In this document: positions 1 to 64,000 of the stretch, piece after piece
How positions within the stretch are numbered: position 1 is the stretch's first letter
Layout: every line of letters begins with the position of its first letter
Assembly (NCBI RefSeq): GCF_030227115.1
Contig: NZ_JASSUA010000002.1
Location: 248,001 to 312,000 of the forward strand
DNA length: 64,000 bases
Direction of reading: 5' to 3'
From: Marinobacter sp. SS13-12
Lineage (GTDB): Bacteria > Pseudomonadota > Gammaproteobacteria > Pseudomonadales > Oleiphilaceae
The notes under the pieces: model-generated
What the model was told of the DNA's origin: nothing
The model's input: the letters and a program-made list of their open reading frames with translations, nothing else
The model's database searches: none
Made by a program: the position numbers and the translations under genes

Positions 1-35
1 TTCATAATCCGGGTTCAGTTATAACCACAACCGGT

Positions 36-407
36 GTGCCTGAAATGATTGGTGGTGTAAATCCTAACAGCGGCCTTCCGTTCCAGTCCGGCAATAACAG
101 CCCGGTCAGGGAACGCAGTGATGTGGCCCGTGCACCAGCGACAGCGCCGGATAACAACAGCGATGCGGTCCGGCGGGACCTCTCGGACACCCGTTCCCGT
201 AATGCCGAAGCTCGGCCAATACCTTCCGCAGAGTCCCTTGAGCGGCGCATTGAAGCCCGCCAGGCGGCAGAAGATGTTAGGCTGGAGCGTTTTCGCGCCG
301 ACGAAGTACCCCTGAATACCTCAAGAGCCTTATCCACATTTGCCGATGTGGCCGCCCGGGGCGATGCCCCTGATAATGTCCTGGCCGGCATCGATATTCT
401 GGTTTGA
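36..407 (+). CDS. hypothetical protein, 5' end uncertain
   Basis: Small hydrophilic protein of about 120 residues that I do not recognise. The frame stays open to the left edge of the window, so the gene may begin upstream; GTG at 36 and ATG at 45 are in-frame choices, neither with a clear Shine-Dalgarno. The middle (about residues 25-95) is rich in Arg, Glu, Asp and Ala and probably helical. The C-terminus, with LSTFADVAARGD and a closing GIDILV, is reminiscent of short helices in flagellar-rod-like proteins, but that is weak. Its stop codon overlaps the ATG of rsmJ (TGATG), so the two are probably co-translated. Confidence 0.5.
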   Translation: MPEMIGGVNPNSGLPFQSGNNSPVRERSDVARAPATAPDNNSDAVRRDLSDTRSRNAEARPIPSAESLERRIEARQAAEDVRLERFRADEVPLNTSRALSTFADVAARGDAPDNVLAGIDILV

Positions 408-1216
408 TGTCTCCCCCGAACAGCCCCCCTGAACTCGCCGTTGCCTGCAGCCCCCTGGGTGATGGCCTTGCTGCGAAGCTGATGGCTGAACAACTCTCGC
501 TGCCGTTTCTTGGTACGGTGCGCCCACGCGATGTCCGGGATTATCCGATGCTACTGTTTTCCGATGAAAACGGCCTTGGCCTGCAGGTAACTGGCAAAGG
601 GGCCCCGGGCCCGGTCCGGGCAGAATTCGTAACGGGAAAGGCGGGATATCGCAGAGAGCATGGCGGCGGTACCGGCCAGCTGATCGCTAAAGCGGTTGGC
701 CTGCAGAAAACAAGGCAAGCGCTGCATGTTCTGGATGCGACTGCCGGCCTTGGTCAGGACGCGTTTGTGCTGGCGTCCCTGGGCTGCAAGGTGACGCTTT
801 TCGAGCGCTCACCGGTTATACATGCGTTGCTCAGTGATGGTCTTGCCAGGGCCGCCCTGAACGAGCAGAGCGCGCCGTTGGCTGCGCGCATGGCGCTGCA
901 GCCGGGGAACAGTATTGACTGGCTTGGGCGGGCGGAGAAAGGTGCAGTGGATGTCGTTTACCTGGACCCGATGTTTCCCCACCGGGACAAATCGGCACTG
1001 GTAAAAAAAGAGATGCAGGTATTCCGCACGGTGGTGGGTGACGACGACGATTCCCCCGAACTGCTGGCAGCGGCTCTGGCAGTGGCAACCTACCGGGTGG
1101 TCGTCAAGCGCCCCCGCAAGGCCGGCCCGGTGAGCGGCCCGGAGCCGACCACCCGTACTGAGGGTAAAAGCAGCCGCTATGATATCTATTCCATCAAGGC
1201 GCTACCCGGCAGTTAA
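407..1216 (+). CDS. rsmJ: 16S rRNA (guanine-1516-N2)-methyltransferase RsmJ
   Basis: Cytoplasmic SAM-dependent methyltransferase of the RsmJ (YhiQ) family, which methylates G1516 of 16S rRNA. It has 269 residues, close to the usual 250-270. The SAM-binding motif I is LDATAGLGQDAFVLA (about residues 107-121), followed by the acidic strand end VTLFERSP. The catalytic-type motif YLDPMFPH (DPMFP, about residue 185) is diagnostic for the family. The start is ATG 407, which overlaps the previous stop; a TTG lies directly before it. It converges on plsB with only 21 bases between the stop codons. Confidence 0.95.
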   Translation: MSPPNSPPELAVACSPLGDGLAAKLMAEQLSLPFLGTVRPRDVRDYPMLLFSDENGLGLQVTGKGAPGPVRAEFVTGKAGYRREHGGGTGQLIAKAVGLQKTRQALHVLDATAGLGQDAFVLASLGCKVTLFERSPVIHALLSDGLARAALNEQSAPLAARMALQPGNSIDWLGRAEKGAVDVVYLDPMFPHRDKSALVKKEMQVFRTVVGDDDDSPELLAAALAVATYRVVVKRPRKAGPVSGPEPTTRTEGKSSRYDIYSIKALPGS

Positions 1217-1237
1217 TGTACCCGTAACGCCACATAC

Positions 1238-3706
1238 TCAGGCCCCGAGCATGGTCACCTGCTGGATGGCCTGGCGTTTTTCCACGCTCAGAACCAGTCG
1301 GGCGTCTTCTGCAACTTCATCAAGACCTTCGCTGTAGCACAGCAGCCCGTTTTCGTCGGTGGTGATCACGCCATTGTGCTGCATGTTGGCAATAAAGCTG
1401 CGGAACAGGGTTTTATCAAAGAATTCCGGGGCATTGAGGCCAAACAGAATCGACATGCGCTCGGCCAGCAGGGTGCTCTGCTCTTCCAGCTCGGTGGCAG
1501 TGATCTTGCCAGAACCGTACTTGCGCAGTATGCCGATGGCAATATGGTAGCGCTCCAGCGTCTGGATAATGAATCGCGACAGTATCCGTAGACGAAGCAT
1601 GGCATCGGTGCCCTCTTCGGGGCGGCTGATCCTGTCATCGTCTTCCTCGAAAAGCAGGCCCCTGGACACCAGCACGTCGATCCACTGATTGACAACACCG
1701 GCAATATCGTCCGGATGATACTTCAGGAACAGCTCTGATCTGAGGTAGGGGTAGGCAACGCTGGCAAGGAACTCGATCTTCTCCCTGCGCAGTGACTGCT
1801 TGTTCTCGAACAGGCTGGCGATCAGTGACGGCAGGGCGAACAGATGCTGAATATTGTTGCGATAGTAGGTCATCAATATGGCGTTGCTGCCTTCCAGGGC
1901 AATGATGTCGCCAAGCTTCTGGGGCTGGCGGGTAACCAGCCCCATGTTCTCACAGTAGGCCACCCAGTCCCTGCCATTGCCTTCCGGCAACGTGATGGTC
2001 TCCGCGTAGGGGTAGGCTTTCAGCAGGTCTGCGTACTGATCCATCAGGCGGATCAGCTGTCCCTCATCCATGGCCAGCCGCTCGGTGCCCAGCAATGCGG
2101 TGGCGGTAATGCCAATGGGGTTGACTGCAACCGCGGCATTGATATTGGAAGCAACACGGGTCGCCAGTTCAGACACCGCCTGACTCAGCCACTTTGGCCG
2201 GTATTCGGAATCGTAGGCTTCTTCGCGCCAGCTGGGCTCGATTTCGTCCAGCACACTGGCAAGTGGAATCGCTTCGCCGAAGTTCAACGCCACCCTGCCA
2301 AAGGAGTTGTTCAGTTTGCGGACAGTCTTGGCCAGGGCGAACACGCTTTCCTTCTGTTTTTTCTTGCCCCGCAGCTCACCCAGATAGGAGCGGCCTTCCA
2401 TCACCTTCTCGTAGCCAATGTAAACCGGTACAAACACAATGGGCTTGCGGTGGTCCCGCAGGAAACTGCGGACGGTCATGGACAGCATGCCGGGCCGCGG
2501 TTGCAGCATTCGTCCGGTGCGGCTGCGCCCACCTTCGACAAAGTACTCAACGGAGTAGCCCCGCGAGAACATCACGTGCATGTACTCGTTGAACACTGTG
2601 GCGTAAAGCGGATTGTCACGGAAGCTCCGGCGCATGAAAAAAGCACCGCCACGACGCAGGATGGGGCCGACAAGGGGCATGTTCAGATTGATGCCTGCGG
2701 CAATGTGTGGCGGCATCAGGCCGTTTTTGTAGAGTACATAGGACAGCAGCAGGTAATCGATGTGGGAGCGGTGGCAGGGAACATAGACCACGGCATTGTC
2801 CTGGGCCATTTCCTTGGCCACCTGGATGTTGTTGATGGAGATACCGTTGTAAATGCGGTTCCACAGCCACGACAGCAACACTTCCATTACGCGGATGGTG
2901 ACAACAGACATGTTTGCGGCGATTTCATCGGCGTACTTGTAGGCCTTGGCGCGAACTTTCTCCGGGGGAATGTCGTCCATGCGTGCCGTTTCGCGGATGG
3001 CTTCCTTGACCGCCTGGGTGCGCACCAGGCCGCCGACCAGTGTACGGCGATGTGACAGATCCGGGCCCAGAACGGCCTGGCGTACACGGCGGAAATGGGT
3101 GCGGAGCATGCGTGCCAGTTTGCGGTTGGCGCGATCCTCACTGTGACGGTATTCGTCGATGACCTGTTTCAGGGACAGCGGCTGGTTGAACTGCACGTAA
3201 GTGCTGCGACCGTGCACCAGAATGATCAGGAACTTCTGCAACCGACCAGCCACCGACCAGGTGTCTGAAAGCAGAAGCTTGACCAGAGATTTTTCCTTGT
3301 CCGGGGAGCGCCCCCAGAACAGCGATACCGGCACAATCTGTACGTCCTGCTCCGGGTGCTCCAGGCCGTGGCGAACCAGTGCACGGAATTCACTGGTGGG
3401 AATCGGTGTCCGGCGTCGCTGGAACAGGCCACCAATCCTGCGATACAGGAAGAAAAACGAATGGTTTGGCCCGTTTTTCACCGGAAGGGAGGATTCTGCC
3501 CCTGGCAATCCGGCGCTCAACACTTCCTGCTCCAGTACCAGCCGGCTGGAGAGAGAGCTGTACTGCAGCACGTAACAAACCGGCTTTTCCGGATCCAGTC
3601 CCAGCGCTTCGGAGCTATTACCGCTTACATCCGTCCGGACCCACAAGAACAGGATCTTGCGGAAAAGGGTCAGGATCAGGCTGCGAAGGCCCAGGAAAAA
3701 ACGCAT
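1238..3706 (-). CDS. plsB: glycerol-3-phosphate 1-O-acyltransferase PlsB
   Basis: Inner-membrane-associated enzyme that transfers an acyl group from acyl-ACP or acyl-CoA to sn-glycerol-3-phosphate, the first step of phospholipid synthesis. The 822-residue length is typical of gammaproteobacterial PlsB. The four acyltransferase blocks are visible: HRSHIDYLLLSY (block I, catalytic His/Asp), GGAFFMRRSF (II), FVEGGRSRTG (III) and VFVPVYIGYE (IV), all between about residues 310 and 450. The hydrophobic N-terminus (FLGLRSLILTLFRKILFLWV) fits membrane attachment. It is divergent from nudC across about 140 bases. Confidence 0.97.
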   Translation of the reverse strand: MRFFLGLRSLILTLFRKILFLWVRTDVSGNSSEALGLDPEKPVCYVLQYSSLSSRLVLEQEVLSAGLPGAESSLPVKNGPNHSFFFLYRRIGGLFQRRRTPIPTSEFRALVRHGLEHPEQDVQIVPVSLFWGRSPDKEKSLVKLLLSDTWSVAGRLQKFLIILVHGRSTYVQFNQPLSLKQVIDEYRHSEDRANRKLARMLRTHFRRVRQAVLGPDLSHRRTLVGGLVRTQAVKEAIRETARMDDIPPEKVRAKAYKYADEIAANMSVVTIRVMEVLLSWLWNRIYNGISINNIQVAKEMAQDNAVVYVPCHRSHIDYLLLSYVLYKNGLMPPHIAAGINLNMPLVGPILRRGGAFFMRRSFRDNPLYATVFNEYMHVMFSRGYSVEYFVEGGRSRTGRMLQPRPGMLSMTVRSFLRDHRKPIVFVPVYIGYEKVMEGRSYLGELRGKKKQKESVFALAKTVRKLNNSFGRVALNFGEAIPLASVLDEIEPSWREEAYDSEYRPKWLSQAVSELATRVASNINAAVAVNPIGITATALLGTERLAMDEGQLIRLMDQYADLLKAYPYAETITLPEGNGRDWVAYCENMGLVTRQPQKLGDIIALEGSNAILMTYYRNNIQHLFALPSLIASLFENKQSLRREKIEFLASVAYPYLRSELFLKYHPDDIAGVVNQWIDVLVSRGLLFEEDDDRISRPEEGTDAMLRLRILSRFIIQTLERYHIAIGILRKYGSGKITATELEEQSTLLAERMSILFGLNAPEFFDKTLFRSFIANMQHNGVITTDENGLLCYSEGLDEVAEDARLVLSVEKRQAIQQVTMLGA

Positions 3707-3850
3707 AAATGGTCGCTCCGGTTCACAAAAACAGGCGCTAAGTTTACTTGGTTGCGCACGGTGCCGAAAGACATGATGTCGTTCAGTTGTATTGCACCGG
3801 TATGGTACATTTTCATCTCATGCCTTCATGATAGCTGCAGGATCCGGATT

Positions 3851-4672
3851 ATGGCGATATGGACACCCGGTTGGTCGACAAAAGCCCCTGGCGATAATGA
3901 CCTTGTGTTGGCCATTGCTGGCGACGCGGTACTGAAGCCGGATTCCGGGTGGCTGCATCCGTGGCAGGCAGTATCGCCATGGATCAGGACTGAGACCGGC
4001 CCGATTTATGTTGGTCAGTGGGGCTGTCAGGACGCCTATGTTGCCGAAACGGACACCGATGCCCTTCCGGGCCGGCCTGAGCCCGTGCCATTGAGGGATG
4101 CTCTGTTGATGATGGAAGACGCACCGGCAGATATGCTGGGGACCGCGTTCCAGGTTCACCAGTGGTGGCGGGACCATCAGTTTTGTGGCCGTTGTGGTGG
4201 CACTACCGGCATGCATCCCCTGGAGCGGGCGAAGTGGTGCGACGCTTGTGGCATTCCCTGGTATCCGCGACTCGCACCCTGTGTGATTGTGGTCATCCGC
4301 AGGGATGACCACATGCTTCTGGCCCGTTCCTCACGGGTAAAACGCCACTTTTTCAGCCTGATTGCAGGGTTTGTGGAGCCAGGCGAGAGCATTGAAGAGG
4401 CCGTGGCCCGGGAGGTCAAGGAAGAAACCGGTCTGGACGTCAGCAATGTCCGTTACCAGGCTTCCCAGCCCTGGCCATTCCCCCATCAGCTGATGTTGGG
4501 TTTTTTTGCGGATTATGCCGGCGGTGACCTGGTGCTGCAGGAAGACGAAATTGCCGAGGCGGACTGGTATCGGCCGGGTGAGTTACCCCCGGTGCCGCCT
4601 TCCACCACGATTGCCGGTCGGTTGATTCATGCCATGGCAGGGGAAATCAGTAGGAGGGGGGCACAATCGTGA
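3851..4672 (+). CDS. nudC: NADH pyrophosphatase / NAD-cap decapping Nudix hydrolase NudC
   Basis: Nudix hydrolase that cleaves NAD(H) into NMN(H) and AMP and removes NAD caps from RNA. The 273-residue protein has a Cys4 zinc ribbon (CGRCGG...CDACG, about residues 113-135), a full Nudix box (GFVEPGE through REVKEETGL, about 170-195) and the NudC-specific SQPWPFPHQLM motif about 15 residues later, which sets NADH specificity. The frame is open further upstream, inside the plsB antisense, but ATG 3851 (MAIWTPGW) gives the normal family length. Its TGA overlaps the GTG start of murI by four bases. Confidence 0.93.
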   Translation: MAIWTPGWSTKAPGDNDLVLAIAGDAVLKPDSGWLHPWQAVSPWIRTETGPIYVGQWGCQDAYVAETDTDALPGRPEPVPLRDALLMMEDAPADMLGTAFQVHQWWRDHQFCGRCGGTTGMHPLERAKWCDACGIPWYPRLAPCVIVVIRRDDHMLLARSSRVKRHFFSLIAGFVEPGESIEEAVAREVKEETGLDVSNVRYQASQPWPFPHQLMLGFFADYAGGDLVLQEDEIAEADWYRPGELPPVPPSTTIAGRLIHAMAGEISRRGAQS

Positions 4673-5517
4673 CAACGCCCAGGGTGCTGGTCTTCGATTC
4701 CGGTGTTGGCGGCCTGAGCATCGCTGCCTGTATCCACAACCAGTTGCCCGCAGTCCGGCTAGTGTACCTGGCGGACAACGCCGGCTTCCCCTACGGTAAC
4801 CAGCCGGAATCGGTGGTTATAGAGCGTAGTCAGGCCCTGATCACGGCCGCCACAGAGGCATACCACTGTGACGTTATTGTCGTTGCCTGTAATACCGCCA
4901 GTACCGTCATGCTTCCGCATTTGCGGGCCATGACAACCATACCGGTCATCGGTGTTGTACCCGCCATAAAGCCTGCCGTGTCACTGTCTGTTAATCGCCG
5001 CATCGGTGTACTGGCAACGCCGGCAACAGTGCGGCGCCCCTACCTGGAGAACCTGATCACTGACTTCGCCGATGGTTGCACCGTTGAGCGCCTGGGGCAT
5101 CCGGATCTGGTGTACTGGATTGAGCGTCTTGTCACCGGTGTGCCGGTCCCTGAGGCGTTGTTATCAGAAGCGCTACAACCGTTTCGTGAGGCGGGGGTGG
5201 ATACGGTGGTGCTGGGCTGTACCCATTACCCTTTGATCGGGGACCTGTTAAAAGCGCAATTGCCAGAGGTGAAATACTGGGTGGATTCCGGTGATGCCAT
5301 TGCCCGCCGCGCAGCCTGGCTACTGGAACAGCAGGGTCATGCGGCTGACAGCCTGAAGTGCCCGATTGATAAGAGGCCTGTTGAGGCAGCTCTGTTCACG
5401 GGTGAGGCGCCAGGTGGCCTGGGTGTGTTCCTTGATCAGCTTGGCCTGGGCGGCACAGATATCCGGGGGCAGTGGCCGGCTGCGGTTGAGCCTGTTACAG
5501 CAGCCGGGTCAGTTTGA
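4669..5517 (+). CDS. murI: glutamate racemase MurI
   Basis: Cofactor-independent racemase that supplies D-glutamate for peptidoglycan. It is 282 residues long with all signature motifs: VFDSGVGGLSI (catalytic-side Asp/Ser, about residues 8-18), ADNAGFPYG, the first catalytic Cys in VVACNTAST (about 74) and the second in VLGCTHYPL (about 184). It starts with GTG inside the last codons of nudC, so translation is coupled. The last 23 bases overlap the end of the convergent DUF2156 gene. Confidence 0.96.
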   Translation: MTTPRVLVFDSGVGGLSIAACIHNQLPAVRLVYLADNAGFPYGNQPESVVIERSQALITAATEAYHCDVIVVACNTASTVMLPHLRAMTTIPVIGVVPAIKPAVSLSVNRRIGVLATPATVRRPYLENLITDFADGCTVERLGHPDLVYWIERLVTGVPVPEALLSEALQPFREAGVDTVVLGCTHYPLIGDLLKAQLPEVKYWVDSGDAIARRAAWLLEQQGHAADSLKCPIDKRPVEAALFTGEAPGGLGVFLDQLGLGGTDIRGQWPAAVEPVTAAGSV

Positions 5518-6502
5518 ACATTGCCAGGAATTCCAGCGCTGGTAATGAGCGACGGTGGCAGCAATAGGTCTTGAAATTTTCGCCACGGAACCTCGACTTG
5601 GTGAACTCCAGCCCCTTGAAGTTGTAGAGGAAATTACCCTTCTCATACAGCCCGTGCATGATGCGCTTGAGCAGGCGGCTTTCCTGGTGCTCGGTAGCCC
5701 GGTCCAGTGACAGCGGGATCAGTCCCAGATCCAGGAAGGGCACACCTTCGGCCTTGAACACATCCATGGCATGAGCCATCAGAGTGTAGAAAATACCCTG
5801 ACGGAAATCGGCATTGGCCCTGGAAATATTGGGCACGTAGCTGATGATCTCGTTGTTGCGGTAGATGGGGTCAAAATAGATAAAGCCCACGGCCTTGCCA
5901 TCCTGGTAGGCATAGAAGTGACGCTCGTTTTCCCGGTATTCCATCTCCATGGGGCGAATGAGGAAACGGATTTCCTTGCTCTTGCATTTGCGCGTGCGAA
6001 TCCAGGCGTCGGAAATTTCCCGCGTATGGTCGTCGCTGAAGCGCTCCTTGACAGTGATGCTGTTCTTCTCGGCCTGGTTCAGGGCGGTGCGCAGAATCTG
6101 CTTCTTCTTGCCGGTCAGGGACCAGTTTTTCAGGTTGATGCGGGCCTCGCTGCCAAACTGGGTGCCATACAGGCCGAATCGGCGATAGAGATAATCCACA
6201 ACCGGTTTGGACACCTGAATATAGCAGGCGTTGGGGAAGCGCTGATGGAACTTTTCCAGGACGAGTTCAAAGTGCTCCGGCGCGGTGACCGGGTCAGACA
6301 GAACAAAGGTTCCGCCCCACTTGCGCATGTAAGCCAGGTAGCCGATGCCGGGGACGTCGAAATACTGCATGCCCGGCTGCAGCGTGGAAAATGACTGGGA
6401 GTGGGTGCCGTACTTCTTCAGGTAACCGACACGTTCCGGGAAGGTAAAGGCGCACTCATCCAGCGACTGGATGCCGTCGAGCGAAAGAATCTGATCTGAC
6501 AT
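5495..6502 (-). CDS. DUF2156 (phosphatidylglycerol lysyltransferase C-terminal-like) protein
   Basis: The 335-residue soluble protein resembles the GNAT-type catalytic domain found at the C-terminus of MprF aminoacyl-phosphatidylglycerol synthases (DUF2156), here without the membrane flippase part. Supporting features are the opening YLKKYGTHSQSFSTL, WGGTFVLSDPVTAPEH (about residues 62-77), AVGFIYFDPIYRNNEIISYVPN (about 205-225) and FLDLGLIPLS (about 260-270). The substrate is unknown; aminoacylation of a lipid is only an analogy. It lies 49 bases downstream of a methyltransferase on the same strand, so both are probably one operon. Its 3' end overlaps murI by 23 bases tail to tail. The start has a GGGGGAGCAACACC leader. 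Confidence 0.8.
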   Translation of the reverse strand: MSDQILSLDGIQSLDECAFTFPERVGYLKKYGTHSQSFSTLQPGMQYFDVPGIGYLAYMRKWGGTFVLSDPVTAPEHFELVLEKFHQRFPNACYIQVSKPVVDYLYRRFGLYGTQFGSEARINLKNWSLTGKKKQILRTALNQAEKNSITVKERFSDDHTREISDAWIRTRKCKSKEIRFLIRPMEMEYRENERHFYAYQDGKAVGFIYFDPIYRNNEIISYVPNISRANADFRQGIFYTLMAHAMDVFKAEGVPFLDLGLIPLSLDRATEHQESRLLKRIMHGLYEKGNFLYNFKGLEFTKSRFRGENFKTYCCHRRSLPALEFLAMFKLTRLL

Positions 6503-6551
6503 GGTGTTGCTCCCCCGGTTGTTGTTTTTTAATTGGCGCGAGGACTGCTGG

Positions 6552-7205
6552 CTACGCCTGTTTCTGTCCCAGAATTGACCAGTAGCAGTTCATGTTCAGC
6601 AGCTTGAAGTGCTTCTTCTCGGTAACCTGAAGGCCAAGACGCTGCATGTGCTCGGGGTAGTTGTAGATCTTGTGGAAAGCGTTGTTGGCAAACAGCCAGA
6701 AGATGAAAACGGCCATGTACCAGTACATCTTCTTGAACAGGCGGGCGACAAGGTTGCCGGTGGGGTAACAGAAGTCGCCAACTACAACCCTGGCGTCGGC
6801 TTTGCCCAGGCGGATCAGGTGCTCCAGCACCCGCACCATCATCTCTTCGTCAAACACATTGAGGAAAAAATTGGCCACCACCATGTCGTAGTGCTCGTAG
6901 TCATCCACTTTCATGATGTCGCTGTGAATACGGCGGATAGTGAGGTGTGGGGCCTCTTTTTCCTGGGCTTCTGCGAACTTTCGCAACATGGTTTCAGACA
7001 GGTCCACTACGGTGACATCGGCGCCCAGCTCTGCTGCGCGGATGGCATCACGACCATGGCCGACTCCGGCAAACAGGATGCGGTCACCGGGCTGGACGGT
7101 TTCCACATCAAGCATGGCGGTCTTGCAGCGGTGGATGTTCTTGCCGCTATAGAGGTTGCTCAGAAAATCGTAAACCGGACCAATGTATTTGTATTTGTCG
7201 TGCAT
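6552..7205 (-). CDS. class I SAM-dependent methyltransferase
   Basis: Methyltransferase fold with motif I ILFAGVGHGRDAIRAAELG and acidic motif II VTVVDLS, then a DMVVANFFLNVFDE strand (motif IV region). The C-terminal third has a hydrophobic stretch (MYWYMAVFIFWLFANNAFH) that suggests a membrane or lipid substrate. I chose ATG at 7205 (MHDKYKYIGPVYDFLS), giving 217 residues, because homology-like sequence begins there; in-frame starts up to 7292 exist. It is upstream of the DUF2156 gene and likely co-transcribed with it, so the two may act on the same substrate. The substrate cannot be told from sequence. Confidence 0.8.
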   Translation of the reverse strand: MHDKYKYIGPVYDFLSNLYSGKNIHRCKTAMLDVETVQPGDRILFAGVGHGRDAIRAAELGADVTVVDLSETMLRKFAEAQEKEAPHLTIRRIHSDIMKVDDYEHYDMVVANFFLNVFDEEMMVRVLEHLIRLGKADARVVVGDFCYPTGNLVARLFKKMYWYMAVFIFWLFANNAFHKIYNYPEHMQRLGLQVTEKKHFKLLNMNCYWSILGQKQA

Positions 7206-7446
7206 GGTGACTTCTGCCTGTCCATATCCAGTGGAGGCTTCCATCGTTCTTGTAATGGTTGGTTCACCGTGTGGTGAATTCGATGGAAGCACCTGATGGA
7301 TTTGAGCTTAGAGAAGCCGATGGGGGAATTATGTGCAGTGATGCGCATTTTCGGATACATAAAGTAACGAACAGCAACACTTTGCAAACCAGATCAACAT
7401 TTTAGATCAGAGTGTCCGACAATGGAGTATCGGTTATTTCGGCAGG

Positions 7447-9621
7447 TCAGAATGCGACGGCGCGGGCAGGAATGTGGCCGAGGGTTTTCTCGATGACATC
7501 GGCCGGCCGCGCCGGGCCATAGAAGAAGCCCTGAACCTGGTGGCAGCCAAGGCTTTTGAGGTAGGCCAGTTGTTCGTCGGTTTCCACGCCTTCTGCGACG
7601 ATTTCCAGCTTCAGGCCATGGGCCATGGCAACGATCGCATTGACGATGCAGGCGCCGTCCTCGCCACTGCGAATGGCCTTGACGAAGGACTGGTCCACTT
7701 TCAGGGTGTGGATGGGCAGGCGGTGGATGTAGTTCAGGGAGGAGTAGCCGGTGCCGAAATCATCAATCGCGATCCTGACGCCTAATGCAGCCAATTCACG
7801 GAGTTTCTGACTGATCTGCTCAAGATCGTTCATGATCACGTTTTCAGTGATTTCGATTTCCAGGTTTTCCGGTGGAAACCCATGGGCGTGGATCTGCTCC
7901 ATCAGAGTCTCAACAAAGCGTGGATGTTCCACCTGCACCGGTGACAGGTTCACAGCCAGCCGCAGGTCGCTGTGGCCATCACGGATCCATTGGCCGACAT
8001 CGCGACAGGCCCGGTCCAGTACGCATTCGCTGAGTTTGGCGATCAGTTTGGTTTCTTCCGCCAGGGGCAGGAAGTCACGTGGGTAAAGCAAGCCACGCTC
8101 GGGATGCTGCCAGCGTACAAGTGCTTCCAGACCCACTATCCGGTTGCTGGTGGAGCAAACCTGGGGCTGGTAGAACACCCGCAGCTCGTCTCTCTCAAGC
8201 GCCAGCCTCAGGTCCCGCTCCAGGTTCAGGCGGTTGGCGGTATCAATGCTCATGCTCTCGGAGTAGAAACGATACCCGTCCTTTCCTCGGGCTTTGACAT
8301 GGTACATGGCGATGTCGGCATTCTGGATCAGGTGGTCCATCGACTCACCCGCTTCCGGATAGATGGCGATGCCGATACTCACGCCAACAAACACCTCGTG
8401 ATCACCCAGCTGGAATGGCGCTCGCAGGGCCTTGATCAGTTTCTTGGAAATCTGCCGGGCATCTTCATGGCTGTGGATCGATGGTAGCAGGAGGGTGAAT
8501 TCATCCCCGCCAAAGCGGGACAGGGTGTCGCCCTTGCGCAGGCAGCGTTCCAGCCTCTGGGTCACCGCCTGCAGCAGGCGGTCGCCCATGGCGTGGCCCA
8601 GGGTGTCGTTAATGACCTTGAAGCGGTCCAGGTCGAGAAACATCACCGCCAGTTTCTGTTCACTGCGGCGGGCATGGGTAATCGCCAGATCAAGCCGGTC
8701 CTTGAACAGGGCACGGTTGGGCAGTCGGGTCAGCAGATCGTGATAGGCCTGGAAGTTGATAAAGGCTTCTGCTTCCTTGCGCTCGGTAACATCGCGCGCG
8801 GTGCCGTAATAACGGGCTTCCCGGCTGGCATACTTGCCATCTTCGTCGTTGGAGTGGGGCCAGGTTTCCGGGTCGATGGGGAAGGCGGTGATTTCAAAAT
8901 GCCGGTTGGCCTTGCGGCTGCCCCGGGTTTTCAGGCGTACTTCCAGGGTGCGGGGGTTGTCCGCGGAAATATTGGGGCCCTTGAGGGCATAGGTGCCCCT
9001 GGCAATGTCCCGGTCGTCCAGTATGTGGCGAAAGTGCCGGCCACAGAGCTCGGTGGGCTGGTAGCCCAGCAGGCTTTCAATCTTGCTGTTCACAAAGCAG
9101 AAATGGCCGTCGCCATCGAGCATGAACACAATGTCGGGGGAACTGTTGACGATGTAACGGTGAAGTTCTTCCGACTTCTCCAGGCGCATGCGTATGTGTT
9201 CATGGGCGCGCATCAGCGAGCGCTTGCCCAGAACGCTGTTTACAGTCGTCAGCAGTTCTTCCGGGTCAAAAGGCTTGCGGATGTAGTCCAGTGCACCCCT
9301 GCGCAGGGCCCGACTGACGGAACTGAACGAGCTTTCCCCGCTGACAACGATCACACCACAGTCTGGCTGTTCTGATGACAGCCGCTCCATGACATCGAAT
9401 CCATCCACATCAGGCATGCGCAGATCCAGCATCGCCAGATCAAAGGATTCAGTCTCGAGAATCCGGTAAGCCATGCGGCCGCCTTCTGCCTCGGTGACGT
9501 CATACCCCTTGCCCTTGAGCAGTGATGCCAGGCCGGATAGCAGTCTCGGGTCGTCATCGACGACAAGAATACGTGCCTTTGCGCCGTTGCCGGTGGTCCA
9601 TTCGGTGCTCGAAGGTTTCAT
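7447..9621 (-). CDS. response regulator with PAS, GGDEF and EAL domains
   Basis: The 724-residue c-di-GMP signalling protein has, in order: a receiver domain (ILVVDDDPRLLSGL, phospho-acceptor in LAMLDLRMPDVDG, residues about 15-130), a PAS domain (about 150-290), a diguanylate cyclase domain with intact RFGGDEF and an RxxD inhibitory site (RKGD) five residues before it (about 300-460), and a phosphodiesterase domain with EALVRW, NLSPVQ, EIEITE, DDFGTGYSS, KVDQSFV, EGVETDEQ and QGFFYG (about 475-715). Both enzymes look intact, so the net output depends on phosphorylation and PAS input. It follows the HDOD-kinase gene by 22 bases and is very likely its partner. Confidence 0.93.
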   Translation of the reverse strand: MKPSSTEWTTGNGAKARILVVDDDPRLLSGLASLLKGKGYDVTEAEGGRMAYRILETESFDLAMLDLRMPDVDGFDVMERLSSEQPDCGVIVVSGESSFSSVSRALRRGALDYIRKPFDPEELLTTVNSVLGKRSLMRAHEHIRMRLEKSEELHRYIVNSSPDIVFMLDGDGHFCFVNSKIESLLGYQPTELCGRHFRHILDDRDIARGTYALKGPNISADNPRTLEVRLKTRGSRKANRHFEITAFPIDPETWPHSNDEDGKYASREARYYGTARDVTERKEAEAFINFQAYHDLLTRLPNRALFKDRLDLAITHARRSEQKLAVMFLDLDRFKVINDTLGHAMGDRLLQAVTQRLERCLRKGDTLSRFGGDEFTLLLPSIHSHEDARQISKKLIKALRAPFQLGDHEVFVGVSIGIAIYPEAGESMDHLIQNADIAMYHVKARGKDGYRFYSESMSIDTANRLNLERDLRLALERDELRVFYQPQVCSTSNRIVGLEALVRWQHPERGLLYPRDFLPLAEETKLIAKLSECVLDRACRDVGQWIRDGHSDLRLAVNLSPVQVEHPRFVETLMEQIHAHGFPPENLEIEITENVIMNDLEQISQKLRELAALGVRIAIDDFGTGYSSLNYIHRLPIHTLKVDQSFVKAIRSGEDGACIVNAIVAMAHGLKLEIVAEGVETDEQLAYLKSLGCHQVQGFFYGPARPADVIEKTLGHIPARAVAF

Positions 9622-9643
9622 TATTTACGCCCGTCGCTTTTCG

Positions 9644-11623
9644 TCATTCGTCATCGTTTTTGTTATTTGCCGCCGAGGGGAACAGTATTCGGAATGCTGT
9701 CCCTCCACGCCCTGTGCGGCAATTAATGATGCCCTCCATGTCATCAATGAGTTGTTTTACCACGCTCAGGCCGAGGCCGCTGTGGCCCTTGCCTTTGGTG
9801 GATCGAACCGGAGAAAACAGGGTGTTGCGGATGTCGGCAGGAATTCCTTTGCCTGTATCCGCTATCTCCAGTTCAACCCAGGTTTTTCCGCTTTGCCAGA
9901 CAGGAGCCAGGGTGTGGATAGATACGTCGCCACCCTCGGACAGGCTCTCGGCTGCATTGCGGACCAGGTTGATCACCACTTGCCGGATCACCGCGCGCGG
10001 AACTGAAACATCGGTCGGTTCGTCGCAAAGATCCAGGGTCAATGTTTTTTCGTCGCCGCTGAAAAGACTGTCTTCCAGCAGGTCCCGTAGTGTTCGCAGT
10101 TCATCGTTCAGATTACAGGCCGCGGGCATCTCCGGAGAGTCATAGCCCGGGGTGCGGCTGATCTGCAGTAGAAGATCGCCGGCACGGTCCAGTTCATCCC
10201 GGATAACATCCAGCTCCTCCTGAACCTCGTCATCGTCAAGCCGGTTTCTCAACTGATAAATATACTGCCGGATGATGGTCAGCGGATTGCTGACTTCGTG
10301 AACCTGGCGGCGGATAGCGTCGCGGGTCAGCTCAGCGTCGATGCTTTGCTGGTTATCGTCACTGTCGGCCAACAGGGTAGCCACCGCTTGCGACAGCTTT
10401 TCGCTGAACAGTTGTCCCAGTTCTTCGGTCTGCCCGGAATTATCGTTATCGGTACCTACGGCAAAGACCCCGACGCAGTCTTCGTCACCATTAACGGGAA
10501 TGGCCACCAGTGAGGGGGTCTTCAGCAGGGACAGCAATTGCCGGTCCAGCACCGTCGGCGAACGGTCGTCCAGGCAAAGGGCAACGCCACTGGTGAAAGC
10601 TTCGGTCAGCACACTGGTGGCTGGCCCGCTGGCAACCGTGAGATCGGGGATGTCGCCGTTGCTGGCAGACAGCAGGGTCAGGCCATCACCGGCCTGGCCA
10701 AAATACAGTGCCGGCAGGCCGGTGATCAGCGTCAGGCTGTTGACCGTTGCGGCCAGGTACTCCTGAGCGCTGCCGCGTATCGGCGACAGGTCCAGGGCCT
10801 GGTTGGCCATGGCCTGTTTCAGTATTGTCTGCTTGAGTTTGTGGTTGGAGTGGCTGGCATCGTATTCATCGGACAACGGTATACCAAGGGACTCGGCCAC
10901 GCCACTGACTTCCTGGTCAATGCGCCGGTTGATTTCCCGCGTCAGTTCTTCGTTCAGTCCGAAAATGGTGCCGGCGGCGGCGATACCCGCGGCATCGGAC
11001 TGCGCCAGCCTTGTGGCAAGGCTGATCAGTTTGACCAGGTGGCCCGCGTCGCGGATCTCTGTGGGCATGGCCTGCTGGTAGCGCATGGCGTCGGCGGCCA
11101 TGGGGCCAAGGCCCCAGGAGCTGACCAGCTCCGCAGCGATGTCGGCCTGATGGTCGAAATAATACTGTTGCGTATCTCCCGGCGGCGTCTTGAGAGCAAT
11201 CAATTCGCCCACGTTGTGAAGCATGCCGAGCATGAAAGCCTGGTCGGGTTCGGGGTAGCGTGTCAGCGTTGCCAGAGCACGGGCCGTCAGGGCTGTTGTC
11301 AGTGAGTGTCGCCAGAAATCCCTGAGTTGCTGCCACTGGTCTGCCCCGAGTTCATACAGGATCTGTCGCAGCGCGGCAGTCAGTACCAGGGTGTGAAAGC
11401 GGCGCGTTCCGAGTCGCAACAGGGCCTGGTCTATGCAGCGAATTTCGGCGACGGCGCCGTAAAGCGCCGAGTTGGCGAGCGCCAGCACCCGTGACACCAG
11501 CGCAGTGTCGGCAGAAACAATGTCACTAATCCTGCGGTAGCTCTCGTCCTGATGACAGGCCTCCAGCGCCCTGAGGGTAACCTCCGGGAGACTTGGTAAC
11601 TGTATGTCAGGGGCAATCTGCAT
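9644..11623 (-). CDS. HDOD domain-containing sensor histidine kinase
   Basis: Large cytoplasmic hybrid with an N-terminal HDOD domain (LPSLPEVTLRALEACHQDES...MLHNVGELIAL, residues about 8-200), a central GAF-like sensor region (about 290-420), a His-phosphorylation box HEVSNPLTIIRQY (about 440) and an ATP-binding kinase domain with N-box NLVRNAAES, G1 DTGKGIP and G2 GHSGLGLSVVK (about 540-650). No transmembrane segment is visible. I prefer the ATG at 11623 (MQIAPDIQLPSLPEV); a TTG at 11641 would add six residues. It forms an operon with the downstream response regulator, which supplies the receiver that this protein lacks. Confidence 0.9.
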   Translation of the reverse strand: MQIAPDIQLPSLPEVTLRALEACHQDESYRRISDIVSADTALVSRVLALANSALYGAVAEIRCIDQALLRLGTRRFHTLVLTAALRQILYELGADQWQQLRDFWRHSLTTALTARALATLTRYPEPDQAFMLGMLHNVGELIALKTPPGDTQQYYFDHQADIAAELVSSWGLGPMAADAMRYQQAMPTEIRDAGHLVKLISLATRLAQSDAAGIAAAGTIFGLNEELTREINRRIDQEVSGVAESLGIPLSDEYDASHSNHKLKQTILKQAMANQALDLSPIRGSAQEYLAATVNSLTLITGLPALYFGQAGDGLTLLSASNGDIPDLTVASGPATSVLTEAFTSGVALCLDDRSPTVLDRQLLSLLKTPSLVAIPVNGDEDCVGVFAVGTDNDNSGQTEELGQLFSEKLSQAVATLLADSDDNQQSIDAELTRDAIRRQVHEVSNPLTIIRQYIYQLRNRLDDDEVQEELDVIRDELDRAGDLLLQISRTPGYDSPEMPAACNLNDELRTLRDLLEDSLFSGDEKTLTLDLCDEPTDVSVPRAVIRQVVINLVRNAAESLSEGGDVSIHTLAPVWQSGKTWVELEIADTGKGIPADIRNTLFSPVRSTKGKGHSGLGLSVVKQLIDDMEGIINCRTGRGGTAFRILFPSAANNKNDDE

Positions 11624-11773
11624 AAGCCTGCCTGTGTGCAATACCTGATTAGTCGTTAGATTCTGACAGTTTGTTCATGAAAAAACATCGGATCTGAGCT
11701 TAGACAATAAGCTGACTATATTAAACAGTTATTGGTCCTTTTTTGGGCAGAGTATTACCCGCCTTGTGATGTG

Positions 11774-11796
11774 TGTAAACTTTTTACAGATATAAT
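11774..11796 (+). promoter_or_regulatory. inverted repeat TGTAAA-N3-TTTACA abutting a TATAAT box
   Basis: In the 317-base A+T-rich gap between the HDOD-kinase gene and the minD-like gene, a perfect 6-3-6 inverted repeat (11774-11788) stands two bases before a perfect TATAAT (11791-11796) reading toward minD. No good -35 lies at 17 bases. This geometry would suit an operator overlapping the spacer of a sigma-70 promoter, but the binding protein is unknown. The leader to ATG 11941 would be about 138 nt. I see no gene in the gap. Confidence 0.4.
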
Positions 11797-11940
11797 GTAG
11801 TCGATGCGTTCATTTTGCGCGATCAGATAGCACGTTTTTGGCTACAGTTAGAGCACTGTCCGGGTTACACTTTGACGCAGTGCACAAAATTCCCCGAAAT
11901 TGTGCCAGTCAGCGGGTCAGACGGCGCCTTATAAGAATTC

Positions 11941-13284
11941 ATGATGGACTCCCTCACAGCCAGGCAGCACCAGAGCCAACCCAGAACACTGGCGATTACC
12001 GGTGGCAAGGGAGGTGTGGGTAAAACATCCGTCGCACTCAACCTTTCTCTTACCCTCGCCCGTGAGGGATACAGGGTTCTGCTGCTGGACGGTGACACTG
12101 ACCTTGCCAATGTCAGCATTATGCTGGGGCGGTATCCGACGCGGACCCTGGCCAATGTGATGGCCGGGGAGTGTGGCCTTCGCGATGTCATTATGGAGGC
12201 AGAGTGGGGGCTACATATCATTCCTGGTGCGTCCGGAGTGGAGCAGTGTGTGGAGATGGCTGCGGATGAAAGCCTGCGTGTTCTCAGGGCGCTCTCCCGG
12301 CTGGAGAAAGATTACGATTACGTGATAACCGACACCGCATCCGGCTTGCAGAAGACAGGCATGCACATGATTGCTGCTGCAGAGCTGGCCTGCCTGGTGG
12401 TCACGCCCGATCCCGCTTCGTTGACGGATGCGTTTTCGCTGATCAAGTTGCTGATTCGCCGTGGCTATCGAAGGACGCCCAGTGTGTTGGTCAATATGGC
12501 TCAGGGCGCCAGCCAGGCAAGGTCCGTTTTTCAGCGCCTGGACGCTGCCGCTCAACGCCATCTGGGGGTGTCGTTGCATTACCTGGGGGCTGTCTGGCGG
12601 GATGAAACGCTGCGCCAGTCTGTACTGAACCAGCGCCCGGTGGCTCTGATGCCGCCTTCGGACCCGTCCTGTCGCCAGTTTCGTACGCTCTCCGACATGC
12701 TGAATGTGCGGTTACGCCAGCTTCCCCCGCGAAAGGCCGGGATTGCAGCCTACTGGCACCGGGTATCGACGGCACCGGGGGAATCTGCTCCGGCCACTCT
12801 TAATAGTGACCCCGGCCAGCCAGTGGATCCAGCGGCGGAATGTAAGCGACTGATCGCCGATATTGGCAAAGTGCTGACCAATAGCAATGATGCGGCCTTG
12901 CTGCGTTATGAAGCGTTCAATGGCTTTTTTGCACTGCTGGGGCGCACTATGGATGCAGACACGATCGAAATCCTCCAGACAGGCCTGGCCGCTCTCGACT
13001 GGGAACGGCTTGGCAAGGATCAGCGGGCCCATCTGGCCACCCACCTTCACCACGTAGCCAGCCAGATTGATCCGGACTCTGTCCAGCGCGATTCCATTCA
13101 GCACGACTCAGTCAAGAACAGGGCGCAGCAGGGCGGGCCCGGAAGGGGGCGTGAGCCCTACTATGACCGTATCAGCTTTGGCGACCAGAGCCGGCTGGTG
13201 AGAGCGCTCAAGGAGCAGCCTTCCGATATTTCCCTGGATCAGTTGTTACGGTCCCTGGCGGATACTGACAGGAACGGATCCTGA
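11941..13284 (+). CDS. MinD/FleN/ParA-type P-loop ATPase with C-terminal extension
   Basis: Deviant Walker-A ATPase (GGKGGVGKTSVALNLS, residues about 19-34) of the MinD/FlhG(FleN) group, with Walker A' LLLDGDTDLANVSIML and Walker B-type VITDTASG. The ATPase part ends near residue 270, after HYLGAVWRDETLRQSV and PPSDPSCRQF. A further 170 residues form a low-complexity linker and an acidic helical domain that I do not recognise. Such proteins place or count flagella, chemosensory arrays or other polar machines. No flagellar genes are nearby, so its cargo is unknown. ATG 11944 is an equally good start. It is divergent from the c-di-GMP signalling operon. Confidence 0.85.
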   Translation: MMDSLTARQHQSQPRTLAITGGKGGVGKTSVALNLSLTLAREGYRVLLLDGDTDLANVSIMLGRYPTRTLANVMAGECGLRDVIMEAEWGLHIIPGASGVEQCVEMAADESLRVLRALSRLEKDYDYVITDTASGLQKTGMHMIAAAELACLVVTPDPASLTDAFSLIKLLIRRGYRRTPSVLVNMAQGASQARSVFQRLDAAAQRHLGVSLHYLGAVWRDETLRQSVLNQRPVALMPPSDPSCRQFRTLSDMLNVRLRQLPPRKAGIAAYWHRVSTAPGESAPATLNSDPGQPVDPAAECKRLIADIGKVLTNSNDAALLRYEAFNGFFALLGRTMDADTIEILQTGLAALDWERLGKDQRAHLATHLHHVASQIDPDSVQRDSIQHDSVKNRAQQGGPGRGREPYYDRISFGDQSRLVRALKEQPSDISLDQLLRSLADTDRNGS

Positions 13285-13522
13285 CTGTTTTTTGTCTCTT
13301 CTTTATTCCAGGAAATCACCTTATATTATTGTCATTTTTTTTACGTTCTTTGTAGCGTAACTTTGCAGTGTGTCACCGCACTGTAATGGCGTCTGTGCAA
13401 ATATTGACCTTATTCCCCGGAATCGTGGCCCGCAATATGCAGTGGTCAGGAAACCGTTATTTTTAATCTGAAACCAACTGCACTTATTGGCTGCACAGTG
13501 ACTACGAGAAGGAGTTCACGCC

Positions 13523-15061
13523 ATGGAAAAACAGCACCTACAGACCGGAACGTCGGCGTCCGGCGTTCTTGAACAGCTTCGCGGCAAACACGTGCTTGTC
13601 ACCGGTACTACAGGATTTCTCGGTAAGGTAGTGCTGGAAAAGCTGATCCGTGCGGTACCCGATATCGGCGGCATACACCTTCTTATACGGGGCAACAAGC
13701 GCTACCCAGTAGCCCGGGAGCGTTTTAACAACGAGATTGCCAGTTCGTCGGTATTCGAACGTCTCCGGCAAGACGATAACGAAGCCTTCGAGAATTTTCT
13801 GGAAGACCGCGTTCACTGCATTACCGGTGAGGTCACGGAGCCCCGATTCGGCCTGACGCCGGACCGCTTCCAGGCGCTTGCCGGCCAGGTCGATGCCTTT
13901 ATCAATTCCGCGGCCAGCGTCAACTTCCGGGAAGAACTCGATAAGGCGCTGAAAATCAACACCCTGTGCCTGGAGAATGTGGCGGCCCTGGCAAGGCTGA
14001 ACAGTAAGATGGCCGTGATCCAGGTATCCACCTGTTACGTGAATGGCAAGAACTCCGGGCCGGTGACCGAATCCGTTATCAAGCCTGCCGGCGATGCCAT
14101 TCCCCGCAGTACCGATGGTTACTATGAAATTGATGAGCTGGTGCATCTGCTGCAGGACAAGATTGCCGATGTTCGCTCCCGTTATTCCGGCAAACTGCTT
14201 GAAAAGAAACTGGTGGACCTGGGGATTCGCGAAGCCAACATTTACGGCTGGAGCGATACCTATACCTTTACCAAGTGGCTTGGCGAGCAGTTGCTGATGA
14301 AGGCGCTGTCAGGCCGGTCACTGACCATCGTACGCCCATCCATTATCGAGAGCGCCCTGGAAGAGCCTTCGCCTGGCTGGATTGAGGGTGTGAAGGTTGC
14401 CGATGCCATTATTCTGGCTTATGCCCGAGGCAAGGTGTCGCTGTTCCCCGGCAAACGCAGTGGCATCATTGATGTGATTCCGGTGGACCTGGTTGCCAAC
14501 AGCATCATCCTGTCCCTGGCTGAAGCGATGACAGAGCCGGCCCAGCGACGGATTTACCAGTGTTGCAGCGGCAGTTCCAATCCGATTTCACTGGGTAAGT
14601 TCATTGACCACCTGATGGCCGAGGCGAAGTCCAACTACGCTGACTATGAACAGTTGTTCTATCGCCAGCCCACCAAGCCTTTTATTGCCGTAAACCGCAA
14701 ACTGTTCGATGTGGTGGTGGGTGGTATGCGACTGCCGTTGTCCATCGCCGGCAAGGCGCTGAGGCTGGCGGGCCAGAACCGGGAGCTGAAAGTTCTGAAA
14801 AACCTGGATACGACCCGGTCGTTGGCCACCATCTTCGGGTTTTACACGGCGCCGGATTATGTTTTCCGCAACGATGGACTGATAGCGCTGGCCTCCCGTA
14901 TGGGCGAACTGGACCGGGTGTTGTTTCCGGTGGATGCTCGCCAGATTGATTGGCAACTCTACCTGCGCAAGATTCACCTGGGCGGGCTCAATCGTTACGC
15001 CCTCAATGAACGCAAGCTGTATAGCCTGCGCGCCGCCCAGCCCCGAAAGAAAGCAGCGTAA
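13523..15061 (+). CDS. fatty acyl-CoA/fatty aldehyde reductase (alcohol-forming, FAR-type)
   Basis: Extended-SDR reductase that turns long-chain acyl-CoA (and aldehyde) into fatty alcohol with NADPH, the first committed step of bacterial wax-ester synthesis. The 512-residue size matches the shorter of the two Marinobacter FAR types. The N-terminal Rossmann domain has VTGTTGFLGK (residues 26-35), and the catalytic Tyr/Lys pair is in YTFTK (Tyr247, Lys251). The sterile-like C-terminal FAR domain includes the conserved stretch TTRSLATIFGFYTAPDYVF. A strong GAAGGAG site precedes the ATG, and a rho-independent terminator follows, so it is probably monocistronic. Confidence 0.92.
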   Translation: MEKQHLQTGTSASGVLEQLRGKHVLVTGTTGFLGKVVLEKLIRAVPDIGGIHLLIRGNKRYPVARERFNNEIASSSVFERLRQDDNEAFENFLEDRVHCITGEVTEPRFGLTPDRFQALAGQVDAFINSAASVNFREELDKALKINTLCLENVAALARLNSKMAVIQVSTCYVNGKNSGPVTESVIKPAGDAIPRSTDGYYEIDELVHLLQDKIADVRSRYSGKLLEKKLVDLGIREANIYGWSDTYTFTKWLGEQLLMKALSGRSLTIVRPSIIESALEEPSPGWIEGVKVADAIILAYARGKVSLFPGKRSGIIDVIPVDLVANSIILSLAEAMTEPAQRRIYQCCSGSSNPISLGKFIDHLMAEAKSNYADYEQLFYRQPTKPFIAVNRKLFDVVVGGMRLPLSIAGKALRLAGQNRELKVLKNLDTTRSLATIFGFYTAPDYVFRNDGLIALASRMGELDRVLFPVDARQIDWQLYLRKIHLGGLNRYALNERKLYSLRAAQPRKKAA

Positions 15062-15075
15062 AACCTGCAGGATGT

Positions 15076-15105
15076 CGGATCCCCGCCTCCCGGGGATCCG
15101 CTTTT
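15076..15105 (+). terminator. rho-independent terminator after the acyl reductase
   Basis: A perfect 10-base stem (CGGATCCCCG / CGGGGATCCG, 15076-15085 and 15091-15100) with a five-base loop is followed by CTTTT. It lies 15 bases after the reductase stop codon. Confidence 0.85.
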
Positions 15106-15235
15106 CACTTGTTGTTTCTGCCAGTGGGTCTATCCTTTATGGCAGGTTCCTGAACAACAGCGTCACCCCTTGTGAAGTCGTCATTCTGGCTAAAAGTGCT
15201 GGCGCATTAGGACGTTAGTCTAATTCATTGTTCAC

Positions 15236-15251
15236 TGGCACGCATGTTGAA
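15236..15251 (+). promoter_or_regulatory. sigma-54-like -24/-12 element upstream of acs
   Basis: TGGCACG-CATG-TTGAA matches the sigma-54 consensus TGGCACG-N4-TTGCW except that the -12 GC is GA. It lies about 90 bases upstream of the acs start, on the correct strand. The deviation at -12 is at an important base, so this is a candidate only. No enhancer-binding protein gene is in the window; the response regulator downstream of acs is LuxR-type. Confidence 0.35.
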
Positions 15252-15343
15252 CTATGGGTATCCGTCTTCAGGGCTTTTTTGCCCGCACGCTCTACATTAC
15301 AAAACCGATAATGACAACAGACTCTAACTAAAGGGGGAGCACA

Positions 15344-17290
15344 ATGACTGATAAACAGGTTTATCCGGTAAGCCCGGATGTGGCCAAAAGGGCCCTGCTG
15401 AACCGGGATCAGTACGAGAAAATGTATCGCCAGTCGGTAGACGACCCGGAAACCTTCTGGGCCGAACACGGCAAACGCCTTGACTGGATCAAGCCGTACT
15501 CCAAGGTGAAAAACACCACGTACGATTACGACAACCTCTCCATCAAGTGGTTTGAAGACGGCCAGCTGAATGCGGCCGCCAACTGCCTCGACCGTCACCT
15601 GGAAAAGCGCGGTGACCAGACAGCGATTGTTTTCGAAGGTGATGACCCCGCCAATTCCCGTAATGTGACCTACCGCGAACTGTACGAAGAAACCTGCAAG
15701 TTCGCCAACGTCCTGAAAGATCAGGGCGTCAAGAAAGGCGATGTGGTCACCATTTACATGCCCATGATCGTGGAAACCGGTGTTGCCATGCTGGCTTGTG
15801 CCCGTATCGGTGCGATCCACTCTGTTGTCTTCGGTGGTTTCTCGCCGGAAGCACTCGGCGCCCGCATTGCCAACGGCAAATCCCGCTTTGTCGTAACCGC
15901 TGATGAAGGCGTTCGCGGTGGCCGCAAGATTCCGCTGAAGAAGAATGTGGACGCGGCACTCAATAATGAAGCCGGTGCTGACGTCGACAAGGTAATTGTG
16001 GTCAAGCGCACCGGTGGCGATGTGCCCTGGAAAGATGGCCGTGACCAGAGCTATGAAGAGCTGATGAAGGGCGCGTCTACGGATTGTCCTGCCGAGCCAA
16101 TGAACGCGGAAGATCCGCTGTTCATGCTCTACACCTCAGGCTCCACCGGCGCTCCGAAAGGCGTGCTGCATACCACGGGTGGTTACATGGTCTTCACCTC
16201 CATGACCCACGAATACGTGTTCGATTACCACGACGGCGACGTTTACTGGTGTACAGCAGACTTCGGCTGGGTCACCGGCCATAGCTATATTCTGTATGGC
16301 CCGCTGGCTAACGGTGCAACCACCGTGCTGTTCGAGGGTGTGCCCAACTACCCGGACACCTCCCGCATGGGTCAGGTGGTGGACAAGCACAAGGTGAATA
16401 TCCTCTACACCGCGCCCACCGCCATCCGCGCCCTGATGGCGGAAGGCGAGTCCTGCATGGACGGCACTACCCGCGAAAGTCTGCGCCTGTTGGGCTCCGT
16501 GGGTGAACCGATCAATCCCGAAGCCTGGGAGTGGTACCACCGCGTTATCGGTAACAGCAAGTGCCCGATTGTCGACACCTGGTGGCAGACAGAAACCGGC
16601 GGCATCCTGATTTCGCCGCTGCCCGGCGCTATCGACCTGAAGCCAGGGTCGGCCACAGTGCCGTTCTTCGGCGTTAAGCCTGCGCTGGTGGACAACGATG
16701 GCAACATCCTGGAAGGCAAGACTGAGGGTAACCTGGTTATCCTTGACAGCTGGCCCGGCCAGATGCGCACCATCTATGGTGACCATGAGCGCTTCAAGCA
16801 AACCTACTTCAGCACCTACAAGGGCATGTACTTTACCGGTGACGGTGCCCGCCGTGACGAAGACGGTTATTACTGGATTACCGGCCGCGTGGACGACGTG
16901 TTGAACGTGTCTGGCCACCGTCTGGGTACCGCCGAGGTCGAGAGTGCCCTGGTATCCCACGACAAGGTTGCCGAGGCCGCGGTGGTAGGCTATCCGCACG
17001 AAATCAAGGGGCAGGGCATCTATGTCTATGTCACCCTGGTTCACGGTGAGGAACCTTCCGACGAGCTCAAGAAGGAGCTGGTACAGTGGGTGCGTAAGGA
17101 GATTGGTCCAATCGCATCTCCGGACGTGATCCAGTGGGCACCGGGACTGCCAAAAACCCGTTCTGGCAAGATTATGCGTCGGATTTTGCGTAAGATTGCA
17201 TCTAACGAGCACGACCAGTTGGGCGATACTTCCACGCTGGCGGATCCGGGTGTGGTGGATGACCTGATCAGCGGTCGTGCGAACAAGTAA
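15344..17290 (+). CDS. acs: acetyl-CoA synthetase (AMP-forming)
   Basis: Cytoplasmic ligase converting acetate, ATP and CoA to acetyl-CoA. It is 648 residues long, the standard Acs length. Visible motifs are the P-loop-like [11 protein letters not shown] (about residues 263-273), the acetate-pocket region [17 protein letters not shown] (about 413-420), the hinge-region [15 protein letters not shown] (about 517-531) and the C-terminal [11 protein letters not shown], whose Lys is the family's regulatory acetylation site. A strong AAAGGGGGAG ribosome site precedes the ATG. The LuxR-type regulator follows by 44 bases. Confidence 0.98.
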
Positions 17291-17334
17291 GGCCTGTCTG
17301 TGATCAGGCTATGCACCTGTGAGGAATCTGTTGA

Positions 17335-18000
17335 ATGACACAAACCATTATCGTCGCCGATGATCACCCGCTGTTTCGAGCAGCTCTGAAGCAGGCGGTC
17401 AATCAGGCGGTACCTGATGCCAGAACAGTGGAAGTGGACAGCATCAAGGCGCTGCAGGCGGCGGTGGAGTCGCACCCGGATGCGGATCTGGTGTTGCTGG
17501 ATCTGAACATGCCGGGCGCCCATGGCTTCTCCGGGCTCGTGTTCATGCGCGGGCAGTATCCGGGGTTGCCGGTGGTGGTGGTGTCAGGATCGGAAGAGAT
17601 GCAGGTAATGCGCCGCTCGATCGACTACGGGGCGTCGGGCTTCATTCCGAAGTCCGCGCCATTGCCGACCATTACCGAGGCGATTCAGGCAGTCCTGGAA
17701 GGGGACGTCTGGCTGCCGGAAGGTGTGGCGGACAAGATCGAGCGCATGCATTCGGACATGACGGATTTTTCCGAGAAGCTGGCGTCACTGACACCGCAAC
17801 AGTTCCGGGTGCTGGGTATGCTGGCCGAGGGGCTTCTGAACAAACAGATTGCGTACGATCTGGATGTGTCGGAGGCCACCATCAAGGCGCATATTACGGC
17901 GGTGTTCCGGAAACTGGGGGTTCGTAACCGGACCCAGGCGGTGATCGCGATTCAGCAGATGGAGATTGATCCTTCGGATACGTCGTTGTCGGGTAGCTGA
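17335..18000 (+). CDS. LuxR/NarL-family response regulator (ErdR/CrbR-like)
   Basis: Two-domain regulator of 221 residues. The receiver domain has IIVADDHPLFRAAL and the phospho-acceptor Asp in LVLLDLNMPGAHG (about residue 54), with the conserved Lys in IPKSAP (about 107). The C-terminal HTH is LTPQQFRVLGMLAEGL...KQIAYDLDVSEATIKAHI (about 150-190). In Pseudomonas and Vibrio, CrbR/ErdR regulators of this type switch on acs together with the CrbS/MxtR kinase. Its position 44 bases after acs makes the same role likely here. The kinase is not in the window. Confidence 0.88.
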   Translation: MTQTIIVADDHPLFRAALKQAVNQAVPDARTVEVDSIKALQAAVESHPDADLVLLDLNMPGAHGFSGLVFMRGQYPGLPVVVVSGSEEMQVMRRSIDYGASGFIPKSAPLPTITEAIQAVLEGDVWLPEGVADKIERMHSDMTDFSEKLASLTPQQFRVLGMLAEGLLNKQIAYDLDVSEATIKAHITAVFRKLGVRNRTQAVIAIQQMEIDPSDTSLSGS

Positions 18001-18035
18001 TTGGTTTGAAGGTTTTATTGAAGGAGGTTTGGTTT

Positions 18036-18122
18036 TGTCGGATTACGGCTTCGCCTAATCCGACCTTCGTTCCGGGCCTGCGTCTCATGTAGGTCGGATT
18101 AGCCGAAGGCGTAATCCGACAC
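18036..18122. repeat. REP-like pair of palindromic GTCGGATTA repeats
   Basis: Two inverted copies of a palindromic unit, TGTCGGATTACG...CTAATCCGAC (18036-18066) and its mirror (18089-18122), separated by about 22 bases, in the 149-base gap between convergent genes. Each unit is itself a hairpin (arms GTCGGATTA / TAATCCGAC, tip built around CTTCG or CCGAAGG). Together they look like a BIME-type dispersed intergenic element and may also end transcription from both sides. Confidence 0.8.
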
Positions 18123-18149
18123 CTCAATTACCGTCGTACTCCAACCCAC

Positions 18150-19130
18150 TCACTTACTCGCATACCCCAACTTCTTGTCCACAAAATTGAACAATTCCTG
18201 GCCCTTGTGCCACCGGTCCAGGTTCTCAAGAAACTGGTCCGTCAACGCCCGTTTCCAGCCAATGAAATCCCCGGACATGTGCGCGGTCATAATCACGTTC
18301 TCCATGTCCCATAGCGGATGATCCGCCGGCAGGGGCTCTTCCTCGAAAACGTCCAGGGCAGCGCCGGCGATATCGCCGTTGTTCAGGGCGGTAATCAGGT
18401 CGTCGGTTTTCACCACCGGGCCACGGCCGATGTTGATCAGGCGGGCAGATGTGCGCATGGCCTTGAATGCTTTCTCGTCGAACAGGCCTTCGGTCTGTGG
18501 GGTGAGCGGGGCGGCGATCACGACAAAATCCGCCAGGCCCAGTTGTTCGGTCAGATCGTCATTGCCGTGTACTGCAATGAAATCAGGGTCGTCATGGCGA
18601 GGCTTGCGAGCAACGCCGTGGGGCTTCAGGCCGGCCGCCTTGCACAGCCGGGCGATCTGGCCGCCAATGGAGCCGGCGCCAACGATGAGCACCTGCTTGC
18701 CTTCGGCTCTCTCGGTATCCCGGTGCTGCCATTTGTGTTCGGACTGGAGCTTCAGTGAGCGAGGGAAATCCTTGGCGAACATCAGGATGGTACACAGCAC
18801 GTATTCGGCAATGGTTCTGTCAAAAATGCCCCGGGCGTTGGTAACGATGACATCGCCTTTGATCAGATCAGGAAACATCAACGCATCCACACCGGCACTG
18901 GTGGCGTGAATCCACTTCAGCTTGTCCGCCGACGGCCAGGCGGCAGCCAGTGCCTCAGTGCGGAAGTCCGTCACCATCATCACGTCGGTGCCCGGCAGGG
19001 TATCTCGCAGGGTAGGCTCGTCAGAGGCAAAGCGAACCTCTGCCCGTGCCCTCAGTGCATCCATGCCGGGAGGTTCTTTCTCTCCGGGTGCTGTCAGAAC
19101 GGTCACAACCGGTTTGCTGTGTTGGGTCAT
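18150..19130 (-). CDS. D-2-hydroxyacid dehydrogenase family protein
   Basis: NAD(P)-dependent dehydrogenase of the D-isomer-specific 2-hydroxyacid family, 326 residues. The cofactor Rossmann motif is VLIVGAGSIGGQIARL (about residues 145-160). The catalytic triad is readable: Arg in NIGRGPVV (about 236), Glu in VFEEEPLP (about 265) and His in MTAHMSGDF (about 284). The HMSGD replaces the usual HxxGxT and is common in the glyoxylate/hydroxypyruvate reductase-like subgroup. The natural substrate cannot be assigned. The start has a GGAGGACAG leader. Confidence 0.9.
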   Translation of the reverse strand: MTQHSKPVVTVLTAPGEKEPPGMDALRARAEVRFASDEPTLRDTLPGTDVMMVTDFRTEALAAAWPSADKLKWIHATSAGVDALMFPDLIKGDVIVTNARGIFDRTIAEYVLCTILMFAKDFPRSLKLQSEHKWQHRDTERAEGKQVLIVGAGSIGGQIARLCKAAGLKPHGVARKPRHDDPDFIAVHGNDDLTEQLGLADFVVIAAPLTPQTEGLFDEKAFKAMRTSARLINIGRGPVVKTDDLITALNNGDIAGAALDVFEEEPLPADHPLWDMENVIMTAHMSGDFIGWKRALTDQFLENLDRWHKGQELFNFVDKKLGYASK

Positions 19131-19387
19131 CTGTCCTCCGCCATGCTGTTTGTCCGCGTCCGGTCGCGGGAATCGACAGTCCGGATGTCAGGCTTACAGT
19201 CTGGTATCTGACTGTGGGCTGGTCAACCTGAGCCGTTATAGGATAAAGGTCGTAGACCCTGTAATGACGGCGCTGGCAGCCTTTCAGTTTATCTGTTGAA
19301 TCTTTCTGTTTAATGTCTTGTACGCCCCCTGTTTACTGGCTAACCTGCAGGGGTATCTATTTTTTGCCCCGTTTCAGGAGGTGTTTT

Positions 19388-20614
19388 ATGGCAGAAGCCG
19401 CCAATAAAGAAACCGGCCAGACCAAACCGCGTAAAGTGAAATACCGGAAGAACAAGGCCAGTTGGAACCCTGCGATGCAGGCGGTTCCGGTGCCGGGCAT
19501 TCGTCGCATGGTGAATATGGCGGCCACCATGAAGGATGTCATTCATCTTTCTATCGGTCAGCCGGATCTGCCAACACCCAAGCATGTTATCGATGCCTAT
19601 ATCGATGCCCTTAACGCCGGGCAGACAGGCTACACCATGGATGCAGGGCTACCTGAGCTACTGGTAGCACTGCGCGATTATTACGGGGCCCGCTACGATC
19701 GCAAGCTGACGCGGGACAATATCCTGATCACCAGTGGCGCCACCGAGGCCATGTACCTGGCGATTTCGGCCACGTCCGCTCCCGGGCGTCAGTTCATTGT
19801 GACGGATCCTTCCTTCCTGCTTTATGCGCCCCTGATTCGCATGAACGGCGGTGAGGTGAAATTCGTTCCCACCCGCGCTGAAAACGATCACCAACTGGAT
19901 CCCGATGAAGTCATCAGGGCCATGGGGTCTCGTACGTTTGCCCTGATCCTCAACAATCCGAATAACCCCACGGGGGCTGTTTACCCCCGCAGCACCATAG
20001 AGACCATTCTTGAAGAGTGTGCCTACCGTGGTATTCAGGTATACGCGGATGAGGTCTACGATCATCTGATTTTCGACGATGATGACTTCGCCAGCGTACT
20101 CAACTGCTCGATGGACCTGGATAACATCATGTGCATCAGCAGTTTCTCCAAGACCTACAGTATGGCAGGGCTGCGGGTAGGCTGGGTGATTGCAAGCCAG
20201 GCTGCCATCAAATCCCTCCGCCGGTTCCACATGTTCACCACGTCGGTGGCAAACACGCCCTCACAGTTTGCCGGTGTGGCCGCCCTGACAGGCGACCAGC
20301 AGTGCGTCAGGAACATGGTGGACATCTACCGTGAGCGCCGGGACAAGGTGGTAGAGCTGATCGACCAGACTCCCTACATGACCGGTTACAAGCCTGGAGG
20401 TGCCTTCTTTGCCTTCCCGGATCTGCCACCCCATGTGGACGGATCTGATCTGGCACTGCGGATGCTCAAGGAAACCGGCGTCTGCCTGGTTCCCGGTGAT
20501 GCATTCGGTGAAGCCTGCACCAACGCCGTCCGTATCAGCTTCTCGACCACCTGTGAGAAGCTGGAGGAGGCGTTCGACAGGATTATCCCCTGGATGGCGA
20601 AACAGCAGTTCTGA
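19388..20614 (+). CDS. pyridoxal phosphate-dependent aminotransferase (class I/II)
   Basis: Fold-type I aminotransferase of 408 residues, close to bacterial aspartate aminotransferases. It has LSIGQPDLPTPKHV near the N-terminus, NNPNNPTGAVY (about residue 190), the PLP-contacting YADEVYDHLIF and the PLP-lysine motif SFSKTYSMAGLRVGW (about 255), then ISFSTTCE with the substrate-binding Arg just before it (VRISFS). The start is ATG 19388, served by AGGAGGT; the frame is open 75 bases further upstream without a ribosome site. The amino donor is uncertain. Confidence 0.92.
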   Translation: MAEAANKETGQTKPRKVKYRKNKASWNPAMQAVPVPGIRRMVNMAATMKDVIHLSIGQPDLPTPKHVIDAYIDALNAGQTGYTMDAGLPELLVALRDYYGARYDRKLTRDNILITSGATEAMYLAISATSAPGRQFIVTDPSFLLYAPLIRMNGGEVKFVPTRAENDHQLDPDEVIRAMGSRTFALILNNPNNPTGAVYPRSTIETILEECAYRGIQVYADEVYDHLIFDDDDFASVLNCSMDLDNIMCISSFSKTYSMAGLRVGWVIASQAAIKSLRRFHMFTTSVANTPSQFAGVAALTGDQQCVRNMVDIYRERRDKVVELIDQTPYMTGYKPGGAFFAFPDLPPHVDGSDLALRMLKETGVCLVPGDAFGEACTNAVRISFSTTCEKLEEAFDRIIPWMAKQQF

Positions 20615-20619
20615 CCGCC

Positions 20620-20811
20620 ATGTCAGCCCTGGACTCGGTGCTCATCCAATGCCCCTACTGCTGGGAGACGCTGGACATCAGCGTCGACCCTTCAGTGGCT
20701 GATCAGGAGTACGTAGAGGATTGCCAGGTGTGCTGCCAGCCCATCGTGGTTCATGTGGTCCTGGACGAGAATCTGACACCAACGGTGGATGTCCGGGCCG
20801 AGAACGAATAA
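20620..20811 (+). CDS. CPXCG motif-containing cysteine-rich protein
   Basis: The 63-residue protein carries two Cys pairs, CPYC (residues 11-14) and CQVC (35-38), and ends in an acidic tail. It matches the small CPXCG family of probable zinc-ribbon proteins of unknown function. It starts five bases after the aminotransferase stop and overlaps nothing essential, so it is likely translated by coupling; no strong ribosome site is visible. The downstream lipoprotein follows by 13 bases, making a three-gene run. Confidence 0.85.
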   Translation: MSALDSVLIQCPYCWETLDISVDPSVADQEYVEDCQVCCQPIVVHVVLDENLTPTVDVRAENE

Positions 20812-20824
20812 GGAGATTGCCCTG

Positions 20825-21394
20825 ATGTTCACCACCCCTTCCCGACTCATGTCGGTTGTCATGCTGATTTCCCTCGCGTTACTGGGAGGCTGTGCCAGTC
20901 TGTCTCCCTATTCCATATCCGAGGCAACACTGGAGCGACACCTTCAGGACACGGTCAGCGAGTTTGACCGCCAGCAGTTGCAAAGTGGCTCACCACTGAG
21001 CCTTAACCTGAGCAATGCGGACATCACCCTGGGGCCGGATGGTCGTGACGTAGCGGTGATTGATTTGCGCGGCCAGGTGTCCCTGAATGCCCTGTTGGCA
21101 AAGCTGCCTGTGGATATTGCCCTGAAAGTGGAGGGGGCTCCGGTCTACGACAGCGAAGAGAAGGCCATTTACATTCGCCGCCTGCAATTGCTCGAGAGCA
21201 GCATTGAGTCGCCGTTTTTTAAGGGCGACCTGAAGCCCGTAACGGACACGGTTATGCGGGCAGTTGCCCAGATGCTGGAAACCATGCCGGTCTACCGGCT
21301 GGATGAAAAGGACTTCACCCAGCGGATGTTCGGAATGGTCCCCATGGGCGTGCGGGTAGCGCCCGGGCGGCTTGAGTTTGTTATGGCCGAGTAG
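20825..21394 (+). CDS. DUF1439 family lipoprotein
   Basis: Lipoprotein of 189 residues with a signal peptide and lipobox LLGGC (Cys at about residue 24), followed by a DUF1439-type domain (SEATLERHLQD, IDLRGQVSLNALLAKLPVDIALKVEGAPVY). Members of this family are E. coli YceB-like outer-membrane lipoproteins, sometimes described as lipid-binding. An AAGGAG ribosome site sits nine bases before ATG 20825; upstream in-frame codons overlap the previous gene and lack a site. The stop codon directly touches the stop of the next, convergent gene. Confidence 0.85.
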   Translation: MFTTPSRLMSVVMLISLALLGGCASLSPYSISEATLERHLQDTVSEFDRQQLQSGSPLSLNLSNADITLGPDGRDVAVIDLRGQVSLNALLAKLPVDIALKVEGAPVYDSEEKAIYIRRLQLLESSIESPFFKGDLKPVTDTVMRAVAQMLETMPVYRLDEKDFTQRMFGMVPMGVRVAPGRLEFVMAE

Positions 21395-22546
21395 TCATTT
21401 CAGGCGGTCGCGGACAGCCTTGCCAATTTCCTGGGTGCCTCGTCTGGCACCGGCATTCTCGGCCAGGTCGGCAGCGACGGCATCAAATAACTCCCGGCCT
21501 GCGGCAGCGACTGCAGGGTTGTTACGCCCCAGCCAGTCCAGCATGCGTGCCGTGGTAAACAGCATGGCGGTCGGGTCGGCGAGCCCCTGGCCGGCGATGT
21601 CCGGCGCGCTGCCGTGGGTTGGCTCAAACATGGACGGCATGTCGGGGTCGTCCGGGTTCAGGTTGCAGGAGGGGGCTACGCCCATGCCACCGGAGAGCAC
21701 AGCGGCCAGATCGGTCAGTATGTCGCCCTGAAGGTTGCTGGCAACCACCACATCGAAGGCCCAGGGGGCCTGGACAAACTTCATACAGGCAGCGTCCACC
21801 AGTTCATGGTGTGTTGCTACATCCGGATATTCCCTGGCCATCTCCTCGAAGGCCTCGGTGTACATATCGCCCCAGTAGCGTAGTGCATTGCGTTTGGTAA
21901 CGATGCACACCTGGCTTTCGCAGGTTTTGCCATCCAGTGTCTTGAAATGACGGGTTCTGGCTTCTTCAGCACGGGCAGCCGCACGCAGGCGGGCCTGCTC
22001 GAAACCATAGCGGATTATCCGGTCGGTGGCGCGGCGGGTGAACACCTCCATCTGGGTAGCGACTTCGTCCGGTGTGCCCTTGCGAAGTCGGCCGCCCTGG
22101 CTCACATACTCGCCCTCGCTGTTTTCCCGGATCACCAGCATATCAATGTCTTTGGCGCGTTCGTCGGCCAGATACTGACGGGCACCGGGAAGAAGCCTGG
22201 CAGGCCGTTCGCAGACCCACTGGTCAAACCCTTTACGCATGTCCAGTAGTGGTGCCAGGGAAATGCTGTCAGGCAACAGGTAACGGTCAGGGTCATCAAC
22301 CGGACCGGGATCGCCCAGCGCACCCAGAAGAATGGCATCGTACTTTTGCAACTGGTCGAGAGCATCGGCGGGCATGGATTCCCCGTTTTCTTCGTGCCAG
22401 GCGTGGGATGGCCAGGGGAAGCGGGTCCACTCCAGGGGAAGATTGTGGCGAGACCTCAATGCTTCCAGGCAGTGCACTGCCTCGGCAACCACTTCAGGGC
22501 CGATTCCATCACCGGGGGTGACGGCAATACGGATTTTCTGGGCCAT
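21395..22546 (-). CDS. isocitrate/isopropylmalate dehydrogenase family protein (tartrate dehydrogenase-like)
   Basis: Metal- and NAD(P)-dependent beta-decarboxylating dehydrogenase of 383 residues. It opens IRIAVTPGDGIGPEVV, has LLGALGDPG, the substrate-binding VIRENSEGEY (about 135-145), metal-binding Asp residues in NLQGDILTDLAAVLSGGMG (about 250-270) and the coenzyme loop FEPTHGSAPDIAGQG (about 300). The RENSEGEY signature and absence of neighbouring leuC/leuD point to a tartrate/D-malate dehydrogenase (TtuC/DmlA) type rather than LeuB. It converges head-on with the lipoprotein gene with no gap. Confidence 0.85.
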   Translation of the reverse strand: MAQKIRIAVTPGDGIGPEVVAEAVHCLEALRSRHNLPLEWTRFPWPSHAWHEENGESMPADALDQLQKYDAILLGALGDPGPVDDPDRYLLPDSISLAPLLDMRKGFDQWVCERPARLLPGARQYLADERAKDIDMLVIRENSEGEYVSQGGRLRKGTPDEVATQMEVFTRRATDRIIRYGFEQARLRAAARAEEARTRHFKTLDGKTCESQVCIVTKRNALRYWGDMYTEAFEEMAREYPDVATHHELVDAACMKFVQAPWAFDVVVASNLQGDILTDLAAVLSGGMGVAPSCNLNPDDPDMPSMFEPTHGSAPDIAGQGLADPTAMLFTTARMLDWLGRNNPAVAAAGRELFDAVAADLAENAGARRGTQEIGKAVRDRLK

Positions 22547-22739
22547 TCAGGATACTCCTTCGGGTCGCTTTGTACGTATCGAAAGTTGTGTGCTTCAGTG
22601 TAGTCATGTGACACAAGGAATCCACACGATTTAACAAGACATAGCTTTCACCGGCAATGGTTTGATGGCTATAGTTCAATTTATTGCTTTAGGATGTGTT
22701 GTTATGACTATTGAGCCGTTAAATTGGTCTGGAGTTTGA

Positions 22740-23507
22740 GTGGATAATAAGCCTGCCGTTCTGTTTGATGAGTCTCATTGCGAGCAATGCGCTTGTGGAG
22801 AAGGCCTCGATTTTGCGTTTACCTTCGCTTTCCAGCCGATCGTGGATATCACCAGCGAGAGCGTCTACGCCTACGAAGCCCTGGTTAGGGGGCCAGAGGG
22901 CGAGGGGGCATACAGTGTTCTCTCGAAGGTGAACGAGAAAAACCGCTACTCCTTTGACCAGATATGCAGGGTAAAAGCCGTAAAGCTTGCAGCACGTCTG
23001 GGTATGGAAACCAGGCTGAGCATCAACTTCATGCCCAACGCGGTCTACAATCCGGAGTATTGCATCAGGACTACGCTTGCTGCCGCACAAACGTACAAAT
23101 TTGATACCCGCAAAATCATTTTTGAACTGATCGAGACCGAGGACCTGTCTTCGCTTGATCATCTGGTGAATATCATCAATTCCTACAAGGAGATGGGGTT
23201 CCATACGGCCCTGGATGACTTTGGCGCCGGTTATTCGCGCTACAACATCCTGATCGCCAGTCCGCCAAATCTGTTGAAGCTTGATATGGCCCTGGTGCGA
23301 GACGTTCATAAAGAGCCGAACAAGCAGGCAGTGGTAGCTGGTATCATTACAATGATGACGCAGCTCGGCGGGCGAATCGTGGCTGAAGGCGTGGAAGAAA
23401 AGGAAGAGTATTTCTGGCTGCGGTCTCAGGGTATTACGCTGTTCCAGGGGTATCTGTTTGCCAAGCCGGGGTTTGAGTGCCTGCCGGAGCCTTACTTTCC
23501 CTGTTAG
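22740..23507 (+). CDS. EAL-domain c-di-GMP phosphodiesterase, stand-alone
   Basis: The 255-residue protein is an EAL domain with a short N-terminal lead. All catalytic positions are present: EALVRG (about residue 40), NFMPN, FELIETE, LDDFGAGYS, LKLDMAL, EGVEEKEE and FQGYLFAKP, so it should hydrolyse c-di-GMP. A cysteine cluster C14-x2-C17-x-C19 precedes the domain and may bind metal or sense redox. The start is GTG 22740, with GGAG eight bases upstream. No partner cyclase is adjacent. Confidence 0.9.
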   Translation: MDNKPAVLFDESHCEQCACGEGLDFAFTFAFQPIVDITSESVYAYEALVRGPEGEGAYSVLSKVNEKNRYSFDQICRVKAVKLAARLGMETRLSINFMPNAVYNPEYCIRTTLAAAQTYKFDTRKIIFELIETEDLSSLDHLVNIINSYKEMGFHTALDDFGAGYSRYNILIASPPNLLKLDMALVRDVHKEPNKQAVVAGIITMMTQLGGRIVAEGVEEKEEYFWLRSQGITLFQGYLFAKPGFECLPEPYFPC

Positions 23508-23528
23508 AAAAGCATCTGAGGATCAACT

Positions 23529-23885
23529 TTGTTCTATCGCCTGATTACCATCGTTGGCGGACTCATTTTCGTCATTGTCCTGTTCGCCCTGATCTGGTTC
23601 TTCTGCAAACAGTTTCTGCTTCGCCACGGCGTCAAAGATCAGGTGTCCGACCGTGCCACAGAACTGGCCACCTGGACCTTTGCCGGCGTGGGTGTGGGCC
23701 TGGTATTCGCGGTTCTGGGTGCCTTTGTCCTCGGCCCCTGGGCTTTCTACCGCACACTGCGGGGCCATGATGCGCCGGTGTCCGACGGTGCCGCTATCTG
23801 GTGGGGTTTTGGTATTGTTGCTGTCTCGCTGGGCATCACAGCAGCAGGTTTCCTCGGGTTCCTGAAGCTGGTTGGTGCCTTTTAG
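23529..23885 (+). CDS. small integral membrane protein, three TM segments
   Basis: A 118-residue protein with TM segments at about residues 5-25, 50-72 and 90-112, the loops carrying the few charges. I do not recognise a family. It starts with TTG at 23529, with a GAGG seven bases upstream, 21 bases after the EAL gene, so they may be co-transcribed. It converges on the LysR gene across nine bases. Confidence 0.6.
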   Translation: MFYRLITIVGGLIFVIVLFALIWFFCKQFLLRHGVKDQVSDRATELATWTFAGVGVGLVFAVLGAFVLGPWAFYRTLRGHDAPVSDGAAIWWGFGIVAVSLGITAAGFLGFLKLVGAF

Positions 23886-23894
23886 CAGCCGCAC

Positions 23895-24788
23895 TCAGGC
23901 AATACTGTTCAGTTGCTCCCGGAACCAGATCAGCGCCGGCTCCCGTTCATAGGCCTTGTGCCAGTATAAGTGCACATCGATAGGAGGCAGGTCTGCGGGG
24001 GCGGTGTGAATGACGATGTCGGCACGCTCGGCGATAATGCGGGCGTAGTTCTCCGGCATGGTCAACAGCAGGTCGGTTCCTTCTGCTACCCGGCAGGCGG
24101 CGTAATAGTGCTGGCACCTCAGCCGGATGTTGCGCTGCACCCCGAACCGCGACAGCTCGAAATCCTCGATGCCCGGCCCCTCAGAGCGGGACGATACCAG
24201 CACATGCTTTGCCTCAAGGTACTTGTCCATGGTCAGCTTACCGCCAATCAGCGGGTGCCCCTTTCTTGCCAGTACGACAAGCCGGTCTCGTCTCAGAAGC
24301 TCATGGGCGGTCTGATTGCTGACCGGCAGCAGTACATCCACCGCAAAATCCAGCTTTCCTGCTGCCAGTTGGGTCTCCATGTCTCTCCGTGGCACCCTCT
24401 GGCTGACAATCTCCAGCTCCGGATAGCTCTCCAGTCGGCCCATCAGCTTTGGTAAAAAGGTGGACTCAAGAATGTCCCGCAATGCCAGCGAGTAGGTTTT
24501 GCGCTGGTTGGCAGGATCGAAGGCGTGGAACTGATTTACCGCGCTCTGTATCTGGGTCAAACCCGGACGCATGGATTCCAGAAAGCGACGGGCCAGGGGC
24601 GTGGGCACCATCTGGTTGCCCTGGCGGCTGAACAGTGGGTCATCGAAATGCTCCCGCAACCGTGACAGGGAATGGCTTACCGCAGGCTGGGTAAGGTGCA
24701 GGGCCCTGGCCGCCCGGGTCAGGCTCCCTTCCCGGTAAATGGTGTCGAATACGTGCAGCAGGTTCAGGTCCAGCCGGTTGAGCGCCAC
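23895..24788 (-). CDS. LysR-family transcriptional regulator
   Basis: Standard 297-residue LysR regulator. The N-terminal winged HTH is LDLNLLHVFDTIYREGSLTRAARALHLTQPAVSHSLSRLREHF (about residues 5-48), followed by the substrate-binding domain. It is divergent from the acyl-CoA dehydrogenase operon with a 120-base shared promoter region containing an inverted repeat. By the usual LysR arrangement it probably controls that operon in response to an acyl or hydroxyacyl effector. The effector is unknown. Confidence 0.92.
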   Translation of the reverse strand: MALNRLDLNLLHVFDTIYREGSLTRAARALHLTQPAVSHSLSRLREHFDDPLFSRQGNQMVPTPLARRFLESMRPGLTQIQSAVNQFHAFDPANQRKTYSLALRDILESTFLPKLMGRLESYPELEIVSQRVPRRDMETQLAAGKLDFAVDVLLPVSNQTAHELLRRDRLVVLARKGHPLIGGKLTMDKYLEAKHVLVSSRSEGPGIEDFELSRFGVQRNIRLRCQHYYAACRVAEGTDLLLTMPENYARIIAERADIVIHTAPADLPPIDVHLYWHKAYEREPALIWFREQLNSIA

Positions 24789-24816
24789 AAGTGCCTCCTG
24801 TTTGCGAATAAACAGA

Positions 24817-24836
24817 TCTTATAATAAAGGATAAGA
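24817..24836. promoter_or_regulatory. candidate LysR operator
   Basis: An inverted repeat TCTTAT-N8-ATAAGA lies in the 120-base divergent region between the LysR gene and the acyl-CoA dehydrogenase gene. It is A+T-rich with the spacing of a T-N11-A LysR box and also overlaps TTATAAT, a possible -10. Confidence 0.45.
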
Positions 24837-24908
24837 ATAATTCAGTCGCGTAATAGTTAGGGGAAATCTAGACTGGTGCCATATCGGTCAAACCACGAGG
24901 ATACGGCG

Positions 24909-26120
24909 ATGGATTTCAATATTTCCGAAAAAGGCCAGGACTATCTCAAGCGCGTCAAAACCTTCATGAAGGAGGAGATCTTTCCCATTGAAGAGCAGTA
25001 CCACAAGGAGCTGATGGCACAGGAAAACCGCTGGGTCGTGCTGCCTGTCATCAAGGAACTGAAGGAAAAAGCCAGGGCCCAGGGCCTGTGGAACATGTTC
25101 TTTCCGGACGAAAAGAACGGTTGTGGCTTGCTGAACTCCGACTACGCCCTGATTGCCGAAGAAACCGGCCGCAGTTTTATCGCCCCGGAAATATTCAACT
25201 GCAACGCGCCGGACACCGGTAATATGGAAGTGCTGATCCACTATGGCTCCGACGAACAGAAAGCCGAATGGCTGCCCCGCCTGCAAAGCGGTGAGGTCCG
25301 CTCCGCGTTCTGCATGACAGAGCCGGGCGTCGCTTCTTCCGACGCTACCAACATGGAAGCCACGGCCATCGTGGAAGGCGATGAGGTTGTCCTCAACGGT
25401 CGCAAGTGGTGGAGCACCGGTGTTGGCCACCCGGACTGCAAGGTCGCCATCTTCATGGGCCTGACCGATCCCGATGCCCACAAACACCGCCGTCACTCCA
25501 TGGTGCTGGTGCCGCTGGACTCCCCGGGCGTCAAAATCGAACGCATGCTGCCCGTGTTCGGCGCCTACGACGAGCCTTATGGCCACGGCGTTGTCTCTTT
25601 CGAAAACGTGCGCCTGCCAAAGAGCGCCTTCATTGCCGGCCCGGGCCGCGGTTTCGAGATCGCACAAGGCCGCCTTGGTCCCGGCCGCGTACACCATTGC
25701 ATGCGGGCGATTGGTGCCGCGGAACGTACACTCGAATTGCTGATCAAACGCGCCACCAGCCGCGAGGCCTTCGGTCGCCCCATTGCCAAGCTCGGTGGTA
25801 ACCCGGACATCATTGCCAATGCGCGTATGTCGATCGAGCAGGCGCGGTTGCTGACATTGAAATGCGCCTGGGCGCTGGACACCAAGGGTATTTCGGGTGC
25901 CTTGCAGGAGGTTTCGATGATCAAGGCGGTGATTCCCAAGATGCTGCAGCAAATTGTGGATGATGCCATTCAGATTCACGGTGGCGCCGGTGTAAGCGAT
26001 GACGACTTCCCACTGACCGAGCTGTTCGCCTATGCTCGGGTACTGCGCCTGGCCGATGGCCCCGACGAGGTTCACCGGGCGATGGTTGCCCGGTTGGAGC
26101 TGGCCAAGTATCGGAAGTGA
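24909..26120 (+). CDS. acyl-CoA dehydrogenase (LvaC/ACAD10-11-like by context)
   Basis: FAD enzyme of 403 residues that would desaturate or otherwise act on acyl-CoA in the cytoplasm. It shows the acyl-CoA dehydrogenase signatures AFCMTEPGVASSDATNMEA (FAD/acyl region, about residues 130-150), VLNGRKWWSTG, GRGFEIAQGRLGPGRVHHCMRAIGAAERTLEL (about 240-270) and IQIHGGAGVSDDDFPL (about 355-370). The usual catalytic Glu region near the C-terminus reads RLADGPDEVHRAMVARLEL, as in the ACAD10/11 and LvaC group. ATG 24909 has GAGG upstream. It heads a run with an APH-fold kinase, two SDRs and a histidine phosphatase. Confidence 0.92.
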   Translation: MDFNISEKGQDYLKRVKTFMKEEIFPIEEQYHKELMAQENRWVVLPVIKELKEKARAQGLWNMFFPDEKNGCGLLNSDYALIAEETGRSFIAPEIFNCNAPDTGNMEVLIHYGSDEQKAEWLPRLQSGEVRSAFCMTEPGVASSDATNMEATAIVEGDEVVLNGRKWWSTGVGHPDCKVAIFMGLTDPDAHKHRRHSMVLVPLDSPGVKIERMLPVFGAYDEPYGHGVVSFENVRLPKSAFIAGPGRGFEIAQGRLGPGRVHHCMRAIGAAERTLELLIKRATSREAFGRPIAKLGGNPDIIANARMSIEQARLLTLKCAWALDTKGISGALQEVSMIKAVIPKMLQQIVDDAIQIHGGAGVSDDDFPLTELFAYARVLRLADGPDEVHRAMVARLELAKYRK

Positions 26121-26140
26121 GCCCGCTAGTTTCGGAGTGT

Positions 26141-26251
26141 GAGCAGACGGACGGGGCATTCTGAAACACGCTCCTTCGGCACATCCATGTGACGCTTGGA
26201 CTCCGCCATCCATGGCTCCGTACAGTTTCAGAACGCCCCGTCCGTCCGCTC
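26141..26251. repeat. hairpin repeat element, copy A
   Basis: Two 27-base inverted arms (26141-26167 and 26225-26251, two mismatches, GACGGACGGGGC core) enclose a 57-base centre. Read on the minus strand, that centre contains CGGAGCCATGGATGGCGGAG, which is also at the centre of copy B at 27194-27299. It fills the gap between the acyl-CoA dehydrogenase and the first SDR. Confidence 0.8.
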
Positions 26252-26352
26252 AGTCGAACTCTGAGAGTCGGGCCTCAGCGCGTTCCGGCTCCAGCTCTTG
26301 CATGGATTCAGATAGAACGAACTCAGATAACTAAGACAACGGTGAAACACAG

Positions 26353-27168
26353 ATGACACAGCGAGTATTTATAACCGGCGGGGCCAGTGGCCTGGGCCGG
26401 GCGATTGCTTTGAAGTATGCCAAAGAGGGAGCAAGGGTCTGCATTGGTGACATTAATCCCGAGCAGGGGGTTGCCGTAGAACAGGAGATCAACAACGTCG
26501 GTGGCGAAGGTTACTTCGTTGAGTGCGATGTGCGCCGGCTGACGGATCTGGAGAAGATCTGTGCAGACCTGACCAGTAAGTGGGGTGGGGTAGACGTTGT
26601 AGTGAATAACGCCGGCGTCGCCTCCGCAGGCTCCATTGAAGACACCACCATGGCCGACTGGGAATGGATCCTGGACATCAACGTGCTGGGTGTGGTTCGT
26701 GGCTGCAAGGCCTTTACCCCGCAATTCAAGAAGCAGGGCTCCGGCGCGTTTGTGAATATCGCCTCCATGGCCGGGCTTATGCTTGCGCCGTTGATGGACA
26801 GCTACAATGTATCCAAGGCCGGTGTGATCGCGCTCTCGGAAACCCTGAGCCAGGAACTGAGAGACTCCGGTATTCACGTCAGCTGTGTGTGCCCGGCGTT
26901 TTTCCATACCAACCTGACCAGCAGCATGCGGTCTGACATCCCCGGCATTCAGCAGAACGTCAACAAATTGATGAAGCGTTCCACCATCAGCGCTGAAGAT
27001 GTGGCGGATGACATCCTCCGTGCGGTCGAAAAAGGCGATTTCTGGGTATTGCCCCATGCCAAGGAACGTCGCATGTGGATGGTCAAGCGCCACGCGCCCA
27101 AGGCGTTTGACTGGCTGATGCACCAGGAGAGCAAGCGCTGGATGAAGAAAATGGGCGGTAAGGCGTAA
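26353..27168 (+). CDS. SDR family NAD(P)-dependent oxidoreductase
   Basis: Classical short-chain dehydrogenase of 271 residues: cofactor motif TGGASGLGRAIAL (about residues 8-20), acidic ECDVRRL and GDIN suggesting NAD, NNAGVAS, catalytic Ser in NIASMAG and YNVSK as the Tyr-x3-Lys pair (about 155-159). The C-terminal tail (HAKERRMWMVKRHAPKAFDWLMH) is longer than in minimal SDRs. It probably oxidises or reduces a hydroxyl on an acyl chain given its operon. It is flanked on both sides by copies of the hairpin repeat, in opposite orientations. Confidence 0.9.
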   Translation: MTQRVFITGGASGLGRAIALKYAKEGARVCIGDINPEQGVAVEQEINNVGGEGYFVECDVRRLTDLEKICADLTSKWGGVDVVVNNAGVASAGSIEDTTMADWEWILDINVLGVVRGCKAFTPQFKKQGSGAFVNIASMAGLMLAPLMDSYNVSKAGVIALSETLSQELRDSGIHVSCVCPAFFHTNLTSSMRSDIPGIQQNVNKLMKRSTISAEDVADDILRAVEKGDFWVLPHAKERRMWMVKRHAPKAFDWLMHQESKRWMKKMGGKA

Positions 27169-27193
27169 GTCACCGTTTAACATAGAATCAGGA

Positions 27194-27299
27194 AGCAAGG
27201 GGGCAGGTCTTTCCAGAACCGTCCGGAGCCATGGATGGCGGAGGCCGAGCGTACAGGGACGTATTTACAGCGTGTTCTGGAAAGACCTGCTCCCTTGCT
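27194..27299. repeat. hairpin repeat element, copy B
   Basis: Two 26-base inverted arms (27194-27219 and 27274-27299, one mismatch, GCAGGTCTTTCCAGAAC) enclose a centre that shares CGGAGCCATGGATGGCGGAG and a following GCGT...AGCGTGTT stretch with the reverse complement of copy A. The arms of A and B are unrelated to each other apart from a few loop-proximal bases. Confidence 0.8.
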
Positions 27300-27326
27300 G
27301 ACGTCTGGATAGTAAAGGAGAGCCGA

Positions 27327-28391
27327 ATGACCCAGATTGACCAGGCTGTTGATATCCGCGAAGGCGAAGAGCTGGATGTCGCGGCTGTTGACCGCTTCAT
27401 GAAGCAGGCCATTCCGGACCTGGAAGGCCAACCGGAAATCAAGCAGTATCCCGGTGGCGCTTCCAACCTGACCTACCAGGTGGATTATGGCGACCGTTCC
27501 TACGTGTTACGCCGTCCGCCGTTCGGCAAGATTGCCAAGTCCGCCCATGACATGCTGCGGGAAGCGAAGGTGATGCGGGCGCTCAAGCCCGAATTTCCCT
27601 ACGTTCCCAATATCGTCGCGATCTGCGACGACCACGATGTGCTGGGTTGCGATTTCTACGTGATGGAGCGTCTGAAGGGCATCATCCTGCGCCAGGATTT
27701 CCCCAAGGACTTCGAGCTCAGCGAGGCAGATACCCGCAAGCTGTGCCTGAACGTGATCGACAAGCTGGTGGATCTGCATAATGTAGATGCGAAAGCCACC
27801 GGCCTGGACAAGCTGGGTAAGGGTGCCGGTTATGTACAACGCCAGATTGGCGGCTGGAGTGACCGTTTCCGCAAGGCGAAAACCGATGACGTGGGTGACT
27901 TTGAAACCGTCATGGGCTGGCTGAACGACAAGATGCCGGACGACATTGCCCAGGTGGTCATCCACAACGACTATCGCTTTGACAACGTGGTGCTGAACCC
28001 GGACAACCCGTTCGAGGTTATCGGTGTGCTGGATTGGGAAATGGCCACCATCGGAGACCCGCTGATGGACCTGGGTAACAGCCTGGCCTACTGGATCGAG
28101 GCAGACGATGAAGGCCCGTTCCAGATGCTGCGCCGGCAACCCACCCATCGCCCGGGCATGCTGACCCGCAAGGAAGTGGTCGCTTACTACGCCGAAAAGT
28201 CCGGCCTGAAAATCGACAACTTCGACTTCTATGAAATCTACGGCCTGTTCCGGCTGGCAGTGATTGTCCAGCAGATCTATTACCGCTTTTACCATGGCCA
28301 GACCAAAGACAAGCGCTTCGCTGCCTTTGGTCATGCCGCCAATTACCTGGAGAAGCGCTGCCAACGACTGATCGAGGCGAGTGACCTGTAA
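27327..28391 (+). CDS. APH-fold phosphotransferase family protein (LvaA/ACAD10-11 kinase-like)
   Basis: The 354-residue protein has the aminoglycoside-phosphotransferase (protein-kinase-like) fold: PGGASNLTYQV and YVLRRPPFG (nucleotide loop and Lys region, about 40-65), the catalytic loop VVIHNDYRFDNVVLNP (HND, about 210-225) and the metal-binding Asp in VIGVLDWEMATIGDPLMDLG (about 235-254). The HNDYRFDN-x-DWE pattern is that of LvaA and of the kinase half of ACAD10/11, which phosphorylate 4-hydroxyacyl-CoA. ATG 27327 has AAAGGAG; in-frame codons upstream run through repeat B and are ignored. Its TAA overlaps the next ATG. Confidence 0.88.
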   Translation: MTQIDQAVDIREGEELDVAAVDRFMKQAIPDLEGQPEIKQYPGGASNLTYQVDYGDRSYVLRRPPFGKIAKSAHDMLREAKVMRALKPEFPYVPNIVAICDDHDVLGCDFYVMERLKGIILRQDFPKDFELSEADTRKLCLNVIDKLVDLHNVDAKATGLDKLGKGAGYVQRQIGGWSDRFRKAKTDDVGDFETVMGWLNDKMPDDIAQVVIHNDYRFDNVVLNPDNPFEVIGVLDWEMATIGDPLMDLGNSLAYWIEADDEGPFQMLRRQPTHRPGMLTRKEVVAYYAEKSGLKIDNFDFYEIYGLFRLAVIVQQIYYRFYHGQTKDKRFAAFGHAANYLEKRCQRLIEASDL

Positions 28392-29080
28392 TGGCAACGA
28401 TCTATCTGATTCGCCACGGGCAGGCCAGTTTCGGCAAGGAAAACTACGACCAGCTGTCGCCCCGGGGGTGGGAGCAGGGCCGTGTTCTTGGCCGTTGGTT
28501 CGCCGGGAAGGTAACGCCCAGTGCGGTGTTTGGTGGCAACATGGAGCGCCACCGGGAAACCGTGGAAGCCCTTGCCAGTGGCTACGGCGACACTCTTCCC
28601 GACATGCAGGCGGTTGAAGGTTTCAATGAGTTTGACCATACCCAGGTGGTTGAGCGCCTGCGTCCCGAATGGCAAGACCGTGAGCGTATGGCGCGGGACC
28701 TGGCCGCGTTTCCCAAACCCGCGAGAGCGTTCCAGCAGGTCTTCGAGGAAGCCATGGTTCGCTGGGTCAGTGGCGAGCACGATAACGAGTACGCCGAAAC
28801 CTGGGGCGATTTCCGCGAGCGGGTGATCACATCCCTGGAGCAGCTGATTGAATACGCAGACGGTGGTGACACCCTGGTGTCCACCTCAGGCGGTCCCATT
28901 GCTGTTATGGCTCAACACCTGCTGCAACTGAGCGATCGCAAGGCACTGGAAATGAATTCCGTCATTGCCAACACCAGTGTCACCCGGATCCTGCACTCCG
29001 GGGCCCGTCGCAGCCTCGCGGTGTTCAATAATTACAGTCATCTGGAAGCGGAAGACGCCACCCTGGTGACTTTCCGATAA
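28391..29080 (+). CDS. histidine phosphatase family protein
   Basis: Phosphoglycerate-mutase-like phosphatase of 229 residues with the catalytic LIRHGQASFG motif at residues 6-15, the second Arg in MERHRETVEAL (about 55) and the second catalytic His region VSTSGGPIAVM near residue 170, where the usual HGG reads SGG. The missing His in that last motif is worth noting, but the alignment is by eye. It overlaps the kinase gene by one base and is followed in 16 bases by an SDR. A phosphatase paired with an acyl-CoA kinase could act as a counter-enzyme; that is inference. Confidence 0.87.
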   Translation: MATIYLIRHGQASFGKENYDQLSPRGWEQGRVLGRWFAGKVTPSAVFGGNMERHRETVEALASGYGDTLPDMQAVEGFNEFDHTQVVERLRPEWQDRERMARDLAAFPKPARAFQQVFEEAMVRWVSGEHDNEYAETWGDFRERVITSLEQLIEYADGGDTLVSTSGGPIAVMAQHLLQLSDRKALEMNSVIANTSVTRILHSGARRSLAVFNNYSHLEAEDATLVTFR

Positions 29081-29096
29081 CGAATTGAGGTGAAGA

Positions 29097-29867
29097 ATGA
29101 GCAAGCAAGACCTGTTTGACCTGAGCGGCAAAGTGGCCCTGATTACCGGTGCCAGCCGTGGTATTGGCGAGAGCATCGCCCGCACCCTGGCCAACTATGG
29201 CGCCCACGTGATCGTCAGCAGCCGCAAGATTGATGGCTGCGAGGCCGTGGCCGGTAGCATCCGCGAGGGCGGTGGCAGTGCCGAGGCCCATGCCTGTCAC
29301 ATCGGTGAAATGGACCAGATTGAAGACATCTGGCAGCACATTGAATCAAAGCACGGCAAGCTGGATATCCTGGTGAACAACGCCGCTGCCAACCCCTATT
29401 TCGGCCCCATTGAAGACACCGATCTGGGCGCCTACCACAAGACCGTGGACGTGAACATTCGCGGGTATTTCTTCATGTGTGCCCGAGGTGCCCAGATTAT
29501 GAAGAAGAATGGCGGTGGATCCATAATTAACGTGGCGTCTGTGAACGGCGTTAATCCTGGCCACTTCCAGGGCATTTACTCGGTCACCAAGGCGGCGGTT
29601 ATCTCCATGACCAAATCGTTCGCCATGGAACTGGGCCAGCAGAATGTGCGGGTGAACGCCCTGTTGCCGGGGCTGACTGACACCAAATTCGCCAGTGCGC
29701 TGACCAGCAACGAAGCCATCAAGAAACAGGCCATGGCCCACATCCCGATGAAGCGGGTTGCGGATCCGGACGAAATGGCAGGTACGGTTCTATATCTGGC
29801 CTCCGGTGCCTCCAGCTATACCACAGGCACCTGCATTAATGTGGACGGCGGCTATCTGACAATCTGA
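29097..29867 (+). CDS. SDR family oxidoreductase
   Basis: Classical short-chain dehydrogenase of 256 residues: TGASRGIGESIA (about 19-30), SSRK after the second strand (NADP-type), NNAAANPYF, catalytic Ser in VASVNG, YSVTK (about 160-164) and the C-terminal ASSYTTGTCINVDGGY. It belongs to the FabG/DHRS4-like group. It is the last gene of the acyl-CoA dehydrogenase run and converges on the DUF6279 lipoprotein with a two-base gap. The exact substrate is unknown; a 3- or 4-hydroxy/keto acyl-CoA is plausible from context. Confidence 0.9.
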   Translation: MSKQDLFDLSGKVALITGASRGIGESIARTLANYGAHVIVSSRKIDGCEAVAGSIREGGGSAEAHACHIGEMDQIEDIWQHIESKHGKLDILVNNAAANPYFGPIEDTDLGAYHKTVDVNIRGYFFMCARGAQIMKKNGGGSIINVASVNGVNPGHFQGIYSVTKAAVISMTKSFAMELGQQNVRVNALLPGLTDTKFASALTSNEAIKKQAMAHIPMKRVADPDEMAGTVLYLASGASSYTTGTCINVDGGYLTI

Positions 29868-29869
29868 CC

Positions 29870-30739
29870 TCAGCTGCTTGTGTTTTCGGTATCCTCGCCG
29901 ACACAGGCGAGGGTATCGAAGTCTCCCCTCAGTTCTGAAGCCCGCCCTAACAGATGATCAAGGTGGCGCTGGTCCGCCTGTTGTAAAAGGTCTGTCATCA
30001 GCTCTGCTATGGCAGTCCGGCTGTCGGCCATCATCTGCTGATAACGTTCCCCACGGACTTCTTCGTTATTGTCGATCAGGTAACCGATACGGTCGCTAAA
30101 ACGGTCGCTGTCCCTCTCTTCCAGGGCCTCCAGCAACGCCTCCTGCCAGTTGCGCCGGCCTTCCAGCCAGATTTCCGTCTGTTTACCCCGGGCTTCTGAC
30201 CATCTGATGACGGTTGCCAGCTGACTGTCATTCAGTGGGCCCAGCCAGCGCTCGACCCGCTCCGTGGTGCGCTCAGCCCGGGCTGCCCGGGTCTGTTCCG
30301 GGTTATCCGCCAGAAGTTCGTCTTCCAGTTCCTGCTGGCTTTCCTTCATGTTCTCAGCCAGCTGGCGGACCTGCTCATCGGTCAGACTCGCCAGAAGCCG
30401 TGCAGCGGCAGGTTTGGCCCGATCCATCAGTGGCGGGAAGAAAGCAAACAGTTTCTCCTGATGCCAGGCCACCGTCGACTCATCAAGGTCGCCGGAACGT
30501 ACGTCGCTTTTGAGCCGGGTAAGCCATTGGGAATATTGCGGCAGTTCGGTGCTGCAATGCCACTGGCGAAGGTTCTGTATGTCCCGTTCCAGCCGGGATT
30601 CCTGCTCCGATGTCATGGGGATGTAGTCATCCACCCACCAGACGATGCCCCAGTCCGCGTAGCGGTATGCCAGCTTGGTGGAGCTGCACCCTGCCAGTAA
30701 TAGCAGGCTGAATAATGTAATGAATAGATAACGGCCCAT
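29870..30739 (-). CDS. DUF6279 family lipoprotein
   Basis: Lipoprotein of 289 residues with a signal peptide and lipobox LLAGC (Cys about residue 18). The mature part is strongly helical and charged, starting TKLAYRYADWGIVWWVDDYIPM, the family signature, followed by long Glu/Gln/Arg-rich helices. Function unknown; location in the outer or inner membrane is inferred from the lipobox. It stands alone, divergent from the DUF4397 lipoprotein gene across 212 bases. Confidence 0.85.
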   Translation of the reverse strand: MGRYLFITLFSLLLLAGCSSTKLAYRYADWGIVWWVDDYIPMTSEQESRLERDIQNLRQWHCSTELPQYSQWLTRLKSDVRSGDLDESTVAWHQEKLFAFFPPLMDRAKPAAARLLASLTDEQVRQLAENMKESQQELEDELLADNPEQTRAARAERTTERVERWLGPLNDSQLATVIRWSEARGKQTEIWLEGRRNWQEALLEALEERDSDRFSDRIGYLIDNNEEVRGERYQQMMADSRTAIAELMTDLLQQADQRHLDHLLGRASELRGDFDTLACVGEDTENTSS

Positions 30740-30951
30740 GATTTCCTGCCCTGGTATGTACTCTGAACCATACGATGGTTGATGGCTTTCAGATGGAGTT
30801 CATGAGCAATCACGTGAATTGTCAAATTTTGTGAATCCGATTTCGGCGCACACCCGTAAGTTGCAATTACGTACAGGTCAGGGACTGAATCTGTGCAGGT
30901 TCGAACCACTTTGTCACCGGTAATCTTCCTCTGCATCTAAGGAGCAGAACA

Positions 30952-32352
30952 ATGACAAGCAAGTATGCATTACCAATAGTGGTCGCGGGCTCAATTGTGC
31001 TTGCGGGATGTTTTGACGGTTCCAGCAGTTCCTCCGATCCTGCGCCAGTAACAACGCAGGTTCGTGTGATTCACGGTGTATCGGACGCCCCGGCAGTAAA
31101 CGTGGGTATCGACGGCGACATCGCCATTGCGGGAGCGGATTTCAAACAGGCGGCGATCCTTGATCCGGCTGTCGGGAGCTACTCGGTCACAGTGGACGGA
31201 CTTCTTCCGGGAGGTGCTACAACCACAGTTATTGGACCGGCTGATCTGACGTTTGAAGAGGGTATCCGTTATGACGTGATTGCGTCCGGCAGTGTTGGCG
31301 CGGGTACGGTCGCACCGATTGTCCTTGCAGACGATGGAGAGCGAACCGATCCTGATTCCGTTCGGCTGCGTGTGGTTCACCTGTCGCCCGATGCCGATCA
31401 GGCAGCAAGTGGTCCGGTTGATGTGTACCTGACCCTGGCCGCTGACGGGAATGCGCTGCCTGCTGAACCCAGCTTTACCTTCTCGTTCGGAGAAGATGTC
31501 GGGCCGCTGGAGGTGGGCGCTGACACGTACCGTGTCCGTGTGACGCCTGAAAACAGCGACACCGTTGTCTACGATAGCGGTGAGGTACCGCTGCCCTCCG
31601 GCGCGGATTTGCTGATTGGTGCGGTAGATAACACCGGAGCCAACCGCACGCATATGGACGCCAGCCCGGTGAGCCTGATCGTTGCAAACGGAGCTGACGT
31701 CACGGAACTGTTTGATGTGGAACAACAGGCTGGGGTGAGGGCTGTTCATAACTCGGCCGACGCACCAAATGTGGATGTCCTGGTAGACAACAGCGTTGCC
31801 TTCGCCAATCTTGCGTTTCCGGACGTTGTGCCAGGAGCATCACTGGATGCTTATGCGAAAGTACCGGCTGGCACTCGTAACGTCAAAGTCACGCCCGCCG
31901 GCAATAACTCCGACGTGCGGATAGAAGCAGATCTCGATCTGGTTAATGCACAGGGATACACAGTTGTAGCATTGAACTTGCTGGCGGACATTGAGGCTCT
32001 GGTGCTGGAAGACTCGGTTCGCAGCATCGCCACCCAGGCAACTGTCAGGGTGGTTCACGGTTCAACGCTCGCCGGACCGGTCAATGTGTATCTGTTACCC
32101 GAAGGTGAAACGAATGTGAACGTTGCGCAGCCGGTACTGACGGATGTGCCATTCAAGGCCAACTCAGGGTATCTGGCAGTTACGCCGGGCATTTATAACC
32201 TGGTGGTGACAGATGACAGTGGTAATGCGGCTATTGGCCCTGCGGAAGTAAATCTTCAGGTCGGCGGCATTTATACCGCTATTGCCCGTGATACACAGGC
32301 TCTCGATGGCGCTGATCTGATCTTGCTGGATGATTTTGTACTGGGGAACTGA
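30952..32352 (+). CDS. DUF4397 domain-containing lipoprotein
   Basis: Exported lipoprotein of 466 residues. The signal peptide ends in VLAGC (Cys about 20), followed by a Ser-rich linker and at least three repeats of a beta-rich DUF4397 module, each recognised by VRVIHGVSDAP / VRAVHNSADAPNVDV / VRVVHGSTLAGPVNVYL (near residues 37, 262 and 365) and by a VTPxG-type turn. Such domains are found in surface or adhesive proteins. Its function is unknown. The ATG follows AAGGAG at suitable distance and a strong terminator lies 57 bases after the stop. Confidence 0.85.
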   Translation: MTSKYALPIVVAGSIVLAGCFDGSSSSSDPAPVTTQVRVIHGVSDAPAVNVGIDGDIAIAGADFKQAAILDPAVGSYSVTVDGLLPGGATTTVIGPADLTFEEGIRYDVIASGSVGAGTVAPIVLADDGERTDPDSVRLRVVHLSPDADQAASGPVDVYLTLAADGNALPAEPSFTFSFGEDVGPLEVGADTYRVRVTPENSDTVVYDSGEVPLPSGADLLIGAVDNTGANRTHMDASPVSLIVANGADVTELFDVEQQAGVRAVHNSADAPNVDVLVDNSVAFANLAFPDVVPGASLDAYAKVPAGTRNVKVTPAGNNSDVRIEADLDLVNAQGYTVVALNLLADIEALVLEDSVRSIATQATVRVVHGSTLAGPVNVYLLPEGETNVNVAQPVLTDVPFKANSGYLAVTPGIYNLVVTDDSGNAAIGPAEVNLQVGGIYTAIARDTQALDGADLILLDDFVLGN

Positions 32353-32409
32353 TCCAGTCCGGAACCTGAATACGTAGGCACTGTTGTACATTCAAAGCGT
32401 TGATAATGC

Positions 32410-32439
32410 AGCCCCGGAAATTCCCGGGGCTTTTTTTTT
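32410..32439 (+). terminator. rho-independent terminator
   Basis: An AGCCCCGG / CCGGGGCT stem with a six-base loop (32410-32431) runs directly into nine T residues. It ends the DUF4397 transcript before the convergent OmpA-family gene. Confidence 0.93.
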
Positions 32440-32462
32440 GGTTTACAGTGTCATGTTGGCAA

Positions 32463-33272
32463 TTACCGGGTTTCGATATTGCCTTCCTCGTCGGAGATAA
32501 CAATCTCCACCCGGCGGTTTTGCTGCCGCCCGCCAGAAGTATCATTACTCGCTACCGGGAATTCTTCGCCAAACCCCTTGGTTTCTACCCGATCACGACT
32601 GATACCCATGCTGACCAGGGCATCACGGACTGATTCCGCCCGGCGTTCAGACAGTTCCTGGTTGTACGACGCTTCGCCGGTACTGTCGGTATAGCCTTCT
32701 ACACGTACCCGGCGATCCTCGTATTCCCGCATGAACTCAGCCAGTCGGTTAACGGTTGCTTCACCGGAGGACTTCAGTTCGGCCCGGTTGAGGTCGAACA
32801 GTACATCACCAAGAGTCAGCACCATCCCACGATCTGTTTGCTCGGCCTGCATGGCTTCCATTTGCAGGCGAAGCTCTTCCGCTTCCCGTCTGGCTTCCGC
32901 TGCTTTATTGGAGCTCATCTGTAGCTCCAGCTTCCTGCGCCGTTCCTCCGCGGAATTGATCTGTTGCTGCAATTCTGCGCGCCTTCCCTGTTCGGCGGCA
33001 ATTTGTGCGTGCCGATTGGCAAGGTAGGCTGCATGCTCAATCTCGACAATGTCCGCGTCATCTTCCAGCAGCGATTCCGCACGGGACAGCTGGTCCCTGG
33101 CCTCCCTTAACTGACGATCGCCGCTGCGGGCCACGTTCGGGTCGTTCCTGATTTCCTCATAGGCAGCCCTTGCCTCCTCGATTTTCTGGTTGTCCTGGGG
33201 CGTACTGGCACAGCCGGCCACCAAGACAGAAAAGCTCACTGCCATGCCCAAAGTCATGTTGCGCTTGTTCAT
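32463..33272 (-). CDS. OmpA family lipoprotein with DUF4398 N-terminus
   Basis: Lipoprotein of 269 residues: lipobox LVAGC (about residue 21), a DUF4398-type helical region (ARAAYEEIRNDPNVARSGDRQLREARDQLSRAE), a coiled coil (about 95-150) and a C-terminal OmpA domain with LGDVLFDLNRAELK and the peptidoglycan-binding helix LSERRAESVRDALVSMGI (about 210-225). It probably links the outer membrane to peptidoglycan. It lies 26 bases downstream of a DUF4398 lipoprotein gene that resembles its own N-terminal part, suggesting duplication. Confidence 0.92.
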   Translation of the reverse strand: MNKRNMTLGMAVSFSVLVAGCASTPQDNQKIEEARAAYEEIRNDPNVARSGDRQLREARDQLSRAESLLEDDADIVEIEHAAYLANRHAQIAAEQGRRAELQQQINSAEERRRKLELQMSSNKAAEARREAEELRLQMEAMQAEQTDRGMVLTLGDVLFDLNRAELKSSGEATVNRLAEFMREYEDRRVRVEGYTDSTGEASYNQELSERRAESVRDALVSMGISRDRVETKGFGEEFPVASNDTSGGRQQNRRVEIVISDEEGNIETR

Positions 33273-33298
33273 AACAATCTCCTGTTTCCGCTGAGGCC

Positions 33299-33673
33299 TT
33301 ACTGGCGTTCTTCGATTCGTTGGCGAAGAGATTCGATATTCGTATTGATCTCTTCAACCGCCTGCTGTGCCTTCGCGGTGTCTGAGCGGGCCCCGGCCAG
33401 TTGTGCATCGACGGAAGCTTTCTCCAGAAGGCGGGTTGCCTCCCTATATTTTTCCGCTTCGATCAGTTCTTCCGCGTCGGCCACCCTGTTCTGCGCTTGG
33501 TTCAACAGCACTGGCTCGAAGTCTCTGGCATCTGATGAAACTGCCTGCTGGATGGCTGACTCGGCAGATTGCAATTGCCCATCCGGCCGCTCCACAGAAC
33601 TGGCACAGCCACCCACAAGGACAGCAATGCCAATAATGCCGGCAGCGCCTAACATCGAAGTATGCTTGTTCAT
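33299..33673 (-). CDS. DUF4398 domain-containing lipoprotein
   Basis: Small lipoprotein of 124 residues with lipobox LVGGC (about 23) and a helical DUF4398 region (LQSAESAIQQAVSSDARDFEPVLLNQAQNRVADAEELIE), ending in a Gln/Glu/Arg coiled coil. It is the first gene of a two-gene minus-strand operon with the OmpA-family lipoprotein. Envelope role inferred; no enzyme motif is present. Confidence 0.87.
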   Translation of the reverse strand: MNKHTSMLGAAGIIGIAVLVGGCASSVERPDGQLQSAESAIQQAVSSDARDFEPVLLNQAQNRVADAEELIEAEKYREATRLLEKASVDAQLAGARSDTAKAQQAVEEINTNIESLRQRIEERQ

Positions 33674-34097
33674 GCACTATCTCCTTCCAGTGAAGGACGA
33701 GGACTGTTTGTCTCGCCCGAACTCAAGGTAGACACCTCTGTAAACGGAACACCCTTTTCAGGGACCACGTTCTCCAGTCAGAGCGTCTTCTCCCGCTACG
33801 CTTAAGACTAGCAGCTGGTTCAGGACCCGGCATGACGGTATGGAAATAAACTCCGGCTGTTCATCTTTCTGGTCTTTTTTTTCAGCTCTTTCGGTCGCGG
33901 TTGTTGGCAGGGCCACAACCGCCACCCAAATGCCATTGATCTGGCCGTTTCGAAGCGTGAACGGGGTGGATGACATAATTGTAACCAGGGACCAAAATAC
34001 GATAGACCTGATGACAGATGTAGCGCCATGCCCGTGACATGGCGGGTGAAAACCGCAAGGGGGGAAGTGTCTGAGCCGAGCTGTTTACGCCGTAGGC
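33674..34097. other. intergenic region of 424 bases
   Basis: No convincing gene: short open frames exist on both strands but lack ribosome sites and family features. It contains the upstream region of the DUF4398 operon and the 3' flank of the carboxypeptidase gene. A CGCCATG-N9-CATGGCG hairpin is near 34022-34044 without a T run. Confidence 0.6.
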
Positions 34098-35663
34098 TTA
34101 GCGAATCTCGGTGCCACTGGACGGCGCCTGGGAAAGCGTGGTTCCGGTGGGCGGGCGGTGATGAAGGGAGTAGATAATCCGGTCCAGTACCGCCTGACCG
34201 TTCCAGGCCGGGTCATTGTTGACCATGCCGACAACCGCCCAGGTGGTGTTGGTATCGTCCCGCGTGAAGCCGGCAATAGAACGAACATTTTCCAGATAAC
34301 CGGTCTTGATGCGTCCTTTGCCGTCAAGGCCGGCGTTTCTGAGCCTCCTGGCCATGGTGCCGTCCATAGCAATCAGCGGCATGGAGGCCATCAGGTCAGC
34401 TGAGTAATCGCTGTTCCAGGCGTGTTGGAGGATCTGGGCGCCCTGGCGGGCAGTGATGCGGCCGTGACGGGTCAGGCCCGCACCATTATCAATAACCATT
34501 CCCGCGGTATTGACGCCTTTGTCCTGAAGCCACTGATAAATGACGCGGATGCCGGCAACCCGGTCGTCTTCATCGTCGTCCAGCCGGTACTCCGAGCCAA
34601 TGGTCAGCAACAACTGGCGGGCCATGACATTACTGCTCCACTTGTTGATGTCGCGCACCATGGTCACCAGGTCGGGCGAGGTGGTTTTCAGTAACAGTCG
34701 GGCATCTTCTGGTGTGCTGGCCAGCAGACTCTTGCCGCTGATCTCGATGCCCATATCCGTGAGCAGCGAGCGTATCAGCGAAGCAGTGTATTGCTCATGG
34801 GGCAGTACAGACAGATACGCGGTCGTGCGGCAGCCCTGGGGTAACTCACCCGTTACCCTGACGGTGACCCGGTGGTCATCATGGAAGATGGGCTCCCAGT
34901 CAAAGTTTCTACGGGCGGGGCAGGGCCCTTCAGCCGCTGCGGTTACCCGGTTGTCGATCACAACATCGTTGAGTGAGGGCGCGCTCCAGGCCTGGGTGCC
35001 GCGCTCGTCGGCCCGAACCTGGAAATGCACCAGGTTAAGGTTGGTGAGGTAGGGCGAGGGCTGAACCAGAAACGGCGCATGGGGGTTGTTGCCGTTGTCG
35101 TCGAAGACAGGCAATCCCTCTGCCAGCTTGAACACGTCACCATCCAGAACAAGATTGCCATTGATGGCGCTGATGCCCATGCCGCGAAGCTCACTCAGGG
35201 TGCTCCACAGGCGCTCGATGGTCAGCTTCGGGTCGCCGCCCAGATCGACATAGAAGTTGCCGTTGAGCGTGTCGCCCACAAGCTCACCATCGGTATAGAA
35301 GTTGGTGTCCCAGTGATAGGTCGGCCCCAGGGTTTCCAGCGCTGCATAGGTGGTGATCAGCTTGAGAATGGAACCGGGGCTCATCAGCGCGTCGGCGTTG
35401 ATATACTGCTCAATGCCGGGGCCGTTCAGGGGGATGGCCGCCATGCTCAGCGCGTGCTCGTCATTCAGGGACTGAAATGCGTAGTCCCGCACCTGGCTGC
35501 TCCAGGTTTTCTTGGTGCTGGCTGCCGGGTCAGAAGCGAATGCAGTGCCAATTGAGAGTATGGCTGCCAGGGTGGAAACGAGCAGGCGCGGCACAGCTCT
35601 ACCATGCTGGCAGCCCGTTCCGTTGTGTGTCTTGTAACAATGGCTTCGTGCCGTCAGCAACAT
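34098..35663 (-). CDS. dacB: D-alanyl-D-alanine carboxypeptidase/endopeptidase (PBP4-type, peptidase S13)
   Basis: Periplasmic penicillin-binding protein of family S13 that trims or cleaves peptidoglycan cross-links. An N-terminal export signal (PRLLVSTLAAILSIGTAFA) precedes the enzyme. The three active-site motifs are visible: SILK in MSPGSILKLIT (catalytic Ser about residue 97), SSNVMARQ (SxN, about 345) and KTG in RIKTGYLENVRSIAG (about 455). The 521-residue length from 35663 includes about 25 residues before the signal core, so a later start, such as a GTG near VPRLLV, is possible. Confidence 0.92.
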   Translation of the reverse strand: MLLTARSHCYKTHNGTGCQHGRAVPRLLVSTLAAILSIGTAFASDPAASTKKTWSSQVRDYAFQSLNDEHALSMAAIPLNGPGIEQYINADALMSPGSILKLITTYAALETLGPTYHWDTNFYTDGELVGDTLNGNFYVDLGGDPKLTIERLWSTLSELRGMGISAINGNLVLDGDVFKLAEGLPVFDDNGNNPHAPFLVQPSPYLTNLNLVHFQVRADERGTQAWSAPSLNDVVIDNRVTAAAEGPCPARRNFDWEPIFHDDHRVTVRVTGELPQGCRTTAYLSVLPHEQYTASLIRSLLTDMGIEISGKSLLASTPEDARLLLKTTSPDLVTMVRDINKWSSNVMARQLLLTIGSEYRLDDDEDDRVAGIRVIYQWLQDKGVNTAGMVIDNGAGLTRHGRITARQGAQILQHAWNSDYSADLMASMPLIAMDGTMARRLRNAGLDGKGRIKTGYLENVRSIAGFTRDDTNTTWAVVGMVNNDPAWNGQAVLDRIIYSLHHRPPTGTTLSQAPSSGTEIR

Positions 35664-35944
35664 GGTGCAACGCTCGTTGATTCTCGATTTACTTACAATA
35701 GCCCAAAATTCAGGCTCATACTATGTGGAAAGGCTATACATGACGTTAAAAAATGCCAGTAGTGTCGTTGTTTATACTACCTTTTTGTTAAGGGATGTAA
35801 GTGCTCTATTTAATCAACAGGTTAGCAACCGGACATCTTGCAGCGTTACGATAGTCAGCAAGAACAAAACCTGAACCAGTGCGGGTACGTAGTGCAATTA
35901 TGAGCGGTGCAATCATGAGCGCAACGGATACCGGAGGCTGAGAA

Positions 35945-36868
35945 ATGGCAACACAATGGACCCGACGACAGTTCCTGGCCGCACTGGCGGCCACCGGCCT
36001 CTCACTTCGCATGCCGGGACTGGTGGCAGCACCCGGCGAGGCGGCGATCACCCGGCCCATTCCCTCCTCCGGGGAGCGGTTGCCCGTGATTGGCATGGGT
36101 ACCTGGCGCACGTTCAATGTGGGCGGGGACCAGCATCTGGTGAACGAGCGCACCGAGGTGTTGAAGACGTTCTTTGAACTGGGCGGCACCCTGGTGGACT
36201 CGTCGCCCATGTACGGCTCGGCCGATGATGTCATGGGGGAAGCACTTGAGACCCTGAACGCCCATGACAAAGTGTTTGCTGCCAACAAGATCTGGACCCG
36301 GGATGGCGGTGCCACCCGGGAGCAGGACAGGGAAACCCGCGAAAAATGGGGCATTGAACGCTTTGATCTGCAGCAGGTACACAACCTGTTGGCGTGGGAG
36401 GAGCACCTGGACACCCTGAAGCAAATGAAGGCGGACGGGGAGATTCGATATCTGGGTATCACCACCTCCCACGGCCGGCGTCACCGGGATCTTGCGCACA
36501 TCATGGAACAGCACCCCCTCGACTTTGTGCAACTGACCTACAATGTACTGGACCGGGAAGCGGAACAACGCCTGTTGCCGCTGGCAAGAGAGCGGGGCAT
36601 TGCGGTCATTGTGAATCGCCCGTTCCAGGGCGGCAGCCTGTTCCGTCGCTTCCAGTCCGAGCCATTGCCCGGCTGGGCAGAAGAGGCAGGTTGTGGCAAC
36701 TGGGCCGAGTTTTTCCTCAAGTTCATCGTGTCCCACCCGGCGGTCACCTGTGCCATTCCGGCGACAACCCGTGTGGAGCATATGGAAGAGAACATGGGCG
36801 CTTTGTACGGGACGCTTCCTGATCAACAACAGCGCCGGAAAATGGCCGATTACGTGGCGGGGTTATGA
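35945..36868 (+). CDS. Tat-exported aldo/keto reductase family protein
   Basis: The 307-residue protein begins with a twin-arginine signal (TRRQFLAALAATGLSL, Arg-Arg at residues 7-8) and then an aldo/keto reductase barrel: PVIGMGTWRTF, VDSSPMYGSADDVMGEAL (Asp and Tyr of the catalytic tetrad), AANKIW (Lys) and QVHNL in place of the usual H. Unlike cytoplasmic relatives it should work in the periplasm, where NADPH is absent, so its cofactor supply is puzzling. Its last four bases overlap the next gene (ATGA). Confidence 0.87.
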   Translation: MATQWTRRQFLAALAATGLSLRMPGLVAAPGEAAITRPIPSSGERLPVIGMGTWRTFNVGGDQHLVNERTEVLKTFFELGGTLVDSSPMYGSADDVMGEALETLNAHDKVFAANKIWTRDGGATREQDRETREKWGIERFDLQQVHNLLAWEEHLDTLKQMKADGEIRYLGITTSHGRRHRDLAHIMEQHPLDFVQLTYNVLDREAEQRLLPLARERGIAVIVNRPFQGGSLFRRFQSEPLPGWAEEAGCGNWAEFFLKFIVSHPAVTCAIPATTRVEHMEENMGALYGTLPDQQQRRKMADYVAGL

Positions 36869-37551
36869 CCGATGTGAATTGGTTGAGCTATTCACTGTCT
36901 GACTTTCTGATGTTCGGGCCGGAGGTGTTTCTCCGGCTCTTTGTTCGTATCAATCAGGATTTCTGGCCCTGGCAGGGCATTGCGGTTGCAATGATGCTGT
37001 TGATTGCCGGGTTGCTGGTGCGTGGTGACAGGCTGGCGAAACGGGGCACTCTGTTGCTGCTGGCGGCCGCCTGGATGTGGTGCGGTGCCGGGTTCCTGAT
37101 GGAATATTACGGACCCATCAATATACCAGCCGCCTGGTTTGGCTGGGCCTTTATTCTGCAAGCTGCGCTGTTAACAGTCGCGGCGCTGGTCTGGCCCTGG
37201 GATGGGCGTTCTGCAGCGCCTGCGCGCCGATGGCAGGCGGGCATCGGCTGGTTGGTGATGGCGTCGCTGCTGCCATTGCTGGCAGCGGCGCAGTCCGGAA
37301 ACTGGCAGGGCGTCGCCCTCTTCGGGATCACGCCAGACGTGACCGTTGCCGCCTCTCTACCTTGCCTACTGCTGTTGCCCAGGCGGGTTCGCTGGCTGTT
37401 TCTGCTGCTGCCGTTGCTCTGGTGCCTGTTCAGTGCGGCAACCTTGTGGACGCTTGGCACACGGCTGATGTTTGTCCTTCCCGCTGCCATACTGGTGCTG
37501 ACGATGGTTAGCTTCTGGTTCAGTCCCAGGCCGGCGCAAAGTCCGGGTTAG
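36865..37551 (+). CDS. DUF6064 family membrane protein
   Basis: Integral membrane protein of 228 residues with six or seven hydrophobic segments and the family opening LSYSLSDFLMFGPEVFLRLF. It overlaps the Tat-exported aldo/keto reductase by four bases, so the pair is translationally coupled. Function unknown. Its 3' end overlaps the convergent aldo/keto reductase gene by 32 bases. Confidence 0.83.
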   Translation: MTDVNWLSYSLSDFLMFGPEVFLRLFVRINQDFWPWQGIAVAMMLLIAGLLVRGDRLAKRGTLLLLAAAWMWCGAGFLMEYYGPINIPAAWFGWAFILQAALLTVAALVWPWDGRSAAPARRWQAGIGWLVMASLLPLLAAAQSGNWQGVALFGITPDVTVAASLPCLLLLPRRVRWLFLLLPLLWCLFSAATLWTLGTRLMFVLPAAILVLTMVSFWFSPRPAQSPG

Positions 37552-38329
37552 CGATTCGTTCACCACGGTCCAGCTTGTCTATCTGAGCAATTTCTTCCGC
37601 ACTGAGTGTGATACGGAGCGCATCCAGGTTGGCTTTCTGGTGCTGGGGGCGCGTTGATGACGGAATCGGTACCACGCCTCGGGACACGACCCAGGCAATG
37701 GCAATCTGTGCCGGAGACGCATTGTGCTCCCGGCCGATGCGGATCAGGGTTTCATCTTCCATTACCTTGCCCACGGCCAGTGGCATGTACCCTGTCACGG
37801 TAATACCCAGTTTCTGCGCATGCTCCACCACTTTGCGATTGGCCAGGAAAGGATGGACCTCAACCTGGTTGGTGAAGATGGCTGTCTCGCCTAGAATCTC
37901 TTTCGCCTGGTCCATCTGGGCGCAGGTGAAGTTGGATATGCCGATGTGTGACGTCAGCCCCTCCCGTTGTGCGTCCCGCAAGGCACCCAGGTAGTCCGTC
38001 ATGGGCACTTCGTCGTTCGGTGACGGCCAGTGGATGAGGGTGAGATCCACGTGGTCCGTTTTCAGCCGCGCCAGGCTGTCGTGCAGGCTGTTGATCAGGT
38101 CACTCGGGCGAAGCTGGTCGTGCCAGATCTTGGTGGTCAGGAATATATCGCGACGTGGGATGCCGCTGGAGGTGATGCCATCGCCCACTTCAGACTCATT
38201 TTCATACATCTGGGCGGTATCGATATGCCGGTAACCCAGAGAAAGGGCGCTTTTAACCGCCTCACGCGCATCGTTACCTTTCAGGCGGAAGGTGCCCATA
38301 CCGATTTTCGGAAGTGTGCTGAATGCCAT
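37520..38329 (-). CDS. aldo/keto reductase (DkgB-like)
   Basis: Cytoplasmic NADPH-dependent reductase of 269 residues. The tetrad Asp-Tyr-Lys-His is readable in HIDTAQMYENE (about 41-51), TKIW (about 72) and LIHWP (about 106). The C-terminal cofactor motif is IPSSTRPQHQKANL. It resembles methylglyoxal/2,5-diketogluconate reductase DkgB. ATG 38329 follows AGGAGGACACC; an in-frame extension to 38428 lacks a site and overlaps the next gene's promoter. Confidence 0.92.
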   Translation of the reverse strand: MAFSTLPKIGMGTFRLKGNDAREAVKSALSLGYRHIDTAQMYENESEVGDGITSSGIPRRDIFLTTKIWHDQLRPSDLINSLHDSLARLKTDHVDLTLIHWPSPNDEVPMTDYLGALRDAQREGLTSHIGISNFTCAQMDQAKEILGETAIFTNQVEVHPFLANRKVVEHAQKLGITVTGYMPLAVGKVMEDETLIRIGREHNASPAQIAIAWVVSRGVVPIPSSTRPQHQKANLDALRITLSAEEIAQIDKLDRGERIANPDFAPAWD

Positions 38330-38453
38330 GGTGTCCTCCTTTGCGAACGCTCTGATTTGTATGTGGTGCCCGCCCGCTGGTTCTTCAAGTGGCAGGTGGT
38401 TATCATACCGGCCGCGGAAACACGGCAAGCCGACTAATTACCGAGGTCAAATC

Positions 38454-38867
38454 ATGCTGACTGGGCAATGCCTTTGTGGCGATATCAAGCTGGAATACGA
38501 CGGCCCGTTGGGACCGATAGCCCTGTGCCATTGCAGCCAGTGCCGGCGCGCCCATGGCAGTGCGTTTTCCGCCAGCGCGCCAATTCAGAAAATCCGAACC
38601 CGTTTTACCGCGGGTGAAGAGCTGGTCCGGGAATACGAATCCCGCCCGGGCAAGTACCGGGGTTTCTGCCCCCGCTGCGGCAGCCAGCTGTACAGCCGGG
38701 TTGATGCCATTCCCGGTATCCTGCGCCTGCGGGTCGGCATGATCAACGAGCCTTTGGGCAAAGGACCGGCATCACACGTTTATGTCGGTTCCAAGTCGGA
38801 CTGGTTTGCCATCACGGACGATACTCCCCAGTACGACAAAACCGAAAGAAGCTATGATCCGAACTGA
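38454..38867 (+). CDS. GFA family (glutathione-dependent formaldehyde-activating-like) protein
   Basis: Zinc-binding beta protein of 137 residues. The cysteine set is complete: QCLCGDIKL (about residues 5-13), CHCSQCRRAHGSAF (about 27-40) and FCPRCGSQLYSR (about 80-91). GFA-family proteins are mostly of unknown substrate, so a direct role with glutathione should not be assumed. ATG 38454 has GAGG upstream. A second GFA gene is in the cassette region near 57.7 kb but is not closely similar. Confidence 0.88.
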   Translation: MLTGQCLCGDIKLEYDGPLGPIALCHCSQCRRAHGSAFSASAPIQKIRTRFTAGEELVREYESRPGKYRGFCPRCGSQLYSRVDAIPGILRLRVGMINEPLGKGPASHVYVGSKSDWFAITDDTPQYDKTERSYDPN

Positions 38868-38890
38868 CGGTCCGAACTGAGGGCACCGGA

Positions 38891-40015
38891 TCATTCCGCG
38901 GGTACGATCCGGTAAACCTTGCCGTCGGAATGGTCTGTCAGTAACCAAAGGGCGCCGTCAGGCCCCATCCGCACATCGCGGATACGTTCGCCCAGGTCTT
39001 CCAGCAAATCCTCTTCCTCTTTGACGTCCTCGTTGTCGAGACTCAGGCGTACCAGCTTACGCATCTTCAGTGCGCCCACAAACAGATCGCCTTGCCATTC
39101 AGGAAACTGGTCCCCGGTGTAGAACGCCATGCCCGAGGGGGCAATGGACGGGTCCCAGTAGTGCAGCGGGTCAGTCACGCCCTCCATGGTGGTCTTGTCG
39201 GTAATGGGCACCCCTGAATAATCGATGCCGTAAGTGACGTCTGGCCAGCCGTAGTTGTTACCGGCACGAATAATGTTGATCTCGTCGCCGCCCCTGGGCC
39301 CGTGTTCGTGGCTCCAGATTTCACCGGTCTCAGGATGAATGGTCATACCCTGGATATTGCGATTGCCATAGGTAAAGAAGGTGTCGTTTACGGTGGGGTC
39401 GTCGGTGAACGGGTTACCGGGAGCCGGATCGCCGTCAGTGGTCAGGCGATGCACACCACCGGCATCGTCATCCGTCGCCTGGGCACGGTTCATCTCGCCC
39501 CGGTCACCCACGGCAACGTACAGGTTGCCATCGCGGTCGAACTCCATGCGGCCGGCGAAGTGCCGCCCGGTGGTACCACGGGGCAGGGCTTCGAAAATCA
39601 CCTCAACATCCGATAACCGGTTGCCATCCAGTTTTGCCCTTGCCACCCGAGTGGTCATGCCTTCGCGGCTTACCTTGTGGGCGTAACTGAGAAACAGGAT
39701 CTGGTTAGTCTCGAAATCCGGGTGCAGGATCACGTCCAGCAGGCCGCCCTGGCCAGAAACGACAAGTTCTGGCAGTCCGCTCACCGGTTCGTCTACCAGT
39801 GCGCCGTCACGGATGATTCTTAACCGTCCCTCACGCTCGGTAACCAGCATGGAGCCGTCCGGCAGAAACGCAAGGCTCCAGGGGTGTTCAAGATTCTGTG
39901 CCACGGTTTCCAGACGGAACTCCGCCTTATCGGAAGAAAAAACCTGTTCCGACACCGCCGTGGCTGAAAGCATCACAAAGCTGAGGCCGAGGATCAGTCG
40001 GGTGCAAGTTCGCAT
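38891..40015 (-). CDS. PQQ-dependent sugar dehydrogenase (YliI/Asd-like)
   Basis: Periplasmic six-bladed beta-propeller of 374 residues with a signal peptide (residues about 1-22, ending TAVSEQ). It has the soluble aldose-dehydrogenase pattern: LEHPWSLAFLPDGSMLVTEREGRL at the start, GRHFAGRMEFDRDGNLYVAVGDRG (catalytic-base His region), YGNRNIQGMTIHPETGEIWSHEHGPRGGDEINII and IAPSGMAFYTGDQFP. It should oxidise aldoses with PQQ; PQQ synthesis genes are not in the window. Confidence 0.93.
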   Translation of the reverse strand: MRTCTRLILGLSFVMLSATAVSEQVFSSDKAEFRLETVAQNLEHPWSLAFLPDGSMLVTEREGRLRIIRDGALVDEPVSGLPELVVSGQGGLLDVILHPDFETNQILFLSYAHKVSREGMTTRVARAKLDGNRLSDVEVIFEALPRGTTGRHFAGRMEFDRDGNLYVAVGDRGEMNRAQATDDDAGGVHRLTTDGDPAPGNPFTDDPTVNDTFFTYGNRNIQGMTIHPETGEIWSHEHGPRGGDEINIIRAGNNYGWPDVTYGIDYSGVPITDKTTMEGVTDPLHYWDPSIAPSGMAFYTGDQFPEWQGDLFVGALKMRKLVRLSLDNEDVKEEEDLLEDLGERIRDVRMGPDGALWLLTDHSDGKVYRIVPAE

Positions 40016-40161
40016 GGGAACCTCCGTTTCTTATGGTGCCGTTCGATAGCTGACTGATGTTTGAGAATAGCAGTTGGAGTGAGCTCCAACGAGGTGTCTT
40101 GTCCCGCAAGGGTATATAGGGCGACAAAAAATCAATGGATCAGTGTTTTGGTATTTCAAAC

Positions 40162-40180
40162 GATAATGATTCGTATTAAT
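40162..40180. promoter_or_regulatory. Fur box upstream of the TonB receptor
   Basis: GATAATGATTCGTATTAAT matches about 13 of 19 bases of the Fur consensus, with the first nine identical. It is 52 bases before the receptor start, in an A+T-rich promoter, and implies iron repression. Confidence 0.8.
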
Positions 40181-40231
40181 ATACGAGAATGAGGTTTAAA
40201 TCCTGTAATAAACCCTGAAACGGAGAAAAAG

Positions 40232-42409
40232 ATGTCCCGAATTCCGGAACCCCTGTTCCGCCGCAAGGCGCTGTTCACCGCGATCGTTTGTGCAACCCTG
40301 CCGGCTTTCGCTTCGGCCCAGGACAACCAGCCCACAACACTCCAGGCACTGGATGTATCCGCAGAGCGTGGTCAGGTTTCATCTGAATCCACCGGCAGCT
40401 ACACCAGCGGGGCAACCACAACCTCCATGAAGATGGAGCTCGGCCACCGGGAAACACCGCAGGCAATAACCGTGGTGACGCGCGAGCAGATGGACGATTT
40501 TGCGCAAAACGATATCAACGATGTGCTGGAGGGAACCACCGGCGTGACCGTGGAATCCGTTGAGACAGATCGCACCTACTACACATCCCGCGGTTTCGAT
40601 ATCAACAACTTCCAGTACGATGGCGTCGGCCTGCCGGCGGTATACGACAACGTGCAGGGCGAACTGGATACCGCCTTCTTTGACAGGGTTGAGGTGGTGC
40701 GCGGTGCGAACGGTTTGATGGCCGGTTCCGGTAACCCGGCGGCAACCGTTAACTTCATCCGCAAACGCCCGACAGCGCAGACTAACGCCTCTGTTGCGGT
40801 CACCGGGGGATCCTGGGACAAGAAGCGCATTGTGGGGGATGTGTCGGGTGAGGTTTCGGAATCCGGGGCCGTGCGTGGCCGTGTGGTTGCCGGTTACGAG
40901 GACAAGGATTCCTACCTGGACCGCTACAGCAACGAAAAGCAGATGTTTTACGGCGTGCTTGAGGCCGACCTGACGGACACCACGCTGCTGACACTGGGCC
41001 ACTCGATACAGACCTCGGACACCGACAGCCCGCTTTGGGGCGCGTTGCCCCTGTTCTACACCGATGGCACCGCAACAGACTTCGCCCGATCAACCAGCAC
41101 CGCTTCGGACTGGTCCTACTGGGACAACACCCAGCACAACAGTTTTGTGGAGCTGCAACAGGAGCTGGCTGGCGGCTGGCGGGCCAAAGGCACCGTATTC
41201 CGGCTGGAGAATGACAGTGAATCAGAGTTGTTTTACCAATACGGCACGCCGGATCCGCAAACCGGTGACGGGTTGCTGGCCTATCCGAGTCAATACGATC
41301 TCAACGTAGAGCAGTTGGTGGTAGACGCTTATGCGACCGGCCCCTTTGAGTTGGCAAATCGGACCCATGAGCTGGTGTTGGGAGCCACCTGGTCCCGCTC
41401 AGAAACGGTGGACGAGTCCCGCTATGGTCAGGGTATTGGTAACGCGCTGCCACCTCTGAACGAGTGGGATGGCAATTATCCGCGGCCCACGTTCGATAAT
41501 GGTGTTGGCGGATCAGACTGGACGGATCGTGAAACCGCCACTTACGCCGCTGCCCGCTGGACCCTGACCGACAACCTGACAGCCATTACCGGTGTTCGTC
41601 TCACCTGGCTCGACAGTAAAGGCACCAGCTACGGCGCAGAGAAAACCACCAGTTACGATGCGGTTGAAACGCCCTACGCCGGGCTGATCTACGATCTGAA
41701 CGACAACCATTCCGTGTACGCCAGTTACACCGAAATCTTCACGCCGCAAACCGAGCTGGACATCAATCGTGATCGCCTGGACCCGATCGATGGCGTGAAT
41801 TACGAGCTGGGCCTGAAGAGCGAATTCCTGAATGACCGGGTGAACACCACGGTCGCACTTTTCCAGACGGAACAGCAGAACGTGGCTGAGGTTGCAGGCA
41901 CCTTCGCGGGTACTCCGGACGCGTACTATCGCGGCATAGACGGACTTGAAAGCCAGGGTGTTGAGCTTGAGTTCGTGGGCGACGTAACCGACCGAATCCA
42001 GCTGTTTGCCGGCTACACCTACGTGGACATCGAAGACGCCGATGGCAACTCCGCCAAACCCTTTGTGCCGGAGCACCTGGCGCAACTGCGGGGTACCTGG
42101 AAAGTGCCAGGCGTCGAAGGGCTTGAGCTGGGCAGCAAGGTGCGCTGGCAGTCGTCCATCAGCCAGGATCAGGGCGTGGCCACCACAGGGCCGAACGCCG
42201 GAGCGAAGATCGTCACCGAGCAGGAAAGCTATGCGGTGGTGGACCTGATGGCCAGCTATGACTTTGCCCGAGACTGGAACGCCACGCTGAACGTGAACAA
42301 CGTGACCGACGAGAAATACATCGAAAGTCTCAAAAAGTTTGGTACTTCTGCCCAGGGTTTCTATGGCGACCCGGCGAACGCCAGCCTGACAGTCTCCTGG
42401 GTCTACTGA
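40232..42409 (+). CDS. TonB-dependent siderophore receptor (FhuE/FpvA-like)
   Basis: Outer-membrane ferric-siderophore receptor of 725 residues: signal peptide (about 1-29, ending ASAQ), a TonB-box-like TTLQALDVSAE, the plug domain (ETPQAITVVTREQMDD through NPAATVNFIRKRP, about 70-180) and a 22-strand barrel ending in the aromatic SLTVSWVY. Siderophore-receptor signatures include RGFDINNFQYDGVGLP and VEVVRGANGLM. No extra N-terminal signalling domain is seen, so regulation is by Fur rather than a surface-signalling sigma factor. The uptake genes are next, on the opposite strand. The exact siderophore is unknown. Confidence 0.95.
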   Translation: MSRIPEPLFRRKALFTAIVCATLPAFASAQDNQPTTLQALDVSAERGQVSSESTGSYTSGATTTSMKMELGHRETPQAITVVTREQMDDFAQNDINDVLEGTTGVTVESVETDRTYYTSRGFDINNFQYDGVGLPAVYDNVQGELDTAFFDRVEVVRGANGLMAGSGNPAATVNFIRKRPTAQTNASVAVTGGSWDKKRIVGDVSGEVSESGAVRGRVVAGYEDKDSYLDRYSNEKQMFYGVLEADLTDTTLLTLGHSIQTSDTDSPLWGALPLFYTDGTATDFARSTSTASDWSYWDNTQHNSFVELQQELAGGWRAKGTVFRLENDSESELFYQYGTPDPQTGDGLLAYPSQYDLNVEQLVVDAYATGPFELANRTHELVLGATWSRSETVDESRYGQGIGNALPPLNEWDGNYPRPTFDNGVGGSDWTDRETATYAAARWTLTDNLTAITGVRLTWLDSKGTSYGAEKTTSYDAVETPYAGLIYDLNDNHSVYASYTEIFTPQTELDINRDRLDPIDGVNYELGLKSEFLNDRVNTTVALFQTEQQNVAEVAGTFAGTPDAYYRGIDGLESQGVELEFVGDVTDRIQLFAGYTYVDIEDADGNSAKPFVPEHLAQLRGTWKVPGVEGLELGSKVRWQSSISQDQGVATTGPNAGAKIVTEQESYAVVDLMASYDFARDWNATLNVNNVTDEKYIESLKKFGTSAQGFYGDPANASLTVSWVY

Positions 42410-42423
42410 TCCGGAGGTGAAGA

Positions 42424-42449
42424 GAGGGCGGGAAGTCACTCCCGCCCTC
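42424..42449 (+). other. strong hairpin between receptor and small ORF
   Basis: A perfect 10-base stem, GAGGGCGGGA / TCCCGCCCTC, with a six-base loop begins 15 bases after the receptor stop codon. There is no T run, so it may stabilise the receptor mRNA or reduce read-through into the 36-residue gene rather than terminate fully. Confidence 0.65.
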
Positions 42450-42475
42450 ATTGATGATAAAAGGGAGGAGAAGGA

Positions 42476-42586
42476 ATGACGCCCGAACAGGAAATGATTG
42501 AAGGATTAAAGCTGGCCGCAGGCGCCGGTATGGTCATCGGCGTGGTTGCCATTGGCCTGGCTCTGGGCTCGGCTATCGGGGTTTGA
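42476..42586 (+). CDS. 36-residue single-pass membrane peptide
   Basis: A short gene starting at ATG 42476 behind a very good ribosome site (AGGGAGGAGAAGG) and ending at TGA 42586. The peptide has a charged start (MTPEQEMIEGLK) and then one long hydrophobic Gly/Ala segment (LAAGAGMVIGVVAIGLALGSAIGV). It is downstream of the siderophore receptor and so would be iron-regulated. Its 3' part overlaps the tail of the convergent fhuF-like gene by 81 bases. Family unknown; a helper of the receptor/TonB system or of FhuB is conceivable. Confidence 0.6.
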   Translation: MTPEQEMIEGLKLAAGAGMVIGVVAIGLALGSAIGV

Positions 42587-43366
42587 TGGCTGGCTGAGGG
42601 CTGCCAGTCGCTCCTTGCGATAGACGCCACAGGTGCCGCAATAACCCCCCTCGGGTAACAGATACTTCAGACAACATCCCTTTCGCTGTGGGATGGCCGT
42701 GGTCTGCCCGCCAAACACCGCCGGAATCCAGTCGATGAAGTGGTTGGCGTCATTGCGAAACTCCCCCAACCAGCGCTGGGCCAGGTCACAGGTTTCAGCA
42801 GGCTCTGCCAGATTCCATACCGCCGAGAACGGCGCCCCCAACCCTAGCCCGATGCTGCTCCAGTAGGCTCCGGGGCTCACCCCCAGCCGCTGCCTGAACA
42901 CCGGATACCAATCTCGTGTCAGCCTCCCGACCGAGCGGACAAAGCACTCCTCATCGACGGCAGGCACACCCGGGGTCTGGAACCAACGGGACGTGACTGA
43001 TTCCCCATGCTCAACAGGAACGAGAAAAATGCGCCGGGGATCGGGCAGGGGAGCCTGGCCATCCCGGAACAGCCGCAGGGTCAGTGGGGCAATCACATTT
43101 AACGCCAGATCCTGCTGAAGCACGGAAACCCGGGCCCGGATGGCGCGGGAATCGGAAGCATTCGGGTAATCGGTGTTGACCTGGTCAATCAGCAGTGTCG
43201 GCTGCTCCAGGCACTGCGCCAGAGAAAACAGACCAGGGCGTTCGTCGGCGGAAGGTTGAAGTACCTGGGCGAGGATGGACTCCCGGTCCAGCCCGGCGGA
43301 TGCCAGGAGCCGGGCGTAACGTTCGGCCCATGTGTCTGACAGCCCGGCGTGTTCAGGATCGGCCAT
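42506..43366 (-). CDS. FhuF-like ferric-siderophore reductase
   Basis: The 286-residue protein has the FhuF C-terminal [2Fe-2S] motif CC-x10-C-x2-C (GCCLKYLLPEGGYCGTCGVYR, about residues 235-255), which reduces and releases iron from ferric siderophores in the cytoplasm. The preceding region (IDWIPAVFG and GLGLGAPFSAVWNL) is also FhuF-like. About 30 polar residues follow the iron-sulfur motif and lie opposite the 36-residue membrane peptide gene, so that tail may be dispensable. It overlaps the end of the permease gene by 14 bases. Confidence 0.87.
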   Translation of the reverse strand: MADPEHAGLSDTWAERYARLLASAGLDRESILAQVLQPSADERPGLFSLAQCLEQPTLLIDQVNTDYPNASDSRAIRARVSVLQQDLALNVIAPLTLRLFRDGQAPLPDPRRIFLVPVEHGESVTSRWFQTPGVPAVDEECFVRSVGRLTRDWYPVFRQRLGVSPGAYWSSIGLGLGAPFSAVWNLAEPAETCDLAQRWLGEFRNDANHFIDWIPAVFGGQTTAIPQRKGCCLKYLLPEGGYCGTCGVYRKERLAALSQPSNPDSRAQSQANGNHADDHTGACGQL

Positions 43367-45404
43367 GGCGGCTCAGCCCCCACAGGAAATAGACACCGCC
43401 AACCAGCGCAGCCAGCAACCCGGCAGGCAACTGGCTGGGGAAGACAACAATGCGGGAGAGATAATCTGCCACGGCAAGCAGCAGACCCCCCACCAGGGCC
43501 GCCACAATCATCTGCCGGCCGACAGTTTGTTGCCCCAGCACTCTTGCCAGGTGCGGGGCGATCAGCCCCACAAAACTGAGGGGGCCAATGACCACAGTCG
43601 CGGCGGCGGTCAACACTGCCGCCAGTAGCAGCAGCGACAGCCGGGCACGGGATACCGAAAGCCCGAGAGATGCCGCAGCGGTATCTCCGAGGGGCAGAAT
43701 GGTCAGTGGGCGCACAATCAACAGCAGCAAGGTGCTGACCAGCACGACAAAGCCCAGCAGGCCGAAAGCCTCGCTTTCAGAAATCAGCCAGGTGGAGCCA
43801 TACATCCAGTTCAGCAGTTGCGAGGCGACGGTGCCGCCGGAAGCCATCACCAGCCGCAGGCCGGCGTCCATGAACACATACAGGGCCAGACCACCGAGCA
43901 GTAGCTGATTCCCTGCAAACCGGTGCTTGCGGGCGAGCAGAATCAGTAGCCCAAGAGCGCCGGCGGCACCCAGGGTAGCCGCGCCAAGCTGGCCAATGCG
44001 GCTGACTTCGGCACCTGTAAGCACGATCAACACCATGACCAATGCGGCACCGCCACTGATGCCCAGCATCTCCGGGCTGCCCATGGGGTTGCCCGTCATC
44101 CTCTGAATCAGTGTGCCGGCCAGCCCCAGCGCCACCCCGGCAAGCATGGCCGCCAGCAGCGGGGGCCCACGCCAGACCCAGGCGTCGCCCCATTGCGTTA
44201 TTGATGTCCAGTGCCAGCCGTCCAGCCCCGGAGCCCAGCCGATGGAGACAACCACGGTGGTTATCAGCAGTGTGGTAACGATGCAGGTAACAAGAACGGG
44301 TGATCGGCGCCTGGGCAGGAAGCCGCCCGGACTGGATTCCTGCCCAGGCATGTGATGGGTGTTCCTGAAACTCTGAAGCGCCAGCAGGATGACCGGGCCG
44401 CCAATCAGGGCGGTGGTGGTGCCCGTGGGCACCAGGGAGCCATCGCCCCAGGTGGACGCCCAGTGCGCCAGGGTGTCGGCCAGCAGCAACAGCCCGCCCC
44501 CCATGAGGGTGCTCCAAAGCAACTTGTTGCCCAGTGTGCGGGCGCCCAAGAGCCGGGCCAGAACTGGCGCGGCCAGGCCCACGAAGGCCACCACGCCAAC
44601 CCGGCTGACAACCGTGGCCGTCATCAGCACCACCAGAAACAGCGCCAGTGCCCGTATAAGCCCGACTCTGGCGCCCAGGGCACTGGCGGAGGTCTGCCCC
44701 AGTTGCAGTAATTGCAGCGGCCGCATCAGCAGCAACATCAGAATGGCGAGGACGATTACCCGGGGCCAGAGCTCCATGAACGGCCCCCAGTTGTTCTGTA
44801 CCAGCGAACCGGCGCCCCAGATAAACAGATTGCCCAGCCATTCACCCTTGAGCAGCAGGAACGCCATGTTCATGGCTCCCAGGAAGAAGGTGATGACCAG
44901 GCCTGCCAGAATAACCGTGACCGGAGAGAATCCGAGCCGCCAGGTGAGCGCGATCACCATGCCGATGGCCAGCAAACCACCACCAACCGCTGCCAGTTCG
45001 GGACTGAAGGCCAGCAGCCCGGGTGCAAACAGCGTGGCAACGGTGACGCCGAACTGGCCGCCAGCCTCCACACCAAGGGTGGTCGGGGAGGCCAGCGGGT
45101 TGCCCAGTACCTGCTGGGTAATGGCCCCGGCCAGCCCCAGCCCGCAGCCGATCAGGATGGCGATCGACACCCGGGGTGCCCAGCTGTAGTGGGCCAGAAC
45201 CGAGGAATAGTTGTCAGGATCAAAGGTCCAGAACGCCGACACCAGCGCGCCGGCATCCAGTTCGCCCAACCAGGGGGCGGAACTGGCAATCAGCGCGCCA
45301 ACCCACAGAATAACTGCCGCCACCGGCAGTTTTGCGGGAATGACAGGGCGCGACGCGGGCAGGTCAGAGCCTTCAGCGACATTGTCAGAGCCGTCAGCGT
45401 ACAT
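43353..45404 (-). CDS. fhuB: Fe(3+)-hydroxamate ABC transporter permease, FhuB-type fused
   Basis: Inner-membrane permease of 683 residues consisting of two tandem FecCD-type halves (about 20-335 and 350-680), each with about ten TM segments. The coupling-loop pattern is in both halves (ALGARVGLIRALAL and SLGLSVSRARLSL), followed by FVGLAAPVLARLL and FVGLIAPHLARVL. This double form is typical of FhuB. ATG 45404 (MYADGSDN) has GGAGG eight bases before; an upstream in-frame start lies inside fhuD and is less likely. It overlaps fhuD by 11 bases. Confidence 0.93.
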   Translation of the reverse strand: MYADGSDNVAEGSDLPASRPVIPAKLPVAAVILWVGALIASSAPWLGELDAGALVSAFWTFDPDNYSSVLAHYSWAPRVSIAILIGCGLGLAGAITQQVLGNPLASPTTLGVEAGGQFGVTVATLFAPGLLAFSPELAAVGGGLLAIGMVIALTWRLGFSPVTVILAGLVITFFLGAMNMAFLLLKGEWLGNLFIWGAGSLVQNNWGPFMELWPRVIVLAILMLLLMRPLQLLQLGQTSASALGARVGLIRALALFLVVLMTATVVSRVGVVAFVGLAAPVLARLLGARTLGNKLLWSTLMGGGLLLLADTLAHWASTWGDGSLVPTGTTTALIGGPVILLALQSFRNTHHMPGQESSPGGFLPRRRSPVLVTCIVTTLLITTVVVSIGWAPGLDGWHWTSITQWGDAWVWRGPPLLAAMLAGVALGLAGTLIQRMTGNPMGSPEMLGISGGAALVMVLIVLTGAEVSRIGQLGAATLGAAGALGLLILLARKHRFAGNQLLLGGLALYVFMDAGLRLVMASGGTVASQLLNWMYGSTWLISESEAFGLLGFVVLVSTLLLLIVRPLTILPLGDTAAASLGLSVSRARLSLLLLAAVLTAAATVVIGPLSFVGLIAPHLARVLGQQTVGRQMIVAALVGGLLLAVADYLSRIVVFPSQLPAGLLAALVGGVYFLWGLSRHGRS

Positions 45405-46326
45405 TGTCGAAGCCTCCTTCCAGCAGGGCATCTGTCAGCATGGTTGCCAGCCGTTTTACCGGAAACACACCGCCGAATGGCCACACGGCGTCTATCCGGT
45501 ACACCTCGTTACGCCTGACGGGGGGCAGGTAGGTCCAGAAGGGGCTGTTGGCCAATGTGTCGGCAAGCCCGGGCAAAATCGGGGAGATCACTACAATGCG
45601 GCTGTTCTGGTAAGGGGCGATGGCTTCCAGCCCGACAACCGAGAATCCCCAGAAATTGCCCTGCCGGGGCCAGGCGTTTTCAAGCCCGAGGGCCGTCAGG
45701 GTGGTCTGATACAGGCTGTTGGGCGCGTAAACACGCACATGTCGGTCATCCAGGAAGTTCACCAGGGCCACCGGTTTGTCGGTCATGCCTGCGTCTTCCA
45801 GGCGTTGGCGCTGGGTTTCCAGGGTCTGTTCGAGGTCTGCCAGAATGGCATTGGCCCGGTCTTCCCGGCCGAGCATGTCAGCGAGTGTGGTCAGCATTTC
45901 ACGGGCCTTCTCGAAAGGCCGATTGCCTTCCCTGTACACACTGATCACGTAGGTCGGTGCAATCCGTTCAAGCAGTCTGGAGGCAGGCGCCATTTCCGAA
46001 CTGGTGACGATCAGGTCCGGTTTCAGTTCCGCGATCGCTTCCAGGCTTGGCGCCACGCGGGTGCCGATATTGTGAACACCGGCGGGAAGTACCGGCTCAT
46101 TCACCCACACATCGTAGCCATCCCGGTCGGCCACGCCCACCGGTGTTACGCCAAGCAACAGCAGAGCTTCGGTGGCAGCCCAGTTCAGGGTAACAATTCG
46201 CTTCGGCGCCTCATCCAGGGTGATGGTGCCGTACTCGTGTTGCCAGGTTTCAGCGCTGGCCGGTAACGAGAGCAAGCCGATGAACAGCAGTGCCAAAAAG
46301 GCTCTGGCGGAATACTTAATGGACAT
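45394..46326 (-). CDS. fhuD: iron-siderophore ABC transporter substrate-binding protein (FhuD-like)
   Basis: Periplasmic binding protein of 310 residues with a signal peptide (residues 1-25, ending PASA). It has the family opening KRIVTLNWAATEALLLLGVTPVGVAD, LEAIAELKPDLIVTS and the late VYRIDAVWPFGG stretch. It passes ferric siderophore from the TonB receptor to FhuB. The start at 46326 (MSIKYSARAFL) overlaps the end of fhuC by 11 bases; 46350 is an alternative. The whole set fhuC-D-B-F is overlapping and translationally coupled. Confidence 0.92.
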   Translation of the reverse strand: MSIKYSARAFLALLFIGLLSLPASAETWQHEYGTITLDEAPKRIVTLNWAATEALLLLGVTPVGVADRDGYDVWVNEPVLPAGVHNIGTRVAPSLEAIAELKPDLIVTSSEMAPASRLLERIAPTYVISVYREGNRPFEKAREMLTTLADMLGREDRANAILADLEQTLETQRQRLEDAGMTDKPVALVNFLDDRHVRVYAPNSLYQTTLTALGLENAWPRQGNFWGFSVVGLEAIAPYQNSRIVVISPILPGLADTLANSPFWTYLPPVRRNEVYRIDAVWPFGGVFPVKRLATMLTDALLEGGFDNVR

Positions 46327-47089
46327 AGGAAACCCACTGCCCCGGCGCACGCTCCATCACGCCCATGGGGACACCGTAGATGGTTTCCAGTATCCCTGAA
46401 TCCATGATCTCCCGCGGACTGCCGTCTGCAATCAGTTGCCCGGTTTTGAGCGCCACCAGGCGGTCGCAGAAGCGGGCGGCCAGGTCCACATCGTGCAGAA
46501 CCACGATTACGGTCAGCTCCCTTTCTTCGGCCAGGCGATGCACCAAGCGCAGGGTTTCCACCTGGTGTTTCACATCCAGCGCCGAGATGGGTTCATCAAG
46601 CAGCAGGCAGCGGGTTTGCTGGGCCAGCAGCATGGCTATCCACGCCCGCTGGCGTTCGCCTCCGGAGAGCGTATCCACAGAGCGATGCTGGAAGCGGTTG
46701 AGCCCGGTATCTGCGATAGCCTGGACGATCAACTGATGGTCTTCGTTGTTGTAGCGGCCCAGTGGCCCGCGCCAGGGATAGCGGCCCAGGGCGACGAGCT
46801 CCCTTACCGTGAGGCCATCGGTGCCCGGCGGATGCTGGGGCAGGTAGCCCACCGTACGCGCAAATTCCCGTGCGCCGGTGGTGCGGAAGGAAGTACCCAG
46901 CAGGCTGACGTCGCCGGCAGTGTGCGAGATCTGGCGGGCCAGAATCTTGAGCAGTGTGGATTTGCCGGAGCCGTTATGCCCGAGCAAAGCGGTAACCTCG
47001 CCCTCCCGGAAGTCGAGGTTGATGTTCCGGAGAATGGCGATGTCGCCGATGTTCACATCCAGGCGGGATACTTCGAAGAACGCAGACAT
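46316..47089 (-). CDS. fhuC: iron-siderophore ABC transporter ATP-binding protein (FhuC-like)
   Basis: ABC ATPase of 257 residues: Walker A LLGHNGSGKST (about residues 34-44), Q-loop VGYLPQHPP, signature LSGGERQRAWIAMLLAQ (about 137), Walker B LLLDEPISALD and switch His in VVLHDVDLA. The Leu-Asp-Val-Lys-His stretch after Walker B is typical of FecCD-type importers. ATG 47089 has GGAG. It is the first gene of the uptake operon, just after a Fur-box-like site. Confidence 0.94.
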   Translation of the reverse strand: MSAFFEVSRLDVNIGDIAILRNINLDFREGEVTALLGHNGSGKSTLLKILARQISHTAGDVSLLGTSFRTTGAREFARTVGYLPQHPPGTDGLTVRELVALGRYPWRGPLGRYNNEDHQLIVQAIADTGLNRFQHRSVDTLSGGERQRAWIAMLLAQQTRCLLLDEPISALDVKHQVETLRLVHRLAEERELTVIVVLHDVDLAARFCDRLVALKTGQLIADGSPREIMDSGILETIYGVPMGVMERAPGQWVSYVH

Positions 47090-47128
47090 GCAGGCTCCAA
47101 TGATTCTGAAGGCCTGCAGCATAATCTA

Positions 47129-47150
47129 AATGCGAATTACTATCAATAAT
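47129..47150. promoter_or_regulatory. Fur-box-like site before fhuC
   Basis: AATGCGAATTACTATCAATAAT (read on the minus strand, TATTGATAGTAATTCGCATT) fits the extended Fur pattern of A+T-rich NATWAT hexamers. It lies 40-60 bases upstream of the fhuC start and would put the uptake operon under iron control. Confidence 0.6.
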
Positions 47151-47182
47151 GTTTTGTGTTTCTTGATAGCGGGTGCCAGGCG

Positions 47183-48973
47183 TTATGCCTGGCCGGTTTG
47201 TACCCGCCACTGGGCGGTGTAGGCGCCGTTGCTTTCCAGCAGATCCTCGTGCCGGCCGGACTCCACAATCCGACCTCCGTCCACGACCGCGATAGTATCT
47301 GCGTCCACAATGGTGGACAGGCGGTGAGCGATCATGATCACCGTGCGGTTATGGCCGATGCGCTTCAGCGAGCGCTGGATGGCGGCCTCGGTTTCATTGT
47401 CGACAGCGCTGGTGGCTTCGTCGAGAACGAGGATGGGAGGATCTTTCAGCAACGCGCGGGCAAGGGACAGGCGCTGGCGCTGTCCGCCGGACAGCCTCAC
47501 GCCCCGTTCTCCTACGGCGGTAGACAACCCCTCTGGCAGCGCTTCAATGAAAGACCAGGCTTCAGCGGTTTTTGCCGCCTCAATGATCTGTTCGTCGCTG
47601 GCGCCCGGGAACCCGTAGGCGAGGTTGTCACGGATGCTGCCTTCGAACAGGTAGACATCCTGGCTCACCAGCCCGATGGCTTCCCGCAGGGATTTGAGGC
47701 TGACGGACTGGATGGGTTGTCCGTCGATGCGAATCTGGCCGCCCGTTGGATCGTAAAAACGCAACAGCAGCTTGATCAGTGTCGACTTGCCGGAACCGGT
47801 CGCGCCTACAAGCGCCAGGGTGTTCCCGGCCGGTACGTGTACGGAGATGTTATCGATACCGGCACCGCTGGACGGATAGTGAAAGCTTACTTCCTCGAAG
47901 CTGACTTCACCTTTCACGGGTTGTTCCAGGATCTTGCTGGCATCGTCTTTTACATGCACCGGCTCGGCCAGCAGGTCGAGAATGCGGCGGGTACTGGCCA
48001 TGGCCCGTTCAAACAGGTCGATCACTTCCGCAAGGCCGGTCAGGGGCCACAACAGGCGCTGGGTCAGGAACACCAATACCCCGTAGGCACCAACGTTCAG
48101 GTTGCCTTCCAGCGCCATCATGCCGCCGACGGTAAAGGTGGCCAGGAATCCCGCGAGAATCGCCATGCGGATAACCGGAATAAAGGCCGAACTGATACGA
48201 ATGGCCCTGCGGTTGGCCTCCACATACGCCTCGCTGCTGGCCTTCAGGCGCTCGGCCTCACGCTTTTCAGCGGTAAAGCTCTTGATGGTGGCAATGCCAC
48301 CCAGGTTGTTGGCCAGGCGGCTGGACAGGTCGCCCACCTTCTCCCGCACATCCGCATACAGTGGGCCGGCCTTGCGCTGGAAGTAGAACGCGCCCCAGAC
48401 GATCAGCGGAATCGGCGTGAATGCCAGCAGGGCGATCAGTGGAGACAGCACAAAGAACACCGCACCCACGGCAACAACGGTCACCACCACCTGGATCATG
48501 GCGTTGGCGCCGCCGTCCAGGAAACGCTCCAGCTGGTTGACGTCGTCGTTCATGGTGGCCACAAGCTGGCCGGAGCTGCGGGCTTCAAAGAAGCTCATGT
48601 CCAGTTTCTGGGCGTGCTCGTAGGCGTCTTGCCGCAGGTCGGACTGCAGTCGCTGGGCCAGGTTGCGCCAGAGAATCTGGTACAGGTATTCGAAGATGGA
48701 TTCGCCGGCCCAGATGAAGAAAGTGAGAACGGCCAGAATGGTGATCTGTTCCTGGGCGGTTTCAAACCCCAGGCCCGCCACGAAGCTTTCTTCCTGATTG
48801 ACCACCACATCAATGGCAACACCAATCAGGATTTCCGGGGCAATGTCGAACAGCTTGTTGATCACGGAGCAGGTGGCTGCGGCGATGATCTTGCGACGAT
48901 AGCCTCTGGCATAACGCAGAAGGCGCCCGAGCGCTGCGAAACTGCTGGTGGTCTTGTGGGAAGGCTCGCTCAT
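47183..48973 (-). CDS. ABC transporter ATP-binding protein/permease (exporter half-transporter)
   Basis: MsbA-like half-transporter of 596 residues with an N-terminal six-TM exporter domain (about 20-320) and a C-terminal ATPase: Walker A LVGATGSGKSTLIKLL (about 385), Q-loop GLVSQDVYLF, signature LSGGQRQRLSLARALL (about 485), Walker B ILVLDEATSAVD and H-loop MIAHRLSTI. It belongs to the type I exporters often annotated as lipid or siderophore exporters. A Fur-like site precedes it and the siderophore operon follows, so export of an iron chelator or precursor is a fair guess. It should work as a homodimer. Confidence 0.9.
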   Translation of the reverse strand: MSEPSHKTTSSFAALGRLLRYARGYRRKIIAAATCSVINKLFDIAPEILIGVAIDVVVNQEESFVAGLGFETAQEQITILAVLTFFIWAGESIFEYLYQILWRNLAQRLQSDLRQDAYEHAQKLDMSFFEARSSGQLVATMNDDVNQLERFLDGGANAMIQVVVTVVAVGAVFFVLSPLIALLAFTPIPLIVWGAFYFQRKAGPLYADVREKVGDLSSRLANNLGGIATIKSFTAEKREAERLKASSEAYVEANRRAIRISSAFIPVIRMAILAGFLATFTVGGMMALEGNLNVGAYGVLVFLTQRLLWPLTGLAEVIDLFERAMASTRRILDLLAEPVHVKDDASKILEQPVKGEVSFEEVSFHYPSSGAGIDNISVHVPAGNTLALVGATGSGKSTLIKLLLRFYDPTGGQIRIDGQPIQSVSLKSLREAIGLVSQDVYLFEGSIRDNLAYGFPGASDEQIIEAAKTAEAWSFIEALPEGLSTAVGERGVRLSGGQRQRLSLARALLKDPPILVLDEATSAVDNETEAAIQRSLKRIGHNRTVIMIAHRLSTIVDADTIAVVDGGRIVESGRHEDLLESNGAYTAQWRVQTGQA

Positions 48974-49027
48974 GGTTCGCTCCGCTTGCGCCAGAAAAGC
49001 GGCAAGGGTAGCCGATTTCTCAGTCTT

Positions 49028-49046
49028 TTAAAACAGAATCATTATC
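49028..49046. promoter_or_regulatory. Fur-box-like site before the ABC exporter
   Basis: TTAAAACAGAATCATTATC matches about 13 of 19 Fur consensus positions, with the right half (AATCATTATC) identical. It is 55-73 bases upstream of the exporter start and runs into the last codon of the yaiI gene. Confidence 0.6.
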
Positions 49047-49497
49047 ACTTGGGGGCATTCCGTTGCAGCCAGCGGTCCAGCTTGTCCGCAAATTCCTTGC
49101 GGTCGGTCTGGCCTAACGGTGGCGGTCCGCCGGTGACCTGGCCGGCGTTTCGCATCTCTTCCATGAAGTTGCGCATGGCCAGGCGCTGGCGGATATTTTC
49201 TTTGGTAAAGGCCTGGCCGCGCGGGTTGAATACGTCCGCGCCTTTTTCGATGGCTTCGGCGGCCAGGGGAATGTCCTGGGTGATAACCAGGTCGCCCTGC
49301 TGCATCTGGTCCATAATTTCGTTGTCGGCCACATCAAAACCCTGGGGAACCTGGCGGCGTTTGATGTAAGGGCTCGGGGGCAGGTTGATGGCGTGGTTGG
49401 CAATAAACGTTGTTTCAACTTGCCAGCGGGTGGCGGCGCGGCAAAGGATTTCCCGGATGGGGACGGGGCAGGCGTCGGCGTCGACCCAGATTGGCAT
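49045..49497 (-). CDS. YaiI/YqxD family (DUF188) protein
   Basis: The 150-residue protein shows the DUF188 (NYN/PIN-like) signature: IWVDADACPVPIREIL at residues 3-18, DVADNEIMDQMQQGDLVITQDIPLA (about 55-79) and NPRGQAFTKENIRQRLAMRNF (about 90-110). The conserved Asp residues suggest a metal-dependent nuclease fold, but no activity is proven for the family. It is a stand-alone minus-strand gene upstream of the ABC exporter. Confidence 0.92.
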   Translation of the reverse strand: MPIWVDADACPVPIREILCRAATRWQVETTFIANHAINLPPSPYIKRRQVPQGFDVADNEIMDQMQQGDLVITQDIPLAAEAIEKGADVFNPRGQAFTKENIRQRLAMRNFMEEMRNAGQVTGGPPPLGQTDRKEFADKLDRWLQRNAPK

Positions 49498-49607
49498 GGC
49501 TGGTTCCTTTGTTGGTTCGGTTCTGGGTGGAGTTTACCTTTTGTTGATGTGAGCCTGGTAGGGTTGGCTCGCGTATCTCTCTACATTGTTTCAGGGAGGT
49601 GTTGACC

Positions 49608-50174
49608 ATGAACAGCCGGTTGTTCTTGTCTGGTTTGTTGAGTTTTATCGTCTGCTTTAACGCATTCGCCGCCGATGCCACCGCAGAGGCCTGGGAAGCC
49701 CTCCGAGAGGGCCGGGCGGTTTTGATGCTACGGCATGCCCTGGCGCCGGGTACCGGAGATCCTGGCAATTTCAACGTGGACGACTGCTCCACACAGCGCA
49801 ATCTGAACGAGACTGGCCGTGAACAGGCGAGGGCGTGGAAGCCTTTATTGGCGGAGCATGGTATTGATCAGGCGCGGGTGTTCAGCAGTCAGTGGTGCCG
49901 TTGTCTGGAAACGGCGCGGGAAATGGATGTGGGGCCGGTGGAGGAAATGGAATCGCTGAATTCATTTTTCCGCAACCGGGGCGACGGGCAGATGCAGACC
50001 GAGCAGACGATTGCGATTGTGAACGAGCTGGAACCCGGGCCGCCGGTGGTGCTGGTGTCGCACCAGGTGAACGTGACTGCGCTGACGGAGGTGTACCCCT
50101 CATCTAACGAGGGAGTGGTGATTGCACTGCCGCTGTCCGAAAACCCGACCGTACTGGCGAGGGTCTCGCCTTGA
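49608..50174 (+). CDS. exported histidine phosphatase family protein
   Basis: Phosphoglycerate-mutase-like phosphatase of 188 residues with a signal peptide (MNSRLFLSGLLSFIVCFNAFA) and so probably periplasmic. The catalytic motif is LMLRHALAPG (about residues 42-51), the second Arg lies in SSQWCRCLETA (about 97) and the second His in VVLVSHQVNVTAL (about 160). ATG 49608 has a GGGAGG eight bases upstream; two earlier in-frame codons have no site. It precedes the PhoD-like gene by 36 bases and may be co-transcribed. Confidence 0.87.
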   Translation: MNSRLFLSGLLSFIVCFNAFAADATAEAWEALREGRAVLMLRHALAPGTGDPGNFNVDDCSTQRNLNETGREQARAWKPLLAEHGIDQARVFSSQWCRCLETAREMDVGPVEEMESLNSFFRNRGDGQMQTEQTIAIVNELEPGPPVVLVSHQVNVTALTEVYPSSNEGVVIALPLSENPTVLARVSP

Positions 50175-50210
50175 GGTCAGGTAAATGTCGAAGTGCGTCA
50201 GGAGGACTAA

Positions 50211-52172
50211 ATGAGCGAACGGCCTTTGCAGTCCCTGCCGCCAGTATTGGCCGGGCCGATTCTCAGGCACACCACCTGTGACAGGCTAACCTTCTGGCTG
50301 GTGGGGTCCTGTTCGCTGACGCTGCGGTTGCGCCTTTATCGGGAAGATGCCGGTGAGCCGTGGATTGACCGGGAGCTTTCCGAAAACGAAGTTTCCCGGG
50401 TACGTTTCGGGGATCATGCCTGCCTGCATTTGATCGATATTGAGCCCGACGATGCGCTACCGGTGAAAACCCGCATCGGGTACGACTTGGGTGTGTCCAG
50501 CGCTCTGTCGCCTGAGAATGGCGATGGTAAAGAGTCCTGGATTGAGGAATGGGCGCCACACCTGTGCATGCCGGGATCCAGCCGGCCCGATTTTGTTATC
50601 AAAGAACGGCTGGACCGCCTGGCCCATGGCTCATGCCGGCGGCCTCATTCCTCGGCGGCCGACGGGTTGGTGAGGATGGACCAAACGCTACTGGAATCCC
50701 GGTCTGACATTGCCAAACGACCCGCTTTGATGCTGATGACCGGCGACCAGATCTACGCCGACGATGTTGCAGGCCCCATGCTCCGGGCCATACACAGCCT
50801 GATCGATGGCCTGGGCCTGTACGATGAAGTGCTCACCGGGAGTTCGGTCAGTGACAGCAAGGCATTGCGTGAGAACCCGGATACCTACTTTCACCGGGAA
50901 AAGTTGCTGCCGGATATTCGCAGCAACGAGGCGCTGGTAGAGCGTTTCTTTGGCGGCGTCAGAAAGCCGGTATTCACCACCGCCAGTGCCCACAACCATC
51001 TGATCGGCCTGAACGAAGTCATGGCCATGTACCTGTTGGTCTGGTCGCCCGTGTGTTGGCACTTGGTAACCATGGAACAACCGGCACTGTCGTCGGTAGA
51101 CGCAGGGGTCTATCAGCAGCAGCAAGCTGCTATCGACGAATTCGTGGCCGGATTGCCCCGCGCGTCACGGGCATTGGCGCATCTTCCAACCTACATGATC
51201 TTCGATGATCACGACGTGACGGACGACTGGAATCTGTCTGCGCTGTGGGAAGCCACAACCTACGAACACCCGTTCTCCCGTCGTATCGTGGGCAATGCCC
51301 TGGTCGCCTACCTGCTTTGCCAGGGGTGGGGCAATAATCCCGATGCCTTTGACGACATCATGCCTGCTATACGGGCGCTGGCGACATCGGCGGAGCAGGG
51401 CGCTGTGTTTGACCAGGCGTTGCAGGACCAATTGATCAATCAACTGATGCAGTTCGAGAACTGGCACTACAATCTGCAGACCTCACCGCGCATTGTGGTG
51501 CTGGATACCCGTACCCATCGCTGGCGCAGTGAGCTCAACCGCGCCAGACCCTCTGGTCTGCTCGACTGGGAAGCCCTGAGCGAATTCCAGCAGGACATCA
51601 TGGGCGAAAAGGCCGTGATTGTGGTGTCTCCCGCGCCCATGTTCGGTGTGAAGTTGATTGAAGTGATCCAGAGCGTGTTCACCTTCTTCGGCAAGCCACT
51701 GGTGGTGGATGCAGAAAACTGGATGGCCCATCGGGGTGCCGCCAGTGTGCTGCTGAACATCTTTCGCCACTCGCGTACCCCCGAAACCTTCGTGATCCTC
51801 TCTGGCGACGTTCACTATTCCTTCGCCTACGACGTGCGCCTTCGCCACCGGCCGGACCGGCCCAGAATCTGGCAGATCACCAGCAGCGGTATCAAGAACG
51901 AATTCCCCCACACACTCATGGAGTGGCTGGACCGTATCAACCGCTGGCTCTACGCACCTTGGTCACCACTGAACTGGTTCACCAAACGTCGGCGAATGCG
52001 GATAACACCCCGGGAACCCGAGGGCCGAGATGCGGGCGAAAGACTCTGGAACAACGCCGGAATCGGCATCGTTGAACTGGATGAGGAAGGCGCGCCTACA
52101 ACCATCACACAACTGAATTCACGCTCCGGCGGCACTCAGTTCCTGGAGCCTGAACGCCAGGATGACCACTAG
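50211..52172 (+). CDS. PhoD-like metallophosphatase/alkaline phosphatase D family protein
   Basis: Large phosphoesterase of 653 residues. Metal-binding motifs are LMTGDQIYADDV (about 178-189), MIFDDHDVTDDWN (about 328-340) and ILSGDVHYSFAY (about 532-543). No signal peptide is visible, so it is probably cytoplasmic, unlike secreted PhoD. The N-terminal 100 residues resemble a beta-sandwich. It belongs to the cytoplasmic PhoD-like group of unknown substrate. The following YjdM and PsiE genes also relate to phosphorus metabolism. Confidence 0.87.
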   Translation: MSERPLQSLPPVLAGPILRHTTCDRLTFWLVGSCSLTLRLRLYREDAGEPWIDRELSENEVSRVRFGDHACLHLIDIEPDDALPVKTRIGYDLGVSSALSPENGDGKESWIEEWAPHLCMPGSSRPDFVIKERLDRLAHGSCRRPHSSAADGLVRMDQTLLESRSDIAKRPALMLMTGDQIYADDVAGPMLRAIHSLIDGLGLYDEVLTGSSVSDSKALRENPDTYFHREKLLPDIRSNEALVERFFGGVRKPVFTTASAHNHLIGLNEVMAMYLLVWSPVCWHLVTMEQPALSSVDAGVYQQQQAAIDEFVAGLPRASRALAHLPTYMIFDDHDVTDDWNLSALWEATTYEHPFSRRIVGNALVAYLLCQGWGNNPDAFDDIMPAIRALATSAEQGAVFDQALQDQLINQLMQFENWHYNLQTSPRIVVLDTRTHRWRSELNRARPSGLLDWEALSEFQQDIMGEKAVIVVSPAPMFGVKLIEVIQSVFTFFGKPLVVDAENWMAHRGAASVLLNIFRHSRTPETFVILSGDVHYSFAYDVRLRHRPDRPRIWQITSSGIKNEFPHTLMEWLDRINRWLYAPWSPLNWFTKRRRMRITPREPEGRDAGERLWNNAGIGIVELDEEGAPTTITQLNSRSGGTQFLEPERQDDH

Positions 52173-52229
52173 GCAGGGGCTGTTCTCTGGTATTATCGTG
52201 ACCTTAATCCCTTGTTCAGGAAATCTCTG

Positions 52230-52568
52230 ATGTCTCAGTTACCCCCGTGCCCCCAGTGCCACTCCGAATACACCTACGAAGATGGCGTTCAGCTTGTGTG
52301 CCCCGAATGCGGGCATGAATGGAGCGAAGCGGAAGCCGCCGTTGCCGAAGCCGGTGCAGTGATTCGTGACGCCAACGGCAATGAACTTCAGGATGGTGAT
52401 ACGGTCTCTGTGATCAAAGATCTGAAGGTCAAAGGCTCCAGCTCTGTGGTAAAGGTTGGCACCAAGGTGAAGAACATTCGTCTTGTGGAAGGGGATCACG
52501 ACATCGACTGCAAGATCGACGGCATTGGTGCCATGAAACTGAAATCCGAGTTCGTCAAAAAAGCCTGA
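52230..52568 (+). CDS. zinc ribbon protein YjdM (PhnA family)
   Basis: The 112-residue protein has a zinc ribbon (CPQC...CPEC, residues 8-30) followed by the PhnA domain ([41 protein letters not shown]). Annotated historically as an alkylphosphonate utilisation protein, it has no proven enzymatic role in most species. ATG 52230 has CAGGAAA upstream. Confidence 0.92.
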
Positions 52569-52605
52569 TTCGGAACGTTCATCGCGGGCTGTATGGAGAG
52601 ATTGA

Positions 52606-53121
52606 ATGGCCGATAACGATAAAGAAGTCACATCTGCCCAGTCACGACCTGATAATCGGCACGAACTGCATCAGGAGCTTCCGATTGATTTCCCTGATCC
52701 TTTTTTCCGCGGTCTGCACCGGGTCATTCGCTTTGCGATCCGGGTGCTTGCGGTACTGATGGTCGCGGTTATTCTCTGGGGCGTTGGCGATGTTATTTAC
52801 ATCATCTACGACAGACTGATCACGCCACCTTTCCTGCTGTTGAATATCAACGATATTTTCTACACTTTTGGTGCCTTCATGGCGGTGCTGATTGCGGTGG
52901 AGATCTTCATTAATATACGGCTCTATCTGGGCACCAACGTCTTTCCCGTGCAACTGGTTGTCGCCACGGCGCTTATGGCCATTGCCCGGAAAGTCATCGT
53001 GCTGGATTTCGAAACACTGACGCCCATGTACCTGCTCGGTATTGCCGCGACCACATTGGCGCTGGGTATCACCTACTGGCTGTTAAGGCAGGGCAATCAG
53101 TATCACGACTGGGATGACTGA
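52606..53121 (+). CDS. phosphate-starvation-inducible PsiE family protein
   Basis: Inner-membrane protein of 171 residues with four predicted TM segments (about 42-65, 75-95, 105-125, 140-160) and the PsiE pattern FYTFGAFMAVLIAVEIFINIRLYL and ARKVIVLDF. Function unknown; the E. coli homologue is induced by phosphate starvation. It follows yjdM by 37 bases. Confidence 0.9.
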   Translation: MADNDKEVTSAQSRPDNRHELHQELPIDFPDPFFRGLHRVIRFAIRVLAVLMVAVILWGVGDVIYIIYDRLITPPFLLLNINDIFYTFGAFMAVLIAVEIFINIRLYLGTNVFPVQLVVATALMAIARKVIVLDFETLTPMYLLGIAATTLALGITYWLLRQGNQYHDWDD

Positions 53122-53147
53122 TCGCCCTCTGTTCGAAGAGTGCCTGG

Positions 53148-53876
53148 CTAAACGCTCGCGGCAACCTGGACCTGTTTCTCCAGTTCCCTGGCAAGGGCCG
53201 GCTCCAGCGTCAGGGCATTTGCCAACTGGTCCAGCCATGCGCGCTCCATGGGGTTCTGATCGTCAATCATCACCGCACTGACGATATAGATTTCCCGGCT
53301 CGCCTGGGGTGAGTCCGCGCTCCGGGCCAGGGCGTTGGCGTCCAGCGGGGCGTCGAACTGCTGCTGAATCCAGGCGTGCAGTTCGTCATCGGGTCCGAGT
53401 TTTTCGATCTCCTGGGTAAGCAACTCACGCTCGTTGGCGTCGACGTGGCCGTCAGCCCGTGCCGCCATGATCATGGCCTGGAGTATTTCCAGGCCACGTT
53501 GATCCTGGGCACTGCCTTGCAGTTGTTCCAGGGGTTGGCCTTGCCGGGCGTTGTCGGCGACCGGGCCAGAGGATTGGGCCTGGTAGTTCTGATAGGCTTT
53601 CCACGCCAGCACACCAACCCCCGCCAGGGCACCGTATTTCAGAGCCTTTCCGCCCATTTTCCGGCCCCGCTTCGACCCCAGCATAAGCCCGACAGCTCCA
53701 CCACCGAGCAGACTCTTGACGTCAATGCCCCCGGAGCCTGAACCTCCGGAACCGCCGCCACCGAACTGCGATGCGAGATTGCCCACCATGCGGTTTATAT
53801 CGGTACCTCCTCCTGCGCCTGGCTGGCTTCCGGATGCCTGGTTCATCAACTGCTTGAGAATGTTCATCGCGTTCAT
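53148..53876 (-). CDS. DUF533 / TerB-like family protein (YebE-like)
   Basis: The 242-residue protein has a Gly/Ser-rich low-complexity N-terminal section, one hydrophobic helix (GGKALKYGALAGVGVLAWKAYQNYQ, about 75-100) and a C-terminal TerB-type helical domain (LQAMIMAARADGHVDANERELLTQEIEKL, about 130-160). Homologues such as E. coli YebE respond to envelope stress; the biochemical role is unknown. Confidence 0.88.
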   Translation of the reverse strand: MNAMNILKQLMNQASGSQPGAGGGTDINRMVGNLASQFGGGGSGGSGSGGIDVKSLLGGGAVGLMLGSKRGRKMGGKALKYGALAGVGVLAWKAYQNYQAQSSGPVADNARQGQPLEQLQGSAQDQRGLEILQAMIMAARADGHVDANERELLTQEIEKLGPDDELHAWIQQQFDAPLDANALARSADSPQASREIYIVSAVMIDDQNPMERAWLDQLANALTLEPALARELEKQVQVAASV

Positions 53877-54092
53877 GTATTCACTCCAGAATTGCGCCTA
53901 TGGCTAAGCTGATCATTGGGTTGAGGCATATCTGTATCCGCTGGTATGACCGTGGCGTTCAGATTTGGTGCCCGAATGAAGATATGACATTGGATGCAAA
54001 ATTGACGGTGAGGCTTGTCATCAGCGGCGGCGAAAGTGACACTGTATTCGTTTTGCCAACCTGTTGATGACAAACCCATAAAGCGAGGCTCC

Positions 54093-54605
54093 ATGAAAAC
54101 ACTCACTGCGCTGACCGCCAACGTGCTGTTAGGTTTCAGCCTTCTTGCAGGCACGCTGTCCACCACTGCACAGGCCCAAGAGTACACCGAAGGCAATATC
54201 ACCATCGATCACCCCTGGAGCCGCCCAACACCCCCGGGTGTTCCCATGGGCGTTGGCTATATGGCGATCACCAATCATGGCGACAGCAACGTCACCTTCA
54301 CCAGCGCCACCACCCCCAGGGCAAAAAACGTCTCCATCCACGAAAGCACGATGAAAGACGGCACCATGAGTATGCGTCCTTTAAAAGACGGCCTGGCCAT
54401 CCCGGCCGGCGAAACCGTGGAGCTTAAACCCCACGGCTACCACCTGATGCTTGAAAAGCTGAACGGCCCCTTGAAAGAAGGCGAAAGCGTTCCCCTAAGA
54501 TTAACATTCGAGGGCGCGGTGGACATGAACGTTGAATTAAACGTTGAGCCGTTGGATGGAGGAATGCAGAAAAAAGACAACGGAATGGACCATTCCGGGC
54601 ACTGA
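54093..54605 (+). CDS. periplasmic copper chaperone PCu(A)C
   Basis: Periplasmic protein of 170 residues with a signal peptide (residues 1-28, ending AQAQ). The cupredoxin-like domain carries the copper-binding set of the H-M-x21-HxM type: His/Met in IHESTMKDGTMSM (about 88-100) and YHLML (about 124). It delivers Cu(I) to the CuA centre of cytochrome oxidase. A Met/His tail (MDHSGH) adds possible metal ligands. It is the last ordinary gene before the cassette array, with its stop at 54605. Confidence 0.9.
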   Translation: MKTLTALTANVLLGFSLLAGTLSTTAQAQEYTEGNITIDHPWSRPTPPGVPMGVGYMAITNHGDSNVTFTSATTPRAKNVSIHESTMKDGTMSMRPLKDGLAIPAGETVELKPHGYHLMLEKLNGPLKEGESVPLRLTFEGAVDMNVELNVEPLDGGMQKKDNGMDHSGH

Positions 54606-54636
54606 ACGATGCTGGCTAGAGTTATACGAACAGGGG

Positions 54637-54708
54637 CATATAACTCCAGTGATTCTACCTCATGCACTTGAATCTACGGGTTTTTTATCGAAGGTGCCGG
54701 GGTTATGC
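54637..54708 (+). repeat. attC-like site 1
   Basis: The site runs from ATATAAC (54638) to GTTATGC (54708), about 70 bases. The two arms pair imperfectly (TAACtCCaG...TTC against TAACcCCgG...TTC), as in integron attC sites. A second core-like GTTATAC lies at 54621-54627, so the segment between the two cores is an 81-base cassette with no gene. Confidence 0.6.
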
Positions 54709-54731
54709 GAACGGGTTCGTATAATACGCAG

Positions 54732-55133
54732 TTATGTTTCTCTCAGAGCAGGCTCGAGCCCAAGGTGCTCAACAAAAGGAATGAAGTCGCGATCCAAAAA
54801 CAGTAAAGGTAGCTCCATCTCTATGCAGAAGGTTGCGATGATCACATCAGCAGTTTTTCTGATTGTGATGCCCCGTTTTCGAAGCGCTCGGTAGTTGTCG
54901 GCGCATTTGGCTGCCATGTCTTTGCCAAACATCTCATACTGCTCAAGCGCGAGCAGGCTTTGTTTGGTCTGACGATATTGTTTGTCGTTGCGAATGCCTT
55001 GCAGGATTTCCAGAAATATGAGGTCGCCGATAGCGACGGATCCGTGGACTATTGAGGCATCCAACAGGTCAGTGTGCGGGTTTATGACTCCGTTGAAATA
55101 GTCGATCCAGACACTGGTATCCACCAATATCAT
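54732..55133 (-). CDS. vapC: VapC-type PIN-domain toxin
   Basis: Ribonuclease toxin of 133 residues. The PIN acidic residues are present: Asp5 in LVDTSVWID, Glu in FLEILQGIR (about 42), Asp in RKTADVIIATF (about 96) and Asp in LFLDRDF (about 114). It overlaps the antitoxin gene by four bases in the usual order. The pair points against the direction of the other cassettes, which is common for toxin-antitoxin cassettes that carry their own promoter. Confidence 0.92.
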   Translation of the reverse strand: MILVDTSVWIDYFNGVINPHTDLLDASIVHGSVAIGDLIFLEILQGIRNDKQYRQTKQSLLALEQYEMFGKDMAAKCADNYRALRKRGITIRKTADVIIATFCIEMELPLLFLDRDFIPFVEHLGLEPALRET

Positions 55134-55324
55134 CCGGCGCTCCGCATTTCATCCAGGTCGCCTTCCCACTTGATTTTGCCTCGCAGCTTTCGAATTTCCT
55201 GCTGCTTGCTAAGCTGAACTAGAAGTTTCAGGCCTTGCTCAACGGCCTCTTTTTTGGTTTCGTAGCCAGAGGCTTTGAGAGCTTCGGCCATCAACTGGTC
55301 GTCTATGACGATGTTCGTTCTCAT
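55130..55324 (-). CDS. vapB: VapB-type antitoxin
   Basis: Antitoxin of 64 residues with the ribbon-helix-helix start MRTNIVIDDQLMAEALKASG and a C-terminal toxin-binding tail (RGKIKWEGDLDEMR). It neutralises VapC and represses its own promoter. ATG 55324 is chosen as the family's normal start; an upstream in-frame ATG would add 13 residues. Confidence 0.9.
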   Translation of the reverse strand: MRTNIVIDDQLMAEALKASGYETKKEAVEQGLKLLVQLSKQQEIRKLRGKIKWEGDLDEMRSAG

Positions 55325-55381
55325 GTCGCACCTATGTGTATCGATGTCGGTTTTTATACACAATCTAGCACTTCAGGAAGA

Positions 55382-55459
55382 ACATAACAATCGGCTGCAC
55401 AGCGACCGATTTTCCGCCGCTTAGCGGCTCCAAACCGGCGCGTGAGCCGGGCGTTATAT
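55382..55459 (+). repeat. attC-like site 2
   Basis: The best attC candidate, 78 bases from CATAACAATCGGCTGCAC to the end GTGAGCCGGGCGTTATAT. The arms fold as CATAAC / GTTATATG, CGGCT / AGCCG and CAC / GTG with unpaired bases between, and the tip contains GCCGCTTAGCGGC. The ATG of the next gene is 11 bases further on, the usual cassette layout. Confidence 0.75.
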
Positions 55460-55469
55460 GAATTGAAGC

Positions 55470-56498
55470 ATGGATATCCTGCAGAAGGCATTTGATGAAG
55501 CAGTGCAAGAGCTTGCTCAATCCGCTACATCTGAGGAAGAGCTTGACGCGATATCCGATGCTCTTCCTGATCAACTTGAAGATTTACTTGGACACTTGCC
55601 GGATCAGATTCTCTCGACAATCCAGGAGAATGCACGCGATGGCCTGGAAGAGCGGAGGGCTAATCATGCAGCATTTGTCAGTCGCGATATCACCCGATGG
55701 CAAAAGGGGTTCGATCAGCTAGAACTGTTAATTGAAATTGCAGTAGAAGCCGGAGGGTCGTTCAACGAAAGGCTTCGGCCTGACGCGGCAGAGCAAACGG
55801 ACATCTTGTTCGATATTGTTGTCAGGCTCCACGCAAAGGGGTGTCTTATAGGCAAAGAGATCCTTGCTTTGCTTAAGAACGGTTTTGCGGATGGAGCGCA
55901 TGCGCGATGGCGTGCACTTCATGAGATATCTGTTACTGCGATGTTCCTAGCCAAACACGGGGAGGCGGCAGCGCTCAGCTACTCTGACTTCGAATTTGTC
56001 GACGCGTATAAAGGCGCATCGCAACTCAATCACTACGAATCTCGTATCAATGCGTCCGGCTTCAGTGACGAGGAGATTAGTGAGTTCAAGTCACAATATG
56101 ATGCTGTCCTCGCCAAGCATGGTACGCACTTTAAGGAGCCTTACGGGTGGGCTGCTGAGTTCTTGTCAAAGGGAAGGCCAACCTTCTTCGCGCTTGAGGA
56201 GGACGTAGGGTTAGATCATTGGCGCCCGTACTACAAATGGGCAAGCCAGATTATTCACGCAAATATCAAATCACTTCGGAGCTCGCTCGGTCGATCTGAG
56301 ACTGCTGAAGATATTCTACAAGTAGGGCCCAGCAACTCCGGCATGACTGATCCCGCGCATTCAACAGCCATATCCTTGCTCCAACTGACCTGTACAACTC
56401 TCTTCCTGTCGCCGAATTTTGACGACCTCGTTACGGCAAAGGTGCTCGCGACATTATCCGATCAAGTAGGGGAGTCGTTCTTTGACTGCGATCGATAG
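55470..56498 (+). CDS. DUF5677 domain-containing protein (cassette gene)
   Basis: Soluble helical protein of 342 residues, matched to the DUF5677 family by GCLIGKEILALLKNGFADGAHARWRALHEISVTAMFL (about 128-165) and YKWASQIIHANIKSL (about 255-269). The N-terminal 70 residues are acidic and helical. Function unknown; such proteins are frequent in mobile and defence-rich regions. G+C is visibly lower than in the surrounding chromosome. It fills one cassette between attC site 2 and the half-site at 56505. Confidence 0.8.
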   Translation: MDILQKAFDEAVQELAQSATSEEELDAISDALPDQLEDLLGHLPDQILSTIQENARDGLEERRANHAAFVSRDITRWQKGFDQLELLIEIAVEAGGSFNERLRPDAAEQTDILFDIVVRLHAKGCLIGKEILALLKNGFADGAHARWRALHEISVTAMFLAKHGEAAALSYSDFEFVDAYKGASQLNHYESRINASGFSDEEISEFKSQYDAVLAKHGTHFKEPYGWAAEFLSKGRPTFFALEEDVGLDHWRPYYKWASQIIHANIKSLRSSLGRSETAEDILQVGPSNSGMTDPAHSTAISLLQLTCTTLFLSPNFDDLVTAKVLATLSDQVGESFFDCDR

Positions 56499-56504
56499 CC
56501 GCCC

Positions 56505-56529
56505 ATATAACAAGAGCCATCAAACAGCT
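56505..56529 (+). repeat. attC left half-site
   Basis: ATATAACAAGAGCCATC has the form of the left end of an attC site, six bases after the DUF5677 stop codon, but the matching right half does not follow. The next right-type end (GGCGTTATAC) is at 57213-57219, after the Rho fragment. Confidence 0.55.
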
Positions 56530-57237
56530 ATGACGAGAAAGACATTAGGTTTAACCCGGAAACCAAATAAAGACGCTAAACCAGTGGCTAAGGAAGCCGA
56601 AGCTATGGTTGAGGTTGAAGGTGAGGCTGATCCACAAAAACGTTTTTTAAACGGTGTGGCTATCAATCCAACGCCGGGGATTCGCCTGGAGTCAGGTTCC
56701 GAAAAACTCACGGTGCGCGCGATGGATTTGATCACGCCGATTGGAATGGGGCAGCGGGGTTTGATAGTTGCACCGCCGGGGTCTGGAAAGTCGACGATTT
56801 TAAAAGATATTTGCCAAGCGGTGGGAAAGGCGTATCCCGACATTAAACTTTACGCGTTATTGATCGATGAGCGACCCGAAGAGGTGACTGATTTCAAGCG
56901 TAGCGTCCCGGCTGAGGTACACGCTTCTTCTTCGGATGAAAGCTATGCTCATCACGCTCGCGTTGCCGATGAGCTTTTTGATATCGCTCGCCAACAAGCT
57001 GGCGAGGGTCACAACGTCATGATTGTGATTGATTCTCTCACGAGGCTTGCGCGTGTGCACAATGCGGAGCGAAAGAGCAGCGGTCGTACTATGTCTGGCG
57101 GGGTTGATGCTCGAGCGATGGAGATCCCGCGCAGGTTGTTTGGCGCTGCACGAAACATTGAAAATGGCGGCTCGCTTACCATTTTGGCAACCGTGTACTG
57201 GTGCCTGCTGGCGTTATACATCAAAGGAGGATTCTGA
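56530..57237 (+). CDS. truncated Rho transcription-termination factor (ATPase core only)
   Basis: The 235-residue reading frame resembles the Rho ATPase core: LTVRAMDLITPIGMGQRGLIVAPPGSGKST with an intact P-loop (about residues 56-86), LLIDERPEEVTDFKRSV (about 108-124), VHASSSDESYAHH, IVIDSLTRLARVHNAE (Walker B) and GGVDARAMEIPRRLFGAARNIENGGSLTILAT. It lacks the N-terminal RNA-binding domain and everything after LAT, where the frame runs into attC-like sequence (VYWCLLALYIKGGF). The Q- and R-loop region is therefore lost, so it should not terminate transcription. The PAEVHASSSDE and PTPGIRLES wording recalls Rho from Verrucomicrobia or Planctomycetes, suggesting transfer. It could be a dead remnant or a dominant-negative-type protein. 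Confidence 0.75.
   Translation: MTRKTLGLTRKPNKDAKPVAKEAEAMVEVEGEADPQKRFLNGVAINPTPGIRLESGSEKLTVRAMDLITPIGMGQRGLIVAPPGSGKSTILKDICQAVGKAYPDIKLYALLIDERPEEVTDFKRSVPAEVHASSSDESYAHHARVADELFDIARQQAGEGHNVMIVIDSLTRLARVHNAERKSSGRTMSGGVDARAMEIPRRLFGAARNIENGGSLTILATVYWCLLALYIKGGF
57194..57219 (+). repeat. attC right half-site
   Basis: TACTGGTGCCTGCTGGCGTTATAC has the form of the right arm of an attC site and ends 19 bases before the next cassette gene. Its left partner is not adjacent; the half-site at 56505 may be the other half of the same site. Confidence 0.5.
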
Positions 57238-57654
57238 ATGAAGCCAAGGATCAGCATGATTACGCTGGGCGTCAGTGATCTGGAAGTGTCGGTACGCTTC
57301 TATGAGCAGGGGCTTGGCCTGCCGAGGATGGATTCACCGCCAGAGGTCGCCTTCTTCACACTCAATGGCAGCTGGCTCGGACTATACGGGCGGGAATCGT
57401 TGGCGAAAGACGTGGGGATACCTGCCGAAGGCAGCGGGTTCGCCGGCTTCACGATTGCGCATAACGTGGATTCCGAGGCGGCAGTTGACGAACTTATGGA
57501 ACAGGCTGTGTTAGCAGGTGCGAAAGTGGTGAAACCCGCTCAGAAGGTGTTCTGGGGCGGTTACTCCGGCTACTTTGCCGATCCAGACGGTTATCTGTGG
57601 GAGGTCGCGCATAACCCCCTCTTTTGGGTTGGTCCGAAGGATGAAGAAGCCTAA
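57238..57654 (+). CDS. VOC (glyoxalase/bleomycin resistance) family protein
   Basis: The 138-residue protein has the two beta-alpha-beta-beta-beta modules of the VOC superfamily: ISMITLGVSDLEVSVRFYEQGLGL (about 4-27) and FAGFTIAHNVDSEAAVDELMEQAVLAG (about 68-95), ending YSGYFADPDGYLWEVAHNP with the metal-binding Glu in LWEVA. Substrate unknown. A strong AAAGGAGG site precedes the ATG. Its stop codon forms part of the attC-like GCCTAAC that follows. Confidence 0.92.
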   Translation: MKPRISMITLGVSDLEVSVRFYEQGLGLPRMDSPPEVAFFTLNGSWLGLYGRESLAKDVGIPAEGSGFAGFTIAHNVDSEAAVDELMEQAVLAGAKVVKPAQKVFWGGYSGYFADPDGYLWEVAHNPLFWVGPKDEEA

Positions 57655-57671
57655 CCAGGCAGTGGAAGGAG
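57649..57671 (+). repeat. attC left end, truncated
   Basis: GCCTAACCAGGCAGTGGAAGG begins with a perfect RYYYAAC core (GCCTAAC) but has no right arm; the GFA gene begins at 57677. A deletion between this end and the next cassette is the simplest reading. Confidence 0.5.
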
Positions 57672-57676
57672 TTCTA

Positions 57677-58078
57677 ATGACTGATCATTTGGGTTCTTGT
57701 CTGTGCGGCACTGTAAGTTTTGAGGTAAAAGGTGATTTCGACAGTTTTTACCTGTGCCATTGTCAGCATTGCCAAAAAGATACAGGTTCGGCTCATGCGG
57801 CAAATCTATTCTCAAGTTCAGCTAAATTGGTCTGGCAGTCGGGTGCAGATGCTGTGACTTCCTTTACGCTCCCCGGCACTCGTCATAACAAAAGCTTTTG
57901 TAAGTTGTGTGGTTCAGCATTGCCAGACACTCAGATCGCAGGTTTGCTCGTCGTTCCCGCAGGGTGTTTGGACACTGAAATCGCCATGTTGCCAACTGCG
58001 CATATTTTCTCATCCAGCAAAGCTGCTTGGGATGAGGGGTTAGGGGAGGTGCCAAAGTTCGAGGGACTGCCAGCTTGA
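57677..58078 (+). CDS. GFA family protein (cassette gene)
   Basis: Zinc-binding protein of 133 residues with the GFA cysteine pattern: SCLCGTVSFEV (about 7-17), CHCQHCQKDTGSAHA (about 28-42) and FCKLCGSALPD (about 75-85). Substrate unknown. It differs clearly from the chromosomal GFA protein near 38.5 kb and has lower G+C. GGAAGGAG precedes ATG 57677. A well-formed attC-like site follows the stop codon. Confidence 0.9.
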   Translation: MTDHLGSCLCGTVSFEVKGDFDSFYLCHCQHCQKDTGSAHAANLFSSSAKLVWQSGADAVTSFTLPGTRHNKSFCKLCGSALPDTQIAGLLVVPAGCLDTEIAMLPTAHIFSSSKAAWDEGLGEVPKFEGLPA

Positions 58079-58087
58079 GCTACCATC

Positions 58088-58157
58088 ACATAACCAGTGG
58101 CTGTTGTCGGGCGCACCTACGCTGCGCTCCGGCACGCCGCAAAGCCGCGCGTTAGCC
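58088..58157 (+). repeat. attC-like site 3
   Basis: The 70-base site runs from CATAACCAGTGGCTGTTG to GCCGCGCGTTAGCC. The arms match as TAACCAGTGGCTGTTG against TAACGCGCGGCTTTG with small gaps, and the tip is rich in G+C (CGCTGCGCTCCGG). It lies between the GFA stop and the enoyl-CoA hydratase start, as expected for a cassette. Confidence 0.72.
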
Positions 58158-58176
58158 AGCTTCAATAGGACCCCGT

Positions 58177-59118
58177 ATGGAAAAGTTAATCGAAACGGAA
58201 CAGCATGGACGCATAGTGATCGCGAAATTCAGCAATCCGCCGTATGCGTTGCTGACAGAATCAATGTGCAATGAACTCAATGAATTGATCGTGTCGGTAG
58301 ATCGCGATCAGAATGTCGGTGTTGTGGTGTTTACCGGTTACGACCCCAATAGATTCATATCCCATTACGATGTTGGTGAACTGTTGGAAGTAGCCGAAAG
58401 CTCACCGTCTATCTCAATAGGTCAGGCCAGATTTGCATTGGCCGCTGTCAGGGCGCTAAAAAGAATTCCCGGAATGCGGTGGCTGCTCCAAAAATCACCG
58501 GCTGCAGGCCTCCTACAGTTACAAAAACTCCATGAAACCTTGCAACTGATGGGGCGCAGTGGGACGATTTTTATCGCTGCAATCAACGGCCAAACAGGGG
58601 GCGGTGGCTTAGAATTCACACTCGCATGCGATATACGCTTTATATCCGATAGTGCAGAACTTGCACAATTCGAAGTTTTGCTCGGTTTCCCGCCCGGAGC
58701 AGGTGGGACTCAAAGATTGTCACGCCTTATCGGGCGTGGTGCAGCTTTAGAGCTCATGCTTACTGGTAGGGGAATCTCACCTAAAGAATGTTTATCCCTG
58801 GGACTCGTATCTGAGGTGATTCCTCATGAAAAGCTGCTTGACCAGGTTCTCAGGAAGGCGGAACCGCTATCTCATCGCAGCAAAGCTGCTGTAGCGGTGA
58901 TTAAGCAGTCGGTTATCGAAGGCGGGTCTTTGGCGCTCGAGAAGGGTTTGCAACTGGAGCAAAGCGTATTTCTATCATTGTTAGGGTCAAGTGGCGCGAA
59001 AAGGGCTTCTAAAGCATACGTTGAGTTCATTGATTCAAAGAAAGTTCTTCCCGTAAATGACCCAATCGCGAGAACAAAACTAGAGGCTGGTAGTTTTGTA
59101 GATCTAACCGATGGCTAA
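58177..59118 (+). CDS. enoyl-CoA hydratase/isomerase family protein (cassette gene)
   Basis: Crotonase-fold protein of 313 residues. It has VGVVVFTGYDPNRFISHYD, the oxyanion-hole region FIAAINGQTGGGGLEFTLACDIRFIS (about 129-154) and the second helix VLLGFPPGAGGTQRL (about 168-182), where the usual catalytic Glu positions read PPGAGGTQ. The insertion between residues 75 and 120 (RALKRIPGMRWLLQKSP) is unusual. It is an unexpected fatty-acid-type gene in a cassette position, with low G+C. An attC-like site begins at its stop codon. Confidence 0.9.
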   Translation: MEKLIETEQHGRIVIAKFSNPPYALLTESMCNELNELIVSVDRDQNVGVVVFTGYDPNRFISHYDVGELLEVAESSPSISIGQARFALAAVRALKRIPGMRWLLQKSPAAGLLQLQKLHETLQLMGRSGTIFIAAINGQTGGGGLEFTLACDIRFISDSAELAQFEVLLGFPPGAGGTQRLSRLIGRGAALELMLTGRGISPKECLSLGLVSEVIPHEKLLDQVLRKAEPLSHRSKAAVAVIKQSVIEGGSLALEKGLQLEQSVFLSLLGSSGAKRASKAYVEFIDSKKVLPVNDPIARTKLEAGSFVDLTDG

Positions 59119-59279
59119 CACATATGAGCCTTCTCGGATTCAATAGGCAATAGTCATTTTTTTGGCCGCGCCAGCGGCCAACCTAAACCCATGAGCGAGA
59201 ACGCCTGCTTCGTCAGTCTCATTTGGCTGTCAGGCACTTGCAGCAAACACATATAGGGGCTCTCTAACGTGGCGTTAGG
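59112..59279 (+). repeat. long attC-like site 4
   Basis: It begins with GGCTAACACATATGAGCC overlapping the hydratase stop and ends GCTCTCTAACGTGGCGTTAGG at 59279; GAGCC / GGCTC and GGCTAAC / GTTAGGC pair across it. An internal GGCCGCGCCAGCGGCC hairpin lies near 59164. At about 168 bases it is long for an attC, so two fused sites are also possible. The IS110-type element starts right at its GTTAGGC end. Confidence 0.5.
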
Positions 59280-59292
59280 CCACAGCCTGACC

Positions 59293-59581
59293 CGTCGTTC
59301 CATCGGTCGGTCAGGGGCACCAGACAGTCATCGGTTAACCGGTCACTGGCACTATTCAAGGTGTCGGGCTGCAAGGCTCCAGTTAGGTTAAGGCTCAGGA
59401 CCGGTGTAAGCGCACTGGCTCATGGTATTAAGGCACGCCCACGGGCTGGCTAATCAAAGCATCTGGTTTCAACATCGGTGACAGAAAACCGCTTGGGTAT
59501 CGGGTACCAGTCAGCGGACTCGCAGTCTTCAGCGTCATCCTTTCTGATCCAGTTAGACGTCATGCTCAGCCCGTGGCGTGA
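59293..59581 (-). ncRNA. candidate bridge RNA region of the IS element
   Basis: About 290 bases of non-coding sequence lie between the transposase stop and the left inverted repeat, downstream on the transposase strand. In IS1111-type members of the IS110 family the bridge RNA is encoded on this long 3' side. Several hairpins are readable, for example CCTGACC / GGTCAGG at 59286-59315. I have not delimited the RNA or its target- and donor-binding loops. Confidence 0.45.
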
Positions 59582-60625
59582 CTAACCTCTCAGGAACCGT
59601 TGTTCATCGAACACCCTTTTGTCTTTGAGCATGAAGTACACCGCGCGCCCCAGCTTGTGCGCCAAGGCGGATAGGGCCTTGGGTTTGTTCATTCGCCTCT
59701 GGAGTTTTTCGACGTAGCGCTTGGCCTTGTCGTTGTTGCGAATAAACAACACGGCTGCTTCAGAGAACGCCCACTTCAAATGGGCATTGCCGATCTTGTT
59801 GCCCTGGGTGCCGTAGACCTTGCCGGCGGATTCCGCTTTGCACTTCACCAGGCGAGCGTAGGACGCGAACTTCTGAACGGATTCGAAGCGTTGAATATCG
59901 CCGACCTCATAGAGAATGGTCAGGGCCAGAATGCGACCTACTCCAGGAATGGTCTTCAGCACGTTGAGTGACGCCGCGTCGTGTTGTTTGGCCTGCTGCT
60001 CCAGATGCCATTCAAGCTTTTTGAGTTCGTGCTGATAACAATCGACGATGGCCAGGTCCAGATCGATGTTGCGCTGAACGTCTGGACCGGTAAAAGCAGC
60101 GGTGAGTTGTGACCGGCCGCCGGGGTTGTTGAGGTTGGCTTTGCTGGGCGGCAGATTGTACTGGCCCAGAGTGTTCACAGCGTGGGCCTTGAGCATAGCC
60201 CCATGCCGGACAATTCGAGTACGGCGACGCAACAGATCGCGGGTGGCCCGCATCTCCTTGGGATAGACGTAAGCCAGCGGGAAATTACCACCGCGCATGA
60301 GCATCGCGATCTTGAAGGAATCAATATGGTCGTTCTTGGTTTTGCCGCCATGGATCGCCTTCATGTACAGCGCATGGCCCAGAATGAAGTGGATGCCGTG
60401 TTCTTCGCACAGGTCTGAGATCCAGTACCAGCAGTGCATGCATTCGACACCCACGACGAGATCATCGCGAAAGGGTTCCAGCAGAGCCAGTAGCGGTTCC
60501 GGCCGGGCTTTGATTTCCTTGTGCAGCAGCACTTCGCCCTGCTGGTCGATGATGCAGACGTAGAGGCTGCGGGCGTGCAGATCGATTCCACAATAATGGC
60601 GGTGGGTGCTATGGTAAAAGTTCAT
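59582..60625 (-). CDS. IS110 family transposase (DEDD)
   Basis: Transposase of 347 residues. The RuvC-like DEDD residues are in CGIDLHARSLYVCI (Asp about 14), VVGVECMHCWYW (Glu about 60) and KTKNDHIDSFKIAML (two Asp, about 93-96). The C-terminal Tnp domain has IPGVGRILALTILYEVGDI (about 205-223) and FASYARLVKCKAESAGKVYGTQGNKIGNAHLKWAFSEAA, with the nucleophilic Ser likely in AESAGK. The start at 60625 has GGGAGAAG; the in-frame extension to 60715 lacks a site. It appears complete and may be active. Confidence 0.93.
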   Translation of the reverse strand: MNFYHSTHRHYCGIDLHARSLYVCIIDQQGEVLLHKEIKARPEPLLALLEPFRDDLVVGVECMHCWYWISDLCEEHGIHFILGHALYMKAIHGGKTKNDHIDSFKIAMLMRGGNFPLAYVYPKEMRATRDLLRRRTRIVRHGAMLKAHAVNTLGQYNLPPSKANLNNPGGRSQLTAAFTGPDVQRNIDLDLAIVDCYQHELKKLEWHLEQQAKQHDAASLNVLKTIPGVGRILALTILYEVGDIQRFESVQKFASYARLVKCKAESAGKVYGTQGNKIGNAHLKWAFSEAAVLFIRNNDKAKRYVEKLQRRMNKPKALSALAHKLGRAVYFMLKDKRVFDEQRFLRG

Positions 60626-60859
60626 TGAGTCTTCTCCCTTGTAGTGCTTGGTCGCCTTCCAGCTTAGCGGGCAACCGCTGGGCTGGGGAGAAGGCTCAAT
60701 CAGTATCAAGGCCAATCACGGCGACGCCTACTGCATTGCGGCTTCGCCTCCATTCCGTAGCCGCGCATGCTGGCTGGCGATAGGCCCGGTCAGCCTCTGT
60801 GCTGAGCAACGTCCAGTGTGAATGGGCCTGAAATTCATACCTTTCGGGAGGGCATGGCT

Positions 60860-61081
60860 ATGGTCGATGTAGTCTTGGATTCAACTATTAAATGTCCACA
60901 CTGTGGCCACCAGAAAGCGGAAACGATGCCTACCGACTCATGCCAGTATTTCTACGAGTGTGAGTCTTGCCATGTTTTACTAAAGCCCAAGCATGGAGAC
61001 TGCTGTGTTTTTTGCTCATACGGCACAGTACCGTGTCCACCGATTCAACAAGGGTCAGGGTGTTGTACTCCTGGCCCATAA
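60860..61081 (+). CDS. GDCCVxC domain-containing protein
   Basis: Cys-rich protein of 73 residues with CPHCGH (about 12-17) and the family motif HGDCCVFCSYGTVPCPP (about 49-65). The GDCCVxC family is small, of unknown function, and often sits in mobile regions with metal-resistance or redox genes. ATG 60860 has GGGAGG eight bases before; ATG 60854 is too close to it. Its stop codon begins an attC-like CATAACAAGTG, so it may be the last cassette of the array. Confidence 0.88.
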   Translation: MVDVVLDSTIKCPHCGHQKAETMPTDSCQYFYECESCHVLLKPKHGDCCVFCSYGTVPCPPIQQGSGCCTPGP

Positions 61082-61095
61082 CAAGTGACTATGGT
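61077..61095 (+). repeat. attC left end, partial
   Basis: CATAACAAGTGACTATGG at the GDCCVxC stop codon resembles the left ends of the other attC-like sites. I find no convincing right arm in the 60 bases before the tautomerase gene, so it may be the worn end of the array. Confidence 0.4.
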
Positions 61096-61153
61096 TTCAA
61101 CACCGACGGGCGGTGGTCAGCCGGAAAGGCAGGTGCATTGAAGGTAACTCCGG

Positions 61154-61585
61154 TTAATTGGGTAACTTGGCTCGCTTTTCCGGAGACATTCCCCGTTCCC
61201 ACTCAGCCTCATCGCCCGGCGCTGGCAGAAACCGGCCAAACTCGACCATCTGCGCGGCCGGAAGGTCTTGCAGGTAAATCCAGATGTCCTCAGTTGTTAC
61301 GCCGGTAATCATGGCTATCGCCTCAAGCATCTGGCTTATCACCGCCTGCTTGACCTTGGCGCTGCGTCCTTCGCGAACCAGTCCAGAGACATAAACCTGG
61401 GGCTCGGTGTTCACCTGCCCACCCACAAAATGGTCACCTTCCCCAAGAGCCGTGAACAGAACCTGGGCAAAAAACCGGGGCGCGCCGGTTTGGCTACTAT
61501 GGGCCGTTGTTATGGCATCCGCGATTTGTGATTTCTGCTGCTGTGACAGAGAAAGGTTCGCGGTGGTAACGGTATACGTTGGCAT
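61154..61585 (-). CDS. tautomerase family protein
   Basis: The 143-residue protein starts MPTYTVTTANLSLSQQQKSQIADAITTAHSS, the pattern of 4-oxalocrotonate tautomerase/MIF-fold enzymes whose Pro2 (Pro after Met) is the catalytic base. It is longer than minimal 4-OT (about 62 residues), with GAPRFFAQVLFTAL at the second beta strand. Substrate unknown. It lies 29 bases downstream of the SMR pump gene on the same strand. Confidence 0.88.
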   Translation of the reverse strand: MPTYTVTTANLSLSQQQKSQIADAITTAHSSQTGAPRFFAQVLFTALGEGDHFVGGQVNTEPQVYVSGLVREGRSAKVKQAVISQMLEAIAMITGVTTEDIWIYLQDLPAAQMVEFGRFLPAPGDEAEWERGMSPEKRAKLPN

Positions 61586-61614
61586 GGAAGATTCCTCCCG
61601 ATCTGCCTGATAAC

Positions 61615-61947
61615 TTAATGCACAGTAGCCTTCGAGAACAGGTTAATCACCGCAACACCGGTAATGATGAGCGCTATACCAATCACACTGGCGGCATCCA
61701 GAGTTTGCCCGTAAATCAGCCAGCCGATAAACGTCACCAACACAATTCCCAGCCCGGCCCAGATGGCATAGGCCAGGCCCACCGGGATTTCCTTCAGTGT
61801 GATCGAGAGGAAATAAAAGGCGACGGTATAGCCCACAATCACCAGCAGGCTGGGCCAGAGCCTGGTAAACCCATCACTGGCTTTCAGCCCGCTGGTTGCG
61901 ACCACTTCTGCAACAATGGCAATGCCAAGAAATAACCAACTTTTCAC
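61615..61947 (-). CDS. SMR family multidrug efflux protein (EmrE/QacE-like)
   Basis: Four-TM small multidrug resistance pump of 110 residues. It starts with GTG ([37 protein letters not shown]), the membrane-embedded Glu14 that binds drug and proton being in [31 protein letters not shown] carries the essential Trp and Gly positions. It would export quaternary ammonium and other lipophilic cations. A GGAGA site lies seven bases upstream of GTG 61947; the longer in-frame reading has no membrane features and is not used. Confidence 0.93.
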
Positions 61948-62131
61948 AGTGAATCTCCAGTACCGCACGAAATTGGGACGCAGACGATACCAGCCCTCAT
62001 CGCTGCCTGACAGGGTGGCTATAGACAAGGCGGAGCTCCCGGGCCTGTGGTTGTGTTCCGGGGAGAGCTTGAGGCTGGCCTTTCTGTGCAGCACTATGAG
62101 GTAAAAGCGACTAAGGAAGGCGATACGTATT

Positions 62132-63058
62132 ATGAAACTTCACATTGAAACGCCGCTTATAGAATCCCGTGCTATGAGCACCATCACGGGGCGCTCAGTC
62201 TGGATTAAGCTCGAGGCATTGCAGCCGCCGGGGTCCTTCAAAATACGGGGAATTGGCCACGCGTGTGAAACCTATCTGGCTCAGGGTGCTCGTAAGTTCG
62301 TTTCGTCATCTGGAGGAAACGCTGGCTTGGCGGTCGCCTACGCGGGTCGCCGGCTGGGTGTTCCGGTGACGGTTGTCGTGCCGGAAACCACCACTGAAAG
62401 AGCAAAAGAACTTCTGCAGTTGGAGCAAGCGGAGGTCATCGTGCACGGTGCCTCCTGGCAAGAAGCCAATGCCCTTGCACAATCGTTGGTGGGTGCATCG
62501 GATGCGTTTCTCCACCCCTTTGATGATCCGCTGCTCTGGCAGGGCCACGCCACACTGATTGATGAAGTTTTCCGCTCCGGTCTTAAGCCCGACGCTGTTG
62601 TACTTTCCGTTGGCGGAGGCGGTCTGCTTTCGGGGGTGATGGAGGGGCTTCATCGCAACGGATGGAGTGATATTCCTGTTTTCGCCGTGGAAACTACGGG
62701 GGCAGCCTCCTTTCATGCAGCCGTAAGCGCCGGTCATACTGTCGAGTTGGAGCGGATAACAAGCATCGCCACTTCGCTTGGCGCCAAACGCGTTTGCGAG
62801 AAGGCCTTCCAATGGTCAAAGGATCACCCGATCCACAGTGTCGTGGTATCAGACCAAAGCGCACTGTCTGCCTGCGAGCGTTTTCTTGCCGATCATCGCA
62901 TACTCGTAGAGCCCGCCTGTGGTGCGAGTCTGGCAATGGCTTATGAGAATGCACCAGACCTCGAAAGTTTCAGCAATATCCTGGTCGTGGTATGTGGCGG
63001 AGCTACTTCCACGATTGATCAAATCAGGGAATGGGGGAGCAGCAAACACAGAAACTAG
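62132..63058 (+). CDS. L-serine/L-threonine ammonia-lyase-like PLP enzyme
   Basis: Fold-type II PLP enzyme of 308 residues. The PLP Lys is in PPGSFKIRG (about residue 37), the substrate loop is [15 protein letters not shown] (about 59-73) and the phosphate-binding loop is [12 protein letters not shown] (about 160-171). The short length without an ACT domain, and the SSSGGNAG wording, match the SDS-type serine dehydratases. It deaminates L-Ser or L-Thr to pyruvate or 2-oxobutyrate. It stands alone. Confidence 0.9.
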
Positions 63059-63129
63059 ATGCGATAACCCGACCGAATGGCCTGGCCCGCATTCACCGAG
63101 TCAGGTCGTTATCTGCCCCCGTGACTCGC

Positions 63130-63648
63130 TTACGGCCCACCCACAGCGGGCCGCTTGTCCTTGGGCAGAAAGCCATCCTCCGCGAGTTTCAAATGCAGTT
63201 CCTGAGGCTTGAGGTGCGCGAGATCCTTGTAGACCTCGGTCAGCGTCACCTGGTCGGTGGGCAGGGCGTTTAGCTCCGGTCTCAGAACTCCGAGCATCTG
63301 GCTTTCGGCGCAGAGTACCAGGTGGCTGACGTTTTTCTCGCGTATGACCTGCTTCAAGTCGGCCACGATATCTTTGGCGAACTTGCGGTTGACCTGATGT
63401 TCGCGTTTGTCGCGGTGTTCGTCGTAATTGTGGTGCGGTACTGCCGTGCCTTGACCTCCCTGGTGCTCACGTTGCGCCCCGCGGCTATCGCTCCAGATCT
63501 CACTCTCGCTCGCCGTGTGTTCCGGGTTGGAGAGAGTCTTATACTCCGTCAGGTATGGGGACCTTTCCAATTCCGGTGTATCAGAGGATTCCAGCGTGAA
63601 AATCCGCGCTTTCGCTAGCTCTGCTGCAACGACACAGTATTCAGCCAT
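63130..63648 (-). CDS. host attachment family protein
   Basis: The 172-residue protein resembles the host-attachment family: CVVAAELAKARIFTLE (residues about 5-20), an Arg/Asp/His-rich middle, and RKFAKDIVADLKQVIREKNVSHLVLCAESQMLGVLRPEL (about 92-130) then EVYKDLAHLKPQELHLKL. Plant-symbiont members gave the name, but function elsewhere is unknown. ATG 63648 has TGGAGG six bases upstream; the longer in-frame reading to 63753 is less likely. Confidence 0.88.
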   Translation of the reverse strand: MAEYCVVAAELAKARIFTLESSDTPELERSPYLTEYKTLSNPEHTASESEIWSDSRGAQREHQGGQGTAVPHHNYDEHRDKREHQVNRKFAKDIVADLKQVIREKNVSHLVLCAESQMLGVLRPELNALPTDQVTLTEVYKDLAHLKPQELHLKLAEDGFLPKDKRPAVGGP

Positions 63649-63873
63649 GTTGGGCCTCCAAGTTTGTTCCCCCATAACTTTCCAGCCACTGTTGAACTGC
63701 TTTTCGGAAGCTGGCCCATAGGTCAGATGTTTGGTTGGGGGAAGATATTTCAAGGTGTTTCACCTCTGGCTCCGTTTATTGCCTTCCGAAAGGTCCATTC
63801 CTATACTCGCATAGCGGGGCGCTGCCTGATCGCCGCTGCGATCCGTCCAATTCCAATAAAAAAGGAAAACATC

Positions 63874-64000
63874 ATGTTGAAACGTTGCACATTTCTGGCT
63901 GCTGCTGCGGCTACGCTACTGTTCAGTGCTACCTCTCATGCCCAGTACAAGGATGAATACACCGTCTCCACCGTGCTCCCGTCTGCCTTCCCGTGGGGGC
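63874..64000 (+). CDS. exported protein, N-terminus of probable TRAP-type substrate-binding protein (cut by window edge)
   Basis: The frame opens at ATG 63874 behind AAAAAGGAAAAC and runs off the window with 42 residues. It begins with a clear signal peptide (MLKRCTFLAAAAATLLFSATSHA) and then QYKDEYTVSTVLPSAFPWG, which resembles the start of DctP-type TRAP solute-binding proteins. With so little sequence the family call is tentative. Confidence 0.55.
   Translation, partial: MLKRCTFLAAAAATLLFSATSHAQYKDEYTVSTVLPSAFPWG

Follow-up and report, generated by a model that had tools for sequence, protein, structure and literature searches.

A cassette array without an integrase in Marinobacter as a likely satellite platform of a distributed chromosomal integron

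Introduction

In the usual picture, an integron consists of one integrase, one attI site and one array of cassettes, and CALINs are regarded as leftovers. By definition a CALIN holds at least two attC sites with intI not nearby. The definition is that of PMC9024848, in its accessible part; in the same text the attI sites outside class 1 are poorly described and are not searched for by current tools.

The array analysed here, from a species of Marinobacter, resembles a CALIN: it has at least two attC sites, intI is not nearby and its cassettes mostly carry one gene. Unlike a typical CALIN, it begins with a predicted attI, and species share the platform but differ in the cassettes on it. A second close relative is the sedentary chromosomal integron. 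The likeness lies in the kind of attI, in attC sites that are similar within the genus and in a toxin-antitoxin cassette; the difference is that here intI does not lie in cis and a genome may hold several platforms.

Two further systems deserve comparison. The CALINs of Xanthomonas likewise lie away from intI, at seven recurrent loci, but the available portion of PMC12444791 reports no attI at these CALINs, whereas one is predicted here. In the delta-attI cassettes of mobile integrons, an attI is also found off its usual place, where IntI1 can use it. There, however, the attC of a resistance cassette has given way to a deleted attI, whereas the present case concerns a complete module at loci of the chromosome (PMC12901181, in the part available). 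In the open-licence literature we found no description of orphan, multiple or secondary attI sites, which is no proof of novelty.

Here we report a comparison of this array with its counterparts across the genus. Related species have landing sites at fixed chromosomal places and fill them with different genes, apparently by means of an integrase that is encoded elsewhere.

Materials and methods

The DNA comes from Marinobacter sp. SS13-12 (GCF_030227115.1, contig NZ_JASSUA010000002.1, positions 248,001-312,000 of the forward strand); this whole stretch of 64,000 nt is called the window. The genome (G000) comprises 4.64 Mb in 10 contigs, with the window on contig C2 (G000:C2:248001-312000). The comparison set held 124 genomes of the genus and 39 further genomes of the family. 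In the codes used below, G stands for genome, C for contig, L for a fetched locus and K for a flank cluster.

Simple motif scans for attC were dropped as too loose, since shuffled sequence matched too; a covariance model, R1, was therefore used. R1 was built from attC sites in stretches around intI of other genomes, with the window and its own genome excluded. Of 21 sites collected, 18 were aligned and three of 83-85 letters were left out; 13 of the 18 predicted pairs show changes on both sides with pairing kept. The Pfam scan covered ten proteins of the region, including a tautomerase that lies outside the array.

Class-A attI sites were found with a core pattern allowing up to 3 mismatches and were called linked when within 1.5 kb of a listed intI match. 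One of 132 rows, G004:C76:37785 (plus), was removed because it only reads the antisense strand of an overlapping palindrome. Around each of the 96 orphan sites outside the window's own genome, up to 8 kb was fetched, in some cases less because the contig ended. For flank clustering, left flanks minus the 450 bp next to the site were joined by single linkage; these 96 sequences were 94 orphans, the window and the second orphan site of its genome, on C1. Same-locus pairs (n=197) came from different genomes with an orphan site at a common locus, and their upstream homology had to span 500 bp or more. For class B, 20 of 44 orphan loci were fetched.

Results

The original prediction, made from the letters of the window, placed a CALIN-like cassette array at 54.6-61.1 kb and proposed a covariance-model search of 54-62 kb as a check. 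We ran the genus-trained R1 on the whole 64 kb, up to E=10. It gave three significant matches, all of them in the array and all on the plus strand (Table 1), so that both the array and its uniform attC orientation are upheld. Two R1 seeds closely resemble the matches at 55382 and 58088, because the same attC types recur across the genus; the scores of these two matches thus depend in part on sequence identity. The three matches reach E 5.2e-7 or better and lie 2.7 and 2.6 kb apart, which is more than the two attC sites that define a CALIN. The array has a G+C content of 0.522, the IS counted in, against 0.594 for 40.0-54.6 kb, in agreement with the low value noted for its genes.

The list of seven or eight sites had to be revised. 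Those at 55382 and 58088 are attC sites, and at 59112 begins an attC that is interrupted by the IS110-family element and completed at 60701-60785. The site at 57649 is not an attC: R1 has no match there up to E=10, and the VOC-GFA junction at this point is found again in the relative G042. The site at 54637 falls inside the attI module described below. Half-sites at 56505 and 57211-57219 flank a truncated rho gene, and the left TAAC half at 56505 is missing from the other rho copy in the genome; 61077 is the left half of an attC only.

Table 1. Features of the cassette array, in window coordinates
Feature	Position	Strand	Basis
attI module, 114 bp (shortened; relative G042 has 280 bp)	54618-54731	+	homology to intI-proximal stretch of relatives
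Cassette 1: VapC + VapB	54732-55453	+ (genes minus: VapC 54732-55133, VapB 55130-55363)	Pfam PIN, VapB_antitoxin
attC of cassette 1	55382-55459	+	R1 67 bits, E 1e-13
Cassette 2: gene for DUF5677 protein	55470-56498	+	Pfam DUF5677 116.8 bits
rho-like gene, 3'-truncated, between two attC half-sites	56530-57190	+	Rho profile match
Compound cassette with genes of the glyoxalase family (57238-57654) and the GFA family (57677-58078)	57214-58151	+	Pfam; no attC between genes
attC of compound cassette	58088-58157	+	R1 49.8 bits, E 1.5e-9
Cassette with enoyl-CoA hydratase-family gene	58177-59118	+	Pfam ECH_1 138 bits
IS110-family element inside attC	59116-60698	- (transposase 59582-60634, minus)	NCBIfam IS110 225.6 bits
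attC right part, beyond IS	60701-60785	+	R1 39.3 bits, E 5.2e-7; end cores decayed
Last cassette: small cysteine-rich ORF, with attC left half (61077) at end	60818-61081	+	no Pfam family

DNA of the last cassette (60818-61081) matches arrays in other genomes, and the truncated rho gene is 99% identical to a full-length copy on contig C1. That full-length cassette (L084 9861-10838, G000:C1) encodes a Rho-like ATPase of 325 residues; because the Rho profile matches only from position 126, the protein is without the N-terminal RNA-binding part. PADLOC fitted no defence model to six cassette proteins, with two weak matches for the rho-like protein, and nothing in Rfam matched at gathering scores. 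The transposase carries both the DEDD and the Transposase_20 domain, as expected of the IS110 family, and a near-complete copy of the element occurs in L130 (91%). Copies or pieces of it were also seen at contig ends in relatives (L042, L053, L104, L105). The IS1111 subgroup of IS110 targets attC sites.

What stands at the left edge of the array? Window positions 54611-54740 match the sequence that separates intI from the first cassette in other genomes, and the class-A core pattern matches at 54705-54734 with 1 mismatch. Crossover would be expected between G 54731 and T 54732. Of 30 intI loci compared, 20 carry a GAACNNGTTCG...GTTA core in the interval from intI to the first cassette; three of the remaining ten show class-A variants and seven show class B. 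Inside the module are several near-palindromic GTTATACGAAC...GTTCGTATAA units. Its left edge is a near-palindrome as well, typically GGAGTTATACGAACGCGTTCGCAAAACTCC, and the sequence preceding this edge differs. Judged by the parts of a complete integron, then, the locus has an attI, as recognized by homology, and no intI adjoining it.

The near-palindromic units, and the fact that attI function is assigned from sequence, would also suit a module of another kind: a promoter, terminator or palindromic repeat that merely precedes cassettes. We hold this to be very unlikely. The module occupies the place of attI at intI loci, homology between sisters stops at its core and attC sites lie only downstream. 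Moreover, a sigma-70 scan of 54.4-61.4 kb, which would also cover a cassette promoter (Pc), returned no promoter-like site. Cassettes might instead have been placed by IntI at a non-classical site (attG), with no part played by attI; such insertion is on record in the available portions of PMC12901181 and PMC12444791. This is extremely unlikely here, as the array starts at a copy of the genus attI, and so do arrays at other platforms.

Two candidate properties of the module were set aside. Complementarity between left flank and module interior shows a small excess over permuted pairs (reached by 5 of 2000 permutations, 4 positions); the rows come from related sequences, and many of them lack any signal. 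For homogenisation of attI copies inside single genomes the picture was mixed, and it is not claimed. Identity between loci of one genome averages 0.672 against 0.603 with shuffled genome labels (reached in 0 of 2000), but for orphans alone it is 0.621, below the same-locus value of 0.661. Only 23 of 124 comparisons place a copy from the same genome nearer than all the same-locus copies.

The original prediction named an ordinary conserved operon in sister strains as the contrary outcome. We find the flank kept in sister genomes and the cassettes differing. In G042, upstream identity is 92.5%, the array is different and larger, and the same sugE gene follows. A class-A attI lies at most 320 bp after the PCuAC gene in seven genomes (G000, G017, G042, G044, G057, G094 and G098), and G092 has a class-B attI 274 bp after it. 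G010 carries the PCuAC gene, then 44 bp, then the gene of window 63134-63755; the whole attI-array region can therefore be absent. At the C1 platform of the window's own genome, the single relative that lacks the module (G027, L189) has diverged too far for such a comparison.

The same contrast between platform and contents is seen in the 197 same-locus pairs. None of them has a first cassette in common, and 196 of them show no 100-bp homology in the 1 kb after the site. Yet 82 of the pairs are at least 85% identical upstream, with a maximum of 97.9%, and the platforms are shared up to GTTA.

Cassettes recur at other places. The VapBC cassette occurs at five: in the window, first after attI at another platform of G017, second at another platform of G068, and twice in G042, within the PCuAC array and near a partial intI. 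In all five the shared sequence starts at the core (GTTA in four, CTTA in G017), and this left boundary is an attI core twice and an attC core three times. G042 shows the rho-VOC-GFA order of the window too, at its counterpart of the C1 platform of G000; the C1 site of G000 itself carries a full-length rho. As a separate observation, sugE (window 61615-61950) lies to the right of the array in three genomes and to the left of attI in nine K2 flanks, which suggests rearrangement between platforms.

Orphan attI sites proved to be common in the genus. The class-A pattern found 131 sites in 71 of the 124 genomes, and a reversed-pattern control found 0. Of these sites 33 are linked to intI and 98 are orphans. 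On the strictest count the orphans number 97, with G065:C22 taken as near a match; this match comes from a divergent integrase that lies on the side of the cassettes. The 98 orphans are spread over 64 genomes, and in 26 of these a linked site occurs as well. The two orphans of the window's own genome are the window site and C1:669759. Outside the genus, 3 of 39 genomes of the family have the pattern; one of them, G152 (genus g11), has four class-A matches, with only short intI pieces found, one adjoining an attI match.

Left flanks fell into 19 clusters, 14 of which hold 3-18 members each. At E 0.01, R1 found 188 attC sites at the 96 orphan loci, every one downstream and on the same strand; in the 282 kb upstream it found none. 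At least one attC was present at 73 of the 96 loci, and for several of the other 23 the contig is too short. Predicted attI modules without intI thus stand at recurrent loci, arrays point away from them, and the cassettes of sisters differ from the attI core on.

A simpler explanation would be a plain CALIN: a complete integron at the window locus lost intI by decay and left attI and cassettes behind. CALINs have been proposed to be degraded integrons (PMC9024848, in its accessible part). Moreover, intI remnants persist to the left of the site at 5 of 96 orphan loci, so some orphans are former intI loci. We nevertheless consider it unlikely for this array. No intI remnant was found at the window locus, and the other six genomes with a class-A attI after PCuAC have their listed intI matches on other contigs, far away or not at all. 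The edges of homology also speak against decay. Among 96 orphan queries, cross-locus homology ends 280-299 bp before the GTTA end in 56, nearer in 29 and farther in 11. The edge shared by the 56 excludes the intI start, and decay would give ragged edges. For 20 intI-linked queries, homology reaches 486-501 bp, against a K3 member that retains part of the intI start. Nor are contig breaks the cause of the orphan state, since in 94 of the 96 loci the left flank extends for 1 kb or more on the contig. On the cassette side of five orphan loci lie integrase-like pieces that are divergent (29-34% identity); one of the five is the G065 locus mentioned above. At L140 and L115, the orphan attI is followed directly by a gene for a tyrosine recombinase (29-30% identity to IntI), placed like a first cassette.

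Where, then, is the integrase? Marinobacter-type genomes had been described as not the classical hosts of large arrays; the genus contradicts this, with intI over the TIGR02249 cut-off in 84 of 124 genomes and a match at E 1e-30 or better in 96. The window is free of intI over its 64 kb, as predicted. A search of the full genome for intI had been suggested, and it gave no TIGR02249 match at E 1e-30, near the array or elsewhere. A looser search detected an intI remnant on another contig (C3:96806-97283), which retains two parts of a class-A IntI, residues 1-118 and 292-327, with the middle missing. The remnant adjoins an array of about ten attC sites by eye, seven of which, one of these partial, pass E 0.01 with R1. 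Inside one attC site of this array lies a putative group II intron reverse transcriptase ORF, read by eye (L039 11260-13100, G000:C3). Other integrase-like pieces of the genome are 27-43% identical to IntI across the matched parts. In an IntI tree of 36 rows, 24 fall in class A, 8 in class B and 3 in class C; L060 forms a long, unreliable branch. The C3 remnant falls in class A, beside the intI of G004 (96/89). Over the whole genome, R1 gave 21 matches up to E=10: the window array, the C3 array, groups on C1 (around 102 kb, 671-675 kb and 905-907 kb), and weaker single or paired ones. Among the 64 orphan-bearing genomes, 14, this one included, have no intI match at E 1e-30, so service in trans is not current there.

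A second class of attI repeats the pattern. The class-B core gave 55 sites in 32 genomes, 11 near an intI match and 44 not. At the 20 orphan loci fetched, 47 of 47 attC sites lie downstream on the same strand, and 15 loci have at least one. Many class-B orphans share about 260-285 bp with intI-linked sites. As far as sequence can tell, class-B attI behaves like class A.

Discussion

The label CALIN-like was correct in that the array falls within the published definition. It is too narrow in that the array starts with an attI module, on a platform that recurs in other species with other cassettes. The array is a CALIN but not simply a degraded integron. We conclude that it very likely represents a satellite platform within a distributed chromosomal integron and received its cassettes through class-A IntI acting in trans. 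In this model, a copy of attI without intI would receive cassettes beside itself; class-A IntI, produced from its own locus, would act in trans, inserting and removing cassettes at each class-A attI. At the founding of platforms the module of about 280 bp may have moved as one unit, though this step is less certain.

The array is probably frozen now, because the class-A intI of this genome is broken and no other was found. Decayed attC sites, a shortened attI, a truncated rho cassette and the IS all fit a frozen array.

A bolder reading is that the integron spreads its own landing site. The module, from its near-palindromic left end to the attI core, would move like a cassette and found satellite arrays, giving a network of platforms with one integrase per class, in parallel in at least two IntI/attI classes. 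We offer this tentatively and think it somewhat doubtful. Two junctions read by eye, one inside intI (L175) and one after an attC-like stretch (K14), hint that the left end takes part in module spread; the 29 orphan queries whose cross-locus homology is shorter than 280 bp run counter to a fixed unit.

The arrays described here lack intI and own an attI; from species to species their position stays the same and their cassettes differ. Some CALINs may therefore be working satellite platforms. Such platforms would be missed by current tools, because attI sites outside class 1 are not searched for (PMC9024848, in the text available). They would provide a route by which a single integrase could reorganise many places in a chromosome.
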